From positions 13,301,758 to 13,365,757 of the forward strand of contig OX453280.1 of assembly GCA_949710005.1 (NCBI GenBank): a stretch of DNA of 64,000 nt, read 5' to 3'. Below, one piece after another: positions 1-64,000 of this stretch; the first letter of the stretch is position 1, and each line of letters starts with the position of its first letter. The stretch is from Ricordea florida (taxonomy: Eukaryota > Cnidaria > Anthozoa > Corallimorpharia > Ricordeidae). Below the pieces are notes generated by a model. It saw nothing but the letters and a program-made list of their open reading frames with translations, was not told the DNA's origin and did not search any database. Made by a program: the position numbers and the translations under genes.

Positions 1-2008
1 TTATTACTATTGTTATTTTTTATGTTTAACATAATATACTTTTATGGGGTGGGGGTGTATGTCCTAATCTGGGGATAGGTATTGTTCCTCTACTACTACA
101 AGCAGTACAGTTTTCTTCTGAATAGGGTTTGTATCAGAGGAAGTACAAATTACTCAACTCTGAATCTAGTTATGGTTGCCACAGCCGTAAGATCTTTAAA
201 TTCCCTGACTTTTCCATGACAAATGTAAAATTTCCCTTACCAACTAAATTAGAAAAGTCACAAATTAGTCCTGGTAATGACCTCCAACCTCCTCTCACAA
301 ACAACCTCTCCACCCATTTATTTAATTTGCTTTCAGAAAGTCACATACAGTGTACATGGATTGATTGTTTCTTAAGATAACCAATTCATGGAAAAAGGAT
401 TGATTTTCTTGTAAAACCAAAATCAGCTTTTCATTTAATTCTACCAATCCAACACATTTCATTTCACATTCTTGACCACACCAAACCATCGCTGAATTGG
501 CAAGAAATAAATTAGTAGTATTAAATTTCACTTTTCCCTGACTTGATTTAAAATTCCCTTACTTTTCACTGACCTTGAAGAATTTTTTTCCCTTACCATT
601 TCTTGACCTGTGGCAATCATGCTAGTGCAGTCATTTGTCCATACAGTTAGTGTGGAAAATCACGATTAAAAGCATAGGGCATTTAGGAAACTTCAAAGAC
701 TTTTTATTACATACAGCACCCTTGCAAGGAATATATAAGAAAAATAACTAAACATTTTGGCATTACAAACTTTAGTTTCTCCCTTATAGAGTTTTTCCAA
801 TGTAAAAGGTGAACTGTATATTGTGGTTGTTATTACATATTGGTATTTGACATCATAAAAATAAATTAAACATCATTACGGAAAAAGGTTAAGATGTTGC
901 CAAATTTTGCAAAGTAGGGCTTAAATTAACTTTTCATTTGTGAGAAAGGGGTGGGTGCTAAGAGAGTAATTCCCAGGGATACATGGAACGCAAAGGTATA
1001 AACCCACTTTGAAATGGCTATGGAACTTGCCTGTTCCAACGAAACTTTTTGATTACGTAATACATATATGTAGCAAAGAAATATAGCAAAGAGAAATACT
1101 ACTCAGAAGTCAGTAATAACATCTGCTTTATTTATAAATACTTGCATTGATCACTGATAATATTGCAGAACCAGTCATAATGAAGTAGGGACCTGTGCGG
1201 AAATCTTGCCCAAATCTACAATATATTTTCACTGTTGCAATGATATCAGATCACATAATTATGAATAATTGCTATGACAACTGCAACCTCTGTATTTGGA
1301 ATTTCTTTAAAATGGAAGGCAGTCGTTTCATTACGAAAAATACCTACTTGCATTCTCGTTGCAGTATGAATACTACGTGACTGTCATCTTTCATTTCTTT
1401 GCGGTTGGTTTCTGTTTCCCCTTTCCTGGCACTTTTTTCACGACGATATGGTAATCTGTTTTATCGTTCGTCTTCTGATTCTGTCTGTATGCTGGAAGTC
1501 GTTCGTACTCGGAGTCATTTTGCTAAATTTTGTTCGCCAATTTCGTTATGTAATCAACCGCTCATGTCCTGTATACCTAAAACGAGTCTTTGTTTCTATC
1601 GATAACAAATTCAATTTCCAATCTAACTTGATGGTAACTTGATGGTATTCCTGGTCCTTTTCCTTGCCGATTCCTTTGGTTTTTTTGAGCGAGCAGTTGT
1701 TGTCTTAGCTGCGATGTCTCTTTTTATCGTCCCTACCGTCGTTTCTCAATCTCTGCTTTGAGTCGCCCCTACCCGTGTGCCGATTTTTGCAGCATTCAAA
1801 CTTACTCGACTACGATCTCTCGCCACTCTTTCTTGTATATGTCGGAAATCTTCTTGCTAAGATGTACTTCCAAGACGAGTGGTATCGGTTTCCGCAAAAT
1901 TCACATTATTTTCAAAACATCATTGAAGGAATTCGAAATGGCGGAAATTCATATAGAGTGATGTTGCCAGGTAACCTGGCCTGCGAACGGACACCTTTAA
2001 AATATAGA
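1..2008 (-). mobile_element. Non-autonomous Helitron-like element, copy A (cut by window start)
   Basis: This is a member of a repeat family found eight times in the window. Read on the minus strand its 5' end is TCTATATTTTAAAGGTG at about 2008, followed by a palindromic GCCAGGTTACCTGGC. The 3' end lies outside the window. The 5' TC, together with the CTAG 3' end seen in complete copies, matches Helitron termini. The interior is AT-rich, and I see no helicase, only a degenerate Arg/Lys/Gln-rich coding-like stretch near the 5' end. The autonomous source is not identified. Confidence 0.6.
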
Positions 2009-2081
2009 TATAGATATATATATAAAGTGTAAAAGTTGATTAATCGTAAAACAGTGCTCAATACGTGAACGTAGAGCGAAG

Positions 2082-2213
2082 TAGTTGTTGCGGGAGAAAA
2101 AACACAAACAAACTACAGGTTTATCCCTACAAGCCTGATGAGTGGGCAACCACGAAGCAGGCTTGTAGGGATAAACCTGTAGTTTGTTTGTGTTTTTTCT
2201 CCCGCAACAACTA
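2082..2213. repeat. Perfect inverted repeat, 56-bp arms, 20-bp loop
   Basis: Positions 2082-2137 and 2158-2213 are exact reverse complements, so the transcript would form a long hairpin on either strand. The loop region carries CTGATGA, a GTGG/CCAC stem closed by GCAA, then GAA, which resembles a hammerhead ribozyme core. The palindromic arms overlap the core and no stem III or cleavage triplet can be placed, so ribozyme activity is not supported. It sits beside TA-rich DNA at a Helitron-like end. Confidence 0.85.
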
Positions 2214-2250
2214 GATATATATATATAAATATATATATATATATTTAACA

Positions 2251-2427
2251 AATAAAGAAGCCTGAGCCGTGTATTACACTGTGATAAAACACGACGGGCA
2301 TTTGAGGACACGAGTGAAATGTAGAAAACACGAGCCGCAGGCGAGTGTTTTCTACATTTCTCGAGTGTTCTCAAATGCCCGGAGTGTTTTAATCACAGTG
2401 TAATACACGGCTTAGGCTTCTTTATTC
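2251..2427. repeat. Foldback (imperfect palindrome) element
   Basis: The arms at about 2251-2330 and 2344-2427 are imperfect reverse complements, running from AATAAAGAAGCCTGAGCC to GGCTTAGGCTTCTTTATT. A partial relative lies at 21587-21670. In both places a Crypton-like gene fragment lies directly next to the foldback, so the two are probably parts of one mobile unit. Confidence 0.8.
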
Positions 2428-2430
2428 GCT

Positions 2431-2628
2431 TTATGATATAGATTTTACATGCCGCGAGTAGAAACAACAAAGCACACAGATCGACAAACCGACGCCATTT
2501 AATACCAAATTCTCGACTTTTTTCGCTTCTTCTTCTTTATTTGTTTTATTATTCTCCGCTTCAAAACTTTCTGCTGCTTCGCAGAGAATTCTATCATGAA
2601 TTTCTTCAAAGAAAATGTTTTTCGCCAT
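2431..2628 (-). pseudogene. N-terminal fragment of a Crypton/QRICH1-like gene
   Basis: A short minus-strand reading frame starts MAKNIFFEEIHDRILCEAAE and has an acidic Glu/Lys-rich tail; it ends after about 65 residues. A clearly related start (MAKNKFVKEIPDGVLYEAAE) is found at 21515, where a later frame continues into SEDDLDVIVEG and ATKNTTKWG. That second motif resembles the N-terminal domain of QRICH1/ZMYM/KCTD1-type proteins related to Crypton tyrosine recombinases. A CAATCAGAGCGCGCG motif about 100 bp upstream (near 2732) could be promoter sequence, since it recurs beside the related fragment at 5.7-6.2 kb. The family assignment is inference. Confidence 0.45.
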
Positions 2629-2765
2629 CTCTTGGAGAATTGTCGAGTGGAAGTAATGTGGCGAAAAACAATAAATCACGCTTTTTCTGTTTTATACTCT
2701 GATAAAACATAGGTTTTTGATCAATCAGAGCGCGCGTAAGAACGTAGATATATTATAAACATACA

Positions 2766-2878
2766 TAAAAACTCTCGGCTCGATTTACTCGGGCTTGCGA
2801 GCCACGTGGTCTGACCGAAAGCGACACGGTTAGTAACCTCGCTACGCTCGGCCTTCGGCCTCGCTTCGCGAGGAATTA
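2766..2878 (-). repeat. Short GC-rich palindromic element, copy 1 (long form)
   Basis: This is one of seven copies of a 90-115-bp unit. It runs from AAAAACTCTCGGCTCGATTTA through GGGCTTGCGAGCC and CCACGTGG to the hairpin CCTCGC-TTCG-CGAGG. It includes the extra GCTCGGCCTTCGGCC block present in four copies. No coding potential or Pol III boxes were recognised. Confidence 0.75.
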
Positions 2879-3200
2879 ATCCTTACAATGCCTTTACCGT
2901 AGTTCAAAACATTTGCATTCTTTTACGAATAAAGTGAGTCGATTAACTAGTTTTTTCCCCCTGTATCCTGATTTAGACTTGAAAATGACGCAAGACTTGT
3001 TTTGACTCGATTTTAACACCGCTATGTTCGAGCTACGTTAAACTGGTTCAGTTTGTTTTTCTCTGTGTACTCGAACTGGCTAACCTAGGCATCATATGAT
3101 TGTGGGTGTTAGGCCGCAACTCTTGAGCGACCAGGCTTCTAGGTGGCGTTGTCTATCGACATCTTCTTCCTCTTGGAACAGTTCTTTATCACTGAGGTCG

Positions 3201-3479
3201 TCAGAGAAGGCCTGCTGTCGTCTTCTGGTAGCTGCAAGACGGGAAAAAGAAACCCGGCACTTGACTCTTGATCAGCCATTCTGCTTTCTCTAATAAACGA
3301 TTGTTCTGCTCGTCTCTTGCTTTCCGCGTGTTGTTTGATACCTGCCGAGAATCAGCTTTTAGGCCGGTCTGTTCCCCAAGGTCTAAAAATCCGTTCAATG
3401 TAGGATATTTTTTGACTTTTTCTATGTACCTGGAAGTATCTGTACGTGGAGTGGGTAACGCAATCCGAAATACTCTCAA
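3201..3479 (-). CDS. Unidentified 92-residue open frame
   Basis: A minus-strand frame rich in charged residues (for example RQVSNNTRKARDEQNNRLLE) precedes a hydrophobic, Phe-rich end. Its amino-acid mix looks more protein-like than neighbouring frames, but I recognise no family, splice structure or repeat relative. It could be an exon fragment or chance. Confidence 0.2.
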   Translation of the reverse strand: MRVFRIALPTPRTDTSRYIEKVKKYPTLNGFLDLGEQTGLKADSRQVSNNTRKARDEQNNRLLEKAEWLIKSQVPGFFFPSCSYQKTTAGLL

Positions 3480-3561
3480 ATTTTATACAATTAGTCAACT
3501 GAATTTAAAATAGCAAGCGCTTTATTGGCTTCTGGCAAGATCAATACCAGTAGAGGGTCTA

Positions 3562-3563
<2 letters not shown>

Positions 3564-3597
<34 letters not shown>
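3564..3597. repeat. (GT)n microsatellite
   Basis: About 16 uninterrupted TG units. Confidence 0.95.
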
Positions 3598-3600
<3 letters not shown>

Positions 3601-5411
3601 TATCGCGATGCAAATACGATACGTTTCCTAAGAATGTGTTATTATATGGAGTCAAGTCAGTAAAAAGTACTATGTCACTTGGATGGGGCTGGCCATTGCC
3701 TGTTTATTATAAAATCATTGAGCAAGTCATAAAATGACATTCTTCCAGTATCAGCAGCGATGATAAATAAACAAATTCTAGTATTACACAAAAATACTGA
3801 AAAAGGATAAACTGAGAAAAAAAAGGAATATTTGAATTGGTAGACACCTTAACAATAACATAACTACTTGCGATGATAAGTTCGGCTTCAGCAATATCTC
3901 ATTTTGACAAATGGCAGCCAGCAAGATGCGCGGAAACATTTGATTTGCGTTCGTACAGTAAAACATGGCTCTCCGTACCTCTACTAGACCGGCATGGAGT
4001 ATGTAAGATCTCACGTAAAGCACAATTGAAAGGAGAAAGACTCATTTCTCGCATTTCTTCATTACTAACTGAGAGCCAGGTCTGCGCATTACTACCATTC
4101 GGAGGAAAATGAACTTTTCAGTCGTTTTCATGTAATTAAATTACGGCCAAAGAAGCAGTTTTGTACTCCCACCAAAAAGAGGTAGAAGAATTAATATCTC
4201 CTTTACTCCAAGAAAAGGTTCTTTATCGGGCACCAAATGGAGCGGTTTTAATATCAGAAAAGACGATTATTTAATTAAAAGAAAGCAGTATGATTTATTT
4301 GAAGACCAAGTTTCGGCAATGTTGTAATTGAATTGGAATGCAAAATGAAATTGACAGGATTGAGCAGAAAAACAAAATGCAGTGCATTGGGCAAAAACGG
4401 GAAATGTTTCAAAGAACGTTCACGTAGAGTCTTAAAGCAATTTTAGTGGGTAAAATGTAATCCAATTTCCTGGAAATGAACCCCCAAAAAGGTTTTTTTC
4501 ATGAGGAACAAACAGATATCGAGTTTTCAGTAAATTTGCATATTTGTGATGCGGATCGGATATCAGTCCTTGATTTCAAAGTACTGTTACGGGCATTTGC
4601 ATCTGTTGTAAACAACGGCAAAAACAACCGAAAATGTTTATTTGCAACTAATGAGGCGGACTGTTGATGTTAACTTAAGTTCCAAAGCGTTTTTAGTAGG
4701 ACAATTAGTCTATCGGTCGTACCACCGAAATGTAAGGGTACAGCACGATGGCGCAGATTTGAGAATTTAGCGCAATTTCCAACAACGCAGGGCGTAGAGT
4801 GCCCACAGATTTTATTCTGTAAATCACTAGTCTGGCCTTAGTACTTTCGGATCATGATTCAGTTTACTTTAACTTAGGTTCCACATTGGAGAAAATACTA
4901 CTCAACTGAAGGTATGTCACGTTTCGCTTATTTTTTGTCACAGAGTTGAATGTATTCAACAGAAATATCCACCGTGATTCTGCAGCTGATAATGAACAAA
5001 ACCAAGTAGGATTGCCCAGCTGACGAATCATACCAAACAAGTCTTTCTTGCAGTTTTGCAAAGTATGTTAGTGATGATCTTAAAATCCTTAAGACTCTCA
5101 ATCCTTTATCAAGTTGAATTAGTTTATTTACATTACCATCTCATTTTAGGTTATCTGTGGTATATATATATATTCAGGGTTGCACTTAAAAAAAATCACA
5201 CTTGCCATCATTAATACAGCAATACATCTTTGTTTTTATCCTTATAACTTCTTGTTTTTACAATGTAAATATGATGAGTCACACAACAGTAAGCAAAACA
5301 GGTAAGCCTATTTTTCCAACATGTCTACTTCAACACAATCTAGTTCACTTCAAGGTAAATTCGGAAATCAATAGACAGAAAACTTTTCATTGTAACGGCT
5401 TGTGGTGTATT

Positions 5412-5500
5412 GTTCCTCGCGAAGCGAGGTTACTAATCGTGTCGGTTTCGGTCAGACCACGTGGCTCGCAAGCCCGAGTAAATCGAGCCGAGATTTTTTA

Positions 5501-5503
<3 letters not shown>
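5412..5503 (+). repeat. Short GC-rich palindromic element, copy 2 (short form)
   Basis: Begins with the hairpin CCTCGCGAAGCGAGG and ends GAGCCGAGATTTTTTATATAT. It lacks the internal block found in copies at 2.8, 38.3, 38.4 and 45.3 kb. It runs into a long TA tract. Confidence 0.75.

Positions 5504-5560
<57 letters not shown>
5500..5560. repeat. (TA)n tract
   Basis: About 60 bp of TA dinucleotides between a short palindromic element and a foldback. TA tracts flank most mobile units in this window. Confidence 0.95.
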
Positions 5561-5562
<2 letters not shown>

Positions 5563-5563
5563 G

Positions 5564-5600
5564 CAATTATTCCACGAAATCGAGTCGTATATGAGCTAAT

Positions 5601-5633
<33 letters not shown>

Positions 5634-5667
5634 AGCTCGTATACGACGAGATTGAGTGGAATAATTG
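5564..5667. repeat. Foldback element
   Basis: CAATTATTCCAC...GCCAAC is mirrored by GTTGGC...GTGGAATAATTG around a GAGGCGCGTAGCGCCGA centre, giving arms of about 43 bp with a few mismatches. As at 2.25 kb, a Crypton-like gene fragment follows immediately. Confidence 0.8.
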
Positions 5668-6240
5668 TTTTATTATATCTCTAAACCCTCACTTATGAGA
5701 CACTGGAATTAGTTTGTACGACAAGAATTGACTTTGTTATTGTTTTTGAACAGAACCATGTTGGTGCCGAGCCGACATATTGTAGAGCCGATGTGTAAAA
5801 ATGTTTCAAACACGAGTCCGGCTCGTTTTTAAACATCTCTTTAATGTACTTGTCAATTTTTTTTCGAGTTAGCAAATTAGTTTAAGAATTTTGAAGTGGA
5901 AAAAGTAGGCAGAAATAAAATAAAAACTCAGTTTACGGGCTTCACAGATCTTTCAAAATGGCGGCTGTTTGTAAGAGTTTCACTTTCGTTCGTAATAAAC
6001 AATTTCGCAATATAATTTGCCCACTTACCGTCGAATAATTTCATCCCATACTTATTTGCTTCGGTAGTATTTCTTTGGTGTATGATTTTGAAGCTTGACT
6101 TGAATTTCTCCCAGTCTAATTCAAGAAATCATCCCTCCATGATGGCCGTTTTCCGTGCCAATGGTATATGAGCTGATATACCATGAGTAGGGAACCAATC
6201 AGAGCGCGCGTTTGCTCATATACAAGGGTTGCAGATATAA
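5668..6240 (-). pseudogene. Fragment of a Crypton/QRICH1-like gene
   Basis: On the minus strand, from about 6125, a frame reads LELDWEKFKSSFKIIHQR and RNTTEANKYGMKLFDGKW. The second piece fits the QRICH1/KCTD1/Crypton-type N-terminal motif (N-T-x-x-A-x-K-Y-G-x-K-x-F). GGTAAGTGG within it may be a splice donor. Downstream the frame is broken. The 5' side carries a short palindrome and CCAATCAGAGCGCGCG near 6200, like the copy at 2.4-2.7 kb. It is probably a non-autonomous remnant. The family call is inference. Confidence 0.45.
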
Positions 6241-6262
6241 TAAATTTATATATATATATATA

Positions 6263-9070
6263 TCTATATTTTAAAGGTGTCCGTTCGCAGGCCAGGTTAC
6301 CTGGCAATAGTAGCGCACTTGAGAACTGCTGAACTTCCGCCATTGAGAATTCGGTGATGCCTTTTTGAAGGTAATGTAAATTTTGTGGAAACCGATTTCA
6401 CTCGTCCTGGAAGTACATCCCAGCAAGATGATCTCCGAGATATTCAAGAAAGATTGGCCCGAGATCGTCGCCGAGTAAGTTCGAATACCGTGAAAATCAA
6501 CACAATGAAAGCACGACTCAAAGCAGGGATAGAGAAACGACAGCAGGGAGAATAACAACAGAAATCGCAGCAAAGATAACAACCGCTCGCTCCAGAAAAA
6601 GGCAAACGAAACAGCAGGAAAAAGGACCAGGAATATAACCAAGTTAGTTTTGAATTTGAATGTGTTATTGATAGAAATACAGGACATGAGTGAACGATTA
6701 CATAACGAAATATATTGGCGTACTAAATTTAGCAAAACGACTTAGAAGGGAAACCGAGTAGGAACGACTTCAACGATTGAAGATGTCTCTGGAAAATAAT
6801 TCTATTAGTCTAAAAACGGAATCGGAAGACGACCAACAGATTACAAAAGAATGTAAGTTGATATTTGTCATAATAAAACGATAGCGTTTCCATTTTGAAG
6901 AAATTCCCAACACAGAGAGTTGCAGTTGTTATAGCAATCATTTATAACGATGTGATCTGATATCATTGCAATAGTGAAAATATTGTAAATTTTCTTGATC
7001 TAGCAGTTGTGTTTAGAATTTTCAACAGAACATATACCCAGTGTCACTATAAAGTACTGGTTCTGCAATTTTATCAGTGATCAATGCCATCATTTGAGAA
7101 TAAAGCAAATGTTATTACTTACTTCTGAGTAGTATTTCTCTTTGCTATATATATATGTATGTATTCTCTGATTGAAAGGTTTCAATAATATTGCATAGAG
7201 ACAACAAGTTTCATAGCCTTTTCACAATGGGTAAGTTTTACCTTAGAGTTCAATGACCCCCCTGATAATATTGCTATCTAGAACCCTTTTCCCACAAATG
7301 AAATGCTAATTCAAGCCTTCATTTGCAAAGTTAGACATAACATGTTAACCTTGTTACTTTCTGCTGTTTACTTCATTTTTATGATGTCAAATATCAATCT
7401 TTAATAACAACCACAAGATACAGTTAATCTTTTACATTGAAAGAACTTTATAAAAAAGAAAATAAATTTTGTCATGCCAAAATGTTTATAATCTTTCTCA
7501 TATATTCATTGCAAGTGTGATGTATGTAGTAACAAGTGTTTCAAGTTTCCTAAATGCCCTAAAGTATGCTTTCAATAATGATTTTCCACACAAACTTTAT
7601 AGAAAAATGACTGCACTAGATTCTAAGCATTAAAGAAGAAATGGTATTGTTTGGAGCTATTTTGATTACTACCACCTCTGATTGAAAGCCTATTAAGAAG
7701 ATTTTGGTATTGCTTGTAATAGAAGAGTAACAATACCTTTACCAAGATTAGGACATGCATCCCACCCCATAAACATATATTATGTTTAACATAACAAATA
7801 TAACAATAATAATATCAATACCAGTAATAATACTAATAGTAATAATAATAATAATAGTTTGTCTTGTTACTATATGTCATTGGTTACAAGTTCAATACCT
7901 CTGGCTGCCATGACTTTTTCGATGAAATACCATCCTTAAAATAAATCTTTCTTCTGCAGTTTTTATAATAGAAATTTTCATATATTCAGATAATATACTA
8001 TTCTCTGGTTGGGTATGGATATTTTGCATGTTTCTGTAACAGCAAAATTAACTGAACTTTCATGTGGTATATACTTGTGACTGATAGATGTTGATTTCAC
8101 ATTATATTCTTATAGGAGTACATAGTGCAGCAATCTTTTTCAACATGTTAAGATTTCAATAACTCTTTCTTACATGTATTGTTTTTATGATATGACCTAA
8201 AAATAGCACAACCACATACTATACAGTTGGCACTCACTATTACCAAACCTTTATTCAAAGTTTTTGTAGAATCCATCTGTTTTACCCCCATTTTTTATGT
8301 AATGACATTGTATCTCACACTTCTGTTGACATGGCATCTCTTTTGAGGGAAGAGGAATTTTTCTATCTACCACTAGGGGTACCATTGCAACTGAAGAGAG
8401 TACACAAATTGAAACATGCACTATTCATAATGCTCTCAATTGTGGTTACCCGGGAATGAAATAATGACTGCAGTAGACAATAAAATATCTAATCAGAAGA
8501 TTCTTCTTACAATGAATCTCATGCAATTATTAGAAAAAAACATAAACAAAAAATAATTGGAGCATTCAACTCATCCTCGGTGTAAGAACATATTGTGTTT
8601 AAAAGTGATGTACAACAAAGAAGACAAGGGAGTAGAGACTAAGAAAATACAACTCCAAAAAAACCCAGGTTTTTACACCCGGTGGTAAACACAAGCATTC
8701 ATATCAACTCTTCAAGATTTCACCTGCAAAAGATTTACAATAATTTTCAATTTGTGTTAACTGAATATTATTGTGATACTTCATTGACTCTGTATTCCCT
8801 GTCAAGAAATCAAATAGTTTTACTTCTATTCCCTCTCGTGCAATCTCAGTGGCAGTGAAAGAGCTAAATGAAGGTCAATTTTGAGCGGTATACTGATCAT
8901 GTAATTTGCACCAGGTGTCACTAATTGTGAACCAAACACAGCATAACAAATTAAATAATGGGGATTTCGCTGATATAAAAAATAAAATATAAAATAAAAT
9001 AAAATATAAAAGTATTGTGACTTATTCAAAAACTAGCTTCGCGAGGTTTTTGCGAGAGTCGTATTTCTAG
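6263..9070 (+). mobile_element. Complete non-autonomous Helitron-like element, copy B
   Basis: Full length, 2808 bp. It starts TCTATATTTTAAAGGTGTCC, with A before it, and ends GGGAGTCGTATTTCTAG, with T after it. These are the termini and A^T insertion site expected of a Helitron. Near the 5' end lies the palindrome GCCAGGTTACCTGGC; about 25 bp before the 3' end lies the CTTCGCGAGG block. A short decayed coding-like stretch (6390-6560, plus strand) is Arg/Lys/Gln rich. The rest is AT-rich and non-coding. No Rep/helicase motif is present. Confidence 0.65.
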
Positions 9071-10049
9071 TATATAATATAACGCTTAATACATTTTCTA
9101 CATGACTTACTCTTTTCGAACCCTTTAATGACTTTCTTACATTGTAATCTTCATGGTTCTCCGCCATGGCATGCGCCTCCATATTTAATGGTAAGCGTTG
9201 ACATACTTCTTGACCGTCCCAATACTTCTCCAACTCCATTCCTGTTCGTACTAACACTTAAATCAGTAGAAAAGTCCTCCATGCGATGTTTCTTATCCAG
9301 GTTGGCCACAGAAGTTCTTCGGTTTCACATCATGGATTCGTCAATTTATTCTGTTTTCAGTAGTAGTTTCGTTCAATAACGAGTACTCATTTCGCTCATA
9401 TAAGTTCTCATTCAAGTGCTAATTTCGCTGTATGAGTTCTCGTCAAAGCTTACTACATTAGCAAGAGATTTTCTCATCTTCAGATCACTTTCGAGCCAAC
9501 TGAAATTCATATACTGCTTGTAATCTTGGGGGCGGTCGATGGCGGTCGATGTCGGAAAACGGAATAGTTATCATCTGTTCACGTTTAGCGCCTGGCCGAG
9601 TAAAAGGCTCATGAAATTCAGTCTCCAAGTTGGTTATTGTCCTAACTGGAAACATTTAAACTCCTTTTGACTTTAGTAAGGCCGCTAATGAGGCCCTGTT
9701 AGTGAGGTTCTTTATGTCGCGCGTCTGAGTTTCAAACCTTTTCACGTCGCAATTTCGGAAGGTCGAAGGTCGCTGTCGTAATTTCCCGTGAGCGGCTCGT
9801 CGTTCGTCGCCATTTCAGCTCCTTTATGTCGCCGTTTCAAGGCCATGTCGCTTGTCGAAATTTACCCCTAACAGGGCCTCGCTAATCGTCCTCTTAAGCT
9901 ACAAAATCATTACAAACTCTGGCAACGGTACGATACACTTTCAGCGTGAACTTTCATCAACAGACTTCGGTGACTTCGGTCACGACAATTGTCGTCTTCA
10001 TATCGGTGCCCCGAGTTCTATCCGACTCATTACGAGGATGTCTACACTG
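9071..10049. other. Unassigned region
   Basis: About 1 kb with less AT bias than its surroundings and several repeated GTCG/CGGTCG words (for example GGCGGTCGATGGCGGTCGAT near 9531). Only short unconvincing open frames occur. Confidence 0.5.
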
Positions 10050-10083
10050 GAGTGAGTGAGTGAGTGAGTGAGTGAGTGAGTGA
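10050..10083. repeat. (GAGT)n microsatellite
   Basis: About eight uninterrupted GAGT units. Confidence 0.95.
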
Positions 10084-10220
10084 CAATTTGCATATCGGAG
10101 TCCCCACAAAAACTCGCAAATACGCTTCGCGTATCCACGAGTTAAAAATAAAGAACTCGATCTATGTTACAATAAGAATTATGGTCAACAGTAAAACTGT
10201 GAAAGATTCTGATGCAGAAG

Positions 10221-10229
10221 ATACATACA

Positions 10230-10260
<31 letters not shown>
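10221..10260. repeat. (ACAT)n microsatellite
   Basis: About nine uninterrupted ATAC/ACAT units. Confidence 0.95.
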
Positions 10261-10261
<1 letters not shown>

Positions 10262-10507
10262 CGTTTTGTTGAGTCAGGTTGGTTTGAGGCAACCTAAAGG
10301 CTGCCAGAAACTTAATGTAAAACTATTTATAACAAAAACTTTGTCCTTAATTACAGACTTAACAAAAATCTAAAAATGCAGAAAGTCCGTTTGTTTTGAT
10401 GTTATCTGACAGGCTTCATTTTCAAATTAAATTTGTTCCAGTATCCTAAATAATAATAATAATTTTATATCAGCATTTCCACAATGAAGTGGCTCTTCAT
10501 CTGAAAC

Positions 10508-10688
10508 AATTCAAATCAAATCAAATATTGATTTTTGTGGAGAGGGGAAAACCGGAGTACCCGGAAAAAAACCTCTCGGAGCAGAGTAGAGAACCAACAG
10601 ACTCAACCCACAGATGACGCCGAGCCGGGAATCGAACCCGGGACACATTGGTGGAAAGCAAGCGCTCTCACCACTGCGCCAACCCTGT
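10508..10688 (-). mobile_element. tRNA-derived SINE
   Basis: On the minus strand the head is tRNA-like, with an A box TGGCGCAGTGG (10671-10681) and a B box GGTTCGATTCC (10628-10638) spaced as in a tRNA promoter. A conserved-looking body containing CTCCGAGAGGTTTTT and GGGTACTCCGGTTTTCCCC follows, ending in an ATTTGATTTGATTTG tail. The body resembles central domains shared by many metazoan SINEs (possibly Nin-DC); that name is from memory and unverified. It is transcribed by Pol III if active. Confidence 0.85.
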
Positions 10689-10835
10689 ATGGGGCCTGTC
10701 TGAGTTTTTGTTTAAAAAGCTCTAGGGAGGAAGCATCCTTGATGGCTTTGGGTATTGAATTCCAAACTATGGGTCCTCTTGATATCCTTGAGCTAAAATT
10801 ACTGGAAAATTCAATGTCTGACGATGGTTTTCAAA
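10689..10835 (-). mobile_element. LINE reverse-transcriptase C-terminal fragment
   Basis: The minus strand encodes SRISRGPIVWNSIPKAIKD followed by an SSLELFKQKLRQ end, the typical terminal piece of CR1/RTE/L2-type LINE ORF2 (the WNSIP motif and LF-x-x-K-L). It is truncated at both sides and abuts the SINE head exactly where the LINE frame would end. Confidence 0.75.
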
Positions 10836-10993
10836 CATATAGGATAGATCATCCTAGTGGTTTTTGTATAAAATGCTTGAAAATTCACATATTTAAAGGA
10901 CAGGTTCTAGATTTAATTGCACAGAAAGATAAACCTATACAATTAGCGTTTGGATTCATAAATAAGAGTGAGGAAATTTTTAAATATTTTTAA
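10814..10993 (+). CDS. Unidentified plus-strand frame at viral element edge
   Basis: An open stretch of about 60 residues contains FQTYRIDHPSGFCIKCLKIH and ends IFKYF. It is followed by two more plus-strand pieces (11016-11160 and 11163-11357) of similar lysine/isoleucine-rich style. Their base composition is like the minus-strand viral genes that follow, so I infer they are the divergently oriented edge genes of the same element. The first 20 bases overlap the LINE fragment, so the true start is unknown. Confidence 0.35.
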   Translation: MSDDGFQTYRIDHPSGFCIKCLKIHIFKGQVLDLIAQKDKPIQLAFGFINKSEEIFKYF

Positions 10994-11015
10994 AAAGAAA
11001 CTAATATTATTAAAC

Positions 11016-11160
11016 AATCGGGAGATCTATCCAAAAATATGATTCTAACATCATAAGACTAGGTCTACAAACCATAGAATTTAGTTATGAAAACACTGAA
11101 TGGTCTTTAGATAAAATAACACGGTTTGATAAAATAATTAAAGAAACACGATCCATATAA
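11016..11160 (+). pseudogene. Unidentified frame, probable viral gene piece
   Basis: The frame contains KYDSNIIRLGLQTIEFSYEN and FDKIIKETRSI before a stop. It lacks a start codon and lies between two other plus-strand pieces of the same style. No family was recognised; it may be one broken gene with its neighbours. Confidence 0.3.
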
Positions 11161-11162
11161 TA

Positions 11163-11357
11163 ATGACAATGTACAGTCAATACAGGATAATTGGAATGGG
11201 ATTTAATCCTGAGAAATTCCTTATTAACATTAGACCAGGAGTCAATATCATTCGAAATAAAAATAAACCTATCCGAATGAAGTTTACTTTAACCTATAGA
11301 TTCACGAGACAGACCGATAAAAATTCAGGCTGCTTCGAATACAACGTAGAAAAATAA
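11163..11357 (+). CDS. Unidentified 64-residue frame, probable viral gene
   Basis: A basic, beta-strand-rich looking protein (MTMYSQYRIIGMGFNPEKF at the start). It begins right after the previous stop and is the last plus-strand piece before the minus-strand block. No family was recognised. Confidence 0.35.
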   Translation: MTMYSQYRIIGMGFNPEKFLINIRPGVNIIRNKNKPIRMKFTLTYRFTRQTDKNSGCFEYNVEK

Positions 11358-11499
11358 CTAAATTGACCAATATTTCCAACATTTTCGATACTATGGTCCA
11401 ACGATTACTCCAGTTAATCAGACGGTTTCAAAATGGGGGCTCGGGTTTGCAGTTTGACCGCGTTAAAAGCTTTGACGCTAATACATATCAATTTAATAA

Positions 11500-11779
11500 C
11501 TAATGCACCCAACCACATGCACGACATTTTCGCTCACGTTTCCATCTAGGCGTTTCTGGGCTGTCGCATTTACCGCATAACACGTTCCTTTTGATGTATG
11601 TAGCAAGAACCCCTTGTAGCTTTTGGACAGAATGGTTGCCCCGAATGTAGATTTTATTACCAACAATGTTAACACGACAGGCTTTAGATCAGATAAATAT
11701 CATTTGTAATCTCTTCGGAATTGCCAATGATAATAGTGCCACCATCTCTCGAAATATATGACGCTGTAATTGGCTGCAT
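11500..11779 (-). pseudogene. eIF2-beta/eIF5-like zinc-ribbon protein of the viral element
   Basis: Two frames make up the gene. The upstream part (11684-11779) starts MQPITASYISRDGGTIII. After a frameshift near 11683 the second part (11500-11682) carries VLATYIKRNVLCGKC-x-SPET and ends C-x2-C-GWVH. In eIF2-beta/aIF2-beta/eIF5 proteins the C-terminal domain has the same Y-I-K-x-x-V-x-C-x2-C-x-SP-x-T order and a zinc ribbon of two C-x2-C pairs, here 13 residues apart. The known role is in the translation-initiation ternary complex. A viral copy could favour viral translation, which is inference. It is now broken. Confidence 0.6.
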
Positions 11780-11860
11780 TTTATACCGATAATTAGGATC
11801 ATCTGAACCATTAACGCTCATCTTTACTTTATGTAACAGCCTAAATAAGAACCGTGCTAA

Positions 11861-12067
11861 TCAACCAATAGCAGCCGTCATCATAATAAGATTAATCTGG
11901 TGCTGAGAATTCGTCGCAGGAGGCATAGCATTAGCACTAACATAACTTACGTCAGGTTTCGCTTGTTTATTCTCAACATTGAACTCTGGTCTATGCATAT
12001 ATTTGTCGGAGTATTGGACAACCTTCATATCTTTGGACTGATTTCGATATGTCGTTCTCAATGACAC
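11861..12067 (-). CDS. Small probable membrane protein, copy 1
   Basis: A 68-residue frame whose C-terminal part SANAMPPATNSQHQINLIMM leads into a short hydrophobic end. About 130 bp around it (11812-11950) is repeated with divergence at 18294-18440, where the related frame reads SANAVPAATNSQH. No family was recognised; two copies in one element indicate internal duplication or two recombined relatives. The N-terminal third may belong to the capsid frame upstream. Confidence 0.4.
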   Translation of the reverse strand: MSLRTTYRNQSKDMKVVQYSDKYMHRPEFNVENKQAKPDVSYVSANAMPPATNSQHQINLIMMTAAIG

Positions 12068-12109
12068 TAGATTCCAACAATGTTATAAATTATTGTTGGG
12101 TATCCATAG

Positions 12110-12921
12110 CCCCTACACCATTTTCAACTATTGATGAACTTGTACTAACTTGAGCTCCTAAAAAACAATAAACAAAGGCCTCTACCGATCTATTCAATCT
12201 ACCTAAACCAGACTTAGTCAAACCTACACCCTTAGCTGCAATAAACCAAGAATATCGCAAGTCCTCCTGATCATCATTACGTATCCAACCATCTAAATTT
12301 CCATTGTTTTGTGTTCCGCCTTCATCGGAAAAGAGATTTAACTTATACGGTCATCTATTTGCCTCAGCATAATATCCTCTAACAACATAACGTTTTTGAT
12401 AGCCCGAACCAGGACCATCACCGGGGTAAAATACAAATATATCACCCAATCCATGGTTTCTTCCACCCGCCACCTAAAATCTGGATTAGTGGGCAAAGTC
12501 TCCCGAAAGCAACCTTATTATATGGGTTACTTATCGAATTAAATACAGGATCATCTAGCGGAACGCTCAATTCATATAAAATTTTTCTGACGGTAAAATA
12601 AGTGTGAAAATCAATGAAGCTGGATACAACAGGAGGATAATTAGTGGTATCCAGTAGACTAACACCGCATCCAGATGTTGCACACCAAACAACAAAGCTT
12701 AACTGCTGAGGCCAATGGTTAAAATCAGGTTCATTAAGCCATTTTCTGCATTGTTTAGCGTATCTGAATGTTACAGTGGTCTCTCGGAAAATATCTCGCA
12801 TTTCCACCGTGAACGTTTGCTTTGGAGAAACATAAATATCCAACTCAGTATCAAACTCGGTTAAGTCAGCTTCTGAGTCGAAATTTATAGCAGGTATAGG
12901 ATAGGTTTCATCGGTTAATTA
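12110..12921 (-). pseudogene. Capsid-like protein, copy 1 (frameshifted)
   Basis: An open frame covers 12442-12921, with SFVVWCATSGCGVSLL and FIDFHTYFTVRKILYEL. After a frameshift near 12450 the gene continues with GWIRNDD, RYSWF, GLGRLNRSVEAFV and SVQRY to about 12060. An in-frame TAA lies near 12090. The C-terminal half aligns by eye with the plus-strand frame at 21677-22310. I recognise this as a family of unannotated cnidarian proteins that travels with the packaging ATPase, and infer a jelly-roll major capsid protein. The N-terminus is cut at 12921 by an inserted palindrome-ended repeat. Confidence 0.5.
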
Positions 12922-13300
12922 CTGGGTTGCCATGGCAATCCAGTATTAAAATGGGGTTGCTATTTTTTTTTTCTCCGTGAGAAATTGCAATTCTTGCGCA
13001 ATATTGCCTATACAAGGCCGCCGCTGTGTGATTGGCTCGGCATGAACATCGCCATAACAACCTGATTGAAGTAAGCACGACGGTGAAGAGAACGTGAAAA
13101 GTTTCTTGTGGACTCCATTCGCCTAAGTGTTTTTCTTGTGCAAAGCTGCTCTCTTTTCGAGCTGTTAACTCGATTTATTCACTAAATGACTTTATTAGTG
13201 TCTATGTTTGCTATTCCTGGATGTGTTTACGTGCTGGAGAGTGTTTTCTTCTTTAAACGTTGAGGTCTGTGGTGTTAGCGATTCCCTCGGTGAAAGGATT
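12922..13300. repeat. Inserted repeat with palindromic end
   Basis: The capsid frame stops at a palindrome, TACTGGGTTGCCATGGCAATCCAGTA (12919-12944). The following sequence has no viral style and contains GTGTGATTGGCTCGGC. I read it as a MITE-like insertion. The right border is not visible. Confidence 0.35.
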
Positions 13301-13514
13301 CACATCTTTTCTGTTGGAAATGTAGAGCTTATTTTTAAGAATTGGTTCACGCTTAGCAGACCACGTCCATCGAGTTCATGAGTTGATCCACGCGTGAAGT
13401 TTGGAAAGCAAGAGTGTGGCTCGCTGTGACATGTATTATTTTGAATCCGAGATAACAAGCTGGTTACGCACGTCAAACTACGATACTTCGTCTTAACTTG
13501 ACTTCTAAAAGCGA

Positions 13515-13700
13515 TCAAATCGAAAACATCGGGGGAAGCATTCTCATAAAGTGTTCATTTATATCTATAGCGTTGGATCCTCTATACTGTACAAAAACTA
13601 CAAAACCCGATATATAATTAACTGGAGCAAAAACAGTCCAGTGGTATGCAGCTTCATTGAATTTCAAAATCATTATTTGCGACAACACCGAAACCGGCAC
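13515..13700 (-). CDS. Unidentified 61-residue frame
   Basis: The frame reads MPVSVLSQIMILKFNEAAYH and later VNYISGFVVFVQYRGSNAID. It lies between the inserted repeat and the LINE and could be the detached N-terminal part of the capsid-like gene or another viral gene. No motif decides this. A second minus-strand frame (13300-13518) overlaps its end. Confidence 0.25.
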   Translation of the reverse strand: MPVSVLSQIMILKFNEAAYHWTVFAPVNYISGFVVFVQYRGSNAIDINEHFMRMLPPMFSI

Positions 13701-13789
13701 ATACCCACCAATTTAAGGAACTTATCTATTTCTGGTGAACTTCACGCTTTCAAATAAAATGTTGAACCTCCAAAACGGGTCAGAAGAAG

Positions 13790-15345
13790 GGTAAAGGTAA
13801 AGGTAAAGGTCAACTTTATTTAGGCAGGGTGGCCCAATCAGCACTTGGCTGGTATCAAAAGGGGCCCTGCGTAAATTAAGACTACATTAGATTTCTATAT
13901 ATAAAGCGCTTAAAAATACAAATGAAATATAATTATTTTTAAAAAATTGAAAAAAAACTACTCTCTAAAATAAAGTCTAAGAAGATTCTTAAAAATGGGG
14001 AGCGATGTTGCTTCTTTTATTGTAGTGGGTAAATTATTAAAATGAAGCGCACCAGAGTATCTGAAAGTCCTTTTCCCTAGCGTTAACTTGGGTTTCGGCA
14101 AGTGCATGTCGTTCCTTTTCCTCGTGTTGTAAGAATGAACGTTACAATTTCTAATAAAATAATCCGACAAATATGGAGGAGCTAAATTATTTAAACATTT
14201 AAAAACTAAAATGCATTTGTGGGCTTTTCTTTGGGTTTCTAAATCCACCCACCCTAACATTTCAAAAGATCCTTCGGTTGTTGCCCTCCTTTGTATAATG
14301 CGTGCTGCTCTTTTTTGCACACTTTGCAAGCTGTTACTGCAACCAATTGACAGCCCATCCCATACCGTGTTAGTGTAATCAAAAATCGGCTGAACTAAAC
14401 AATTATATACGCATTTAGCAGCTTTTAGAGTAAGGTAGGGTCGTATGCGGGACAGCAGGCCGAGACGTTTTCTTACTTTCTTACAAATCAATTCTAAATG
14501 TTCGTTCCATGAAAGATTCTCATCTAGTGTTACCCCTAAGTAACAGAAACTTGATACTCTGTCAATGTTTTTCCCATGAAGCTCTATTTCATAATCTGGA
14601 CAGTGTTCTAGTTTTTGCCTAGTTCCAAACAGCATCCATTTAGTTTTACTCTGATTGAGTATCAACCTGTTGCTTACTAACCATTTCTCAACATTGGTAA
14701 GATCGTTTTGAAGAACCTGCTTGATGACATCTGGACAGGAATGAGAGAAATATATAACAGTGTCGTCGGCATACATGCCTATTGATGACTTCAGTAGACT
14801 TTGCGGGAGATCATTAATGTATATCACAAATAGTATCGGGCCCAGTATGGATCCCTGGGGAACCCCATAACCAATAGTTAAGCTCGATGATTAGTCTTGG
14901 TTGTATTTGACCTTCTGAGATCGAGCTGTAAGGTAGTCTTCGAACCATTTCAAACTTTTCCCTCTAATTCCATAATGCTCTAGCTTGTGGAGCAGGCAGA
15001 GGTGGTCAACGAGGTCGAACGCTTTTTTTAGGTCAATAAAAATAGACCCGGTAATCCTCTTTTTATCCATTTGTTCTAAAATGTGATCAACAAAGTGTAC
15101 AGTGGCTGTTTCAGTGGAGTGTTTCTTACGGAATCCTGATTGATGCACTGACAAGGAATTGTTTCTGAATAGAAATGCTACAAGCTGTAATTGAATTGCT
15201 CGTTCCATTACTTTAGAAATCAACGGAAGGACTGAAATCGGACGATAATTATTTGGGTCGCTCTTATCGCCAGATTTGTATATTGGAGTTACCTTCGCAG
15301 TTTTCCATTCAGATGTTACTAAGGGTTCACAAAGGCAACCCAGTG
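13790..15345 (-). mobile_element. 5'-truncated CR1/L2-type LINE
   Basis: The minus strand encodes about 460 residues of reverse transcriptase in one frame with a single in-frame TAA (14891-14893). Motifs in order: TPIYKSGDKSDPNNYRPIS, HQSGFRKKHST, SIFIDLKKAFD, GVPQGSILGP, MYADDTVIYF (catalytic DD) and FCYLGVTLDENLSWNEH. The RT block is followed by a C-terminal region ending LRLYFRE. A TTTACC-repeat tail (minus strand) at 13790-13812 marks the 3' end. The 5' end at about 15345 abuts a viral frame, so the LINE inserted into the viral element after integration. Confidence 0.85.
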
Positions 15346-15616
15346 AAGGCTTTTGAAGCCTCTTGTTTTAAAACATATGGGAACGATTCATGAATACCTA
15401 GATCCTTGAGTAACTTAACCTTCAAATCCTAGCTAAGATCTTCAGTCCAAGTTTTCCCGGATAGGTCATCATAACTCATTACAGTAAGTGTATTGTATTT
15501 CCAGTAGATATATCCACCATAGCTGTCAGGAACAAATTTAAACTTTGACATATCAGCCCTTGGATATTTATTGCTGAATTAGTGGAGTAAAGTGTGATGT
15601 TATTATTATCAGACAT
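15345..15616 (-). pseudogene. Broken viral gene truncated by LINE
   Basis: A start at 15616 reads MSDNNNITLYSTNSAINI. A second frame over 15575-15345 reads FVPDSYGGYIYWKYNTLTVM and LLKDLGIHESFPYVLKQEAS before running into the LINE. Aromatic and Tyr/Gly-rich composition resembles structural proteins, but I recognise no family. It is interrupted by one frameshift, one in-frame TAG and the LINE insertion. Confidence 0.35.
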
Positions 15617-15807
15617 CTTATTGTTATTGGTTAACGTTTCTTTAATACGGAGAGATCTCTATTGGGGGTTAATATAATCGTAACTTATTATATTAACCAT
15701 CCTCCATAGCTGCTAGAAAAAATGTTCCATCTTATTCTAATTCTTAAGTTATTTTAAAGCAACCAATCTGATAAACAAATCCTACTGGCGATCGCTCAAT
15801 GATATTC

Positions 15808-16377
15808 TCATTTTACGCTCTTTGAAATTTCTTCTAACATCTCCTTCCGAATCTGAGTACGAAGCTCTGCAATATCTGGAGTCTTTTTTCCAATATTTGT
15901 CTGTCTCACTCTAATATCTAGCTTCATATTATTGTACTTTCCCTCTTCGGCTCAGATCACTGAAAATTCCACTTCAGATATTTTATTATCCAGTAGCGCT
16001 CACGATGTCATATCATTTAATGTGTTAACCTTTGCCTTAGCTAATTGAATTGTCTAAGCGTGTTTAGCTATCTTCCTAAATAATTTTACTCCAGAAATAG
16101 CACCAAATAATACACCAACTACACCAAAGGGAGCACCTACCGAGGCACCAAAGCCCGTTACAAATAATGCTAATCCAGCACCTGATAGAAAGACAGAAAT
16201 TCCACCAGTTGTCCATACAATTATTTTTCTTAACCGGGTATATTTTTTCCGCGTAGACTCATAATGCTGGATTTTATTTTCAAGATTTTGCAATACCTCG
16301 CATGATCGTTTGAGTCTGAAATTGTCTCCATTACCTTCTGCTTGAAACTGTAGATAGATTCTGTTGTAATTATCCAT
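15808..16377 (-). pseudogene. Gly-rich membrane-active protein with three in-frame stops
   Basis: A single 190-codon frame. The start MDNYNRIYLQFQAEGNGDNF is followed by a charged helix, then a hydrophobic glycine-rich segment at about residues 51-98 (SVFLSGAGLALFVTGFGASV), then a charged helical tail DIRVRQTNIGKKTPDIAELR ending SVK. In-frame stops are TAG at 16054-16056, TGA in TS-stop-ALLD and TGA in VI-stop-AEEG. Both TGA codons are consistent with CGA-to-TGA decay at CpG. The family recurs in cnidarian virus-like elements as far as I recall; the function is unknown, and membrane penetration or an inner-membrane protein is a guess. Confidence 0.5.
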
Positions 16378-16418
16378 TTCAATAATCTAAGTAACATAGC
16401 TTTAAATTACTTTTTCGT

Positions 16419-17024
16419 TTATACTGCTCTACCATATATACAACCACAGTAACTATTAAATGCCAATCCAACAACCTGCCCCGCAGTTCGGAAGATGAAA
16501 CCCTCTATTGCACCTATCATTCCATGTAATATTTGACCAATCTTCTTTCCAAGCTCTCGTAATCCATTACCAACACCCTTTGCAACATTGGTTAACCCTT
16601 CTTTAGATTCTAGACAACGACACCGATAACCACGCCAACTGCACTAAGTACAGCAAAGGCAATAAATCCATATTTCTCAAATATAGACTTGACGCGGTCC
16701 CTCAAAGGGGTTCTACCTTCTATAGCCTCAATATCTTGATTTTCCTCTCTCAATAACTTAATTGTTTTGCCCCATTTGACTGCGTTCCCCGTTTATATTT
16801 TGATTAGCGTTAGCTCGTCGTTCATCAGAGGTTGAAGAATCATTAAGTATTTCCTCTTGCTGTCGAATCTTGACTTCACGTCGTTTGTTATCCTCCCGCT
16901 TAGCCTTAACGACTTCACGTTTAGCCTCAACAATCTCCTCTGCTGGTTTTCCAATATTCCATCTTACGGTTACGGGCAATTGATCATTCACTGCTTCGTT
17001 TGCTTTAAAGCAAAGATGATCCAC
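16419..17024 (-). pseudogene. Coiled-coil plus transmembrane viral protein (frameshifted)
   Basis: The N-terminal part (17024-16758) starts MDHLCFKANEAVNDQLPVTV and has a long charged coiled coil rich in KRE repeats. Overlapping frames continue with TPLRDRVKSIFEKYGFIAFA and AVGVVIGVVV (a transmembrane helix), then a TAG. A third frame reads NVAKGVGNGLRELGKKIGQI and GFIFRTAGQVVGLAF to 16419. I infer one gene broken by two frameshifts. The TM-plus-amphipathic Gly/Lys end recurs in unannotated cnidarian proteins; its role is unknown. Confidence 0.5.
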
Positions 17025-17239
17025 CGCATCACACCATTGAGTTTTACTAAAACTTAACCATAATCATCCTCTCTAACTGTAAATGCAGATCGAATCTACG
17101 TTAGGATATTTAAATAGAATTCTTTCCCAAGCTGCATTGACCTGTTCTGGCCTCGCCGCCTCCTAAACAGGTTTCGTCTATGTCGGGTTGTGTTTTTGAT
17201 GTTGATTAATATGTGGATAATGGTAAATATTTAGTCCTT

Positions 17240-17458
17240 TTAAGGGTTGGTTTTGGGACGGGCTCCACTACCAGCTTTATACTTATTTGCCTTCCAAAAT
17301 TTATAAAAGGGGATTCTACTACTTTTCCTGCTATCAGAACCACCCGGTAATATAGGGTCTTCTTCACTAGGCTGTTCTTCCTCACCACCCCTTGCATCTG
17401 ATGGTTCACGAGGATCGTATTCGGGAAACGCTTCCGCCATTTCATATATTAAGCTCAT
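17240..17458 (-). CDS. Acidic small viral-element protein
   Basis: A 72-residue frame with an acidic middle (YDPREPSDARGGEEEQPSEE) and a basic end (FYKFWKANKYKAGSGARPKT). The internal Met at 17440 (MAEAFPEYDP) is the more likely start. It sits in the same-strand series of small genes with short spacers. No family was recognised. Confidence 0.4.
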   Translation of the reverse strand: MSLIYEMAEAFPEYDPREPSDARGGEEEQPSEEDPILPGGSDSRKSSRIPFYKFWKANKYKAGSGARPKTNP

Positions 17459-17613
17459 GGAATCTATAAGTTATAACCATCGACTAGCTAAATAACCGAG
17501 AGCTAACATCCCACCACCCACCCTTTGATTGCTACTAGGTCTGTAACAATCTATGAAGTTGGGTTCTCGTAATGTGTAATAGGGGATGTGTTTGACTGTA
17601 TAATTCTAATGCT

Positions 17614-17865
17614 CTATAAGTATTTGACATGTTTTTGTCTAGCCTTATATTTAACATCCTGTTGTCGGGAGTACCAATCCATTAATTTCTGTCGTCTTTC
17701 CCGGTATAACATATAATCATGTTGATATTGTTTCATAGCCTTATCGTGTCGAACTTTTTCTTCATCTGTGTTACTGTGAGATAAAGTTTTTGCAAGGTAA
17801 GAGCCTTCAACGGAAGCTGCAGCATTCAAAATAGCACCACCAATCATTAACGCTATTGAAGCCAT
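17614..17865 (-). CDS. Small hydrophobic-start viral protein
   Basis: An intact 83-residue frame. The start MASIALMIGGAILNAAASVE is a Gly/Ala-rich hydrophobic helix, followed by an Arg/Lys/Tyr-rich helical body (KQYQHDYMLYRERRQKLMDW). This hydrophobic-start, RHD-helix organisation recurs next to the ATPase and capsid genes in other cnidarian elements as far as I recall. It could be a minor virion or membrane-associated protein; the function is unknown. Confidence 0.5.
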   Translation of the reverse strand: MASIALMIGGAILNAAASVEGSYLAKTLSHSNTDEEKVRHDKAMKQYQHDYMLYRERRQKLMDWYSRQQDVKYKARQKHVKYL

Positions 17866-17920
17866 CTATATATTAGTTGGACAGACGTTTTTAGGTTAGT
17901 TAGGTTACTGATTGTTAGTT

Positions 17921-18240
17921 CTAGCAATCTTTCAACGCTAAAGATCCAGATAACACCACAACGCATTTAACATAGTTTGTAATACTCGACGAGGAGTCGC
18001 CGATGAACGATTCTTTCCTAAGCTTTTTACCATTAATCAAAGATGTGGCATCTTTAAATATGTTAAGCTGTAACATACCAATTTTAGAGGCAGTAGGTTG
18101 GGGAGGGCCTAGATAGTTCGGGTGGTTGACGAGGTTCAAGTACAACAACTCTAGATGGATTATTTTGTGGTATTTCATAAACATATCCAAAAGCCGTTAA
18201 CCCTACAGCAACTAGAGATATGACAATTTCAAAAGAGAGT
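17921..18240 (-). pseudogene. Single-pass membrane protein with Pro-rich stalk (frameshifted)
   Basis: One frame from about 18230 gives a hydrophobic helix VISLVAVGLTAFGYVYEIPQ, then EPRQPPELSRPSPTY. A second frame downstream gives SKIGMLQLNIFKDATSLING and ends ALKDC at 17921. I infer one gene with a frameshift near 18090. No family was recognised. Confidence 0.4.
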
Positions 18241-18333
18241 TCTTAGTTGACTAAGACGTACTTGATGGGGTAGACAATTTTTCTGAGATTAACCATTAAC
18301 GTTCATCTTTACTTTATGTAACAATCAATCTAC

Positions 18334-18489
18334 CTAAATATGAACCTTGCTAATCCACCCATAGAAAGTCGTCATCATAATAAGATTAATCTAGTGCTGA
18401 GAATTCGTTGCAGCAGGCACAGCATTAGCACTTTCAACTTTAACGGGGCTTGGGGGTTCTTTAGTAATCTGTTCAGTCTCCTCTGACAT
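18334..18489 (-). pseudogene. Small probable membrane protein, copy 2
   Basis: The start MSEETEQITKEPPSPVKVE leads into SANAVPAATNSQH, an in-frame TAG, then INLIMMTTFYGWI. The shared block with 11861-12067 shows it is a diverged duplicate. The stop sits exactly where copy 1 has Gln, so CAG-to-TAG decay is likely. Confidence 0.45.
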
Positions 18490-18546
18490 CTTGCTATGGG
18501 TAATGCTCTACTTTTTAAGTAGCTTCCTCAGTATTGCTAACAGCTT

Positions 18547-18886
18547 TTACAATTGTATAGCATTCTGTTGGGCGTCTCCTAATTTTACGTGCTTAGCTAC
18601 TTGGAATAGACTCACTAGAAAGTGCACGAATTGACCTCCCTTTAATACTCGTAAACCAGCAAAGTTTGACAGTTCACGTTTTACCAATTCATCATCCTCT
18701 AGATCTTGAAATAAGGCGTCGCAACTCAGTATCAATAGGGAGCAGATAGGAAATTACACGAGATGTAGCATAGAGAGGAGATTCTACTAGTCCACCAGTA
18801 ACTTGCTTTCCCAATACAACTTGGTAACGGTTATAATATTTTCCAACGTTTTTGCGAGAAAGCCTCATAATTTCACCTAGATTCAT
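18547..18886 (-). pseudogene. Unidentified viral gene (frameshifted)
   Basis: The start at 18886 reads MNLGEIMRLSRKNVGKYYNR; the frame ends at 18692. A second frame continues with LEDDELVKRELSNFAGLRVL to 18547. The start codon overlaps the stop of the upstream gene as ATGA (18883-18886), a compact viral style. No family was recognised. Confidence 0.4.
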
Positions 18887-19047
18887 TTCAGTTCCCGAAG
18901 ATAATCCTTAGCAGCTCCCAAAGAGACTAGGATAGCTAAAGTCTCTCGTTTCGCTTCAATACCATCATCTTCATTCTCTTTTGGCTTCCTGGAGGCTTCA
19001 TGTTCAGGCAAGGCCTCAGGCTCCATATATTCTTCGATAACTGACAT
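18883..19047 (-). CDS. Acidic small viral protein
   Basis: From Met at 19047 the frame gives about 54 residues, MSVIEEYMEPEALPEHEASR then ENEDDGIEAKRETLAILV. The first half is acidic and disordered, the second helical. The frame stays open to 19110, but the upstream part overlaps ATPase debris. Its stop overlaps the next start by 4 bp. The function is unknown. Confidence 0.4.
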   Translation of the reverse strand: MSVIEEYMEPEALPEHEASRKPKENEDDGIEAKRETLAILVSLGAAKDYLRELK

Positions 19048-19152
19048 CTTTAATCTCCAACGGCTGGAATCTCTAGATAGCATACAAATGGGAACCTTAA
19101 ACATAAACAATGTCTTTAATTTTTTTCTGATTTCAACCCTTCTATAAATTGC

Positions 19153-19593
19153 TTACTCGTGAATCTCAATATTCAAATCTCCAGCAAAATCTATAGAAGT
19201 TAATTGCTTAGTCAATAACCATACCGATAAGCCTTTTGTCTACTAGAAAAGGCTAAATCTATAAACTTAATGGGGCTTCGCTTCAAGTCTCTACTTGCAG
19301 CGCAATCCTCCAGGATTATTAATGTACCAGTACCGGAAAACAAGTTTCGCAACCATTAATAGTTGGTTAATCTCTTCACTGTTACTAGCATCAGGTGATA
19401 ACACTATGAATCGTCGATCTTTCTTAGCAAACCCTCGATAGGTTTTATTTTCACTGTACGTTAGAAAAATTATATAGCTAAATACACCACGAAAAGGCCC
19501 ATGAAGCTGATCTTCTAACTATTTAGTCTTACCGCAGTTAGTCGGTCCAGTTATAATAAGACTGAATGGAAGTTTATTTCTTAACTCCTCCAT
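19153..19593 (-). pseudogene. Genome-packaging ATPase (A32/FtsK-HerA type), frameshifted
   Basis: The start MEELRNKLPFSLIITGPTNC is followed by the P-loop GPTNCGKT at residues 17-24, then an in-frame TAG. The frame continues with FVSYIIF-like strands and FIVLSPDASNSEEINQLL. The Walker B segment, LIILEDCAAS, is in a different frame, and the following LAFSSRQ helix ends at a TGA. The first frame later gives SVWLLTKQLTSI, the sensor-like strand. P-loop, Walker B acidic pair and a Q-x-x-S strand in this order fit the packaging ATPases of Polinton-like, virophage and NCLDV lineages. It would have pumped viral DNA into capsids. At least two frameshifts and two stops disable it. Confidence 0.65.
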
Positions 19594-19659
19594 AGTTATA
19601 TATTATAACTGTTCTATACATGTATACTTAATTAGCAGTCGAAATATTCGCCGAGTCGC

Positions 19660-20480
19660 TTAGGCAGATACTTTACATATCGCTGCAATATGGTTAAGTC
19701 TAAATGGTAATCCATATTCCAAAACTACATAATAGATACAAGCTGCAATTATGTTGTGTGGTTTATTTCGGTCCCGGATAAGTAGCTGGTCTACTCGATC
19801 AGCAACTTCAGTAACCCTATCGATCGTGTGAGGACCGAAATCTGGATAACGGCATAAATGGTCAATGTAATCAGAATATGTAGTAGCCCGCTCGTTTGAG
19901 AGATCCATCCCTCTACTGACATATTTTGGTCTAATGCTGAACAAACTAGCAATTTTTCGATAGGTACGTGGTTTACTATGGTCTCTTAATACAAAATACA
20001 GAGCAGCGGCTTGCAATCCTACATCACACTTACCCCTTAGCAGAGGTAAATTATCTTCTCTCAGAGATCCGAGTAGTCGATAGTATCCATACTTGGCATA
20101 TATTCAATATAATGCTTTCGGGGATATCATTAATTCGACAAATGTATTCGATATGGTCTAATTTAAAGAGTAATGCGCGTTCATCATATGGAACTACATT
20201 CCATATAGCTCGAAGTTGTAAATCATGTTCGGCCCTAGTAGCATTAGGATGGATACCGACTCGAGTACTTAATGAGCTTTCCGGCAACATATGGTTGTGT
20301 GGTGGGTGTATTGCATCTACTCAGTTCCTCTCCGGTGTCGGTATTGCTCGTCCACTCTGGTCGGTAATCAATATAGCTACCAAAATTTGCACCGCAATCG
20401 ATACAAATAAAGTCTAATTCCATTTGCACAAGATGATTACTACCACAGTTTGAGCACAGGCTGAGTGGCGTTATATTAGT
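19660..20480 (-). pseudogene. TFIIB-like transcription initiation factor of the viral element
   Basis: At 20420-20460 a zinc ribbon has LCSNCG and FICIDCG (C-x2-C, 13 residues, C-x2-C). A spacer reaching RPEWTSNTDTGEELSRC follows, then, after a frameshift near 20260, the start of cyclin fold 1. A second frameshift near 20090 leads to LQAAALYFVLRDHSKPRTYR. Cyclin fold 2 contains NKPHNIIAACIYYVVLEYGL and ends IAAICKVSA. Ribbon plus two cyclin repeats is the TFIIB/TFB layout; cellular TFIIB recruits RNA polymerase II to promoters. The first CxxC lies upstream of the first ATG, so the start is lost or non-ATG. Two frameshifts make it inactive. Confidence 0.7.
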
Positions 20481-21050
20481 TAATACTTGATCGCTTTTAA
20501 GTTAGCGTTCATAATTTCCATTAACGCATCGGCTACAAGAAATATATAGCATTTAATTTTGCCTGGCTCCGTGAATACTATTACCGGCGTTGGTCCTATA
20601 GTCAATCCACAATCCAAACGTATCATCATAAAATCTCTTTCCCCCAGATTAACTCCCTCGAAACGTTCCTTGGCAGATTCCCAGAAGTCGAATGGAATAA
20701 TTTCCCATGGAGTACAAACGATTAGGTACACCATCAATATCGATGTTGATTGACTTAATATCAGGGTTAACAAACTTTTAAGAATCTCGTGTTCCACCAG
20801 TATGGTTATCAGTAAATAGGAATAATATTTCAGTCGCCGACCGTATTTATGTGCAAATTAATAATGCTATCATACTTCCTGGATATTGTAATAGTATCAA
20901 CTAGGTTAACATTTTCATAGTAAAATCCTATACCTACATGATAATTATGCTGATAGCGCTTGGCGAGCTAGATATTCACTGGATATAGTAATTTTAACCT
21001 GGTCCAACTCCATGTCACTGAGCTCGGAAAGCTTTTTATCCACCCCTCTG
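20480..21050 (-). pseudogene. Second capsid-like (penton/minor capsid) protein, broken
   Basis: The start region near 21013 gives MELDQVKITISSEYLARQAL. Two other frames carry VNLVDTITISRKYDSIINLH and KFVNPDIKSINIDIDGVPNR. The last frame (to 20480) contains GERDFMMIRLDCGLTIGPTP and ends KCYIFLVADALMEIMNANLK. Beta-rich segments and the ending style resemble a jelly-roll structural protein seen next to packaging ATPases in cnidarian elements; capsid function is inference. Its last codons overlap the upstream side of the TFIIB-like gene. Confidence 0.45.
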
Positions 21051-21289
21051 TCATTACACTAGTCTGAAAAAAATACATTGAGCCTATTCTTATTCACACA
21101 GAACACTTAAGTTTGCTCGTTTTAAATTGTGTATGTTTTGTAGATGAGCTGTTCAGCAATTTTATCGTTGCAGTGTGTAGGTTTCTAGCTTATTACTTAA
21201 ATTGTTGCAAATGTACAGAGACTTACAATAAAAGATTTCAGCTGAAAAATTTTAATTTTATATTGTTTTGTGCTTACCTTCAAATAGTT

Positions 21290-21515
21290 TCATTCCCGGC
21301 CCCATTTTGTTGTGTTCTTGGTGGCTTGTGCCTCGGCACCCTCAACGATAACGTCAAGGTCGTCTTCCGATAGCTTCAACGACTAAACGCGAGTTCTCGC
21401 CTGTATTCGCTTCTTCTTCTTCTTTATTTGTTATACTAATCTCAATATCAAAACCTTCAGCTGCTTCGTAGAGAACTCCATCAGGAATTTCTTTAACGAA
21501 TTTGTTTTTCGCCAT
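21290..21515 (-). pseudogene. N-terminal fragment of a Crypton/QRICH1-like gene, copy 2
   Basis: Met at 21515 starts MAKNKFVKEIPDGVLYEAAE with an acidic tail. In a shifted frame at 21290-21390 lie SEDDLDVIVEGAEAQATKNT and TKWGRE, then a stop, with GGTAAGC as a possible splice donor at about 21280. It is the relative of 2431-2628. It separates viral genes, so it inserted into the viral element. The family call rests on the A-T-K-x-x-T-K-W-G motif. Confidence 0.45.
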
Positions 21516-21586
21516 CTCCAACAAGAATGTCGATTAGAGATAATGTGGCCAAAAACAATAAAACAGACTTTTTCTATGTTTTATAA

Positions 21587-21670
21587 AAAAAATAAAGAAG
21601 CCTAAGCCTTGTACTATACTGTGATAAGACACGACGGGCCTGCGGCTTATGTTTTGTACATTTCACTCAT
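21587..21670. repeat. Partial foldback next to Crypton-like fragment
   Basis: AATAAAGAAGCCTAAGCC and CACGACGGGC match one arm of the foldback at 2251-2427; the other arm is missing. Capsid copy 2 resumes immediately after, so this is the insertion border. Confidence 0.65.
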
Positions 21671-21672
21671 GC

Positions 21673-22310
21673 TCTTTTTTGGTTAACTGGATACGTAATG
21701 ATGATTTTGTAGGCCTTAAATATTCTTGGTTATTCCTACTAATGGAGAAGGTTTCACTCGAGCTAGATTAGGCAGATTGAATAGATCGGTAGAGGCCTTG
21801 GTTATTTTTGTATTAGGGGCCCACGTTGATATAAACACATCCACAGCTGGAAATGGTGGTGGAGTCGTAGAGACCCAATTAGAATTTATTAAATTATTTG
21901 AAGATAATGTCATCAAGAGCGATATCAGTGCGGAATCAGTTCAAAGATATCGACTATATGTAAGTAAGGTTAAATTTAGATTGGATTTAGCTGTTGCCCC
22001 TGGCTTATGGCTAATGCGAAGTAATTTAATCATAAATACAAAAAGCGTGGCGGGATATAATAACGCACTTATGAAGGCTACTAGTGACATGGTGTTTGGA
22101 TTGAATAATTCAATAAACACTGAGACAAAAGATGTTGCAATTCGGCATAATATGGGTACTTCTAAAGTCGTCTTACAACATGCGTTTCGATCTAAAGCAG
22201 TCGAAGTGAGACCAAAAACAGATGTGAGTAAGGTTAATGAAAAACCCATAGTACAAAAAAATAGCCTAGTACAACTATTAAACAGCATGAAATCAATCTT
22301 GTCGCAGTAA
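21673..22310 (+). pseudogene. Capsid-like protein, copy 2 (C-terminal part, plus strand)
   Basis: A 5'-truncated frame gives NWIRNDDFVGLKYSW, a frameshift near 21735, then a 194-residue open frame with RLGRLNRSVEALVIFVLGA, ESVQRYRLYVSKVKFRLDLA, GLWLMRSNLIINTKSVAGYN and a basic C-terminus ending SILSQ. It aligns by eye with copy 1 (12.1-12.45 kb) up to SVQRY but lies on the opposite strand. The region after SVQRY, lost in copy 1, shows the normal gene end. The capsid role is inferred as for copy 1. Confidence 0.5.
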
Positions 22311-22344
22311 CAGTTGCAACGAGGGGTTTAGTATGGTTTTTATA

Positions 22345-22747
22345 TAGGTAGTCTGACTGAATAGTAAATTATTTGTTCTTTCACATTGGTTAGCATCTAT
22401 ATCAATACCAGTGAAATCTAAACCCGTTCATTAGGCTAGAATGGCAGTTATCCCCTGTCCTACAAAAGGACCAAGATAGTCTTAATCTTACTGTATTTAA
22501 GTACATGGAGAGCGTGGGCCGCAGCTAGATTTGGAGTTGCATTTTTATATAATCCTTCACTAGGGGAGATCACATTAGGGGTAACCTGGCCCGGACCTGC
22601 ATCTCTACTGTAACAAAGCATATGGGCATAAGTTGGTCGATGTAAGTCGGTGGAGTAAGGTTCGCGATGGAGTAGAATCTTATGCCAAAGTAAATTTATA
22701 TTATGTTTTTGTGCTATAGTGCTAATAATGTATGATTTATCTATCAA
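22345..22747 (-). pseudogene. DNA methyltransferase remnant
   Basis: From 22747 a frame has HRPTYAHMLCYSRDAGPGQV and SPSEGLYKNATPNLAAAHAL, ending at 22460. In another frame at 22434-22475 the SAM-binding motif GPFVGQGITAILA follows, then two stops, then LDFTGIDIDANQCERTN. A P-F-x-G-x-G-T/I-T motif plus a downstream GIDID strand is the motif I-II region of site-specific DNA methyltransferases. Viral MTases often protect or mark viral DNA. The catalytic (D/N/S)PPY motif is not visible, so it is a partial or permuted remnant. Confidence 0.55.
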
Positions 22748-22771
22748 TCTACCCTTATATTTACGCTCAGT

Positions 22772-22969
22772 TTGGATAAATATAGCATATTAACAACTGT
22801 TACTCAGCCGAAAAGACAGCCAAAAAGGTTAGATAGTAGAACAACAGAACGTTTTTATGATACGATTATACGTTATCAATATTTAAGTGGTTTTTATAAT
22901 AGTTATTTGAGATTCAAAGATCCTAGTAAACTACCGTGTTTCTGTCGTTTTCTTTCTGACCACTTTTGA
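22772..22969 (+). CDS. Unidentified 65-residue frame at right edge of viral element
   Basis: The frame reads MDKYSILTTVTQPKRQPKRL and DTIIRYQYLSGFYNSYLRF. The style is like the viral genes, and it ends 20 bp before an ATT microsatellite, taken as the outer edge. No family was recognised. Confidence 0.3.
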   Translation: MDKYSILTTVTQPKRQPKRLDSRTTERFYDTIIRYQYLSGFYNSYLRFKDPSKLPCFCRFLSDHF

Positions 22970-22988
22970 CACAATCCCAGTATTGAAA

Positions 22989-22989
22989 C

Positions 22990-23025
<36 letters not shown>

Positions 23026-23026
23026 C
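22989..23026. repeat. (ATT)n microsatellite
   Basis: About twelve uninterrupted ATT units; approximate right border of the viral-style sequence. Confidence 0.9.
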
Positions 23027-24242
23027 AGCATTGTTCTTATTAATGTTATTTGTATCACTATCATTTAAATATATATTTCTAAGCAGTTATTTCTTGGATA
23101 TATGACAGACTTTACAGCCCCTAGTGGACCGTTCTTGATTTGAGGGCATCCCTCTTTTGCTGAGACGTCTAAAAAGCTGCCCTGAATCGCAAATATGGTG
23201 GCAACTCTGATGTGAGTTACCAGCGTTTGTCCATGATGAAATTGTCAGTTAAAGGGAACATAAAATAAATTCCCTTACTAATTTTAGTAAGGCTTTGTCC
23301 TCATTACACAAAAAAATTGAAAGGGTATTTTTTCGGCTCGTTTTGGGTGTCTTTTGATGAGCAGTGCAGTGACAGTATATCAGCCTTTCTTTGTTCAATT
23401 ACACAAAATTTTAATTGACTCAAAGTGCACCTTTTAACTTAGCTAGGTTCTGTTTCTCCATTAGTGTGTTGATTGAAATACTCCACTTTTACTATCCATA
23501 AAATAAAATACACTAATTCAGCAAAAATAATGTGATAAATTACAACTTTGTTGCTTGCGAGATACGGCCGTTTGAGTTTGAATAAATCAAATCAACACCT
23601 AATAAAGAGGCATAAGATATTTATGCTCACTACCATTCGTAATATTGCTTCTTTGTAGTAACGTACGAATGTAATTGATAACCCCTACTATATGTAATTA
23701 AGTTCCGCTTAGCTTGAGGAATCACTTCAAACTAAGGTGGCTAAAGCACTCAATACTTAGTAAAACCATATGGAAATCTTTGCCAGAGCACTGTTGTTAA
23801 CGAAGGGAAGCCGAAGGAGGCAAAACGTTCACTTTTCACCGCGTTCTGTGACACATCCTTAATAGAGTGACGCAATTTCTCTCAGTGATGTACCACACAC
23901 TTCTTTACACATTCGGTTTGAGATTTGGTTTTAGATTAGCTCAATATAACTTGTTTTGATGATCTTGCTTGGCATTTGGCTGATTTGATAAGGAGAAGTT
24001 GCAAGTTGATCTTTTCTGGGTTTCAAAGAGTTAAAAACGAAAGTTACGCATCGTTGGGCATTAAGACTGTAGATCACTGCTACGTTGACATCATTTCCCA
24101 TAGCAAAACAAAAGACCTTTCGGCATGTCAAATAAAAAGAGTCAAATAATAGAGATCTTATTAATGAGCAATGTGCATTCTCGACAGAAACCACAGAATC
24201 GATAGGGTAAATTACGGCTCCAGACGAGACTGCTGCTTTAAG
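23027..24242. other. Unassigned region downstream of GPCR
   Basis: AT-rich sequence with only short open frames. It follows the GPCR stop and probably includes that gene's 3' UTR. Confidence 0.5.
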
Positions 24243-25466
24243 TTACAATGCTATTTCAAAGTAAACGGAATTAAGCGTAATAGGCGATGCATGATCTCTA
24301 AAGTTACCATCATTTTCTGGAGCGTATCTTTTAGTGGGCGGCTCTTTTGTAGCAACTGGATTCACTCTTGAACTCATACCATCGGCCCTGCGCCTCAAAG
24401 TGAGGATCGACGAAGCAGGACGAGAAAGTCGATCATTAACCCCGCAGTCATTGTAGGAACATGGTAGGATTTGGTAGAGTCCTTTTCTGTACTCTTTATG
24501 GAGAACAAAGTAGACACAAGGATTAATGGCACTGTTAGTCTGCCCTATAAAAATACAATAAAAAATCAAAGTTTCGGGAGGTGAACACGTTTGGTACTTC
24601 TCGTTGAAAAAGTTTATGAAGTATATCACGTGATAGGGAAGCCAGCACAACGCAAAGAGACAAACGAGAATTATGAGCATTCTGAGAAGTTTCTTTTTGG
24701 CTCGTGAATGCATCTGGTTGCGCCTGATCACAGCTTGCCCAGGGATGCGTCGATGCCAAACTTTGATTCCAACGGCAGTGTAGAGAATGATAATGACAGT
24801 AAGTGGAAACATGTAGAGAAGAATGAACAGAGCCAGGGTAAAATCTCTTCCAGCCGTGTCAGGGTCAAATAGAGGAGACCAGTCTTCGTAACAATAAAAT
24901 CTCTCTTGGTCGACTTTGATCCGACTGGAATATAAAAGAGGTGCGCAGATGAGAATGGAGATGATCCATATTGGAACTACTGCGTATATTGCCTGGTGAA
25001 GCAACGTCGCTCGCTTGAGAGGGAAGAGAACCGCGATGAACCTGTCTATGGCGATCGCCATCAATGAAAGCACAGAGCAAGCTATGGAAACATCTTGACT
25101 AAAACCCACAAGTTTACATATCACTTCCCCCACCATTCCTCCTACCACCATCTCTGCACTGTGAGTTATTTGCACCTGAAGCTGATAAGGCATGTGAAAC
25201 GCAGTTATTAAAAGGTCAGCAACGGCCATATTAACGATGAGGTGATGGGTGACGTTTCTCATTCGACGATTTCTACGTACCACGCATATGACCGCACAGT
25301 TACCGAGAAGGGACAGAGCAATAGCTACGGCATATAACGTGGAACGCACAACTCTCTTCTCCATAGTATACACCTCTGGTTCGGGACATTCAACCGTAAA
25401 AACACCATTTCCTTCAGCAATCTTTGTGGAACCCACACTGCCGTTTGTAATTGTTGTGTTTGTCAT
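24243..25466 (-). CDS. Rhodopsin-family (class A) GPCR, intact single exon
   Basis: An intact 407-residue receptor. Possible N-glycosylation sites lie at N3 and N8. TM1 has GN (N56), TM2 N79 and D84, and TM3 begins at C117, which would pair with C192 in ECL2 (FYCYEDWSPLF). The TM3 end is DRF (141-143) in place of DRY. P221 lies in TM5, CWLP at 274-277 in TM6 and NPCVY at 315-319 in TM7. The tail has Cys residues (PCSYNDC) suited to palmitoylation and ends EIAL, a possible class II PDZ ligand. The overall pattern suits neuropeptide-receptor-like class A members. The ligand is unknown, and G-protein signalling at the plasma membrane is inferred from family. A broken paralogue lies 5 kb away on the same strand. 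Confidence 0.93.
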   Translation of the reverse strand: MTNTTITNGSVGSTKIAEGNGVFTVECPEPEVYTMEKRVVRSTLYAVAIALSLLGNCAVICVVRRNRRMRNVTHHLIVNMAVADLLITAFHMPYQLQVQITHSAEMVVGGMVGEVICKLVGFSQDVSIACSVLSLMAIAIDRFIAVLFPLKRATLLHQAIYAVVPIWIISILICAPLLYSSRIKVDQERFYCYEDWSPLFDPDTAGRDFTLALFILLYMFPLTVIIILYTAVGIKVWHRRIPGQAVIRRNQMHSRAKKKLLRMLIILVCLFALCWLPYHVIYFINFFNEKYQTCSPPETLIFYCIFIGQTNSAINPCVYFVLHKEYRKGLYQILPCSYNDCGVNDRLSRPASSILTLRRRADGMSSRVNPVATKEPPTKRYAPENDGNFRDHASPITLNSVYFEIAL

Positions 25467-28440
25467 ACGTCACAAGATCTAGGATGAAAACATTTAATTT
25501 CGTATTTATTTGTTCTAAACAAACGATCCCTTACAGAGGTTTTATTAATGCGTGTGCAATTTTCTTTTCTGAAAAATACACATGCTTTGGGATACATGGT
25601 TTTGAACCTTGTTAATACTGCATATGTCATTATTTTTCTCAGTAAATTTTTGGCCGATTTCGCTGCGGACATTTCGAGAAGTAAAGCTTTGGCGGTATTT
25701 TGTTGCCCTTGCCAACAGGATCCAGATATTATAGGCAAATGAGATGTGAAATTAAATATTATTTGCCAAAATGGCTCCGTGTTTATTGAAAATCGTTTAG
25801 AATTGTGTATGCTAATTCAAAGAAAAGTAAAGCTTTATTTCCCCAAGAAATACAGGAGCTAGAACATCTTATAGTTTGATCGCGACAATAAAATCTTGAA
25901 AAGAACAGCGAAGCACATCAATAACCTTGTGAAGTACCTGTTTTTTTTTTCACGTATCCCTTCAAGTTGCGAAAAAGTCTTTGAGAATAAACTAAACTTT
26001 AACTAAAATATAATTCGTTTCAAAACTAGAACCTCATAAGCTCTGTCACATTTTTCATTAGCCCGATCAAGAATAACGTGTTACTATATCGCATTCCTTG
26101 AACAAATGAAATTGTCTAAATCCGTAAAATTCAATTAAAACACGAGCTTACCTTCATGGACTTTCAATAAATACTACCTGTAGTAACAAGACTTAGTTGG
26201 CAGAAAACGACAAAGCGTTAAAAAGAAAAACAACGTAACAGGCACTTTCCGAATGGGTTCATATCTGGTCGTGGTTCGCTGAGGACAAAACGTCTGGTGT
26301 GAAATCTTGTATTTCTCCCACGGAAATTTGTTTGTATTGTCGTGCGCGTTCATTTGTTATTCTCTTGTCAATGTTCTAGTGTAGCAAAACGTAGCCAAAA
26401 CAGGATTGGTTAAAGATGGTATTTTGTGAGTTGCCAAGACAGAAAAATATGTCAACAAATGTCGATAACCACATCAATAGAACAGCTGGTGCAAAATTAA
26501 ATACGATAAAGTGAGAAATATTACAGTCTTAGTCTTCAGAGACTAAGAGATAATTGAATCTGACTGTATTCGCGGGATTTAAAACACTGAGAGAATTGTA
26601 GTGTCAATTAGAAAATCAACTTTCAATTTTGCACACTAGTCAATTACTAAAATGCTCTGATCACAGCATAGAAATCTTGAGTAGGAGCAGCAAAAACTAT
26701 GTCTGATATAAGATTATGGGAAATCATATTGAGCTTAGGGAGTTTTTAAAGATCTTTGAGAAATTTCATTGTTGGTCATAAGGTTATCAATATGACGAGA
26801 AACACTATTGCATCTTGTACAAAGTGCAGTGACGGGTTTTTAGATGACCAACGATATATCCGGCGCTTGTTTGTTTTTTCAAATCTATGGTTCGTCGCTA
26901 ATTCGATAAAATGTAAATTAATCGATTTGGCTTTTATTTCCCAAACCATTCCCTAAAAATGCAATTACATTATGAATAAAATAAAAGTGAATGCTGATTT
27001 ACTTTTTCTAATTCTCTGTGTTGTATGAAAAGGGCGAATTTCTATTAAGATGGATTGCCTAACAAGCTATAATTTGCCCGGCTGAGCTCTGCTTTTATTC
27101 TCCGAAAGCAAAAGCACTTACCTTCCCGTGAATCATCTGACTTCCCGTGTTACCAAGTTCGTTATCGCTACAGAAACCCGCTTACAATTCCGGCGCACAA
27201 GTTCGTAATACTACAAATCATGAGCTTTTGTCCAAAATTGGCGAGTTTTAATTGGCAGGCAATTCAAGTTGGCAGAGCTACCTAGCTTTGTAATTTGGGT
27301 ACCGTTTACATAAGCCGCGGTATCAAACCCCATTTGTTTGCAGCCTACTCGAAACTGTCAGGCACACCATAAAAAAATAACAATACAAAACATTCTAGCC
27401 TGCCTCCGCAAATATTGCAAAATTATCCCTGCGTTTCTGTTCAATATAATTGTTTTTACTCATCTTTGCAATTTTATATTGAGAATAAATAAGAGAAGGC
27501 TTTATCCGGCAGTGCTCAGCAATTTTTGCTAAAGATGAGAGGTAAACTGGAAACCAAAAAGCCGCATGTCTTTTTATACTCTTCATTTCTGCCTGTATCA
27601 ATATCAACAGATATTTCAGCAAAGTAAAGGCGCTCGCGAGCCTTAAAAGCCCACATGGCCGGAGCTTATCCTGGTTTGAGTAGCATGAGGCATCTACGAG
27701 TATTGTTACCCCCCCTGGATAGAATACTAGTCCAACTCAGGGTTACCCCAGCATTATATTGCCGGTACCCATGCTTCATTAAGATTCCAACAAGACTTAC
27801 TAACTAAATTTCAGTGACTACTTGTGCGTGTACTCATATAGCACTGCGCATGCGTATTTACTCCACACATAAATGTGTGTGTCATCTGACGACATGCAAA
27901 AAACGCTTTCTCCATAGTGGAGACCTTTAACAGTTTCTATGACTGTTCAAAATGTTTCCACAGTAATCGACTTTCAGCACTTATGGGATAAGTTCATCTG
28001 AACAGCTGCGGACAGCATGCAGATATTTTGTAAACCTTTTATCTGAAGCAAGGCATTGTCCTTGTCCCTTTTTACGCCTCAAGATGCGCGAGGGTACTAA
28101 GTTCTTTCAAATTAATTTGGTAAAATAACACTTGTAAACAACCATAATGCTCCCTTTCTTCCAATAATAATTCATTTTGATGTTCGTTTAGGTCATTATA
28201 ATCAGTTTACGTTTTTTCTAATATTATAGGTAGTTTAAGTATTTATAGCACTTCGGGTCAACAGTGCACGTAGTCGTCTCATCTCCATTCTACTCATCCA
28301 TTACGAGGTTTTCACTACGCACCTAGTTGAACTCAAGACATGGATCTCAGACACTAGTGGTTGCAATAACAGACTTGAGCTCGTTTTGTCAGTCAGTCGG
28401 TCCTTAGTTTATTTAAGCAATAAACAGCAGTTTTATCGGT
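25467..28440. other. Unassigned region upstream of GPCR
   Basis: About 3 kb, AT-rich, with no recognisable exon or repeat; the GPCR promoter and 5' UTR should lie at its left edge. A short minus frame (25463-25738) overlaps the receptor start but has no recognisable features. Confidence 0.5.
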
Positions 28441-28638
28441 CTAACGGCGTAATAAACCACGCTGGATGTTGGGAGAACGCGAGAAGGGCTTGTAGCCTAT
28501 CAAGCCCTTCGAGTATTCTCCCAACATCCCAAGTGGTTTATTACGCCGGTAAACCCATAGAAATTGCGGTTTATTGCTTTTACAAACTAACTTTGAATAA
28601 GAACAGAGAATGTTTTTCTTTTCTATGGGTTTACCCGC
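28441..28638. repeat. Foldback element with second inverted pair
   Basis: GGCGTAATAAACCAC (28446) and GTGGTTTATTACGCC (28534) bound a palindrome with GGATGTTGGGAGAA and TTCTCCCAACATCC arms and a GGGCTT/AAGCCC centre. A second inverted pair, GGTAAACCCATAGAAA near 28550 and TTTTCTATGGGTTTACCC near 28618, encloses the next 50 bp. Nested foldbacks like this recur in the window. Confidence 0.8.
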
Positions 28639-29139
28639 TTAATAACCCTTACCTTTCAAACTTTAACCTTTTTTTTGTATAATTGCATTATTTAAAAAAC
28701 TAATGTAACCTTCAAGGTAGCCGAAATCTCAATTGTATTTATCCACTTACATCCAGTGGTCATTGACAACTAGACCATCGATACTCCGTTATCCATTTCA
28801 CGCTGAAGCTGATCTGAGTAGTAATTCTCGTTAGTGAGACCAATACGCTTAGTTTTGAGAACTTGCCGTTACAACTATTGCTTATATTTGGCTTGATAAT
28901 TTTTTCCATTATCTCTTTTCGTTGGCTCACAATATATGGTTGAATTGCATATTGATCACCTCCGGCAATAACTGAAGGTTTTAGACAATAGATAAGAAAA
29001 GATTTCCCAGCATTAATTTTAAGGAAAATCGTTGCTCAGGTCGTGCGATTGAGAGATGCTGCTGCCCTGATCCTGGCGTTTACCATCATGCCGTTTATGA
29101 TGATTTTCACTTTTGTATTAAGAAATAAAATCTGGGTTT
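28639..29139. other. Unassigned region
   Basis: About 500 bp between the foldback and the LINE 3' end; only short frames and no motif. Confidence 0.5.
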
Positions 29140-30195
29140 ACCTTCAGCCTTAACTCGTCTGGACTGCTGGGACAAGCTCCCGAAGGGAAGTGCAATGCTT
29201 GCCGGACTTTAATATCCCGTCAATGGGTGGGGGGGTGCAGGCCCAAAGACGTTGCCGTGGAGGGCAGACCACTGCTCCAAACTCGATGGGGCATTGAACC
29301 CCACCTCCAACTAGTACAATACCGAATGCGATGGCAAAGTACAAAAATAAACCGCTACTATATAACGGGCAAAGAACACATAAAATACAAGACCAAGGGA
29401 AACCCCAGTACAACCAATCAAGGAGACCAGGAGAACCAACAAAACGCCGAAACACGGACACAACAAAGAAGGCAAAGGAACCCCAGTGCAACCAATTAAG
29501 GATACCAGGAGAATCGAAAATGCCAGATAAAACTGACACAAACAAATAAATGTAGACACATATCAGCAGGGTTTAGAAAAAGAAATGGGCTCAGAGACAC
29601 CACAAAAGAGCCGATTCGGATTGCACCAATGGTGCCCCGGGCACCCCACTGCCGCACAAAGTAACGTTGGCGACGGGGGGACCGGAAACGGCTAAAGAAG
29701 AGAGGAAGATTGAGCGCCGCTCTGGCCTTAACAGCAGCGCTAAGGCCAACCGCACCAGGGGGGACAGCGCGGAAGCGGTAATCGTTCCTCTGAGCCCAAA
29801 TAAAGTACTTCACCAGATTGATAAGGTACGGCCCAAGTTCGTCGTTGGAAAAACCAAAGAGAACGTGCCTAGGCTCCAAGGAAGGGGCCAAAGGAGAGGC
29901 CAACGTCAGGAGCGACTGGAGCCAGCATTAGCCACTCTGAGCCAGTGGGCAGTGAAATAATAGGTGCTCAAGAGACTCGAGGTGAAAGCTGCAAAAGCAC
30001 GCCGATGGCGTACCCGAACGACTGCAGACGCTCAGCGGTGTACAAGACACCGTATGCGATCTTCCAAGCAAGGTCGATGGCCGGGCGATCCAACGAGAAG
30101 AAGAATAACTCCTCCCTTGTGGATTCCCAATACAGAGGGCCATAGATCGGCCTAAACGTGGAGACGCAGTGCGGGGCACCCGCACGAACTTGAGA
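29140..30195 (-). mobile_element. Tx1/L1-like LINE ORF2 tail and 3' UTR
   Basis: The minus strand carries the terminal part of a LINE ORF2: FRPIYGPLYWESTREELFFF, ERLQSFGYAIG, then in other frames HLLFHCPLAQSG, SLEPRHVLFGFSNDELG, WAQRNDYRFR and RFRSPRRQRYFVRQWGARG. The CCHC-like HC-x-L segment and the RFRSPRRQRYF ending are typical of Tx1-type LINEs in corals as far as I recall. A hydrophobic, repeat-rich 3' UTR runs to about 29140. It is 5'-truncated and frameshifted, and inserted into a GPCR pseudogene. Confidence 0.7.
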
Positions 30196-30199
30196 AGCT

Positions 30200-30779
30200 G
30201 TAGTGTGATCAAGAGGGGACCAGTCTTCCATGCAGTAAAATGTTCCATCGTCATAATCATCCTTCACTTTGATGTGAAAGAAAAAAGAAATGGTGGTGGT
30301 AAAAGACATCAACCATATTGCAACTAAAATCGCTTTGGCTCTTGGAAGAGTAATGATCCGTTTGAAGAGGAAAATGAATGAACAGAAGCACTCGATAGCA
30401 ATTGCCGTAAGCGTGAGTATTGACCTGTACCAGTGCGACGCAATAAATGTGACCACTGCTCCCATCAAACAGTTCATTGCTTCCAGTGACCTCTATCTTC
30501 AACATCCTGGACATATTGACAACTGTTGTAAAAAGGTCGGCTACAGCCATGTTGACAATAAGGTAGTGGGTCACGGAATGCAGTCGTTTCAGCGTTTGTC
30601 TTGACCACATGTAAGACAAAGATGTTCCCTGTGAGTGATAGAGGAAGTACAAGAAGCGCACTCGCCGCTATGATGCTCTGCTCTACTATAATGATTTCAG
30701 GAAACACGTTATGCAACAAAGTCTTCCGCCTCCTTGGCGACACCTGAATCCACATCTGTACTACTGCTATTATGTCTCA
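30200..30779 (-). pseudogene. Broken GPCR paralogue
   Basis: The start near 30779 (MRHNSSSTDVDSGVAKEAED) has Asn sites but hits a stop. TM1 (LLVLPLSLTGNIFVLHVVKT), TM2 (HYLIVNMAVADLFTTVVNM) and TM3-4 (LTLTAIAIECFCSFIFLFKR, then ILVAIWLMSFTTTISFFFHI) lie in three frames. The ECL2 segment FYCMEDWSPL matches the intact receptor at 24243-25466, identifying a tandem paralogue. AIDRF of the intact gene is AIECF here, so the DRY-equivalent Asp is also lost. It stops at 30200, where the LINE begins; TM5-7 were not found. Confidence 0.8.
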
Positions 30780-31841
30780 TGTTTAGTTCGTTTATTTTCA
30801 TCGATAGCGATCCTATAAAACAGAATACGAAGTTGAGTATTTACTGCGTGTTTAGTGTTTTTGCTAAGGTTATTCGAAACGGGGAGATGACGGAATGAAA
30901 TTCCCCAGATCAAAACTAACTCTTGCAAAAAGCTGCTTAACTTGACTTCCCTATGTTGTCTTCAATGATATAAGTAAAATCTTCGCCGACAGTATCCACA
31001 CATGAAACGTGGAAATTTGCAGTCAGCTGCTTCAAAAAGAACAATCTGACGACATTGTTATCAATTTGTTTACTCAGGCAACTCCATCTTTTTTTGTTAA
31101 GCCCTGATTCGTTGATATTATGATGAAAACCTCCTTTTGTTCTTAGAAGGCTGACACATTCAATATGATACAGGGCCTGTTTGATCCCGTGCAATCATTC
31201 CCGTTTCCCGTTCTTAACTGTTCTTATGAATTTCTGTTTAAATTAGTTTTTCCTTTTCAAACTGTTTACTTCAACGGGGCATATAAATACGAGTTACTTA
31301 TTACAGAAGTTCTCACCATTGAGTAGAAAGGGAACCAATAAATCAATTTTTCAAGAAAATGATTTCATTATTTTCATTCAAGTTAGAAAGGCCAATTTTA
31401 GAGCACCACGTATTCCTTAAAGTAGCAACTCCCCTCTAAGATACCAAATTCTCATGTCTTATTATTCAATGTATAGCTTGACTGGTAACACGTATGCCAT
31501 CAGTTCATAGTCTACATAGAATTCAGCGATTTGGATGGTCGTATCTCTCAACAATAACAGCTGATTTTATAGGCATACCGTACCAATCCTTCTATCTATT
31601 TTAATTAGCATCCAGTTGTAAAATAGGGCAGATGCGTCAAAGTACTTTAAACAAAAAGGTCAATCTTGGGTGAAACAAATAACTGGGAAACTTCTCAGCA
31701 TAATCACATTGTATTAAATGCTCTTAAGTACTCTTCGAGGACTGCTTTTTTTTTTCTAATTCGCAGTAACTCAAGTGTTCCAATTTAATTCTGCTATCTA
31801 TGTATTTTCCGTCCTTGATGAATGTTTCTTATGTATTAAGT
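30780..31841. other. Unassigned region
   Basis: Short open frames only (the longest, 30937-31194 minus, has no recognisable features). No repeats were recognised. Confidence 0.5.
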
Positions 31842-31952
31842 AATAGATAATTACTGAGGCGAGCAGCATTATTGGATATAATGCAGGCAGCTGAGGCCGC
31901 AGGCCGAAGCTGTCTGCATTATATCCAATAATGCTGCGAGCCGAAGTAATTA
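31842..31952. repeat. Foldback element
   Basis: AATAGATAATTACT...GCATTATTGGATATAATGCAG is mirrored by CTGCATTATATCCAATAATGC...AGTAATTATCTATTA. The arms are about 50 bp with mismatches near the ends. The AATAATGCTGCG word recurs four times at 32.8-32.9 kb inside the next element. Confidence 0.85.
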
Positions 31953-31956
31953 TCTA

Positions 31957-33066
31957 TTATAATTACTGATCGTCGTCCAAACCCATTGTTTTCTGTCTGC
32001 AATTATATCATCGAATGTCACCCTCCTTTTGTATTTCTGTGGAAAACAATAAGTTAAACAATTCATGGCGTTCAATCGATACTTTTTATTCAAGGTAACT
32101 GCCACATTAGCTATTGTTTTCATGAGCATAACTTGACATGTACGTGTGAAAAATGCAACCAGAAACGAGTTATTGACTGTTTGTTTGTCAAGGTAGATTC
32201 AATTTGCATATTGCTCGACAAACACAGTTCTTTCTGAAAGTCAACTCGTTGTTTGGAATGATGGCGGAAAACTTCTGCGAAAGCAGTTCTGAAGAAGAAT
32301 TGTGTCTTACGCAGTCAACGTTTACTATTAAGTCGGATGAATGAGATGGTAAGTACTTTCTCAGTCGTTACAGTTCTTTTGGTTTTCCTTAGTTGTGTGT
32401 AACCCGATGTTGTAATTGTTGTTCGGGAATGGGTGTGTCGACGAGTGAAGGGCACAGAAAATGATCAGAGGATAATAATTTTATTCATTGAAGTATTAGA
32501 AGCGGATATGGACACAAATGTTCTTGACTTTGGTTAGTTCGTTTTCTAGTGAGACAGATAGTCATGTACTTTTCTAAATATTTTCAGTCCTAATTGTTTG
32601 TGTAACGAGGAGTATTGGTTGTTACCTCATTTTCTCTTGTTGTTACTAGGGAGTGAAAGATTTCGTGCGCCAATCTCATCTGACGAATGTCGGAGGTTTG
32701 AAGACAGTTCCGATGCTAGTCGAAGGAAGTAGAATTGGGCGCTGAATATCTTTAAAGAATGGCGAGAGACGAGGAAGTGCTTCAGCAGTGGATATACGGA
32801 TGTAAAGCATGCTGCATTATTAAAACCAAAACACGCAGCATTATTTTTAATAATGCAGCTTGTTATAGGTTTAATAATGCTGCGTGTTTTAATAATGCTG
32901 CGTGTCGATTTAGCACGTGTAAGATTACCCCTGATAATTTCCCTGCTACCAAAAAAGACCGCACCCGTTTTTCTCACACACTTGGTTTGCATTTTTTTTC
33001 TCTCGGCATTCGATGATATAATGCAGACAGAAAACAATGGGTTTGGACGACGATCAGTAATTATTA
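31957..33066 (+). mobile_element. Inverted-repeat element carrying Crypton-like exons
   Basis: The arms at 31957-32018 and 33007-33066 (about 60 bp, few mismatches) share TTACTGATCGTCGTCCAAAC on one side and its complement on the other. Between them lie two plus-strand exon-like pieces of a QRICH1/Crypton-type gene and a cluster of AATAATGCTGCG repeats (32805-32920). This gives a roughly 1.1-kb non-autonomous unit. Target duplications are not evident. Confidence 0.55.
32261..32800 (+). pseudogene. Two-exon Crypton/QRICH1-like gene fragment
   Basis: Exon A starts at 32261: MAENFCESSSEEELCLTQST, an acidic start, then KSDE and an in-frame TGA just before the donor GGTAAGT (32349). Exon B starts at 32650 after TTGTTACTAG and reads GSERFRAPISSDECRRFEDS, a TAG, then NWALNIFKEWRETRK. 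N-W-A-x-x-x-F-x-E-W is the hallmark of the N-terminal domain of QRICH1/ZMYM/KCTD1 proteins and their Crypton relatives. Two stops make it a pseudogene; no recombinase catalytic residues (R-H-R-Y) remain. Confidence 0.5.
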
Positions 33067-34386
33067 AATGATAAAGAAGGTTTACATGGTCATCAGTTGT
33101 CAATAAAACAGTCAATAGAAGGGTGAATGGAACTCTGTCGATGTTTCGTATGCATTAATAAATGACAAAGAAGGTTTAAGTGACCATTCGCCATGAATTT
33201 TGATATGATATCCTTGTCATTCAAGCAGCTCTTCACGAAGCGGCGTTAATTTTCCTTAAAACTAGAAGAAATAACCATTCATGATCTTAGCTTGAAAAGC
33301 CGCACTTCTCATCAGTCTGTTCAGGTGACGTTCTGGCCTTGTACAGTTTTAAACCTTGAAAAGTATTTATTATGCCTTAAGTGAATAGAACTCTGCCCAC
33401 GTGCTAAGAAGATGACGTTTGGTTTATCATTCTTTTCCTGAATGGACAAATATTCTCCTTCATTCTGTTTTAATATTTTCTTTATAGATTTTGCGCCGCC
33501 TAAAACAGGAAGCATTAATTACTGGAGACATGCTGTATGTCTTGGTCATAATAACTCCATTCTTAATCATGTATAACGATCGTAGACAATCGAAACTTCT
33601 AACAATCAAAGTGTTAAAAAATATTACCTAGTTTGAACCATGTATCACGCATTACATTACTTTTACCTTAACATTAGATTTGTTTCCGGCTTATTCACCA
33701 GAGCATTGGGAATTTGTAACTCGAAATAATCTTTCCATCCATTTTGGTATTTCGTGATCGTGCGGCTGTCACTGTTGGAACATTGTGGCTCAGTAGTTTA
33801 CCACAGCTGGGTTATTGGTTTTAACGTTCAGATTAATTTTAGCAAATAGCAATATATGACAAAATGTATTTACATGATGTTGGGACACAGCTTAAAGGTG
33901 GGCACGGTGACAACGTATTCTTAAAATAATTACAAAGCAGATAGACAGTGGCACTATGAGAGTGTTAACAGTACTTCGCGAAATTCAAATAAAACAAGAC
34001 GCCTAAAGGCGACATTCCGTGGGATGCTTTGGGTTTTGAAAGTAGCATTGGAATGAATTGTGAAGTTAGAGAGAAGGGCCACGAATGGTGAGTTAGATTA
34101 GTGGACTAGTGGAAAAGAGGGTAGACGAAAAATTATTTTGGGTGCAGGGTCTCCTTCCCAGGCCCCTATTTCCTCTTTCCGGATAATCTACAAGATGGAA
34201 CGAGTGTGTGTATGGTGTACTGAAATGGCATCAAATACTGGGTGAAGTATATATTGCAAAGAGGAAAACGGAATTTGTTTTTCTCTAATGAGGTGACATC
34301 ATTATGTTTAGAACTGGCACAAAATTTTGAGACACGAATGGCAACGCAACGTTTTAATAGTCTGAAGAGTACGATATATTTTAAAA
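33067..34386. other. Unassigned region
   Basis: AT-rich, short frames only; no repeat relative was recognised. Confidence 0.5.
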
Positions 34387-36120
34387 CTAGAAATACGACT
34401 TCCGCAAAACCTCGCGAAGCTAGTTTTTAAAGAATTCGTAATGGTTTTTTTCTGAGGGATAAGACCGCAATTTATGTATTTACTTATTACTAAATTATTA
34501 TCACTTTTTGTATTTTCTCATTTCTTGTATTTATTGTGATTATTATTGTATTATTATTATTATAATAATTACTGGTATTGTTATTTTTTTATGTTTAACA
34601 TAATATACTGTTATGGGGTGGGGGTGTATATCCTAATCTGAGAAAAGGCTCCTCTGCTACTACAAGCAACACAGTTTTATTCAGTTTTATTTTATCCGCA
34701 CCAAACCATCCCTGAATTGGATTCACTTTTCCCTGACTTCTCTCAAAGACTTAAACTTTCCCTGACTTGATTTGAAATTCCCCTACTTTTCACTGACCTT
34801 GAAGAATTTTTTTCCTTTACCATTTTCTGACCTGTGGCAATCATGCCTAGTGCAGTCATTTGTCCCTACAGTTAGTGTGGAAAATCATGATTGAAAGCAT
34901 AGGGCATTTAGGAAACTTCAAAGACTTGTTATTACATACAGCACCCTTGCAAATTATGAGTATATAAGAAAGATCGTAAAAATTTTGGCATTACAAAGTT
35001 TAGTTTCTCCCTTATTGAGTTTTTCCATTATAAAAGGTGAACTGTATATTGTGGTTGTTATTAAATTTTTGACATCATAAAAATGAATTAAACAGCATTA
35101 AGGAAAAAGGTTAAGATGTTATACCTAATTTTGCAAAGTAGAGCTTAAATTAACTTTTCATTTGTGGGAGAATGGTGGGGGCTAAGAGAGTAATCCCTGG
35201 GATACATGGAAGTCAAAGGTAAAAACCCATTTTGAAATGGCTATGGAACTTGTCTGTCCCAATGAAACCTTGTAATTACTTAATACATATATGTAGCAAA
35301 GAAATATAGCAAAGATAAATACTACTCAGAAGTCAGTTATAACAACTGCTTTATTTACAAATAATTGCACTGATCACTGATGATACTGTAGAACCAGTCA
35401 CATATTGTTTGGTATCTTTTCTGTTGAAAATGCTGAACATAACTGCTACATCAAACAAATCTACAATATTTTTTCTCTGTTGCAATGATCTCAGATCACA
35501 TAATTACAAATAATTGCTATCATAACTACAACCTCTGTATTGGGAATTTCTTTAAAATGGAAGGCAATCGTTTCACTACGAAAAATACCTACTTGCATTC
35601 TTATTGCAGTATTAATACTACATGACTGTCACCTTTCATTTCTTTGCGGGTGGTTTCTGTTTCTATAGTTCGTCTTCTGATTCTGTCTGTCCTGTATGGC
35701 TAAAATGAGTCTTTGTTTCTATCGATAACAAATTCAACTTCCAATCTGAATTGATTGTATTCCTGGTCCTTTTCCTTGCTGATTCCTTAGCCTTTTTTGA
35801 GCGAGCAGTTGTTTTCTTTGCTGCGATGTCTCTTGTTGTCGTACCTGCCGTCGTTTCTCAATCTCTGCTTTGAGTCACCGCTTCACGTGTGCTGATTTTT
35901 GCGGCATTCAAACTTACTCGACGACGATCTCTCGCCGCTCTTTCTTCTATATCTCGGAGATCTTCTTGCTGTGATGTACTTCCAGGATTAGTCAAATCGG
36001 TTTCAACAAAATTCACATTATTTTCAAAACATCATTCACGGAATTCGTTATGGCGGAGATTCACATGAAGTAATGTTGCCTGGTAACCTGGCCTGCGAAC
36101 GGACACCTTTAAAATATAGA
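34387..36120 (-). mobile_element. Helitron-like element, copy C (internally deleted)
   Basis: Read on the minus strand, the 3' CTAG end is at 34387 (preceded on the plus strand by A) and the 5' TCTATATTTTAAAGG end is at 36120. Only about 50 bp of the 3' end is kept before a jump to mid-element sequence near 34440, so around 1 kb is missing relative to copies B and F. Confidence 0.6.
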
Positions 36121-36148
36121 TATATATAAATATATATATAATATATAA

Positions 36149-38270
36149 CTAGAAATACGACTCCCGCAAAAACCTCGCGAAGCTAGTTTTTGAAGAAGTC
36201 ACAATGCTTTTATATTTTATTTTTTATTTGATATTTTTCATGTTAGGGTAATCCCCATTATTTTATTTGTTACGCTGTGTTTGGTACACAATTAGTGACA
36301 CCTGGTGCAAATTACATGATCAGTATACTGCACAACGGAGTGCTTAAAAATTGACCTTTATTTAGCTCTTTCACTGCCACTGAGAGTGCACCAGAGGGAA
36401 TAGAAGTAAAATTATTCTGTATTCTCTTGACAGGGAATACAGAGTCGATGAGGTATCACAATAATATTCACTTAACACAAATTGAAAATGATTGTAAATC
36501 TTTTGCAGGTGAAATTTTGAAGAGTTGATATGAATGCTTGTGTTTACCACGGTGTAAGAACCTGTGTTTTTTTTTTTTTAGTTTTATTTTCTTAGTCTGA
36601 GTCTACTGCTTTGTCTTCTTTGTTGTACATCACTTTTAAACACAATATGTTCTTACACCGAGGATGAGTTGAATGCTCCAATTATTTTTTATTTATGTTT
36701 TTTGTTATTATATCAACAGAAGTGTGAGATACAATGTCATTACATAAAATAAAAATTGTGGGTAAAACAATTGGATTCTACAAAAACTTTAAATAAAGGT
36801 TTGGTAATAGTGAGTGCCGACTGTATAGTATGTGGTCGTGCTATTTTTAGGTCATCTCATAAAAACAATACATGTAAGAAAGAGTTATTGAAATCTTAAT
36901 ATGTTGAAAAAGATTGCTTCACTACATAGTCCTGTAAAAAATAATGTTAAATCAACATCAATCAGTCAAAAGTGTATACCACATGAAAGTTTAATTGTGC
37001 TGTTACAGAAACAGGCAAAATATCCATAACCAACCAGAGAATAGTATATTATTTTGAATACATGAAAATTTCTATAATAAAAACTGCAGAAGAAAGATTT
37101 AATATACGCATGGTATTTCATCAAAAAAGTCATGGCAGGCAAAGGTATTGAACTTGTAACCAATGACATATAGTAACGAGAAGCACTATCATTATATTAT
37201 TATCATTATTATTATCATTACTATTATTATTACTGGCATTGATATTATTATTATTGTTATATTTTTTACGTTAACATAATATATTTTTATGGGGTGGGAT
37301 GCATGTCCTAATCTTAGTAAAGGTATTGTTGCTCTACTACTACAAGCAATGCAAAAATCTTCTTAATAGGCTTTCCATCAGAGGTGGTAGTAATCAAAAC
37401 AGCACCAAACAATACCATTTCTTCTTTAAGGCTTAGAATCTAGTGCAGTCATTTGTCTATAAATTTTGTGTGGAAAATCATTGAAAGCATAGGGTATTTA
37501 GGAAACTTGAAACACTTAATTGTTACTACATACAGCACACTTGCAATGAATATATGAGAAAGATCATAAACATTTTGGCATTACAAAATTTATTTTCTTC
37601 TTTATAAAGTTTTTCCAGTGTAAAAGGTTAACTGTATGTTGTGGTTGTTATGAAATATTGATATTTGACATGATGATCATAAAAATAAAGTAAACAGCAG
37701 AAAGTAACAAAGTTAATATGTTATGTCTAACTTTTCAAATTAAGGCTTGAATGAACATTTCATTTGTGAAAAAAGGGCAGCGGTTCTAGATAGCAATATT
37801 ATCTGGGGAGGGGGGGGTCATTGCACTCTAAGGTAAAACTGACCCATTGTGAAAAGGCTATGAAACTTGTTGTCTCTACGCAATATTATTGAAGCCTTTC
37901 AATCAGAGAATACATACATATATATATATAGCAAAGAGAAATACTACTCAGAATTCAGTAATCACATTTGCTTTATTTTGAAATGATCGCATTGATCACT
38001 GATAATATTGCAGAACCAGTACTTTATAGTGACACAGGGTATATATTCTGTTGAAAATGTTTAACAGAACTGCTAGATCAAGAAAATTTACAATATTTTC
38101 ACTGTTGCAATGATATCAGATGACATCGTTATAAATGATTGCTATAACAACTGCAACTCTCTGTTTTGGGAATTACTTCAAACTGGAAACGCTATCGTTT
38201 TATTATGAAAAATACCTATTTACATTCTCTTGTAATCTGTTGGTCGTCTTCTGATTCCGTTTTTAGACTA
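36149..38270 (-). mobile_element. Helitron-like element, copy D (3' part)
   Basis: Starts CTAGAAATACGACTCCCGC (the 3' end on minus) and runs collinear with copies B/E/F to GACTAA at 38270. Exactly there the short GC-rich elements begin. The missing 5' piece resumes at 44002 (copy G), so D and G were one element. Confidence 0.65.
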
Positions 38271-38381
38271 ATTCCTCGCGAAGCGAGGCCGAAGGCCGAG
38301 CGTAGCGAGGTTACTAATCGTGTCAGTTCCGGTCAGACCACGTGGCTCGCAAGCCCGAGTAAATCGAGCCGAGAGTTTTTA
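38271..38381 (+). repeat. Short GC-rich palindromic element, copy 3 (long form)
   Basis: TCCTCGCGAAGCGAGG start, GGCCGAAGGCCGAGCG block, GGTCAGACCACGTGGCTCG core, GAGAGTTTTT end. It is directly followed by a second copy in tandem. Confidence 0.8.
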
Positions 38382-38496
38382 TTCCTCGCGAAGCGAGGCC
38401 GAAGGCCGAGCGTAGCGAGGTTACTAATCGTGTCGCCTTCGGTCAGACCACGTGGCTCGCAAGCCCGAGTAAATCGAGCCGAGAGTTTTTATATAT
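38382..38496 (+). repeat. Short GC-rich palindromic element, copy 4 (tandem)
   Basis: Nearly identical to the preceding 110 bp; differs in the CGCCTTCGG segment. It leads into TA-rich sequence and copy E. Confidence 0.8.
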
Positions 38497-38521
38497 GTAT
38501 ATATATATATAGATATATATA

Positions 38522-41119
38522 TATTAAAGGTGTCCGTTCGCAGGCGTGGTTACCAGGGCACAGTAGCGCATTTGACAAATTGCTGAATTTCCGCCATTGC
38601 GTATTCGGTGATGCCTTTTTGAAAATAATGTAAATTTTGTGGAACCGATTTGACTCGTCCTGGAAGTACATCCCAGCAAGAAGATCTCCGAGATATACAA
38701 GAAAAAGCAGCAAGACATCGTAGTCGAGTAAGTTCGAATACCGTGAAAATCAACACAAGGAAAGCACGACTCAAAGCACAGCCAGAGATACGACGGTAGG
38801 GAGAATAACAACAGACATCCCAGCAAAGACAGCAACTGCTCGCCCCAAAAAAGGCAAACGAAACAGCAGGGAAAAGGACCAGGAATTCAACCAAGTTAAT
38901 TTTGAAATTGAATGTGTTAATGATAGAAATACAGGACATGAGTGAACGATTACATAACGAAATATACTGGCGAACTAAATTTAGCAAAACGACTTCGAAG
39001 GGAAACCGAGGAGGAACGACTTAACGATCAGAGATGTCTCTGGAAAATAATTCTATCATTCTAAAAACGGAATCGGAAGACGAGCAACATATTGCAGGAG
39101 AATGTATGAAGGTATTTTTCGTAATAAAACGATAGCCTTTCCATTTTGAAGAAATTCCCAACACAGAGAGTTGCAGTTGTGATAGCAATCATTTATAACT
39201 ATGTAATCTGATATCATTGCAACAGTGAAAATATTGTAAATCATCTTGATCTAGCAGTTATGTTAAGCATATTCAACAGAATAGATACCCAGTGTCACTA
39301 AGTACTGTATTCTCTGATTGAAAGGTTTCAGTAATAGTGCGTGGGGACAGACAAGTTTCATAGCCTTTTTACAATGGGTCAGTTTTACCTTACAGTTCTA
39401 TGAGCCCTTGATAAAATTGCTATCTAGGACCCCTGCCCTTTTCCCACAAATGAAAAGTTAATTTAAGCCCTAATTTGCAAAATTATACATAACATATTAA
39501 CTTTGTTACTTACTGCTGTTCATTTTTATGATATCAAATACCAATATTTAATAACAACCACAACATACAGTTCACCTTTTACACTAGAAAAACTATAAAG
39601 AAGAAACTAAAGTATGTAATGCCAAAACTTTTATGATCTTTCTCATATATTCATTGCAAGTGTGCTGTATATAGTAACAATTGTTTCAAGTTTCATAAAT
39701 GCCCAATGCTTTCAATCATGATTTTACACACTAACTTTATGGACAAATGACTGCACTAGATTTTAAGCGTTAAAGAAGAAATGACATTCTTTAGAGCTGT
39801 TTTGATTACCACCACCTCTGATGGAAAGCCTATCAAGAAGATTTTTGTATTGCTTGTAGTAGTAGAGGAACAATACTTTTACCCAGATAAGGACATACAT
39901 TCCATCCTATAACAATATACATTAAGAAAAACATAAAAACATGTAACAATAATAATAAAAGTATCAATACCAGTAATTAATAATACTGATAATAATATAA
40001 TAATAGTGCTTCTCGTTACTATATGTCATTGGTTACAGTTCAATACCTCGAGCTGCTTTGACTTTTTTTATGAAATACCATACTATTAAATCTTTCTTCT
40101 GCAGTTGTTATAATTGAAATTTTCATATACTATTCTTTAGTTGGGTATGGATATTGTGGCTGTTTCTGTAACAGCACAATTAAACTTTCATGTGGTATAT
40201 ACTATTGACTGCTTGATGTTGATTTTGCATTAATTTTTTTATTGTTTTTATGATTACCTAAAAAAAGCACAGCCACATACTATACAGTAGGCACTCTCTA
40301 TTACCAAACCTTTATTCAAAGTTTTTGTAGAATCCAATTATTTTACCCTCAATTTTTTTATGTAATGACATTGTATCTCTAACTTCTGTTGATATGGCAT
40401 ATCTTTTGAGGGAAGAGGAATTTTTCTATCTACCACTGGGAGTACCATTCCAACTGAAGAGAGTAAACAAATTGAAACGTGCACTATTCATAACGCTCTC
40501 AATTGTGGTTACCTAGGAATGAAATAATGACTGCAATAGACAATAAAATATCTAATCAGAAGACTCTTCTTACAATGAATCTCATGCAATGATAACAAAT
40601 TATTGAGCATAAACAAAAAATAATTGGAGCATTGAACTCATCCTCGGTGTAAGAATATATTGCTTTTAAAAGTGATGTACAACAAAGCGGACAAAGCAGT
40701 AAAGACTAAGAAAATAAAACTAAAATAAAAAAACAGGTTTTTACGCTGTGGTAAACACAAGCACTAATATCAGTTCTTCAAGATTTCACTTGCAAAAGAT
40801 TTACAATAATTTTCAATTTGTTTTAAGTGAATATTATTGTCATACTTCATAAACTCTGTATTCCGTGTAAGGATAACAGATAATGTTACTTCTATTCCTT
40901 CTGGTGCAATCTCAGTGGCAGTGAAAGAGCTAAATGAAGTTAACTTTTTAAGCACTGTGTTGAGCGGTATACTGATCATGTCATTTGCACAGGGTGTCAA
41001 TAATTGTGTACCAAACAAAGCATAACGAATATAGTAATGGGGATTAGGATAATAGCTAAAGGCATTGTGACTTCTTCAAAAACTAGCTTCGCGAGGTTTT
41101 GCGGGAGTCGTATTTCTAG
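38522..41119 (+). mobile_element. Helitron-like element, copy E
   Basis: Begins TTAAAGGTGTCCGTTCGC (the first bases merge into a TA tract) and ends GTATTTCTAG at 41119 with T following. About 2.6 kb; collinear with B and F with small indels. Separated from copy F in the same orientation by only 50 bp of TA-rich DNA. Confidence 0.65.
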
Positions 41120-41169
41120 TATATGTATATATATATATATATTTATATATATGTTTATATATATATATA

Positions 41170-44001
41170 TCTATATTTTAAAGGTGTCCGTTCGCAGGCC
41201 AGGTTACCTGGCAATAGTAACGCACTTGAGAACGCTGAATTTCCGCCATTATTCGGTGATGCCTTTTTGAAAGTAATGTAAATTTTGTGGAAACCGATTT
41301 CACTCGTCCTGGAAGTACATCCCAGCAAGATGATCTCCGAGATATTCAAGAAATATTAGCACGAGGTCGTCGCCGAGTAAGTTCGAATCCCGTGAAAATC
41401 AACACGAGGAAAGCACGACTCAAAGCAGGGATAGAGAAACGACAGCAGGGAGAATAACAACAGAAATCGCAGCCAAGACAACAACTGCTCGCTCCAGAAA
41501 AAGGCAAACGAAACAGCAGGGAAAAGGACCAGGAATTCAATCAAGTTAGTTTGGAATTTGAATGTGTTATTGATAGAAATACAGGACATGAGTGAACGAT
41601 TACATAACGAAATATATTGGTGTACTACATTTAGCAAAATGACTTAGAAGGGAAGCCGAGTAGGAACGACTTCAGCGATTGGAGATGTCTCTGGAAAATA
41701 ATTCTATTAGTCTAAAAACGGAATCGGAAGACGACCAACAGATTACAAGAGAATGTAAATAGGTATATTTCATAATAACACGATAGCGTTTCCAGTTTGA
41801 AGTAATTCCCAACACAGAGAGTTGCAGTTGTTATAGCAATCGTTTATAACGATGTGATCTGATATCATTGCAACAGTGAAAATATTGTAAATTTTCTTGA
41901 TCTAGCAGTTATGTTAAACATTTTCAACAGAATATATACCCTGTGTCACTATAAAGTACTGGTTCTGCAATATTATCAGTGACCAATGCGATCATTTTAA
42001 AATAAAGCAAATGTGATTACTGAATTCTGAGTAGTATTTCTCTTTGCTATATATATATATATATGTATGTATTCTCTGATTGAAAGGTTTCAATAATATT
42101 GCGTAGAGACAACAAGTTTCATAGCCTTTTCACCATGGGTCAGTTTTACCTTAGAGTGCAATGACCCCCCCCCCCTCCCCTGATCATATTGCTATCTAGA
42201 ACCCCTGCCCTTTTTTCACAAATGAAATGTTAATTCAAGCCTTAATTTGCAAAGTTAGACATAACATATTAACTTTATTACTTTCTGCCGTTTACTTTAT
42301 TTTTATGATGTCAAATATCAATATTTCATAACAACCACAACATGCAATTAACCTTTTACATTGGAAAAACTTTATAAAGAAGAAAATAAATTTTGTAATG
42401 TCAAAATGTTTATGATCTTTCTCATATATTCATTGCAAGTGTGCTGTATGTAGTAACAAGTGTTTCAAGTTTCCTAAATGCCCTATGCTTTCAATAATGA
42501 TTTTCCACACAAACTTTCTAGACAAATGACTGCACTAGATTCTAAGCCTTAAAGAAGAAATGGTATTGTTTGGAGCTGTTTTGATTACTACCACCTCTGA
42601 TGGAAAGCCTATTAAGAAGATTTTTGTATTGCTTTTAGTAGTAAAGTAACAATAACTTTACCAAGATTAAGACATGAATCCCACCCCATAAAAATATATT
42701 ATGTTTAACATAAAAAATATAACAATAATAATATCAATACCAGTAATACTAATTGTAATGATAATAATAATGATAATAATATAATGACAGTTCTTCTCGT
42801 TACTATATGTCATTGGTTACAGTTCAATACCTCTGGCTGCCATGACTTTTTCGATGAAATACCGTCCTTATATTAAATCTTTCTTCTGCAGTTTTTATAA
42901 TAGAAATTTTCATATATTCAAAATAATGTACTATTCTATGGTTGGGTATGGATATTTTGCCTGTTTCTGTAACAGCACAATTAAACTTTCATGTGGTATA
43001 TACTTTTGACCGATTGATGTTGATTTCACATTATTTTTTTTACAGGAGTACGTAGTGCAGCAATCTTTTTGAACATATTAAGATTTCAATAACTCTTTCT
43101 TACATGTATTGTTTTTATGATATGACCTAAAAATAGCACAACCACATACTATACAGTCGGCACTCACTATTACCAAACCTTTATTCAAAGCTTTTGTAGA
43201 ATTCAATTGTTTTACCCCCAATTTGTTGATATGGCATCTCTTTTGAGGGAAGAGGAATTTTTCTATCTACCACTGGGGGTACCATTGCAACTGAAAAGAG
43301 TTACACACATTAAGACATGCACTATTCATAATGCTCTCAATTGTGGTTACCCGGGAATGAAATAATGACTGCAGTAGACAATAACATATCTAATCAGAAG
43401 ATTCTTCTTACAATGAATCTCATGCAATTATAACCAAAAAACATAAACAAAAAATAATTGGAGCATTCAACTCATCCTCTGTGTAAGAACATATTGTGTT
43501 CAAAAGTGATGTACAACAAAGAAGACAAAGCAGTAGAGACTAAGAAAATAAAACTAAAGAAAAAAAACACAGGTTTTTACACTGTGGTAAACACAAGCAT
43601 TCATATCAACTCTTCAAGATTTCACCTGCAAAAGATTTACAATCATTTTCAATTTGTGTTAAGTGAATATTATTGTGATACTTCATCGACTCTGTATTCC
43701 CTGTCAAGATAATAAATAATTTTACTTCTATTCCCTCTGGTGCAATCTAAGTGGCAGTGAAAGAGCTAAATGAAGGTCAATTTTTAAGCACTGTGTTGAG
43801 CGGTATACTGATCATGTAATTTGCACCAGGTGTCACTAATTGTGTACCAAACACAGCATAAGAAATAAAATAATGGGGATTACGCTGATATAAAAAAAAT
43901 ATATATATATATATAATATAAAAAAAAGAATAAAATATGAAAGCATTGTGACTTCTTTAAAAACTAGCTTCGCGAGGTTTTTGCGGGAGTCGTATTTCTA
44001 G
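41170..44001 (+). mobile_element. Complete Helitron-like element, copy F
   Basis: Full length, 2832 bp. 5' A^TCTATATTTTAAAGG at 41170 and GTATTTCTAG^T 3' at 44001. Contains a C-run near 42170 and a TA run near 43905 absent in B. Same non-coding interior as B. Confidence 0.7.
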
Positions 44002-44530
44002 TAGAATTATTTTCCAGAGATATCTCCAATCGTTGAAGTCGTTCTTACTCGGTGTCCCTTCTAAGTCGTTTTGCTAAATGTACTACGCCAATATATTTCG
44101 TTATGTAATCGTTCACTCATGTCCTGTATTTCCATCAATAATACATTCAAATTCAAAACTAACTTGATTGAATTCCTAGTCCTTTTCCCTGCTGTTTCGT
44201 TTGCCTTTTTCTGGAGCGAGCAGTTGTTGTCTTGGCTGTTGTTATTCTCCCTGCTGTCGTTTCTCTATCCCGGCTTTGAGTCGTGCTTTCCCCGTGTTGA
44301 TTTTCACGGTATTCGAACTTACTCGGCGACGATCTCGAGCTAATCTTTCTTGAATATCTCGGAGATCATCTTGCTGGGATGTTCTTCCAGGACGAGTGAA
44401 ATCGATTTCCACAAAATTTCCATTACTTTCAAAAGGGCATCACCGAATAATGGCGGAAATTCAGCAGTTCTCAAGTGCGTTACTATTGCCAGGTAACCTG
44501 GCCTGCGAACGGACACCTTTAAAATATAGA
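44002..44530 (-). mobile_element. Helitron-like element, copy G (5' part of D)
   Basis: Starts TAGAATTATTTTCC, exactly the sequence that follows GACTAA in intact copies, and runs to the 5' terminus GATATAT at 44530. With copy D it totals about 2.65 kb, the length of one element. Confidence 0.65.
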
Positions 44531-44554
44531 TATATATATATATATATACATATA

Positions 44555-44645
44555 TAAAAACTCTCGGCTCGATTTACTCGGGCTTGCGAGCCACGTGGTC
44601 TGGACCGGAACCGACACGATTAGTAACCTCGCTTCGCGAGGAATT
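44555..44645 (-). repeat. Short GC-rich palindromic element, copy 5 (short form)
   Basis: AAAAACTCTCGGCTCGATTTA to CCTCGCTTCGCGAGGAATTA; lacks the internal block. Flanked by TA tracts. Confidence 0.75.
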
Positions 44646-44705
44646 ATATATATATTTATATATTATATATAATATATAATTATATATAAATATATAATTT
44701 TATAT

Positions 44706-44793
44706 ATAAAAACTCTCGGCTCGATTTACTCGGGCTTGCGAGCCACGTAGTCTGACCGAAAGCGACACGATTAGTAACCTCGCTTCGCGAGGA
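44706..44793 (-). repeat. Short GC-rich palindromic element, copy 6 (short form)
   Basis: Same orientation as copy 5, 60 bp away across a TATATAAT tract. CCACGTAG replaces the CACGTGG core. Confidence 0.75.
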
Positions 44794-44977
44794 ACAATGT
44801 TGATTATCAAAATGGCCAGCTATCATCAAGTGCTGTGTTGTCATCAATGGCATCAAGCCAAGTGTCATCAGCTGCTTCATTGTCATTACTGACGCAAAGC
44901 CAATTGTTATCAGTTCCTCCATTACCAGACTGAGAAGTTGTTTCATTGCCATTAGTTGCTGCATTTCCAGAAGTTGT

Positions 44978-45168
44978 TTCACTGACCTTGAAGAATTTTT
45001 GCCGTTACCATTTTCTGACCTGTGGCAATCATGCTAGTGCAGTTAATAATTACTTGTCCATACAGTTAGTGTGGAAAATCATGATTGAAAGCATTCACGG
45101 AATTCGTTATGGCGGAGATTCACATGAAGTAATGTTGCCTGGTAACCTGGCCTGCGAACGGACACCTT

Positions 45169-45172
<4 letters not shown>
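44978..45172 (-). mobile_element. Helitron-like element, copy H (strongly deleted)
   Basis: Pieces CACTGACCTTGAAGAATTTT and CATGCTAGTGCAGTTAATAA match copy A/C interiors, then a jump leads to the 5' end with GCGAACGGACACCTTTAAAT. The flank TATAAAGTGTAAAAGTTGAT is the same as that beside copy A (2023-2045). Confidence 0.55.
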
Positions 45173-45208
<36 letters not shown>

Positions 45209-45297
45209 GTAAAAGTTGATTAATCGAATAGTTGAATAATTAATTAAAAAGTGTAAAAGTTGATTAATTATATATATATATATATAAATATACATAT

Positions 45298-45410
45298 ATA
45301 AAAACTCTCGGCTCGATTTACTCGCGCTTGCGAGCCACGTGGTCTGACCGAAAGCGAAAAGATTAGTAACCTCGCTACGCTCGGCCTTCGGCCTCGCTTC
45401 GCGAGGAATT
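45298..45410 (-). repeat. Short GC-rich palindromic element, copy 7 (long form)
   Basis: Long form with GCTCGGCCTTCGGCC. It sits in the 3' end of the OB-fold gene, supplying that gene's present last codons, so it is a real insertion. Confidence 0.8.
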
Positions 45411-46310
45411 ATCATTGGTGGCTTCAAGTTTTCTAGAGGTTTGGTTGTCTGAGCTTAGAACATATTGCATTTTTGAGACAACATTTGTCTGAGGATCGAC
45501 AGTGAGGAGAATGTTGCTCGCACTAAGCAACGTTTCTGCCACTTCTTCTGTGCTGTTTTGCAAAGTCACTAACGACACCTGCTTTAGGAGGTTTTCCAAG
45601 ATGTTGGAAAAGATAGTTAACCAGAGGTCTGCACCATCGTAGCTGACAAAGTTTAGCAGATGTTTCTTTCTTGCAATCAACAAGCTTTTGGTGGGTTGAA
45701 CAGTTTTGGCATTTAACTGAAGTACCAGAGAAATCAGTGATGCGTTTTTTGCAAATTTGGTAAGACAGAAATGTGGATAATTTGCTGACTAATTTGAAGC
45801 TGTAAACAAAGACTTGTTTCTCTAGAGTTTCTAGAATTGCTGGCCCTTTCAAAGAGGACAGGTTGTTCTCCTGTTTAGTATAAGTGGTGAATGGTGAAGT
45901 AGACAGGAAGGTGTTACCTTGAATATTTTTCACTGTCAAATTGTTCAGGCGATAAGAATAGTTGTTCTTCAGTTGAGTTATCAGTGGACTCAAGATATGA
46001 ATAGAAGTGTATCCTGTTGAATCTTTCAAAATGCAATCTTCCTTAAAAAAAGGATATTTGTTGTGTTCACTTGACCAAAACGTTTTTGGGTCCTTTTTGA
46101 ACCAAGAAAAGTGTTCCTGTAACATTGACCTTTTGGTTAGGTGTCATAGTATTGAGTTGCAATACGGAGAGGTCTACACTTGGAAACTGGGTTGTAGATG
46201 GTATGGGTTGTAGCTGTTCTTTGTAGTTGAAGTTGATATCACTGTTTGGGGCCACTGACACATTTAATTGCTGATTGGAAATCCAATTATTTTCATCTTG
46301 TTTGATGTTG
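45411..46310 (-). pseudogene. OB-fold (RPA-like) ssDNA-binding protein of a Helitron
   Basis: Upstream frame (46310-46067): NWISNQQLNVSVAPNSDINF, then NVTGTLFLVQKGPKNVLVK. Main frame (46125-45523): FFKEDCILKDSTGYTSIHIL and NNLTVKNIQGNTFLSTSPFT, the beta strands of an OB fold, then KCQNCSTHQKL and a further Cys pair, a zinc-ribbon like the RPA1 C-domain. A third frame gives the C-terminus, cut by a short palindromic element. RPA-like proteins are encoded by many Helitrons, and the DUF6570-like gene upstream on the same strand supports that. Two frameshifts; inactive. Confidence 0.55.
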
Positions 46311-47953
46311 GATCTGTTGGATCATCTGTAATTTGCTGACTCTTTGTACCTTTGTGGGTGATGTTTGCAAATGAAAGTCAAACCAGTGAACACTTTTTCC
46401 ACGTGATCATTTTAGTGGAATTAAGTTGTAGGATGAAGCCAAGTTTGCTGCCTATTATAGAGCTAAGAGTTAGAAGGAAAACATCAGTTGCAGACTGAAG
46501 GTATTATAGTCATCAACTCTTAGACCTTTTTGCAAACCTGACAGTGTACATGCATTCTTAATAATTGTCATTTACTGTGTTTATTAAGTAAAACGAAACG
46601 AAACATTTGAGCGTTGACATTAATGAGGTAAGATTGACCCGGTTGTGACATCTTTCATAAAAGAGGAATATATTAAAATGATTACATTGTAATATAATGC
46701 ACATTTATGTGGAGGGCTGATTGGTACATGTACTTATCACTGCACTGTACACATGCTGTAGTTTAGCTAGTACCTTTAAGGGAAGACATGCAGTGTTTAT
46801 CTAACTGACGAAACTCTTAGTTATGCCTGGTGGTGGGTAGTATTTTCAATTTCAGGTAAAGTTGTATTAGACAATGAGAAGTTTTTGTTTTTCGGTGAAG
46901 TCCGTCATGTGGGTGATAATATCATAATGTAAATCAGCTTAGAGAAAACAATTAAGCCGTGTGCCTCACTCATAGAGTTGTGCACGGCATTTATTTTTTT
47001 CCTCTTATTTTTATTGGCACTATAAAATTTGCCCAAAAATGAGGAACTGCTGGTAGTCTAGAGTTGTTATAGTGTGGGGAACATTTTAAAGGAGTTGTTT
47101 CCGTATGTTAGGGTTGTTTTGTTTCTGTTCGTGGTTGAGTTGGCAATGCAGTAACTGTTACTGTACATTTGTGTTTGCAATGCATTGCAATTGACAGTAA
47201 GTTTATTTGGATAGGTAAGGAATGAAGTACACTGTTTCTTTCTGGTATTCTTTCGAAACGTTTAATTAAGGAAAGTTATTCTTACGGCATCATGATCTGA
47301 ATAGTACACACTTATTACTAAGCTATGAACATTAGCGTTAATTGCCTGCCTGAGCTACATGCATATGGTCTCGTAAACTACCTTATATAACATTCTATAA
47401 TGTCTGTCTATAATCTGCACATAATTGAAAGATTCCATTAAGTTAGTAAGTGGCTGCATATAAGAAGACGTTAGAAGAAGAAGTTTACATTCAGATCCCC
47501 CAGGATTATATCAATAGATTGAGCTCGTAGTAAATAATCAATTCCATTGACAAAGTCAAGAATGCTTGAGCCATTTTTACGATAAAATCAGACAAAAGAG
47601 GTATTTAGTGGTTCTTGTACATTATTCGTGTCACAAGTCAAAACAAAGTTAACAGCATATAAAGTAGGGAAGTATTCCTGGTTCAAAATGTGAAAATTAT
47701 TTTAGACGCAGGTTGCCAGACTGCAAAATTTATCCAATTGTGATCATACCTGTACAAGGTAAAGGGAGTCAAATTTTGTACAATATCGAAGTCATTTTCT
47801 CCAGGTAAAAGTTGTGTTTCATTGTTTCATCATTTAATAAACACATTTCTGCAGTTTAATCTGAACAAGTGTGCAGCTGTTTTGATTTATGTCCGCTAAT
47901 TTAGAGCGGTGAGTATGATGTTAGGTCGTACAGCTTGAAAATAAACATGACCT
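46311..47953. other. Unassigned region within Helitron remnant
   Basis: About 1.6 kb between the OB-fold gene and the DUF6570-like piece; AT-rich, no conserved motif seen. It may be UTR, intron or the decayed rest of the Rep/helicase gene. Confidence 0.4.
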
Positions 47954-48673
47954 CTAAAGGAAAGCTTTCTTTTCAGTTTTAGCATGATTATTCCTATACC
48001 TTTCAGATGGTCTTGGCATAACATGGCATGTTTGATCACAATCTACAGGCACATTACAAGTAGCCCGTTTAATCTTTCGTTGTTGACTTTTGGGCATGAT
48101 AGCTATTTTTTGAAAGAGAAGCCGCTGAGCTGTGAGAATCTGCTCAATTTTTTCTAGACATTTAAGTTTTGAAGGAATTTCATCAACCAATAATTTTTTA
48201 AGCACAGCTTGACATGGAATAACTCTCTTTAACAACTTGGAAGAACATGTATTACAGATGTATTCTTTGTTATCAAAAGAATATTTTCCTGTAAAAATAT
48301 GCTGAATGTTATATTTGCCTTCCTTTAATGCTGTATTGGTTTTCCTATAAAGAAGTCTGTTGCATACTGTACATATATAACTAGGACCTTCTCTCACTTT
48401 TTTTAAAAGATGCAATGCAGGAACTCAAGTCATTGTGAATAATAGCATTTAACTGTCTTGCATTGCTTCTTTCTGTCCTGTTTCTTGCCAGCACTATTTT
48501 TTCTTTTTTTGTGCTTCCCATTTCTTGATAGGTCTGTCTTCCTTTGACCAACAAATTATCTTTTCTAGATGCAGACGTGGATTTATATTTTTTCTGCACG
48601 ACTACTGAGAATGCGTTGCTTTTCGTTGTCATAATAGTGATACGATGTATCCAAACGCCGTTTTTTCTTTACA
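47954..48673 (-). pseudogene. Helitron protein N-terminal region (DUF6570-like)
   Basis: The frame at 47954-48415 has REGPSYICTVCNRLLYRK, KEYICNTCSSKLLKRVIPCQ, VDEIPSKLKCLEKIEQILTA and ATCNVPVDCDQTCHVMPRPS. C-x2-C pairs followed by P-x-x-L-x-x-L-x-x-x-E and N-V-P are typical of the DUF6570 region in front of Helitron Rep/Pif1 helicases. An upstream piece (48381-48632) is Lys/Arg-rich. The coding sequence continues beyond the Gypsy insertion (from 57135). The Rep HUH and helicase motifs are absent here. Inactive. Confidence 0.6.
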
Positions 48674-48678
48674 GGTTC

Positions 48679-48825
48679 TGTAATAGCCCAACAACCACTC
48701 GATGCAAACGGATAAACTTGGGTTTAATAGAAGCACGCTAGAATTACAACATGGCGGTCCTTTGACTTTTAACATGCAAATGTTATGGGAACACATAGGT
48801 AGTGTCCAGTCTTTTGCTGTACACA
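48679..48825 (-). repeat. Gypsy 3' LTR
   Basis: 147 bp, TG...CA. It matches 56981-57129 in the same orientation with few differences. Flanked on the outside by GGTTC (48674-48678), repeated at 57130-57134 as a 5-bp target duplication. Confidence 0.85.
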
Positions 48826-48866
48826 TAAGAGAGTTGCTATAGCCCAACAGTAAATCTGAGCTCTTC

Positions 48867-50416
48867 TCACTGATACACTACAAAGTTATTAAATCGCTTC
48901 GGCAATTTAACAGTTCGAGTGGGCCTGGCAGACGGCTGTGCTGAGGTTAGTGGGCTTGACTCCCGAGTGTATTGTTCCTCCACTGTTACGCGGCTTGGAC
49001 TTTGCGTATCGGGGAATTGCGAAACACCGTTTTCGCTTGCTGCTGTGTCTCTCTCCATGTTCCTTTTTACAAACGATACATTCCGCTTGATTTCGACACC
49101 TTCCTTGTCCCTCACCGTCACCTCTCCGCCCTTCCTCTCTATAACTTCGCAAGGTTGTGGGGCAAAGCTGGGGGACATTTTGTTTGTCTTGGTGTTCTTT
49201 AACAGAACTTGGTCCCCGACTGTCACCGGGCTTGGGGCTGCATGTCTCCTTTTATCTGCATAGTACAACAGCGCCATTTTCTTCGACCAATCTCGGACAC
49301 GCACTTCTTCGCTGGTGACTCTTACTTCCCGCTGTGGTCCAGGTAGTTTCGACCGCATTTCATGGCCAAACATTAAATAAAAAGGTGTGACACCAGTTAT
49401 ACTGTGTGGTGTCGACCGGTAGGCCATCAGGAACACGTGTATTTCTTGTCGCCAATCTTTTCCTTCGACTGCAGCTACTCTCAGGGACTTCATTAACGAA
49501 CGTTTTTGGCTTTCCACTTCCCCGTTTGCTTCTGGCCATAAAGGCGGGGACGTCCGGTGTTCCACTCCGTTTTCCTTCAGGAATGTCTCGAACTCTTCTG
49601 ATATCAGTTGGGGACCATTTTCGGTCTTCGAAAACACGGTACCCCAAACCGAGCAAACATTTGCCTCAGGTTTTCGATAATCTTTGTGCTGGTGAAAGAC
49701 TTCATGACAATAGCCTCAAAGTACCTGCTGTAATAATCCACGTTTACCATTATGTTCTCCCCAGAGGGTAGAGGGCCTAAAATGTCAACAGTGCAGTCGT
49801 ACCATGGGCCACTTGGTGGTACCGTTCTGGCCAAGGGTTCTGGGGCTGGATACTCGCTGACAATTTGGCATTTGTGACAGCTCTTACATAGCTTCTCAGC
49901 ATCTGTATCAATTTTGGGCCACCATGCTTTTCTCCGTAGTCGATACTTGGTTTTTACAACGCCTTGGTGCCCCTCGTGGGCTAACTTTAACACGTGAGGT
50001 CGAAGTTCTTGGGGAATAACAATCCTGGAACCCCTTAGAGCCAGGTGTCCATAAGTGCAAAGTTCATTCTGAACATGTAGGTACGCAGATATGTTCCACT
50101 TACTCCAATCTCCGCCTGTGATACAATCCTTGACAAGGTTCAGTTCTGGATCTTCAGCCGACACTTCTTCTATCTGAGAGGGTGGCAATGCACATGGGAC
50201 ACTGTTCTTGGCAATGGCATGGACAACATCATAGTTTTCTCCGAAAGCTAGGTGGACTTTACAGTTTAACCTCAACAAGGAGTCAGCGATACTTGTCTTT
50301 CCGGGCTTATCAATTACTTTAAAGCTGTAGGCTTGTAAGCGGAGCACCCATCTTTCCACCCGCGCTGAAGGCCTTGATGTTTTCGAGCATATATATTCTA
50401 AGGGTTTCTCTTCCAA
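48867..50416 (-). pseudogene. Gypsy integrase region
   Basis: The zinc domain has HEGHQGVVKTKYRLRRKAWW then CKSCHKCQ (H-H-C-C). The catalytic core has WYDCTVDILGPL (first Asp). In the downstream frame ENGPQLISEEF has Glu where the second catalytic Asp is usual, and PEANGEVES supplies the Glu. A chromo-like C-terminus ends RFNNFVVYQ. The two halves are in different frames around 49620. The D-to-E change and the frameshift predict no activity. Confidence 0.8.
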
Positions 50417-50690
50417 AGGTATGAGGATTAAAGCGTTCGCAGGCCCAAAACAGAGCCCTAGCTTCTCTTTCCGTTTGACTGTACCTCCGCTCTACTTCTG
50501 TAAGGAGCCTTGATGCACATGCAACGACTCGCCATTCACCACCCTGATCTTGTGTTAGCACTGCTCCCAGTCCCACCGGTCTTCTTTCCACCTGAAGGTT
50601 GCATTCTTGCAGGTTAATCATAGGCTCTGTAATCGATGACAGGCTTGGAATAAACTTGGACACAAACTGTACAAGACGCATAAAAGATCT
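50319..50690 (-). pseudogene. Gypsy RNase H region
   Basis: Contains VGLGAVLTQDQGGEWRVVAC, RRYSQTEREARALFWACERF and HTFGRETLRIY, the RNase H motifs after the RT connection; it would degrade RNA in RNA-DNA hybrids. Frameshifts separate it from the RT and integrase. Confidence 0.75.
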
Positions 50691-50810
50691 TGCTTCTCTG
50701 GCATTCTTGGGAGGTTCTGCATTTTGTATTGCGGCGTCTTTCTCTTCACTGGGCTCTATACCTCTCTGTGTGACTTTGTGTCCAACGAATGTCAGTCTTG
50801 GTAGTCTAAA

Positions 50811-51430
50811 CTAACACTTGTCCTTGCTTAATGTTAGGCCAACCTCCCTCAGTCTGTCAAACACTGCATATAGCCTCTTGTCATGCTCCTCAAGATCCTT
50901 CCCGTGGATTATCAGCTCATCGGAGATGTTGGCTACACCATCGCAGTTTCGTAGTATATCCTGTATGATTTGCTGGTATTTTTCCGGTGCAGAGGTCACA
51001 CCAAACATAAGCCTGGTGTACCTATAGAGACCGCGATGAGTTGTGAACGACGTTATGAGTCTACTTTATTCTGCAAGAGATAACTGGTTGAACCCTTACT
51101 TCAGGTCCACCCGGCTAAACATTGTACTACCGTTTAAGTCGTACAGGATTTCCTCGACAGTTGGCATAGGCTGACGTTCTCTGATAATAGCCTGGTTGGG
51201 ACGTCTCATGTCTACACAAACACGAATATCGCCGTCTGGCTTTGGCACAACTAGGAGTAGCGAGACCCATCTGGTTGGTCCTTCTGGCACTTCTTCGATG
51301 ATCCCCTTGGCAAGCAGCTCATCTAACTTCTCATCAACCTTCTTTCTCAAACCCAAAGGGATCCGCCGTACAGGCTGAGCTATTGGTTTCACTGATTCAT
51401 CGATGTTCAATTTCAACTGGTACCCTTTCA
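50811..51430 (-). pseudogene. Gypsy reverse transcriptase region
   Basis: First part (51416-51096): PLGLRKKVDEKLDELLAKGI, then LLVVPKPDGDIRVCVDMR and MFSRVDLK. Second part (51008-50811): MFGVTSAPEKYQQIIQDIL and NISDELIIHG. The last should be the x-x-DD catalytic pair but reads DE, predicting loss of polymerase activity. A stop and frameshift lie near 51080. Confidence 0.8.
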
Positions 51431-51466
51431 GGAGGTCAACGCCCTCTAACAGGTCTTTGTACTTTT

Positions 51467-51835
51467 TTAATTAATGTCTTGACCACCTTGAGCTTCCCCC
51501 ACAGTGTTTACATGGTTGGGTCCAATGTGCAGCAGGACAAGTTCGTCAGCGGTATTTCTACAAAGTAGACTTCTGCCATCTCCTTCTATGACAACAAAAT
51601 CTGCTTCACACATGGTCTTACTGTCAGACGACTCAACACTGGCTGTAAAAGTTCCAAATGTCGGCAAAGAAATCATGCTACCACAAACAAATAGAGTCTT
51701 GGCCTCTTTCCTTGTCTGGCACTGAATTCTTTGAAATTTGAGCCATTCCCATGTGGCACGTCCCAGTAGGTTACAAGTTGCCCCTGAATCTATAAGAACA
51801 TCTGGCAGGGGCACACCACCCACTTTAAGTGTCAC
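51467..51835 (-). pseudogene. Gypsy aspartic protease
   Basis: A 122-residue open frame with the active-site LIDSGATCNLL (D-S-G), then the flap-like region SMISLPTFGTFTASVES. It resembles retropepsins, which process Gag-Pol. It ends before the RT frame, within a region with a stop. Confidence 0.75.
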
Positions 51836-52045
51836 TGTTCCTTTGTTTTATGTTACCCCGGCTCCCACAGAGAATACATAGTGAGGTGTTGAACTAGACC
51901 CGTCGCTTTCTTGCTTTTGTTCTCCACTAGCACCTTCATCAATACAATGCGTGTTTGTACCCTTGATTGGTGTCCTTGCTCTTACACTGCCTACTGAGTC
52001 GTTACGTATAGGGCCTTTCATCTGGGGTTCGTTCGGTAGCTTCTT

Positions 52046-52660
52046 TTGACATTTCACTTTAAAATGGCCAATCTCCCCACACTAATTGCACCGTTTACCT
52101 CTAGCTGGACACCCCTTCTCCGGTGCAAAATGATCTTCTTTACCACACTTAAAACAACCTTTCTTGCTTTTGCCAACCCCTTTAATACCGTTATTACGCC
52201 CGCGTTGCCTTTCACTGGCAGCATTAACTTGCCCTGAACTTGGTGTTTCTCCACCACCACTCAGGGAAACGCTGCCATCCCTTTTCAGAAACCTCCGACG
52301 CAATTTTGGGGAAAAGCACCTATCAATCAACTGATCTCTTATAAACTCATCTTTTAGGGCTTCAAAGTCGTCTTTACTCTCACCTTCAGGCTCGAGGCTA
52401 AAGTAGTGCTGTGTGTAGCAAAAGCCCCTGTTTCTGTGAATCGCATGCGCATCGTTACCCCTTTTCCTACCAAGTAGAGTTGAAAGGCTCGTTTCCACTT
52501 TCTCCACCGCTGTGAAATGGAATGTGGGTCCCCTTTTACCCGAAAAGGCTCCAGACGACCGAGTTCTACCACTACATGATTTGAAGAGCTGGTAACGCTC
52601 CCACCACTTTTTGACGACTCTTCACCTGTTCCTCCTGGCATAACGACGCTAAGGAGTTCC
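52046..52660 (-). pseudogene. Gypsy gag with zinc knuckle
   Basis: The first frame (52641-52354) has LEPFRVKGDPHSISQRWRKW, a capsid-like start. The overlapping frame (52507-52082) has the gag helix KDDFEALKDEFIRDQLIDRC and a nucleocapsid knuckle CFKCGKEDHFAPEKGC. A linker frame (51848-52057) joins to the protease. Gag packages the RNA. Frameshifted. Confidence 0.7.
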
Positions 52661-52701
52661 TCAAGATCCGTCTACAAACACAATGTTTACCACCTCTTCT
52701 T

Positions 52702-52719
52702 ATCCCGTCCTCGTCGCCA
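52702..52719 (-). promoter_or_regulatory. Putative tRNA primer-binding site of Gypsy
   Basis: The minus strand TGGCGACGAGGACGGGAT begins 2 bp inside the 5' LTR; TGG would pair with a tRNA 3' CCA. The tRNA species is not identified. Confidence 0.5.
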
Positions 52720-52721
52720 GA

Positions 52722-52728
52722 TGTAATA
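52722..52728 (-). repeat. Gypsy 5' LTR, inner stub
   Basis: TGTAATA, the first bases (plus strand) of the LTR, left inside of the Harbinger insert. Confidence 0.75.
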
Positions 52729-52730
52729 GA

Positions 52731-52766
52731 GACCTTAAGATACGAGGACGGGGCAATCTGGGACGG
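52731..52766 (+). repeat. Harbinger left TIR
   Basis: Begins GACCTTAAGATACGAGGACG; 36 bp, one mismatch with the right TIR. Confidence 0.92.
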
Positions 52767-52884
52767 GGATCGTGGCCGAGGAAAGCTGGGGAGAGGTAGC
52801 CGTCGTAACGCGCCAAAACTCAAACTTAAGATCCGCGAACGGCTATCGAGGACGGCTCAGTTGTTTATAGTTTCCATTCGAGTA

Positions 52885-54067
52885 ATGGCATCATTTAGAA
52901 AGGTTCGTGACCTTCTCCTTGAAAGTTTTGACGACGGGGATATAGCAGAGGATGAATTCCTTCTTCTTTACGATTTGAATATGTCCAAAAATCCCGATTT
53001 TCCTTATGAATGCTACGGAAAATTTGACCTAAACGAGATGGATGATAGCGAGTGCTTGGCCGAGTTTCGTTTTCATAAGAGCCACATTCCCGTTCTTCAT
53101 GATGCTCTACAACTGCCTCAGTTTTTCAAATGTCAGCAAGGGACAATATGCAGTGGAACTGAAGGCCTTTGCATTGTGCTGAGAAGAGTCGCGTATCCTT
53201 GTAGATACAGCGATATGATTCAGCGATTTGGACGACCGGTTCCGGAACTGAGTATGATTTGTAATCTCGTAATGGATAACATTTACCAACAGCACCATCA
53301 CAGAATTACCCAGTGGAATGATTCTCTCCTGAATCCTGCACTTCTGGAAACATACGCAGACGCTATTCATCAGAAAGGAAGTCCATTACCGAATTGTTTT
53401 GGTTTCATAGATGGAACAGTCAGACCAATTTGCCGGCCTGGAAACAATCAGAGAGTAGTCTACAATGGCCACAAAAGAGTACACGGACTAAAGTTCCAGT
53501 CTGTTGCTTTGCCAAACGGTATGATAGCAAACATGTATGGCCCAGTAGGTAATTGATATTTAAAAAATTAAATAATTGAAATTTGTGAGACTCTTTCTTG
53601 GTCCTTGTTGGGCTAAAATTTATCCCCTTATGCTTGTTGATTGTTATCTTTCAGAAGGCAAAACACATGATTCAGCAATGCTGGCGGATTCTGGCCTTCT
53701 CTATGATCTGGAAAACCATGCTTTCTCACGGGCACGGGATCCAATGGCTCTTTATGGTGACCCCGCCTATCCTCTGCGTGTACACCTCCAGGTCCCCTAC
53801 AGATGTGCAGGAATGACACCACAAATGGAAGAGTATAACAAAACTATGAGCACTGTTCGTATTTCTGTAGAATGGATTTTTGGTGATATTATAAACTATT
53901 TTAAATTTCTTGATTTCAAGAAAAATTTAAAAATCTCCCTCAGTGCAGTTGGCAAAATGTATATTGTATGCGCTATTATGCGCAATGCCTTAACATCCAT
54001 GTATGGCAACTCCACATCAGAGTTCTTTTCACTAGACCCTCCCAGTTTGAATGATTATTTTGCTTGA
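52885..54067 (+). CDS. HARBI1-like DDE transposase (two exons)
   Basis: Exons 52885-53548 and 53655-54067; the 106-bp intron has GT (53549) and TTTCAG (53654) and splits a codon after the first base. ATG at 52885 is chosen because earlier in-frame codons lack ATG. Exon 1 begins MASFRKVRDLLLESFDDGDI and carries an HTH-like region. The catalytic residues are D in FGFIDGT, D in THDSAML and E in VEWIFG, followed by NYFKFLDFKKNLKISLSAVG and a C-terminus ending LNDYFA. It cuts and pastes the element, needing the Myb-like partner for nuclear import and TIR binding as in other Harbingers. Intact, about 358 residues, within family range. Confidence 0.9.
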
Positions 54068-55266
54068 ATATTGTCAAGAAACGGCCTTTGCCCTGTAAGC
54101 CTGAAGAGTGACAATACAGTAGGCCAATCGATTGTTCATTTTTACAATCAAAGTGTTGTGAGAAATAAAATTATTGCTCTGACTGCGATATCTATCCCAG
54201 AAAACAAGATTTTGATTTCCCCCAACCTAACAATAAAATGAAAATATGATTACCCATGTATCATATAATAATTTTGTTATCATAGCAGTTGCACTTTGAC
54301 TATGGTAATTAGGCAGAGGGTTAACAGCATGAGCAGATGATGTAAGGGTTTAGCATCTTCCTAAACATCACATCTCTCGATTCTTTCCCACTCTTAACAC
54401 AACCCCCCCATTCCGCCCCCCCCCCCCACACATGGCTTCCTAATCAGTGTAAATCAACCATTTTTATTGAAACATTTCAACCATGCATGCCCCAGTCGTT
54501 CAAAGGTGGAGGGTTCAACTAACCCAGGGTTAGCATCAATTTTGAATTCCATTTAATAGTTTTATGATGTGGATTCCTGTAAATTTGCTTTGTCCATTAC
54601 CTTGACTTTTGCTGCTTTCAAACAGTTACTTAAAAATAGCAGTGGAAATGCAATAGGAACAGAAACCTTGGTTAATTTTTAAGTGTGAACCAGCTTATCA
54701 ACAACCGCGCCCATAACAATAAATAACCTTCAACCTTGGCAATGAGTAACCTCAAGCACAGTAATCCATACCACAATTAATGAAAATCCTCTGTGGAAGG
54801 GGGGGAGGAGGGGGTGGGGGGCAGACATGGGGCATTTGATCCTTTTTTTATTCCAACCTTCATTCAGTTGACTGTGAAATGTAGGACCTATATGTACTTA
54901 AAAGAGAAATTAATCCCCCCAAAACAGGGGATTTTTCTGTTGATTTGACCCATATTGCATTAAAAATAATATTATAAAAATGTTGACTGATAAAAATTCA
55001 GAAGATAAAATGCCCCACCTATGTCTTCACCCCCCCCCCCTCCCCCCAAATCAGTTTTCTGGTTAATCTTTTTAGTGCTGTTGATTCTTTTTATAAATAA
55101 GTATGCACAAGTGCACATCACATCTTTTGACTGGCCATATGCAACCTTTCAAATGCAGCAAAACTAACTCCGTAATTTCAAGAAAAGTTTTTGCTCACTA
55201 ACTGTCCAACAATGTGCAGTAATTTGACTGTTTAATGAACCCAACAGTGGCTTATGAGTGAATCAA
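54068..55266. other. Spacer between convergent Harbinger genes
   Basis: Non-coding, with poly-C and poly-G runs near 54410, 54800 and 55030; it contains the 3' ends of both genes. AATAAA occurs at 54169 on plus. Confidence 0.6.
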
Positions 55267-56645
55267 CTACTTATTGCCAGTTAGTTTGGTAACAAGTGCT
55301 AGCATAAGATCATTTTGTTGCTTTGCTTGTAAGCTCATAATTGCTTGAAACTCTTGCATCTGCTTCTGTTGTTGCTGTTGTTGATTCACCATCATTTTTA
55401 TAAAATTTTCTTCCTTCCGCGATTCCATCTCTAACTGGTGCCTTTTCATTTCTAAATCTTCCTTGTGCATTTCCTGAAGACGTTCATTTTTCTCTCTGAG
55501 ATAGGCCACTGTGTCATTGCCACTTGACCTCTTCTTGACCTTTCTTCCTTCACTTTCCCCACCCTCTTGCTCTTTTCTTTTCTGCATTTGCCCCAGACTT
55601 TCCATGGCTCTATTTCGCATCTCGGCTGCATTTTCCTTGTCTTGCTTCTTTTGAGTGTCAACGGTTCTCTGCTCTGCCTCAGCTGCATCTTCTCTCTCGA
55701 TTAAATCCTCCAGTGCTTTTTCCACATCTGTCATATCACTTTCTATTCCACTGGCTTTTTCTTCATCTTTCAACTTTCTTCGCAGATCCTTTGAAATGCT
55801 GTTGTATCTGTCGCGAACCGCCCGCTTGTCAACTTTGAAGTAAACATCTTTTACTTTGTTTAAGTTTTCGGCCACTTGTTCCCATTTTGTCCCCCGAGCT
55901 ACGGTACTCCTCTTAGTGCCTGAGAACACATTAACAGCAAATATTTCTCTGCAGAGTAGTTCATCCTTTTCTTCATTCCAAATCATTGGCTTCCTGAAAA
56001 TTATAATAAATATATTATTTATGATTGTTTCGCCCTATTCCCCTATAAGGAGCCTGGTCCCAGGCTACTGAACAATAAACAAATTAACTTCACTGAAATA
56101 TTAGGGGAAGTTCATTATTTTTACGGATTGTTGGATATCCGCGACAGTTGAAACTTGTGATAAGTTATAATTTCAACACCCACTTGAATTCTTAACTTCA
56201 GAAAAATTTCAGGGCCCAGTAAAATCCACCGCATGTGTTCAGAATTACAAAGTCTGCATACTTCAATATTTGTCTCATCTATAACTCTTTCACATCATTA
56301 AACTTACGTTTTATTCAAAACTTGCATGTGTGTCATATGTTTAATACGGATTAAATCTGGGGATAATGAAATCCTAGTAGCTCAAAAAGCGTTTTCTATC
56401 ACTACCCTCAAAGAGATAAATACCTTACTTAATAATCTTCAAGCTTCAACACTGTACAAGTTTACTACGCGCTTAAAAATCGCATTCAAACACAATTTCA
56501 ATAACACTTAATTTGACTTGAATAAGCTTGATTCTTTCTTTGCTCGATAAATGCATAGATAATACAATATTCTACTAGCTTTCCTGAACAATACTTACAC
56601 GGACTTGCTTTTCTTGACAACTTCACTTTGCGCGGGAACACTCAT
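55267..56645 (-). CDS. Harbinger Myb/SANT-like DNA-binding protein (two exons)
   Basis: Exon 1 (56599-56645) encodes MSVPAQSEVVKKSKS; donor GTAAGT at 56598-56593. Exon 2 (55267-55993) follows TTTTCAG. A Myb/SANT-like trihelix covers about residues 18-85 (MIWNEEKDELLCREIFAVNV, then TKWEQVAENLN and VRDRYNSISKDLRRKLKDEE). An acidic linker, a basic stretch (GRKVKKRSSG, a possible nuclear signal), a long coiled coil and a Gln run follow. Known Harbinger partners of this type bind subterminal DNA and carry the transposase into the nucleus. Frames are intact; about 257 residues. Confidence 0.85.
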
Positions 56646-56942
56646 GATTCGCGACTGAAACACAAACAAGCACACTTAAATATTTTCATATTTTTCGGTT
56701 TTTCATGCGAATTGATACACTATTTTCCCTACAAATGCGATCTTAATACGTTTTCTTGTCAGAAACCATTTAACGAATGGTGACTAGGACATTATTTAAG
56801 TCAAAACAACAGGAAAAGACTCACGTTCTCTACAGGACGGCAAAATCACAGAAATGGCGTCGTAGAGGAGGCGAGGACGGGCTGGCGATGGGTCGAGAGT
56901 TCTCGGGGAGCCTGGGTCCGTGTACAATTTTACTTCCGGTAG

Positions 56943-56978
56943 CCGTCCCAGATTGCCCCGTCCTCATATCTTAAGGTC
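56943..56978 (-). repeat. Harbinger right TIR
   Basis: Reverse complement of 52731-52766 with one mismatch. Confidence 0.92.
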
Positions 56979-56980
56979 GG

Positions 56981-57129
56981 TAATAACCCAACAAGCACTC
57001 GATGCGAACGGATAAACTTGGGTTTAATAGAAGCACGCTAGAATTACAACATGGCCGTCCTCCGACTTTTAACATGCAAATGTTCTTGGGAACATATGGG
57101 TAGTGTCCAGTCTTTTGCTGTACACTACA
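56981..57129 (-). repeat. Gypsy 5' LTR, main part
   Basis: Matches 48681-48825 with a few substitutions. The end reads TACACTACA versus TACACA, a 3-bp slip. GGTTC follows. Confidence 0.82.
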
Positions 57130-57134
57130 GGTTC

Positions 57135-58060
57135 TAATTCAGCTTAGCAACTTTCCTCTTTCTTGCAATTGCTATTTTTATTCAGAATATTTCTAGTGCT
57201 TAAGAATCTTTTTTTCGCTGTTCTAGTTAACTGGCATGAGCATAATACAAACTGAATGACACTCTGTTTCATCTAATCACCTTATTTGTTACTGTTTCAA
57301 CTAAACATTTTGCGTTCTCAATTTGATGGATGTCTAGTGTCTCGTGTTAATTCAAGGGGAAGAGAAAAAACCTTGTGCTTCTCTTGATTTTGTGAAAAAC
57401 ACAACCTAAGCAAAGAATGAAAAACGAAGCAAAAAGCCTGTACTTATACTAATATTCTGCAAAACGGAGCAGGGTGCACTGGCCATATAATGAACAGAGC
57501 ACAAGGGTTCCTGTAGTAGTTGGGACACAGTTAACATCAATATGAGCGCCATCTATATTAATATTTCGGAATAGTTCACTGAGATTTGGCTGACAAATGA
57601 TTGTGTCAGAAAATAGGGAACTTCCACATTTAACAATGCCATATGATGTATCGACTTCCTGTAGACACAAGGTTACAACATAGAAAAACAAATAGCATAA
57701 AGAGCTACTGTAGAACTTTCTGTTATAGTGACACTAGTAATGTTTTCAATGCTAGCTGGTGGACCTCTTGTCAAAGTGCTATCAGGAAAATCATCCAAGT
57801 TTTGTGTCGGGGTTTGACTGGCTGTAGAACTAGTGTGTGTGTTCTCGTTGCCAACTCTAACTGAAGACTTTCTGAAAATAGCAAAAAACCAACCATCAGA
57901 ATGATTATGTAAAAGGTCTTAAAATGAGGTGCACGTTTTGACTGAGACACACATATCATCAATATATACCCACTGAGTATCAGCCTTTATATCAACTGTA
58001 AAATGATGGGTTGTACACCTGACCAAAGCTTTAAGTGTGTAATTTTGACCCAATACATCC
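57135..58060. other. Helitron gene remainder and unassigned sequence
   Basis: The first 60 bp on minus are Lys/Arg-rich (IAIARKRKVAKLN) and join the Helitron piece left of the Gypsy across the target duplication. Beyond this I see two minus-strand frames of unknown nature (57449-57691, with CQPNLSELFRNINIDGAHID; and 57771-57962) and no clear boundary. Confidence 0.4.
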
Positions 58061-58270
58061 ATAATAAGTGGAAAAATTAATCAATCAATACAATTTGATG
58101 ATAGGTCCAATAATAAAAATGTTGGAAGAACAAAATATTGCAACATTGAGATGTCGCCACAATGTCTTTGACAGAAATATAAAAATGCTAACTACTATAA
58201 AAATAATAATACTACTAAAATTAAAAATTAAAACGTCCTTATTTGACAGACCATCGTGGTAGTAAGCAAA

Positions 58271-58429
58271 TTAATTTAAAACGTTAAACCGCGAACCTTG
58301 CTTATAAGTTCTAGCTAAGCTGCGTATATTTTCAGGAAGTGCGTTCCAGTGTCTCGCATCGTAAGAACTAAAACGCTTTAGGCCGTATTTGGTGCTATTC
58401 GCCTTAGGTAGAGACAAGACATTTCCGGT
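58271..58429 (-). mobile_element. LINE reverse-transcriptase tail fragment
   Basis: The minus strand encodes STKYGLKRFSSYDARHWNAL then PENIRSLARTYKQGSRF, the usual last piece of CR1/L2-like LINE ORF2 (W-N-x-L-P motif). It is cut on its 5' side by the MITE at 58430. Confidence 0.7.
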
Positions 58430-58690
58430 GGTCCGTGGGTCATTCGTCCATTCAATTTTCAATCCAAATTAAAAATTGAAAATCGATGTCAGATTTTCAT
58501 TTGGTAACTGCACAAAAATAAGAAAGCCAAGTGATATTTTTGGTTCTTATAAAAGTGAAAACAGTAAATTGTTAACAGATACACGTTTACTGATTTCGCG
58601 AGAAAAAAGAGGAAGGAAAATCAAAAACTGACATTGATTTTCAATTTTTTATTTGGATTGAAAATTGAAAGGACGAATGACCCACGGACC
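58430..58690. repeat. MITE with about 65-bp inverted ends
   Basis: The left arm 58430-58497 and right arm 58629-58690 share GGTCCGTGGGTCATTCGTCC and TCAATTTTCAATCCAAAT with few mismatches. A more diverged copy of the arm (CGTCCATTTGATTTTCATCC) follows at 58710-58765. It inserted into the LINE tail. Confidence 0.8.
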
Positions 58691-58865
58691 TACGGTCATT
58701 GTGGTTTTCGTCCATTTGATTTTCATCCAATATTAAAAATTGAAGATTGAAATCAATTTCTGAAGTGGGAAGTCGGAAGTCGGAACTCAAAAGTCGGAAG
58801 TGGCCCTTCTCGGCCACGGTAGAAAAGTAATATACAGCTCTAGGTTGCAAACTTCTTGTCAATTA

Positions 58866-61450
58866 AAGGTTTTCATTTATTGTAGTAACGTTCAGGCGAA
58901 TTAGTCCTTGTTGATATTTGCTTTTCAATTTCGACTTTGTTTTTCACTATTGTTAGATAAGTACTAAAAAACAAAGATTCTTCATTAATGCTACAACAGT
59001 ATATATAATATTTCGCAATTAGTAAGAGGTGATTAGTTAACTTACAAAGGTGGTCGTTATCTATGATACCATATAAGATTTTCACGGTTGATAATTCTAG
59101 TTTCATTGCTGTAAGAGCTTCGTACCATTCGAAAACGATTTTCCAGAACTCTGACACCAACGGACAGGAAACTAGGATATGCTTTAGATCTTGTTTTGTT
59201 TCTGAGCATAAGTAGCAAATATCACTGTTCGCAAGTTTAGCTTTAAATAATTTGCTTTTTGTAAAAACTAGGTCATGCAAAGTTTTGTACTGGAGCATAG
59301 TTAACTTCGTTTCTGTAGTTATAGAGAAGGCTAAGTGGAAGTATTTGCTTATTTGGTCCGGTGTTAACCCATTGGCAATAAGGGTTTGTTTTGTGGTGGG
59401 TTCTTCAAATATTCTTCACGAAACTTTTATGTATGGCTTTGGTTTTTAGCACTTTCAAGTTCTCCCATGGCTGTATAAGATGCTCTTGTTGTACATCTTT
59501 AATTTTCGCTTTATTGCCTTTTTATATTCTTGTGGAATAGCGTTTATTACTCCATGTCAAAACATTTGTTTGCAACTGATAACGGAGTTTAAATTCTTCA
59601 TATGTGAGGAAATCTAGATTTTGGTCAAGGTCTTTTAAGGTGTAAATTCCTTTATCAAACCAAGTACGGAAAAAAAGTCGTCTGGTTATCAATTTTGATA
59701 TCTTTGTTATTCCATATAATCATTTTCTTTGTGCATGGCATTTCATTATTCTGCACATCCTTAAACTCAAACCAGTATCGTAACATTCTTTTATAAAAGA
59801 GTGGTAACTCTTTGATGTTAAGATCCTTACTATTACAGTTACAGGTTGAGAGGAAGGTTAAGCCTCCCACGTGTAATTAGGTGGCTTCATTGGGAATAAC
59901 CGTCCATGCTGAATTCCCACTCAGGTGAAATCGCCTTATCCAAATGGACTTTGGGGTTTTGTTCATTAAAGTAAAATCAATCATGTTCAGACCCCCGTTT
60001 TATCGTTCGCCAATAATTATATATTTTTTGATTTTGACAATTTTGTTGTCCCAGATAAAATTAAGGTTGATTTTATTCACCTGATCACAGACGTTTTCAG
60101 GGATTGGCAGTAAGGATGCATTAAAGATAAGCTTAGAAAGGCCCACAGATTTAACAACGTTGATCTTGCCTAATAGAGTTAGTTTTCGTCTCTTCCAATT
60201 GTTTAAGGTCTTTTCCAAAACATGTAATTTTCCATAGAAGTTAAAATTATCACTAACCTTTTGTGAGTTTGAGAAGTGTATTCCTAAAGCATAAACAGAG
60301 TCTTTTGGCCACTTAACATTGAACGGGGTATCTTTTCTGTTTTTCTATTTTCCCAGCCACATTACCTCTCATTTGGTATGATTAATTTTTAATCCTGAGC
60401 ATCTTTAAAATTTTTCCAGGAGGTCAAGCAAAAGACTCATCGATTCGGGGTTTTTTAGAAAAACTGTTGTATCATCCGCATACTGTGTGATTTCTGATGC
60501 CTTCAATTTTCTTTTTTTTTTAATCGCAAGCGCAAGAATTTCAATACCAAGAACGACGAGTGTGCCTGATAGTGGGCAACCCTGTCTGACACCTCGCTCC
60601 AGATTGAAAAAATCAGAGACATAACCATTGTTTGTGACGCAGCTAGTTAAATTGCAATAAAAGCAGGTATCCAATTTTTGAAATCAGGACCAAAATTAAG
60701 TTTGTCAAGAGCTTTAAAAAGGAAATTCCATTCTATAGAATCAAATGCATTTTCAAAGTCGAGGAAGACAGCAAGACCGGGGAGGATTTTTGCTGCGGTG
60801 TAGCTGATAATATCACTAATAAGTCTTACGTTTTTACCAATATATCGCCTTTTAATTTAGCCAGTTTGATTAGCGGCAGATCGGTTTCCAGTCTTTTTGC
60901 AATTGCTTTTCTGGCAATTTTATAGTCTGTATTTAAAAGTGAGATAGGCCTTAGGTTGCTAAGGGGATTAGTCGGTTTGTCTTTTTTCGGTACTAGTGTT
61001 ATGATACCTCTTCTTTGACATATTGATAATTGGGTTTTTCAAAGCCATAATTTATGCTTGCAATGACGTTTTGTTTAACGTAATCCCAGAAGAATTTGTA
61101 AAATTCGCATGTGAAGGCATCAGAGCCTGGGGTTTTACCATTTTCCATGTCTTTTAGAGCTTGGTAGCATTCCTGTTCGGTTAGCAAGCCTTCACATCTC
61201 TTAGCTTGTGTCTCATTAAGGGGTGTTAACAGGTTGTTGTTAAAGAATGCATCAAACTCGGAATTATTGGGATTAACATTTTTAGTGGAATATAGATTTT
61301 TATAAAATGTTTTCTCTTCCTCAAACATTGTCTTTGCGTCGTCAGTTTCTTCACCGCTTGATAATTTTAGCTTTGAAATCTTTTTCCTTAAGAAATTTCT
61401 TTTTTTCTAAATTGAGAAAGTACTTAGAAGTTTTTTCTCCAATTTAGCGC
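58866..61450 (-). mobile_element. Decayed L1/Tx1-type LINE
   Basis: Minus-strand pieces in order from 61328: KTFYKNLYSTKNVNPNNSEF, KDMENGKTPGSDAFTCEFYK (RT block 1), then at 60674 FFNLERGVRQGCPLSGTLVV (block 4) and ITQYADDTTVFLKN (catalytic DD). At 60218 comes NNWKRRKLTLLGKINVVKSV (thumb), at 59870 GGLTFLSTCNCNSKDLNIKE, and at 59298 the tail with CYLCSETKQDLKHILVSCPL (CCHC-like). GVRQGCPLS and the C-terminal zinc motif fit the L1/Tx1 clade. There are many frameshifts and no endonuclease, so it is 5'-truncated at about 61450 and dead. Confidence 0.8.
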
Positions 61451-61456
61451 GGGCTT

Positions 61457-62689
61457 TTGCGGCTTAGCTGGGGTAATAAGGACGCGCGGAGGCGTTTGGT
61501 GGGCTTTTCCTGGTTGAGGAGAGATTTTGTATTAGAGGAATACAAACACTTGCGTATATCTAAAGGATGTCGTGCCAGTGGCTCCCCCGAGGATAGAAGA
61601 TTCTTTAATTTGTGGAAAGCCAGTTTCGAAAAGAGGGGAAGGGAAATACTGCTCAATTCACACCTATTGGTATAAGATAGGTCGCCGCCCAACCCTCTGC
61701 CTTGGTTGTAGAGTGGGGGTTTCAACAAATAATATTGTACAATACTGTATAGAGTGTGGGTAAGGGCGTAAAGTAGCTTTACAAAAATACTACCAAAACC
61801 AGACGCCCATAGATATAGAATTTCTCTGCCTTGCAAAAATCAAAGTTAATCAATTTCGTATTTGAGAAAAACTTATATTAGAGATATAGCTACAGCCTGT
61901 ATTGAGATGGTAGCGGAACTGAGAGAGATTTTGAACCGGTACAAATCCACCTGCTCAGATGTTCAGCAACTGAGGGCTCTAAAACGCCCAACCCGCCGGA
62001 ACCCCACATGAAATTTCCCGCTAGAGGCTCCTGAGCTGCGGGAAGAGTTTGAACACCTCACTGGTGTTTGGCCTCGCTACCTCCGCAGCCGACGCTTGCT
62101 TGAGGAACTGGACCGCCTCCTCGACAGACACGTGGAGATGGTGCGCGATCATCGAGCCTGGAGGCCGCCCCCGCGAGACGAGATTCCCGCCCACGCGTCC
62201 TTGGACCCCGATAAGTATTATTCACTCTTCGTGGGGGGTGCCCACCGCCGCTTTCCTAGCGAAGACGCGGCACTTAAGGGGCGAAGTATCAACCCCGGGA
62301 TGCGCCAAGAAATGCGTGACCTCGGTGCGTTTGGGACGATCGCATACATGACTACATTGCGAGGCCCCGATCGTAGCGAAGATGGGTCCGTCTGGTTGTT
62401 CTCATATGAGACAGCCCCCCTACGCGTCAGGCACTTGTTGCCCGAGGCCATGGAGCTTGTAAACCCAGATAGAAGCTACCGCCTGTTCACAGTCCTTGGT
62501 AAAGCGCCTAACGAGCCCCTGGCGTCGATCTTGGAAGAAGAGGGTCGCTCAGAGCACAAGATATCTGGATATCTGGTGAGAGAGGGCGAGGAGATAAAGC
62601 GGTTGTCATGCTGTTATGGCGGCTTTTTAGCCGGTCCCGAAAAGTTTGTGATTTTTTTCAATTTATTAGTTTTCGAGTTAGCTGTTTAG
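61457..62689 (+). CDS. GC-rich gene of unknown function
   Basis: The main frame (62096-62689, and open upstream to about 62013 with LREEFEHLTGVWPRYLRSR) includes DPDKYYSLFVGGAHRRFPSE, MRDLGAFGTIAYMTTLRGPD, VWLFSYETAPLRVRHLLPEA and RLFTVLGKAPNEPLASILEE. Its GC content is clearly above the AT-rich neighbours. Upstream frames at 61457-61760 contain a Cys-rich segment (SLICGKPVSKRGEGKYCSIH and LCLGCRVGVSTNN, then YCIECG) that could be a zinc-binding N-terminus of the same gene, with a stop near 62010. Not recognised. It may be a mobile-element or virus-derived gene; the last residues (from about 62630) are probably past the real end. Confidence 0.45.
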
Positions 62690-62722
62690 TATGGTACCAG
62701 TGTAAGTTGATGAACTTTTGCA

Positions 62723-63557
62723 ATGGCGATTTATCAAGTGAAGTTGAAAGATGCTATCAAGTCAGCTTTAGATGATATGTTTGACACTAAGCTCGCCTCG
62801 TTATTAGACACGAAGCTTGAGCCTCTACAAACCTCGATGGATTTTATCGCAAAATTTTATTTTATCTTTGACGACATGAAAAAGAAAATTGCTGCACTGG
62901 AAAAGACAAACGTCGAGTTAGCAAAGCAAAATCAGTTTCTCAGGCAAGAGAGCTCCCGTGTGTCAAATGCTCTCAACCAAATGAAAACGTCACTTGACGA
63001 ACAAGAACAGTATATAAGACGAGATGGAAATCAGAGGAGTTCCCACTTCATCAAGTGAAGACACAAATGAAATTGTTAAAAGTATTGGCTCAATCGTCGA
63101 CGTTTGTATTGAAGATAAGGATATTTCTATATCCCACAGAATCAAAAGTGGCACTAGTACGATTTCTCCCATAATCGATAAATTCACTCGTCGGGGTGTC
63201 GTCGGGGACGACCTTTACAAAGCAAGAACCAAGTTGAAGAACATAACTTCTGGAAATCTTGGCCTTGGTGGACAAGGTGAAAATAAGACCTTTATTCAGG
63301 GAAGCTTAACTTCATCTAGAAAGATCTTTTTCACAATTGTAACGAGTTTAAGAAGAAATTCAAGTTTCGATATATCTGATCTTACTATGGAAATATCTAT
63401 CTGCACAAAGATGAAGCAAGCCCTTCTCTTAAAATTTGTTCTCCAAAAGATTTGGCAAAATTATAAGCAAAGTACAAACCACCTTCACCTGCTGGATCGG
63501 AGGAATGCTAAAATGCTGCTCAGATTGCAGAGGCAGGCTCAAATGATACAAATATAA
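62723..63557 (+). pseudogene. LINE ORF1-like protein (frameshifted)
   Basis: The first frame (62723-63058) starts MAIYQVKLKDAIKSALDDMF and forms a coiled coil (KKKIAALEKTNVELAKQNQF) ending EQEQYIRRDG. The second frame (63024-63557) continues with MEIRGVPTSSSEDTNEIVKS and VDVCIEDKDISISHRIKSGT. Coiled coil, then Y-x-R-R-x-x-x-E-I-R-G-V-P and S-H-R is typical of LINE ORF1 in CR1/Tx1-type elements; it binds the LINE RNA. One frameshift near 63040. Confidence 0.65.
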
Positions 63558-63572
63558 CATGACTTCCATTGA

Positions 63573-63932
63573 ATGGCTGGTACAAATTTTGAAGATCTAG
63601 CTTGCTATCAGGTGATCTCTGAGCTCAATAACATTCCTCGACTCATAGCTTCTGATCCTGATACTAGCATGCCGTCTAAGGTGAACTTTGACTATTATTC
63701 TGTTTCTGATTTTATTAATTCTATAGATATTCAAAATTCGAATTCGTCTAAATCTTTTTCAGTTTTAAACTGTTATATTAGAAGTCTAAATGCCAACTTT
63801 GATCATTTAACCCAAATGTTATCTGACTTAAGCTTTCCGTTTTCCCTTATTGGTCTTGCTGAAACGTGGATGTCAAATAACGTCATGCTATGTGCTCCCA
63901 TCGGGCCTCGGGAGCTTGAGGCGGTACTGTAG
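63573..63932 (+). pseudogene. LINE ORF2 start, endonuclease fragment
   Basis: After a short acidic start (MAGTNFEDLACYQVISELNN), the AP-endonuclease opening appears: VLNCYIRSLNANFDHLTQML and SLIGLAETWMSNN (N-x-R-S-L and the catalytic E of AETW). Similarity ends near 63880, with the last residues from other DNA, so the LINE is truncated within the endonuclease domain. It lies 16 bp after ORF1. Confidence 0.65.
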
Positions 63933-64000
63933 CTATCCGCCATATTGTTCGCTCGTGTTGTCATGTTTTCAGCCGTTGCGTTATCAAATAAAGAACTTGT

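Follow-up and report, generated by a model that had tools for sequence, protein, structure and literature searches.

What kind of element places homologues of initiation factors for both transcription and translation beside capsid-like and packaging genes in animal DNA? The locus that raises this question lies within a 64,000-nucleotide stretch, hereafter the window, and occupies 10.8–21.0 kb on its minus strand. Our explanation as a whole, in which we have considerable confidence, is that an endogenous virus of Polinton/Maverick type, belonging to a multicopy lineage, has left a decayed, truncated and inactivated copy here. In tblastn comparisons, the minus-strand gene series follows the order of largely intact copies elsewhere in this 538-Mb genome, which carry a PolB-like gene, an RVE integrase, a capsid-like protein and an A32 ATPase. 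Every identified gene in the window is broken or shortened by stops, frameshifts, inserts or truncation. The original prediction of a DNA-virus-like endogenous element with packaging, capsid-like and transcription- and translation-initiation genes, its small compact genes mostly on one strand, is upheld by these comparisons; a methyltransferase motif that it also named matched no such family when 20 pieces of the window were scanned with Pfam.

The predicted packaging ATPase is confirmed as A32-type. The frameshifted gene (19059..19593, minus strand) gives a tblastn match of 50% over 140 aa (E 1e-35), and its homologues in L006 and L012 score above the PF04665 cutoff; a 304-base piece has at least 41 matches in the genome. 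Two capsid-like genes had been proposed, and one of them is a candidate capsid gene. At 20483..20986 (minus strand) we located the C-terminal half (residues ~222–412; tblastn E 2e-24) of CAPa, a putative double-jelly-roll major capsid protein. Its relatives appear to resemble double-jelly-roll capsid proteins at levels below firm thresholds: Capsid_N was matched in 8/8, all below cutoff (best 1.8e-4, 21.5 bits against 24), and Foldseek with a poor model (pLDDT 45) returned a best E of 4.9e-8, TM-scores of 0.18–0.30, and capsid or coat names for three of the 13 best matches. A search of CAPa against PDB sequences gave no match.

The other proposed capsid gene, spanning 15593–12024 on the minus strand, has no capsid match and encodes a conserved element protein, CAPb. 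Its residues ~94–401 lie at 12024..12918 (tblastn with the L014 ORF, 59%, E 3e-95) and residues ~14–83 at 15384..15593 (56%, E 5e-17). CAPb is an uninterrupted 534-codon frame in L014; in the window it is split by an insert at 12919..15383 that appears retrotransposon-like, with a reverse-transcriptase-like ORF pair at 13961–15367 (minus strand) named by eye. A fold search with CAPb gave no match at E 0.001, and its low-confidence model contains no jelly roll. Between CAPb and the ATPase, all on the minus strand, are the small hydrophobic g8 (15811..16377; tblastn 45% over 198 aa, E 2e-50), the coiled/transmembrane g6 (16412..17138; 30–47%, E 4e-17), g5 (17480..17865; 57–71%, E 1e-34), g4 (18087..18564; placed by eye and position, with no tblastn match) and g3 (18565..19050; 39%, E 1e-20), the last three being small element proteins. 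No related viral contig turned up in IMG/VR, whether the query was the CAPb piece, an ATPase or an alignment of ATPases.

The predicted TFIIB-like gene, with a zinc ribbon and two cyclins, is borne out between CAPa and the ATPase, at 19603..20477 (minus strand), where it is broken into three frames with one further stop near its end. The cyclin region occupies frames 20054–20320 and 19663–20103, the latter above the Pfam cutoff (PF00382, E 9.9e-10), and the zinc ribbon frame 20247–20501 falls below it (Zn_Ribbon_TF, E 4.5e-5). Human TFIIB matches the gene at E 1.3e-4. No start ATG was seen in the window copy, and its own stop is probably 9 nt ahead of the ATPase ATG. A TFIIB piece compared with 5.8 billion proteins yielded 11 candidates, none at E 0.01; candidate length was confined to ~81–257 aa, so full-length relatives were excluded.

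The same placement recurs across the genome, which holds at least 98 TFIIB matches (a lower bound, with 150 of 162 candidates scored). We read 31 of the 40 merged ATPase places, chosen as the most window-similar plus young copies and so not random; in 15 of them TFIIB is found on the ATPase's capsid side. At 13 ATPase places the two genes are no more than 3 kb apart, and in every such case the ATPase is downstream of TFIIB on the same strand. L047 retains a stop-free 277-codon TFIIB frame between the capsid C-terminus and the ATPase, although its sequence has diverged strongly (Pfam 0.0011, below cutoff; PDB TFIIB 0.021). Among the counted places, L041 has its TFIIB pieces in disturbed order and L021 the zinc ribbon alone.

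The predicted eIF2-beta-like zinc ribbon proved to be an eIF5/eIF2-beta domain. The frameshifted gene (11500..11821, minus strand) scores above the PF01873 cutoff over 11503–11688 (E 1.7e-9), is matched by human eIF5 at E 7.5e-7, and retains all four zinc-ribbon cysteines. Stop-free relatives in L050 and L048 reach 8.7e-18 and 8.7e-16, and the genome holds at least 76 matches, a lower bound with 119/119 candidates scored. The gene is packed directly behind CAPb: a probable CAPb C-terminal tail (11822..12023, minus strand; by eye, from translation) runs into its start, with similar junctions in L048, L049 and L050. This junction was seen in the window and in three of five other eIF5 places read; in L051 and L052 the eIF5-like frames were not seen adjoining CAPb.

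Pairing of the two factors is a property of the lineage. At 16 of 74 eIF5-like loci a same-strand TFIIB lies no more than 12 kb upstream; at two it lies downstream (one of these also has an upstream TFIIB) and at one on the opposite strand. Of the 74 loci, 58 have no TFIIB match in the 12 kb upstream. Uniform placement gave a mean of 0.08 and circular shifts 0.078, with a maximum of 2 each, using assumed lengths for contigs C11, C13, C14 and C16 in one set of shuffles and for C13 and C14 in another. The unusual pairing of transcription and translation initiation that had been noted from the window holds. Co-occurrence in relatives gave a mixed but favorable picture: neither gene is present in the young, largely intact elements, and older copies with both always keep the same order. 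Stop-free examples of each are present in their usual places, but the stop-free TFIIB and eIF5-like frames on C7 lie 16 kb apart, and no wholly intact element carrying the two together was seen among the places read.

Could the two genes be host retropseudogenes that landed by chance in or beside an old element? The broken window copies would fit this, as would the start of the eIF5-like gene, which resembles that of eIF5 (MSVN..YRYKM). Position and strand are, however, constant in many copies, the spacing to neighbors is 9–22 nt, and divergent stop-free copies show third-codon-position excess in 8/9 comparisons (uncorrected p < 0.05, in tests that share sequences); no such excess is seen when the broken TFIIB cyclin regions of the window and L020 are compared (39/26/39). 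We disfavor this reading because the synteny recurs, and consider it very improbable.

The original prediction found neither polymerase B nor integrase. Searches with the relatives' ORFs (tblastn) agree for the integrase and the PolB core, but both occur beside TFIIB in relatives, and a PolB-N-terminus-like domain is present in the window. It occurs twice in tandem on the plus strand: a weak remnant at 10814..11032, found with the L029 PolB N-terminal ORF (match 10571–11032, 28% over 179 aa, E 1.8e-4), and a second repeat in two frames at 11160..11494 (E 6e-12, 35–45% identity), both E-values being from a small local database. These domains belong to an inward-facing terminal gene; likewise, L032 has two inward-facing PolB-N-like domains beyond the g8 end of L018. 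PolB-like or integrase pieces were found in the TFIIB-bearing copies L020, L021/L026 and L045, with integrase in the latter two, and the L012 integrase exceeds the PF00665 cutoff (36.4 against 32.6 bits). The missing integrase and PolB core are thus a property of the truncated window copy only, not a trait of the element. The PolB-like gene of relatives is a large ORF named from polymerase motifs seen by eye. All that Pfam, PHROGs and the PDB detected in it was an embedded endonuclease-VII-like domain, and phage records gave endonuclease-type partial matches only. A HUH-Rep-like ORF 0.8 kb from ATPase copy L006/L017 was dropped as a replication gene, being a weak profile match (0.016) absent from the window and the other loci compared.

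The L029/L027 relative is bounded by terminal inverted repeats (83% over 438 columns), spans 13.46 kb and is flanked by a 5-bp target-site duplication, ATTCC, read by eye. This bears on whether the locus is a fragment of a giant virus (NCLDV). Giant virus genomes run to hundreds of kb with RNA polymerase subunits, and do not have an integrase-bearing Polinton layout. At 13.46 kb, the repeat-bounded relative is not a large genome with RNA polymerase and other core genes. NCLDVs do encode A32, the major capsid protein and the TFIIB marker gene (PMC12638062) and, as in the Loki's Castle viruses, eIF2-beta/eIF5-N domain proteins (PMC6401483). Against a fragment stand the order of genes and the size of the relatives, together with their integrase, PolB-like gene and inverted terminal repeats, which leave it extremely unlikely; the NCLDV relationship first suggested finds no support past common gene families, and the element is a Polinton.

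Polintons/Mavericks (Polintoviruses), including those of Hydra and Nematostella, share with this lineage the RVE integrase, A32/FtsK-like ATPase and terminal inverted repeats, and probably also the PolB-like and jelly-roll-like capsid genes; they are described at 15–20 kb, compared with 13.5 kb for the one relative here (PMC4028283). Relative to these Polintons, our lineage adds the TFIIB and eIF5/IF2-beta-N genes, and its PolB-like protein carries the endonuclease-VII-like domain. No adenain-like protease family was found by Pfam among 10 ORFs of young copies, an absence that does not exclude a Polinton, since the protease is identifiable in 74% of them (PMC4028283). A Stylophora polinton/adintovirus is likewise coral-associated, and its terminal-protein domain is described as a gene of its own, to which the inward-facing PolB-N-like gene may correspond; the main text of that paper does not contain the words TFIIB, transcription factor or translation (PMC11071308). 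It also fits the predicted cnidarian assignment, the host of our lineage being one animal genome, probably coral-like. Literature searches returned no report of TFIIB or an eIF5-like gene in a Polinton.

What would such factors do? An intact element would integrate, replicate by its own polymerase and use its A32 ATPase to package DNA. At viral promoters, the TFIIB homologue would serve as the bridge to host TBP/RNA polymerase II. The eIF5/IF2-beta-like protein, with an N-terminal domain only, would attach to eIF2 or to the 43S complex, so that the choice of start codon or the rate of initiation favored viral mRNAs. The most likely role of both factors would be to turn the host's initiation of transcription and of translation toward viral genes. 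We give about even weight to the fuller proposal of an animal Polinton lineage, more than 10× smaller than giant viruses, with a takeover kit redirecting both initiation steps of its host. The factors might instead be decoys that block host initiation or host defense without serving viral expression, as the just 122-codon eIF5-like frame, without the C-terminal part of eIF5, and the divergent L047 TFIIB could suggest. An arginine of the eIF5 N-domain, which has a role in GTPase activation, is conserved by eye, and the TFIIB cyclin region and zinc ribbon are retained, as would be expected of active factors; we regard decoys as possible but unlikely.

Less probable still is that the Polinton took both genes from giant viruses and lived within the animal's holobiont as the satellite of such a virus, its mimicry aimed at that virus and not at the animal. 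Both genes occur in NCLDVs (PMC12638062, PMC6401483), and Polinton-like viruses are said to lower giant-virus progeny in protists (PMC12220804), yet no giant virus was seen and the elements are amplified in the animal genome. The two genes may have come from the host or from a giant virus. The finding bears on how genes move among hosts, Polintons and giant viruses. Initiation factors encoded by viruses are mostly regarded as a giant-virus trait; dozens of copies of both in one animal genome, with ordered pairs in at least 16 places, indicate that a small Polinton-type virus can retain them. These compact proteins offer material for studying TFIIB and eIF5/IF2-beta mimicry, and the stop-free frames make the idea testable.

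A search for terminal inverted repeats around 10.8 and 23.0 kb had been suggested; none were found within the window. Two ORFs at 22.4–23.0 kb match no compared element locus. An inverted pair at 12.05/21.7 kb was rejected as terminal repeats, being CAPb coding sequence in two copies (12049–12244, 72%): the second belongs to another Polinton copy fragment in the opposite orientation (21726..22274, plus strand; CAPb residues 327–505; tblastn 59%, E 5e-61). Finally, g4 is interrupted by 142 nt that duplicate the junction between the CAPb tail and the eIF5 start (18291–18432 against 11806–11938, 85%).

Within the window, a decayed element at 10,814–20,986 keeps the gene order of largely intact elements of the same genome, whose stop-free reading frames served as queries for placing its genes. 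Along the reverse strand, the C-terminal half of CAPa, a putative double-jelly-roll major capsid protein (20986–20483), is followed by a TFIIB-like gene (about 20477–19603), an A32-type ATPase (19593–19059), the small genes g3, g4, g5, g6 and g8 in this order (g4 assigned by eye), the conserved element protein CAPb, interrupted into 15593–15384 and 12918–12024, and a gene for an eIF5/IF2-beta N-terminal domain (11821–11500). The insert in CAPb carries an ORF pair, by eye a reverse transcriptase. On the forward strand at the left end, an inward-facing remnant carries two domains resembling the PolB N-terminus, a weak one at 10814–11032 and a second at 11160–11494 (E 6e-12); the copy at L018/L032 likewise has two such inward-facing domains, beyond its g8 end. 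To the right of 21.0 kb, where integrase and polymerase would be expected, neither was found in the window. A CAPb fragment at 21,726–22,274 derives from another copy in the opposite orientation and matches the first at 72% identity across 196 nt. The window copy is dead and truncated; the interest lies in its Polinton lineage, not in this copy itself.

Two capsid-like genes had been proposed. All eight CAPa members show profile likeness to NCLDV capsid proteins, the best at 21.5 bits, below the cutoff of 24. With an E limit of 0.001, Foldseek returned 13 matches, three of them named capsid or coat, with TM-scores of 0.18–0.30 from a poor model (pLDDT 45), and a PDB sequence search of CAPa gave no match. 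CAPb has 1985 relatives among public proteins and matched nothing in family and fold searches. The capsid reading of CAPa is tentative, and that of CAPb is not supported by these searches.

Across the assembly (G000; 537.8 Mb, 48 contigs), a 304-base ATPase piece gave at least 41 matches, merging into at least 40 places; 40 of 1125 first-look candidates were scored, which makes these counts lower bounds. Sixteen ATPase places were read first and 31 distinct ones in all (the window, L004, L009–L024 and L034–L046). Young, largely intact elements encode a PolB-like gene, an RVE integrase (PF00665), CAPa, a Pox_A32 ATPase (1.6e-12), small genes and CAPb, most of them open and some split by frameshifts. 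They make up 11 of the 31 places, and in them CAPa adjoins the ATPase without TFIIB. One (C3:6,370,754–6,384,210; 13,457 bp) lies between inverted repeats matching at 83% over 438 columns, its ends compared as separate pieces; outside these, a 5-bp repeat, ATTCC, was seen by eye, and the g6 gene of another copy adjoins the element's end.

The predicted TFIIB-like gene was borne out. Its cyclin region in the window matches PF00382 at 9.9e-10, the zinc ribbon scores 4.5e-5, under its cutoff, and a PDB search recovers human TFIIB (1.3e-4). Some 12 nt separate the capsid stop from the first recognisable TFIIB residues in the window copy, where no ATG is seen, and a stop in the TFIIB tail frame falls 9 nt ahead of the ATPase ATG. 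Of the 31 places, 15 have TFIIB matches flanking the ATPase toward the capsid gene (the window, L018, L019, L020, L021, L034, L035, L037, L038 and L040–L045), with the zinc ribbon only at L021 and a disturbed order at L041. PolB-like pieces accompany TFIIB at L020 and L021/L026, as do integrase pieces at L021/L026 and L045. At L047 (C7:23,435,698), a divergent TFIIB (PF00382 0.0011, below cutoff; PDB TFIIB 0.021) lies inside a 277-codon stop-free frame between a capsid C-terminus and a broken ATPase. Genome-wide, the TFIIB piece has at least 98 matches at E 0.001, a lower bound from 150 scored of 162 candidates.

The second predicted factor, an eIF2-beta-like zinc-ribbon gene, was also upheld: window positions 11503–11688 match PF01873 at 1.7e-9, with human eIF5 as top PDB match (7.5e-7). 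Genome-wide there are at least 76 matches (119 of 119 candidates scored), and five places beyond the window were read (L048–L052). PF01873 scores run from 8.1e-18 to 8.7e-16 at L050, L048, L049 and L051, and reach 3.6e-6 at L052. The CAPb C-terminus lies directly upstream on the same strand at L048, where a stop falls within the CAPb tail, L049 and L050; none was seen in the short stretches read at L051 and L052. At L050, 22 nt lie between the CAPb stop and the ATG that opens a 122-codon frame. The top PDB matches of L050 are an archaeal IF2-beta (9.6e-10) and human eIF5 (2.4e-8), so the element protein has the size of an eIF5 N-domain or an archaeal IF2-beta. The CAPb-tail/eIF5-start junction recurs within g4 as a 142-nt repeat (18291–18432) with 85% identity. 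Separately, three eIF5-like matches on contig C16 (19889165, 19940251 and 19991336) are spaced at 51.1 kb, which suggests tandem repetition of a unit of about 51 kb.

Merging matches at most 3 kb apart left at least 80 TFIIB and at least 74 eIF5 loci. Among the matches scored, 16 of the 74 eIF5 loci have a same-strand TFIIB locus within 12 kb upstream; TFIIB lies downstream at two loci, one of which also has it upstream, and on the opposite strand at one. Chance pairing averaged 0.08 under uniform placement (2000 runs) and 0.078 under circular shifts (5000 runs), with a maximum of 2 each. Among the 40 merged ATPase places, 13 have a same-strand TFIIB no more than 3 kb upstream, and none has TFIIB at this distance in another arrangement. 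Five eIF5 loci have an ATPase of this set in the 12 kb upstream of them, and one eIF5 locus lies upstream of such an ATPase. Mere clustering of elements as the cause of pairing is ruled out by this constant order and strand. The other 58 eIF5 loci have no TFIIB match within 12 kb upstream among the matches scored, so the genes are commonly lost, decayed or carried separately; the young elements L012/L027 and L014, in which both sites were seen, carry neither gene. The lineage is one of Polintons with paired initiation-factor genes.

Differences at the third codon position exceeded one third in nine of nine comparisons, eight of them significant by uncorrected p. For eIF5 they made up 25 of 47 between L048 and L050 (p 0.004) and 52 of 116 between L048 and L051 (p 0.0065). 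TFIIB pairs with L047 had third-position shares of 0.41–0.47 (p 0.019–0.038), and L044 against the window 0.38 (p 0.2). In a separate set of comparisons, the broken window/L020 cyclin pair was even by codon position (39/26/39), and zinc-ribbon pairs were uneven (9/11/21 with L020, 12/11/22 with L021). The pattern fits constraint followed by decay, weakly so for TFIIB.

Gene content, order, copy number and open frames are established directly from the sequence. In the proposed mechanism, the element TFIIB would recruit host polymerase II to viral promoters, and the eIF5/IF2-beta N-domain would work through eIF2 or the choice of start codon. An eIF5-motif arginine (R-Y-K/R), which in eIF5 itself acts in GTPase activation, is present by eye in the window, L048, L050 and L051, with R-Y-T in L049. 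Alternatively, and this is a live rival, both proteins could act as decoys instead of serving viral expression. TFIIB and eIF2-beta/eIF5-N are described as giant-virus genes in PMC12638062, PMC11464507 and PMC6401483. Among the titles and abstract openings listed for the Polinton/adintovirus literature, with thin coverage of subscription papers and without bioRxiv, none reports either gene in a Polinton; a report elsewhere is possible.

Several further genes were observed. The polymerase-like protein of young Polintons contains an endonuclease-VII-like domain (L012:3-2483, L009:7496-9901). One young element, similar in other respects, has a second type of polymerase-like gene (L024:2-2323), only about 20–26% identical to the first, and a fragment of this second type lies near the TFIIB-bearing L021/L026 copy (L026:1025-1495); lineages may have exchanged polymerases. 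In or near young elements there are small proteins in which repeated C..H/C..C motifs were seen by eye (L014:5963-6436, L027:1391-1945, L039:1686-2201); that of L027 has a Rho_N/SAP-like start, common to the PolB-like gene at the opposite end via the terminal repeat. An HUH-Rep-like ORF (L006:2-487 / L017:3247-3732, reverse strand; weak REP_ORF2-G2P, 0.016) lies 0.8 kb from an ATPase copy and had no match among the other loci compared. On the reverse strand of the window, an integrase zinc-binding domain at 49607–50416 (PF17921, 1.2e-17) probably belongs to an LTR-type retroelement, and a single-frame rhodopsin-type GPCR gene at 24243–25466 (7tm_1, E 3e-51) is probably the nearest host gene.
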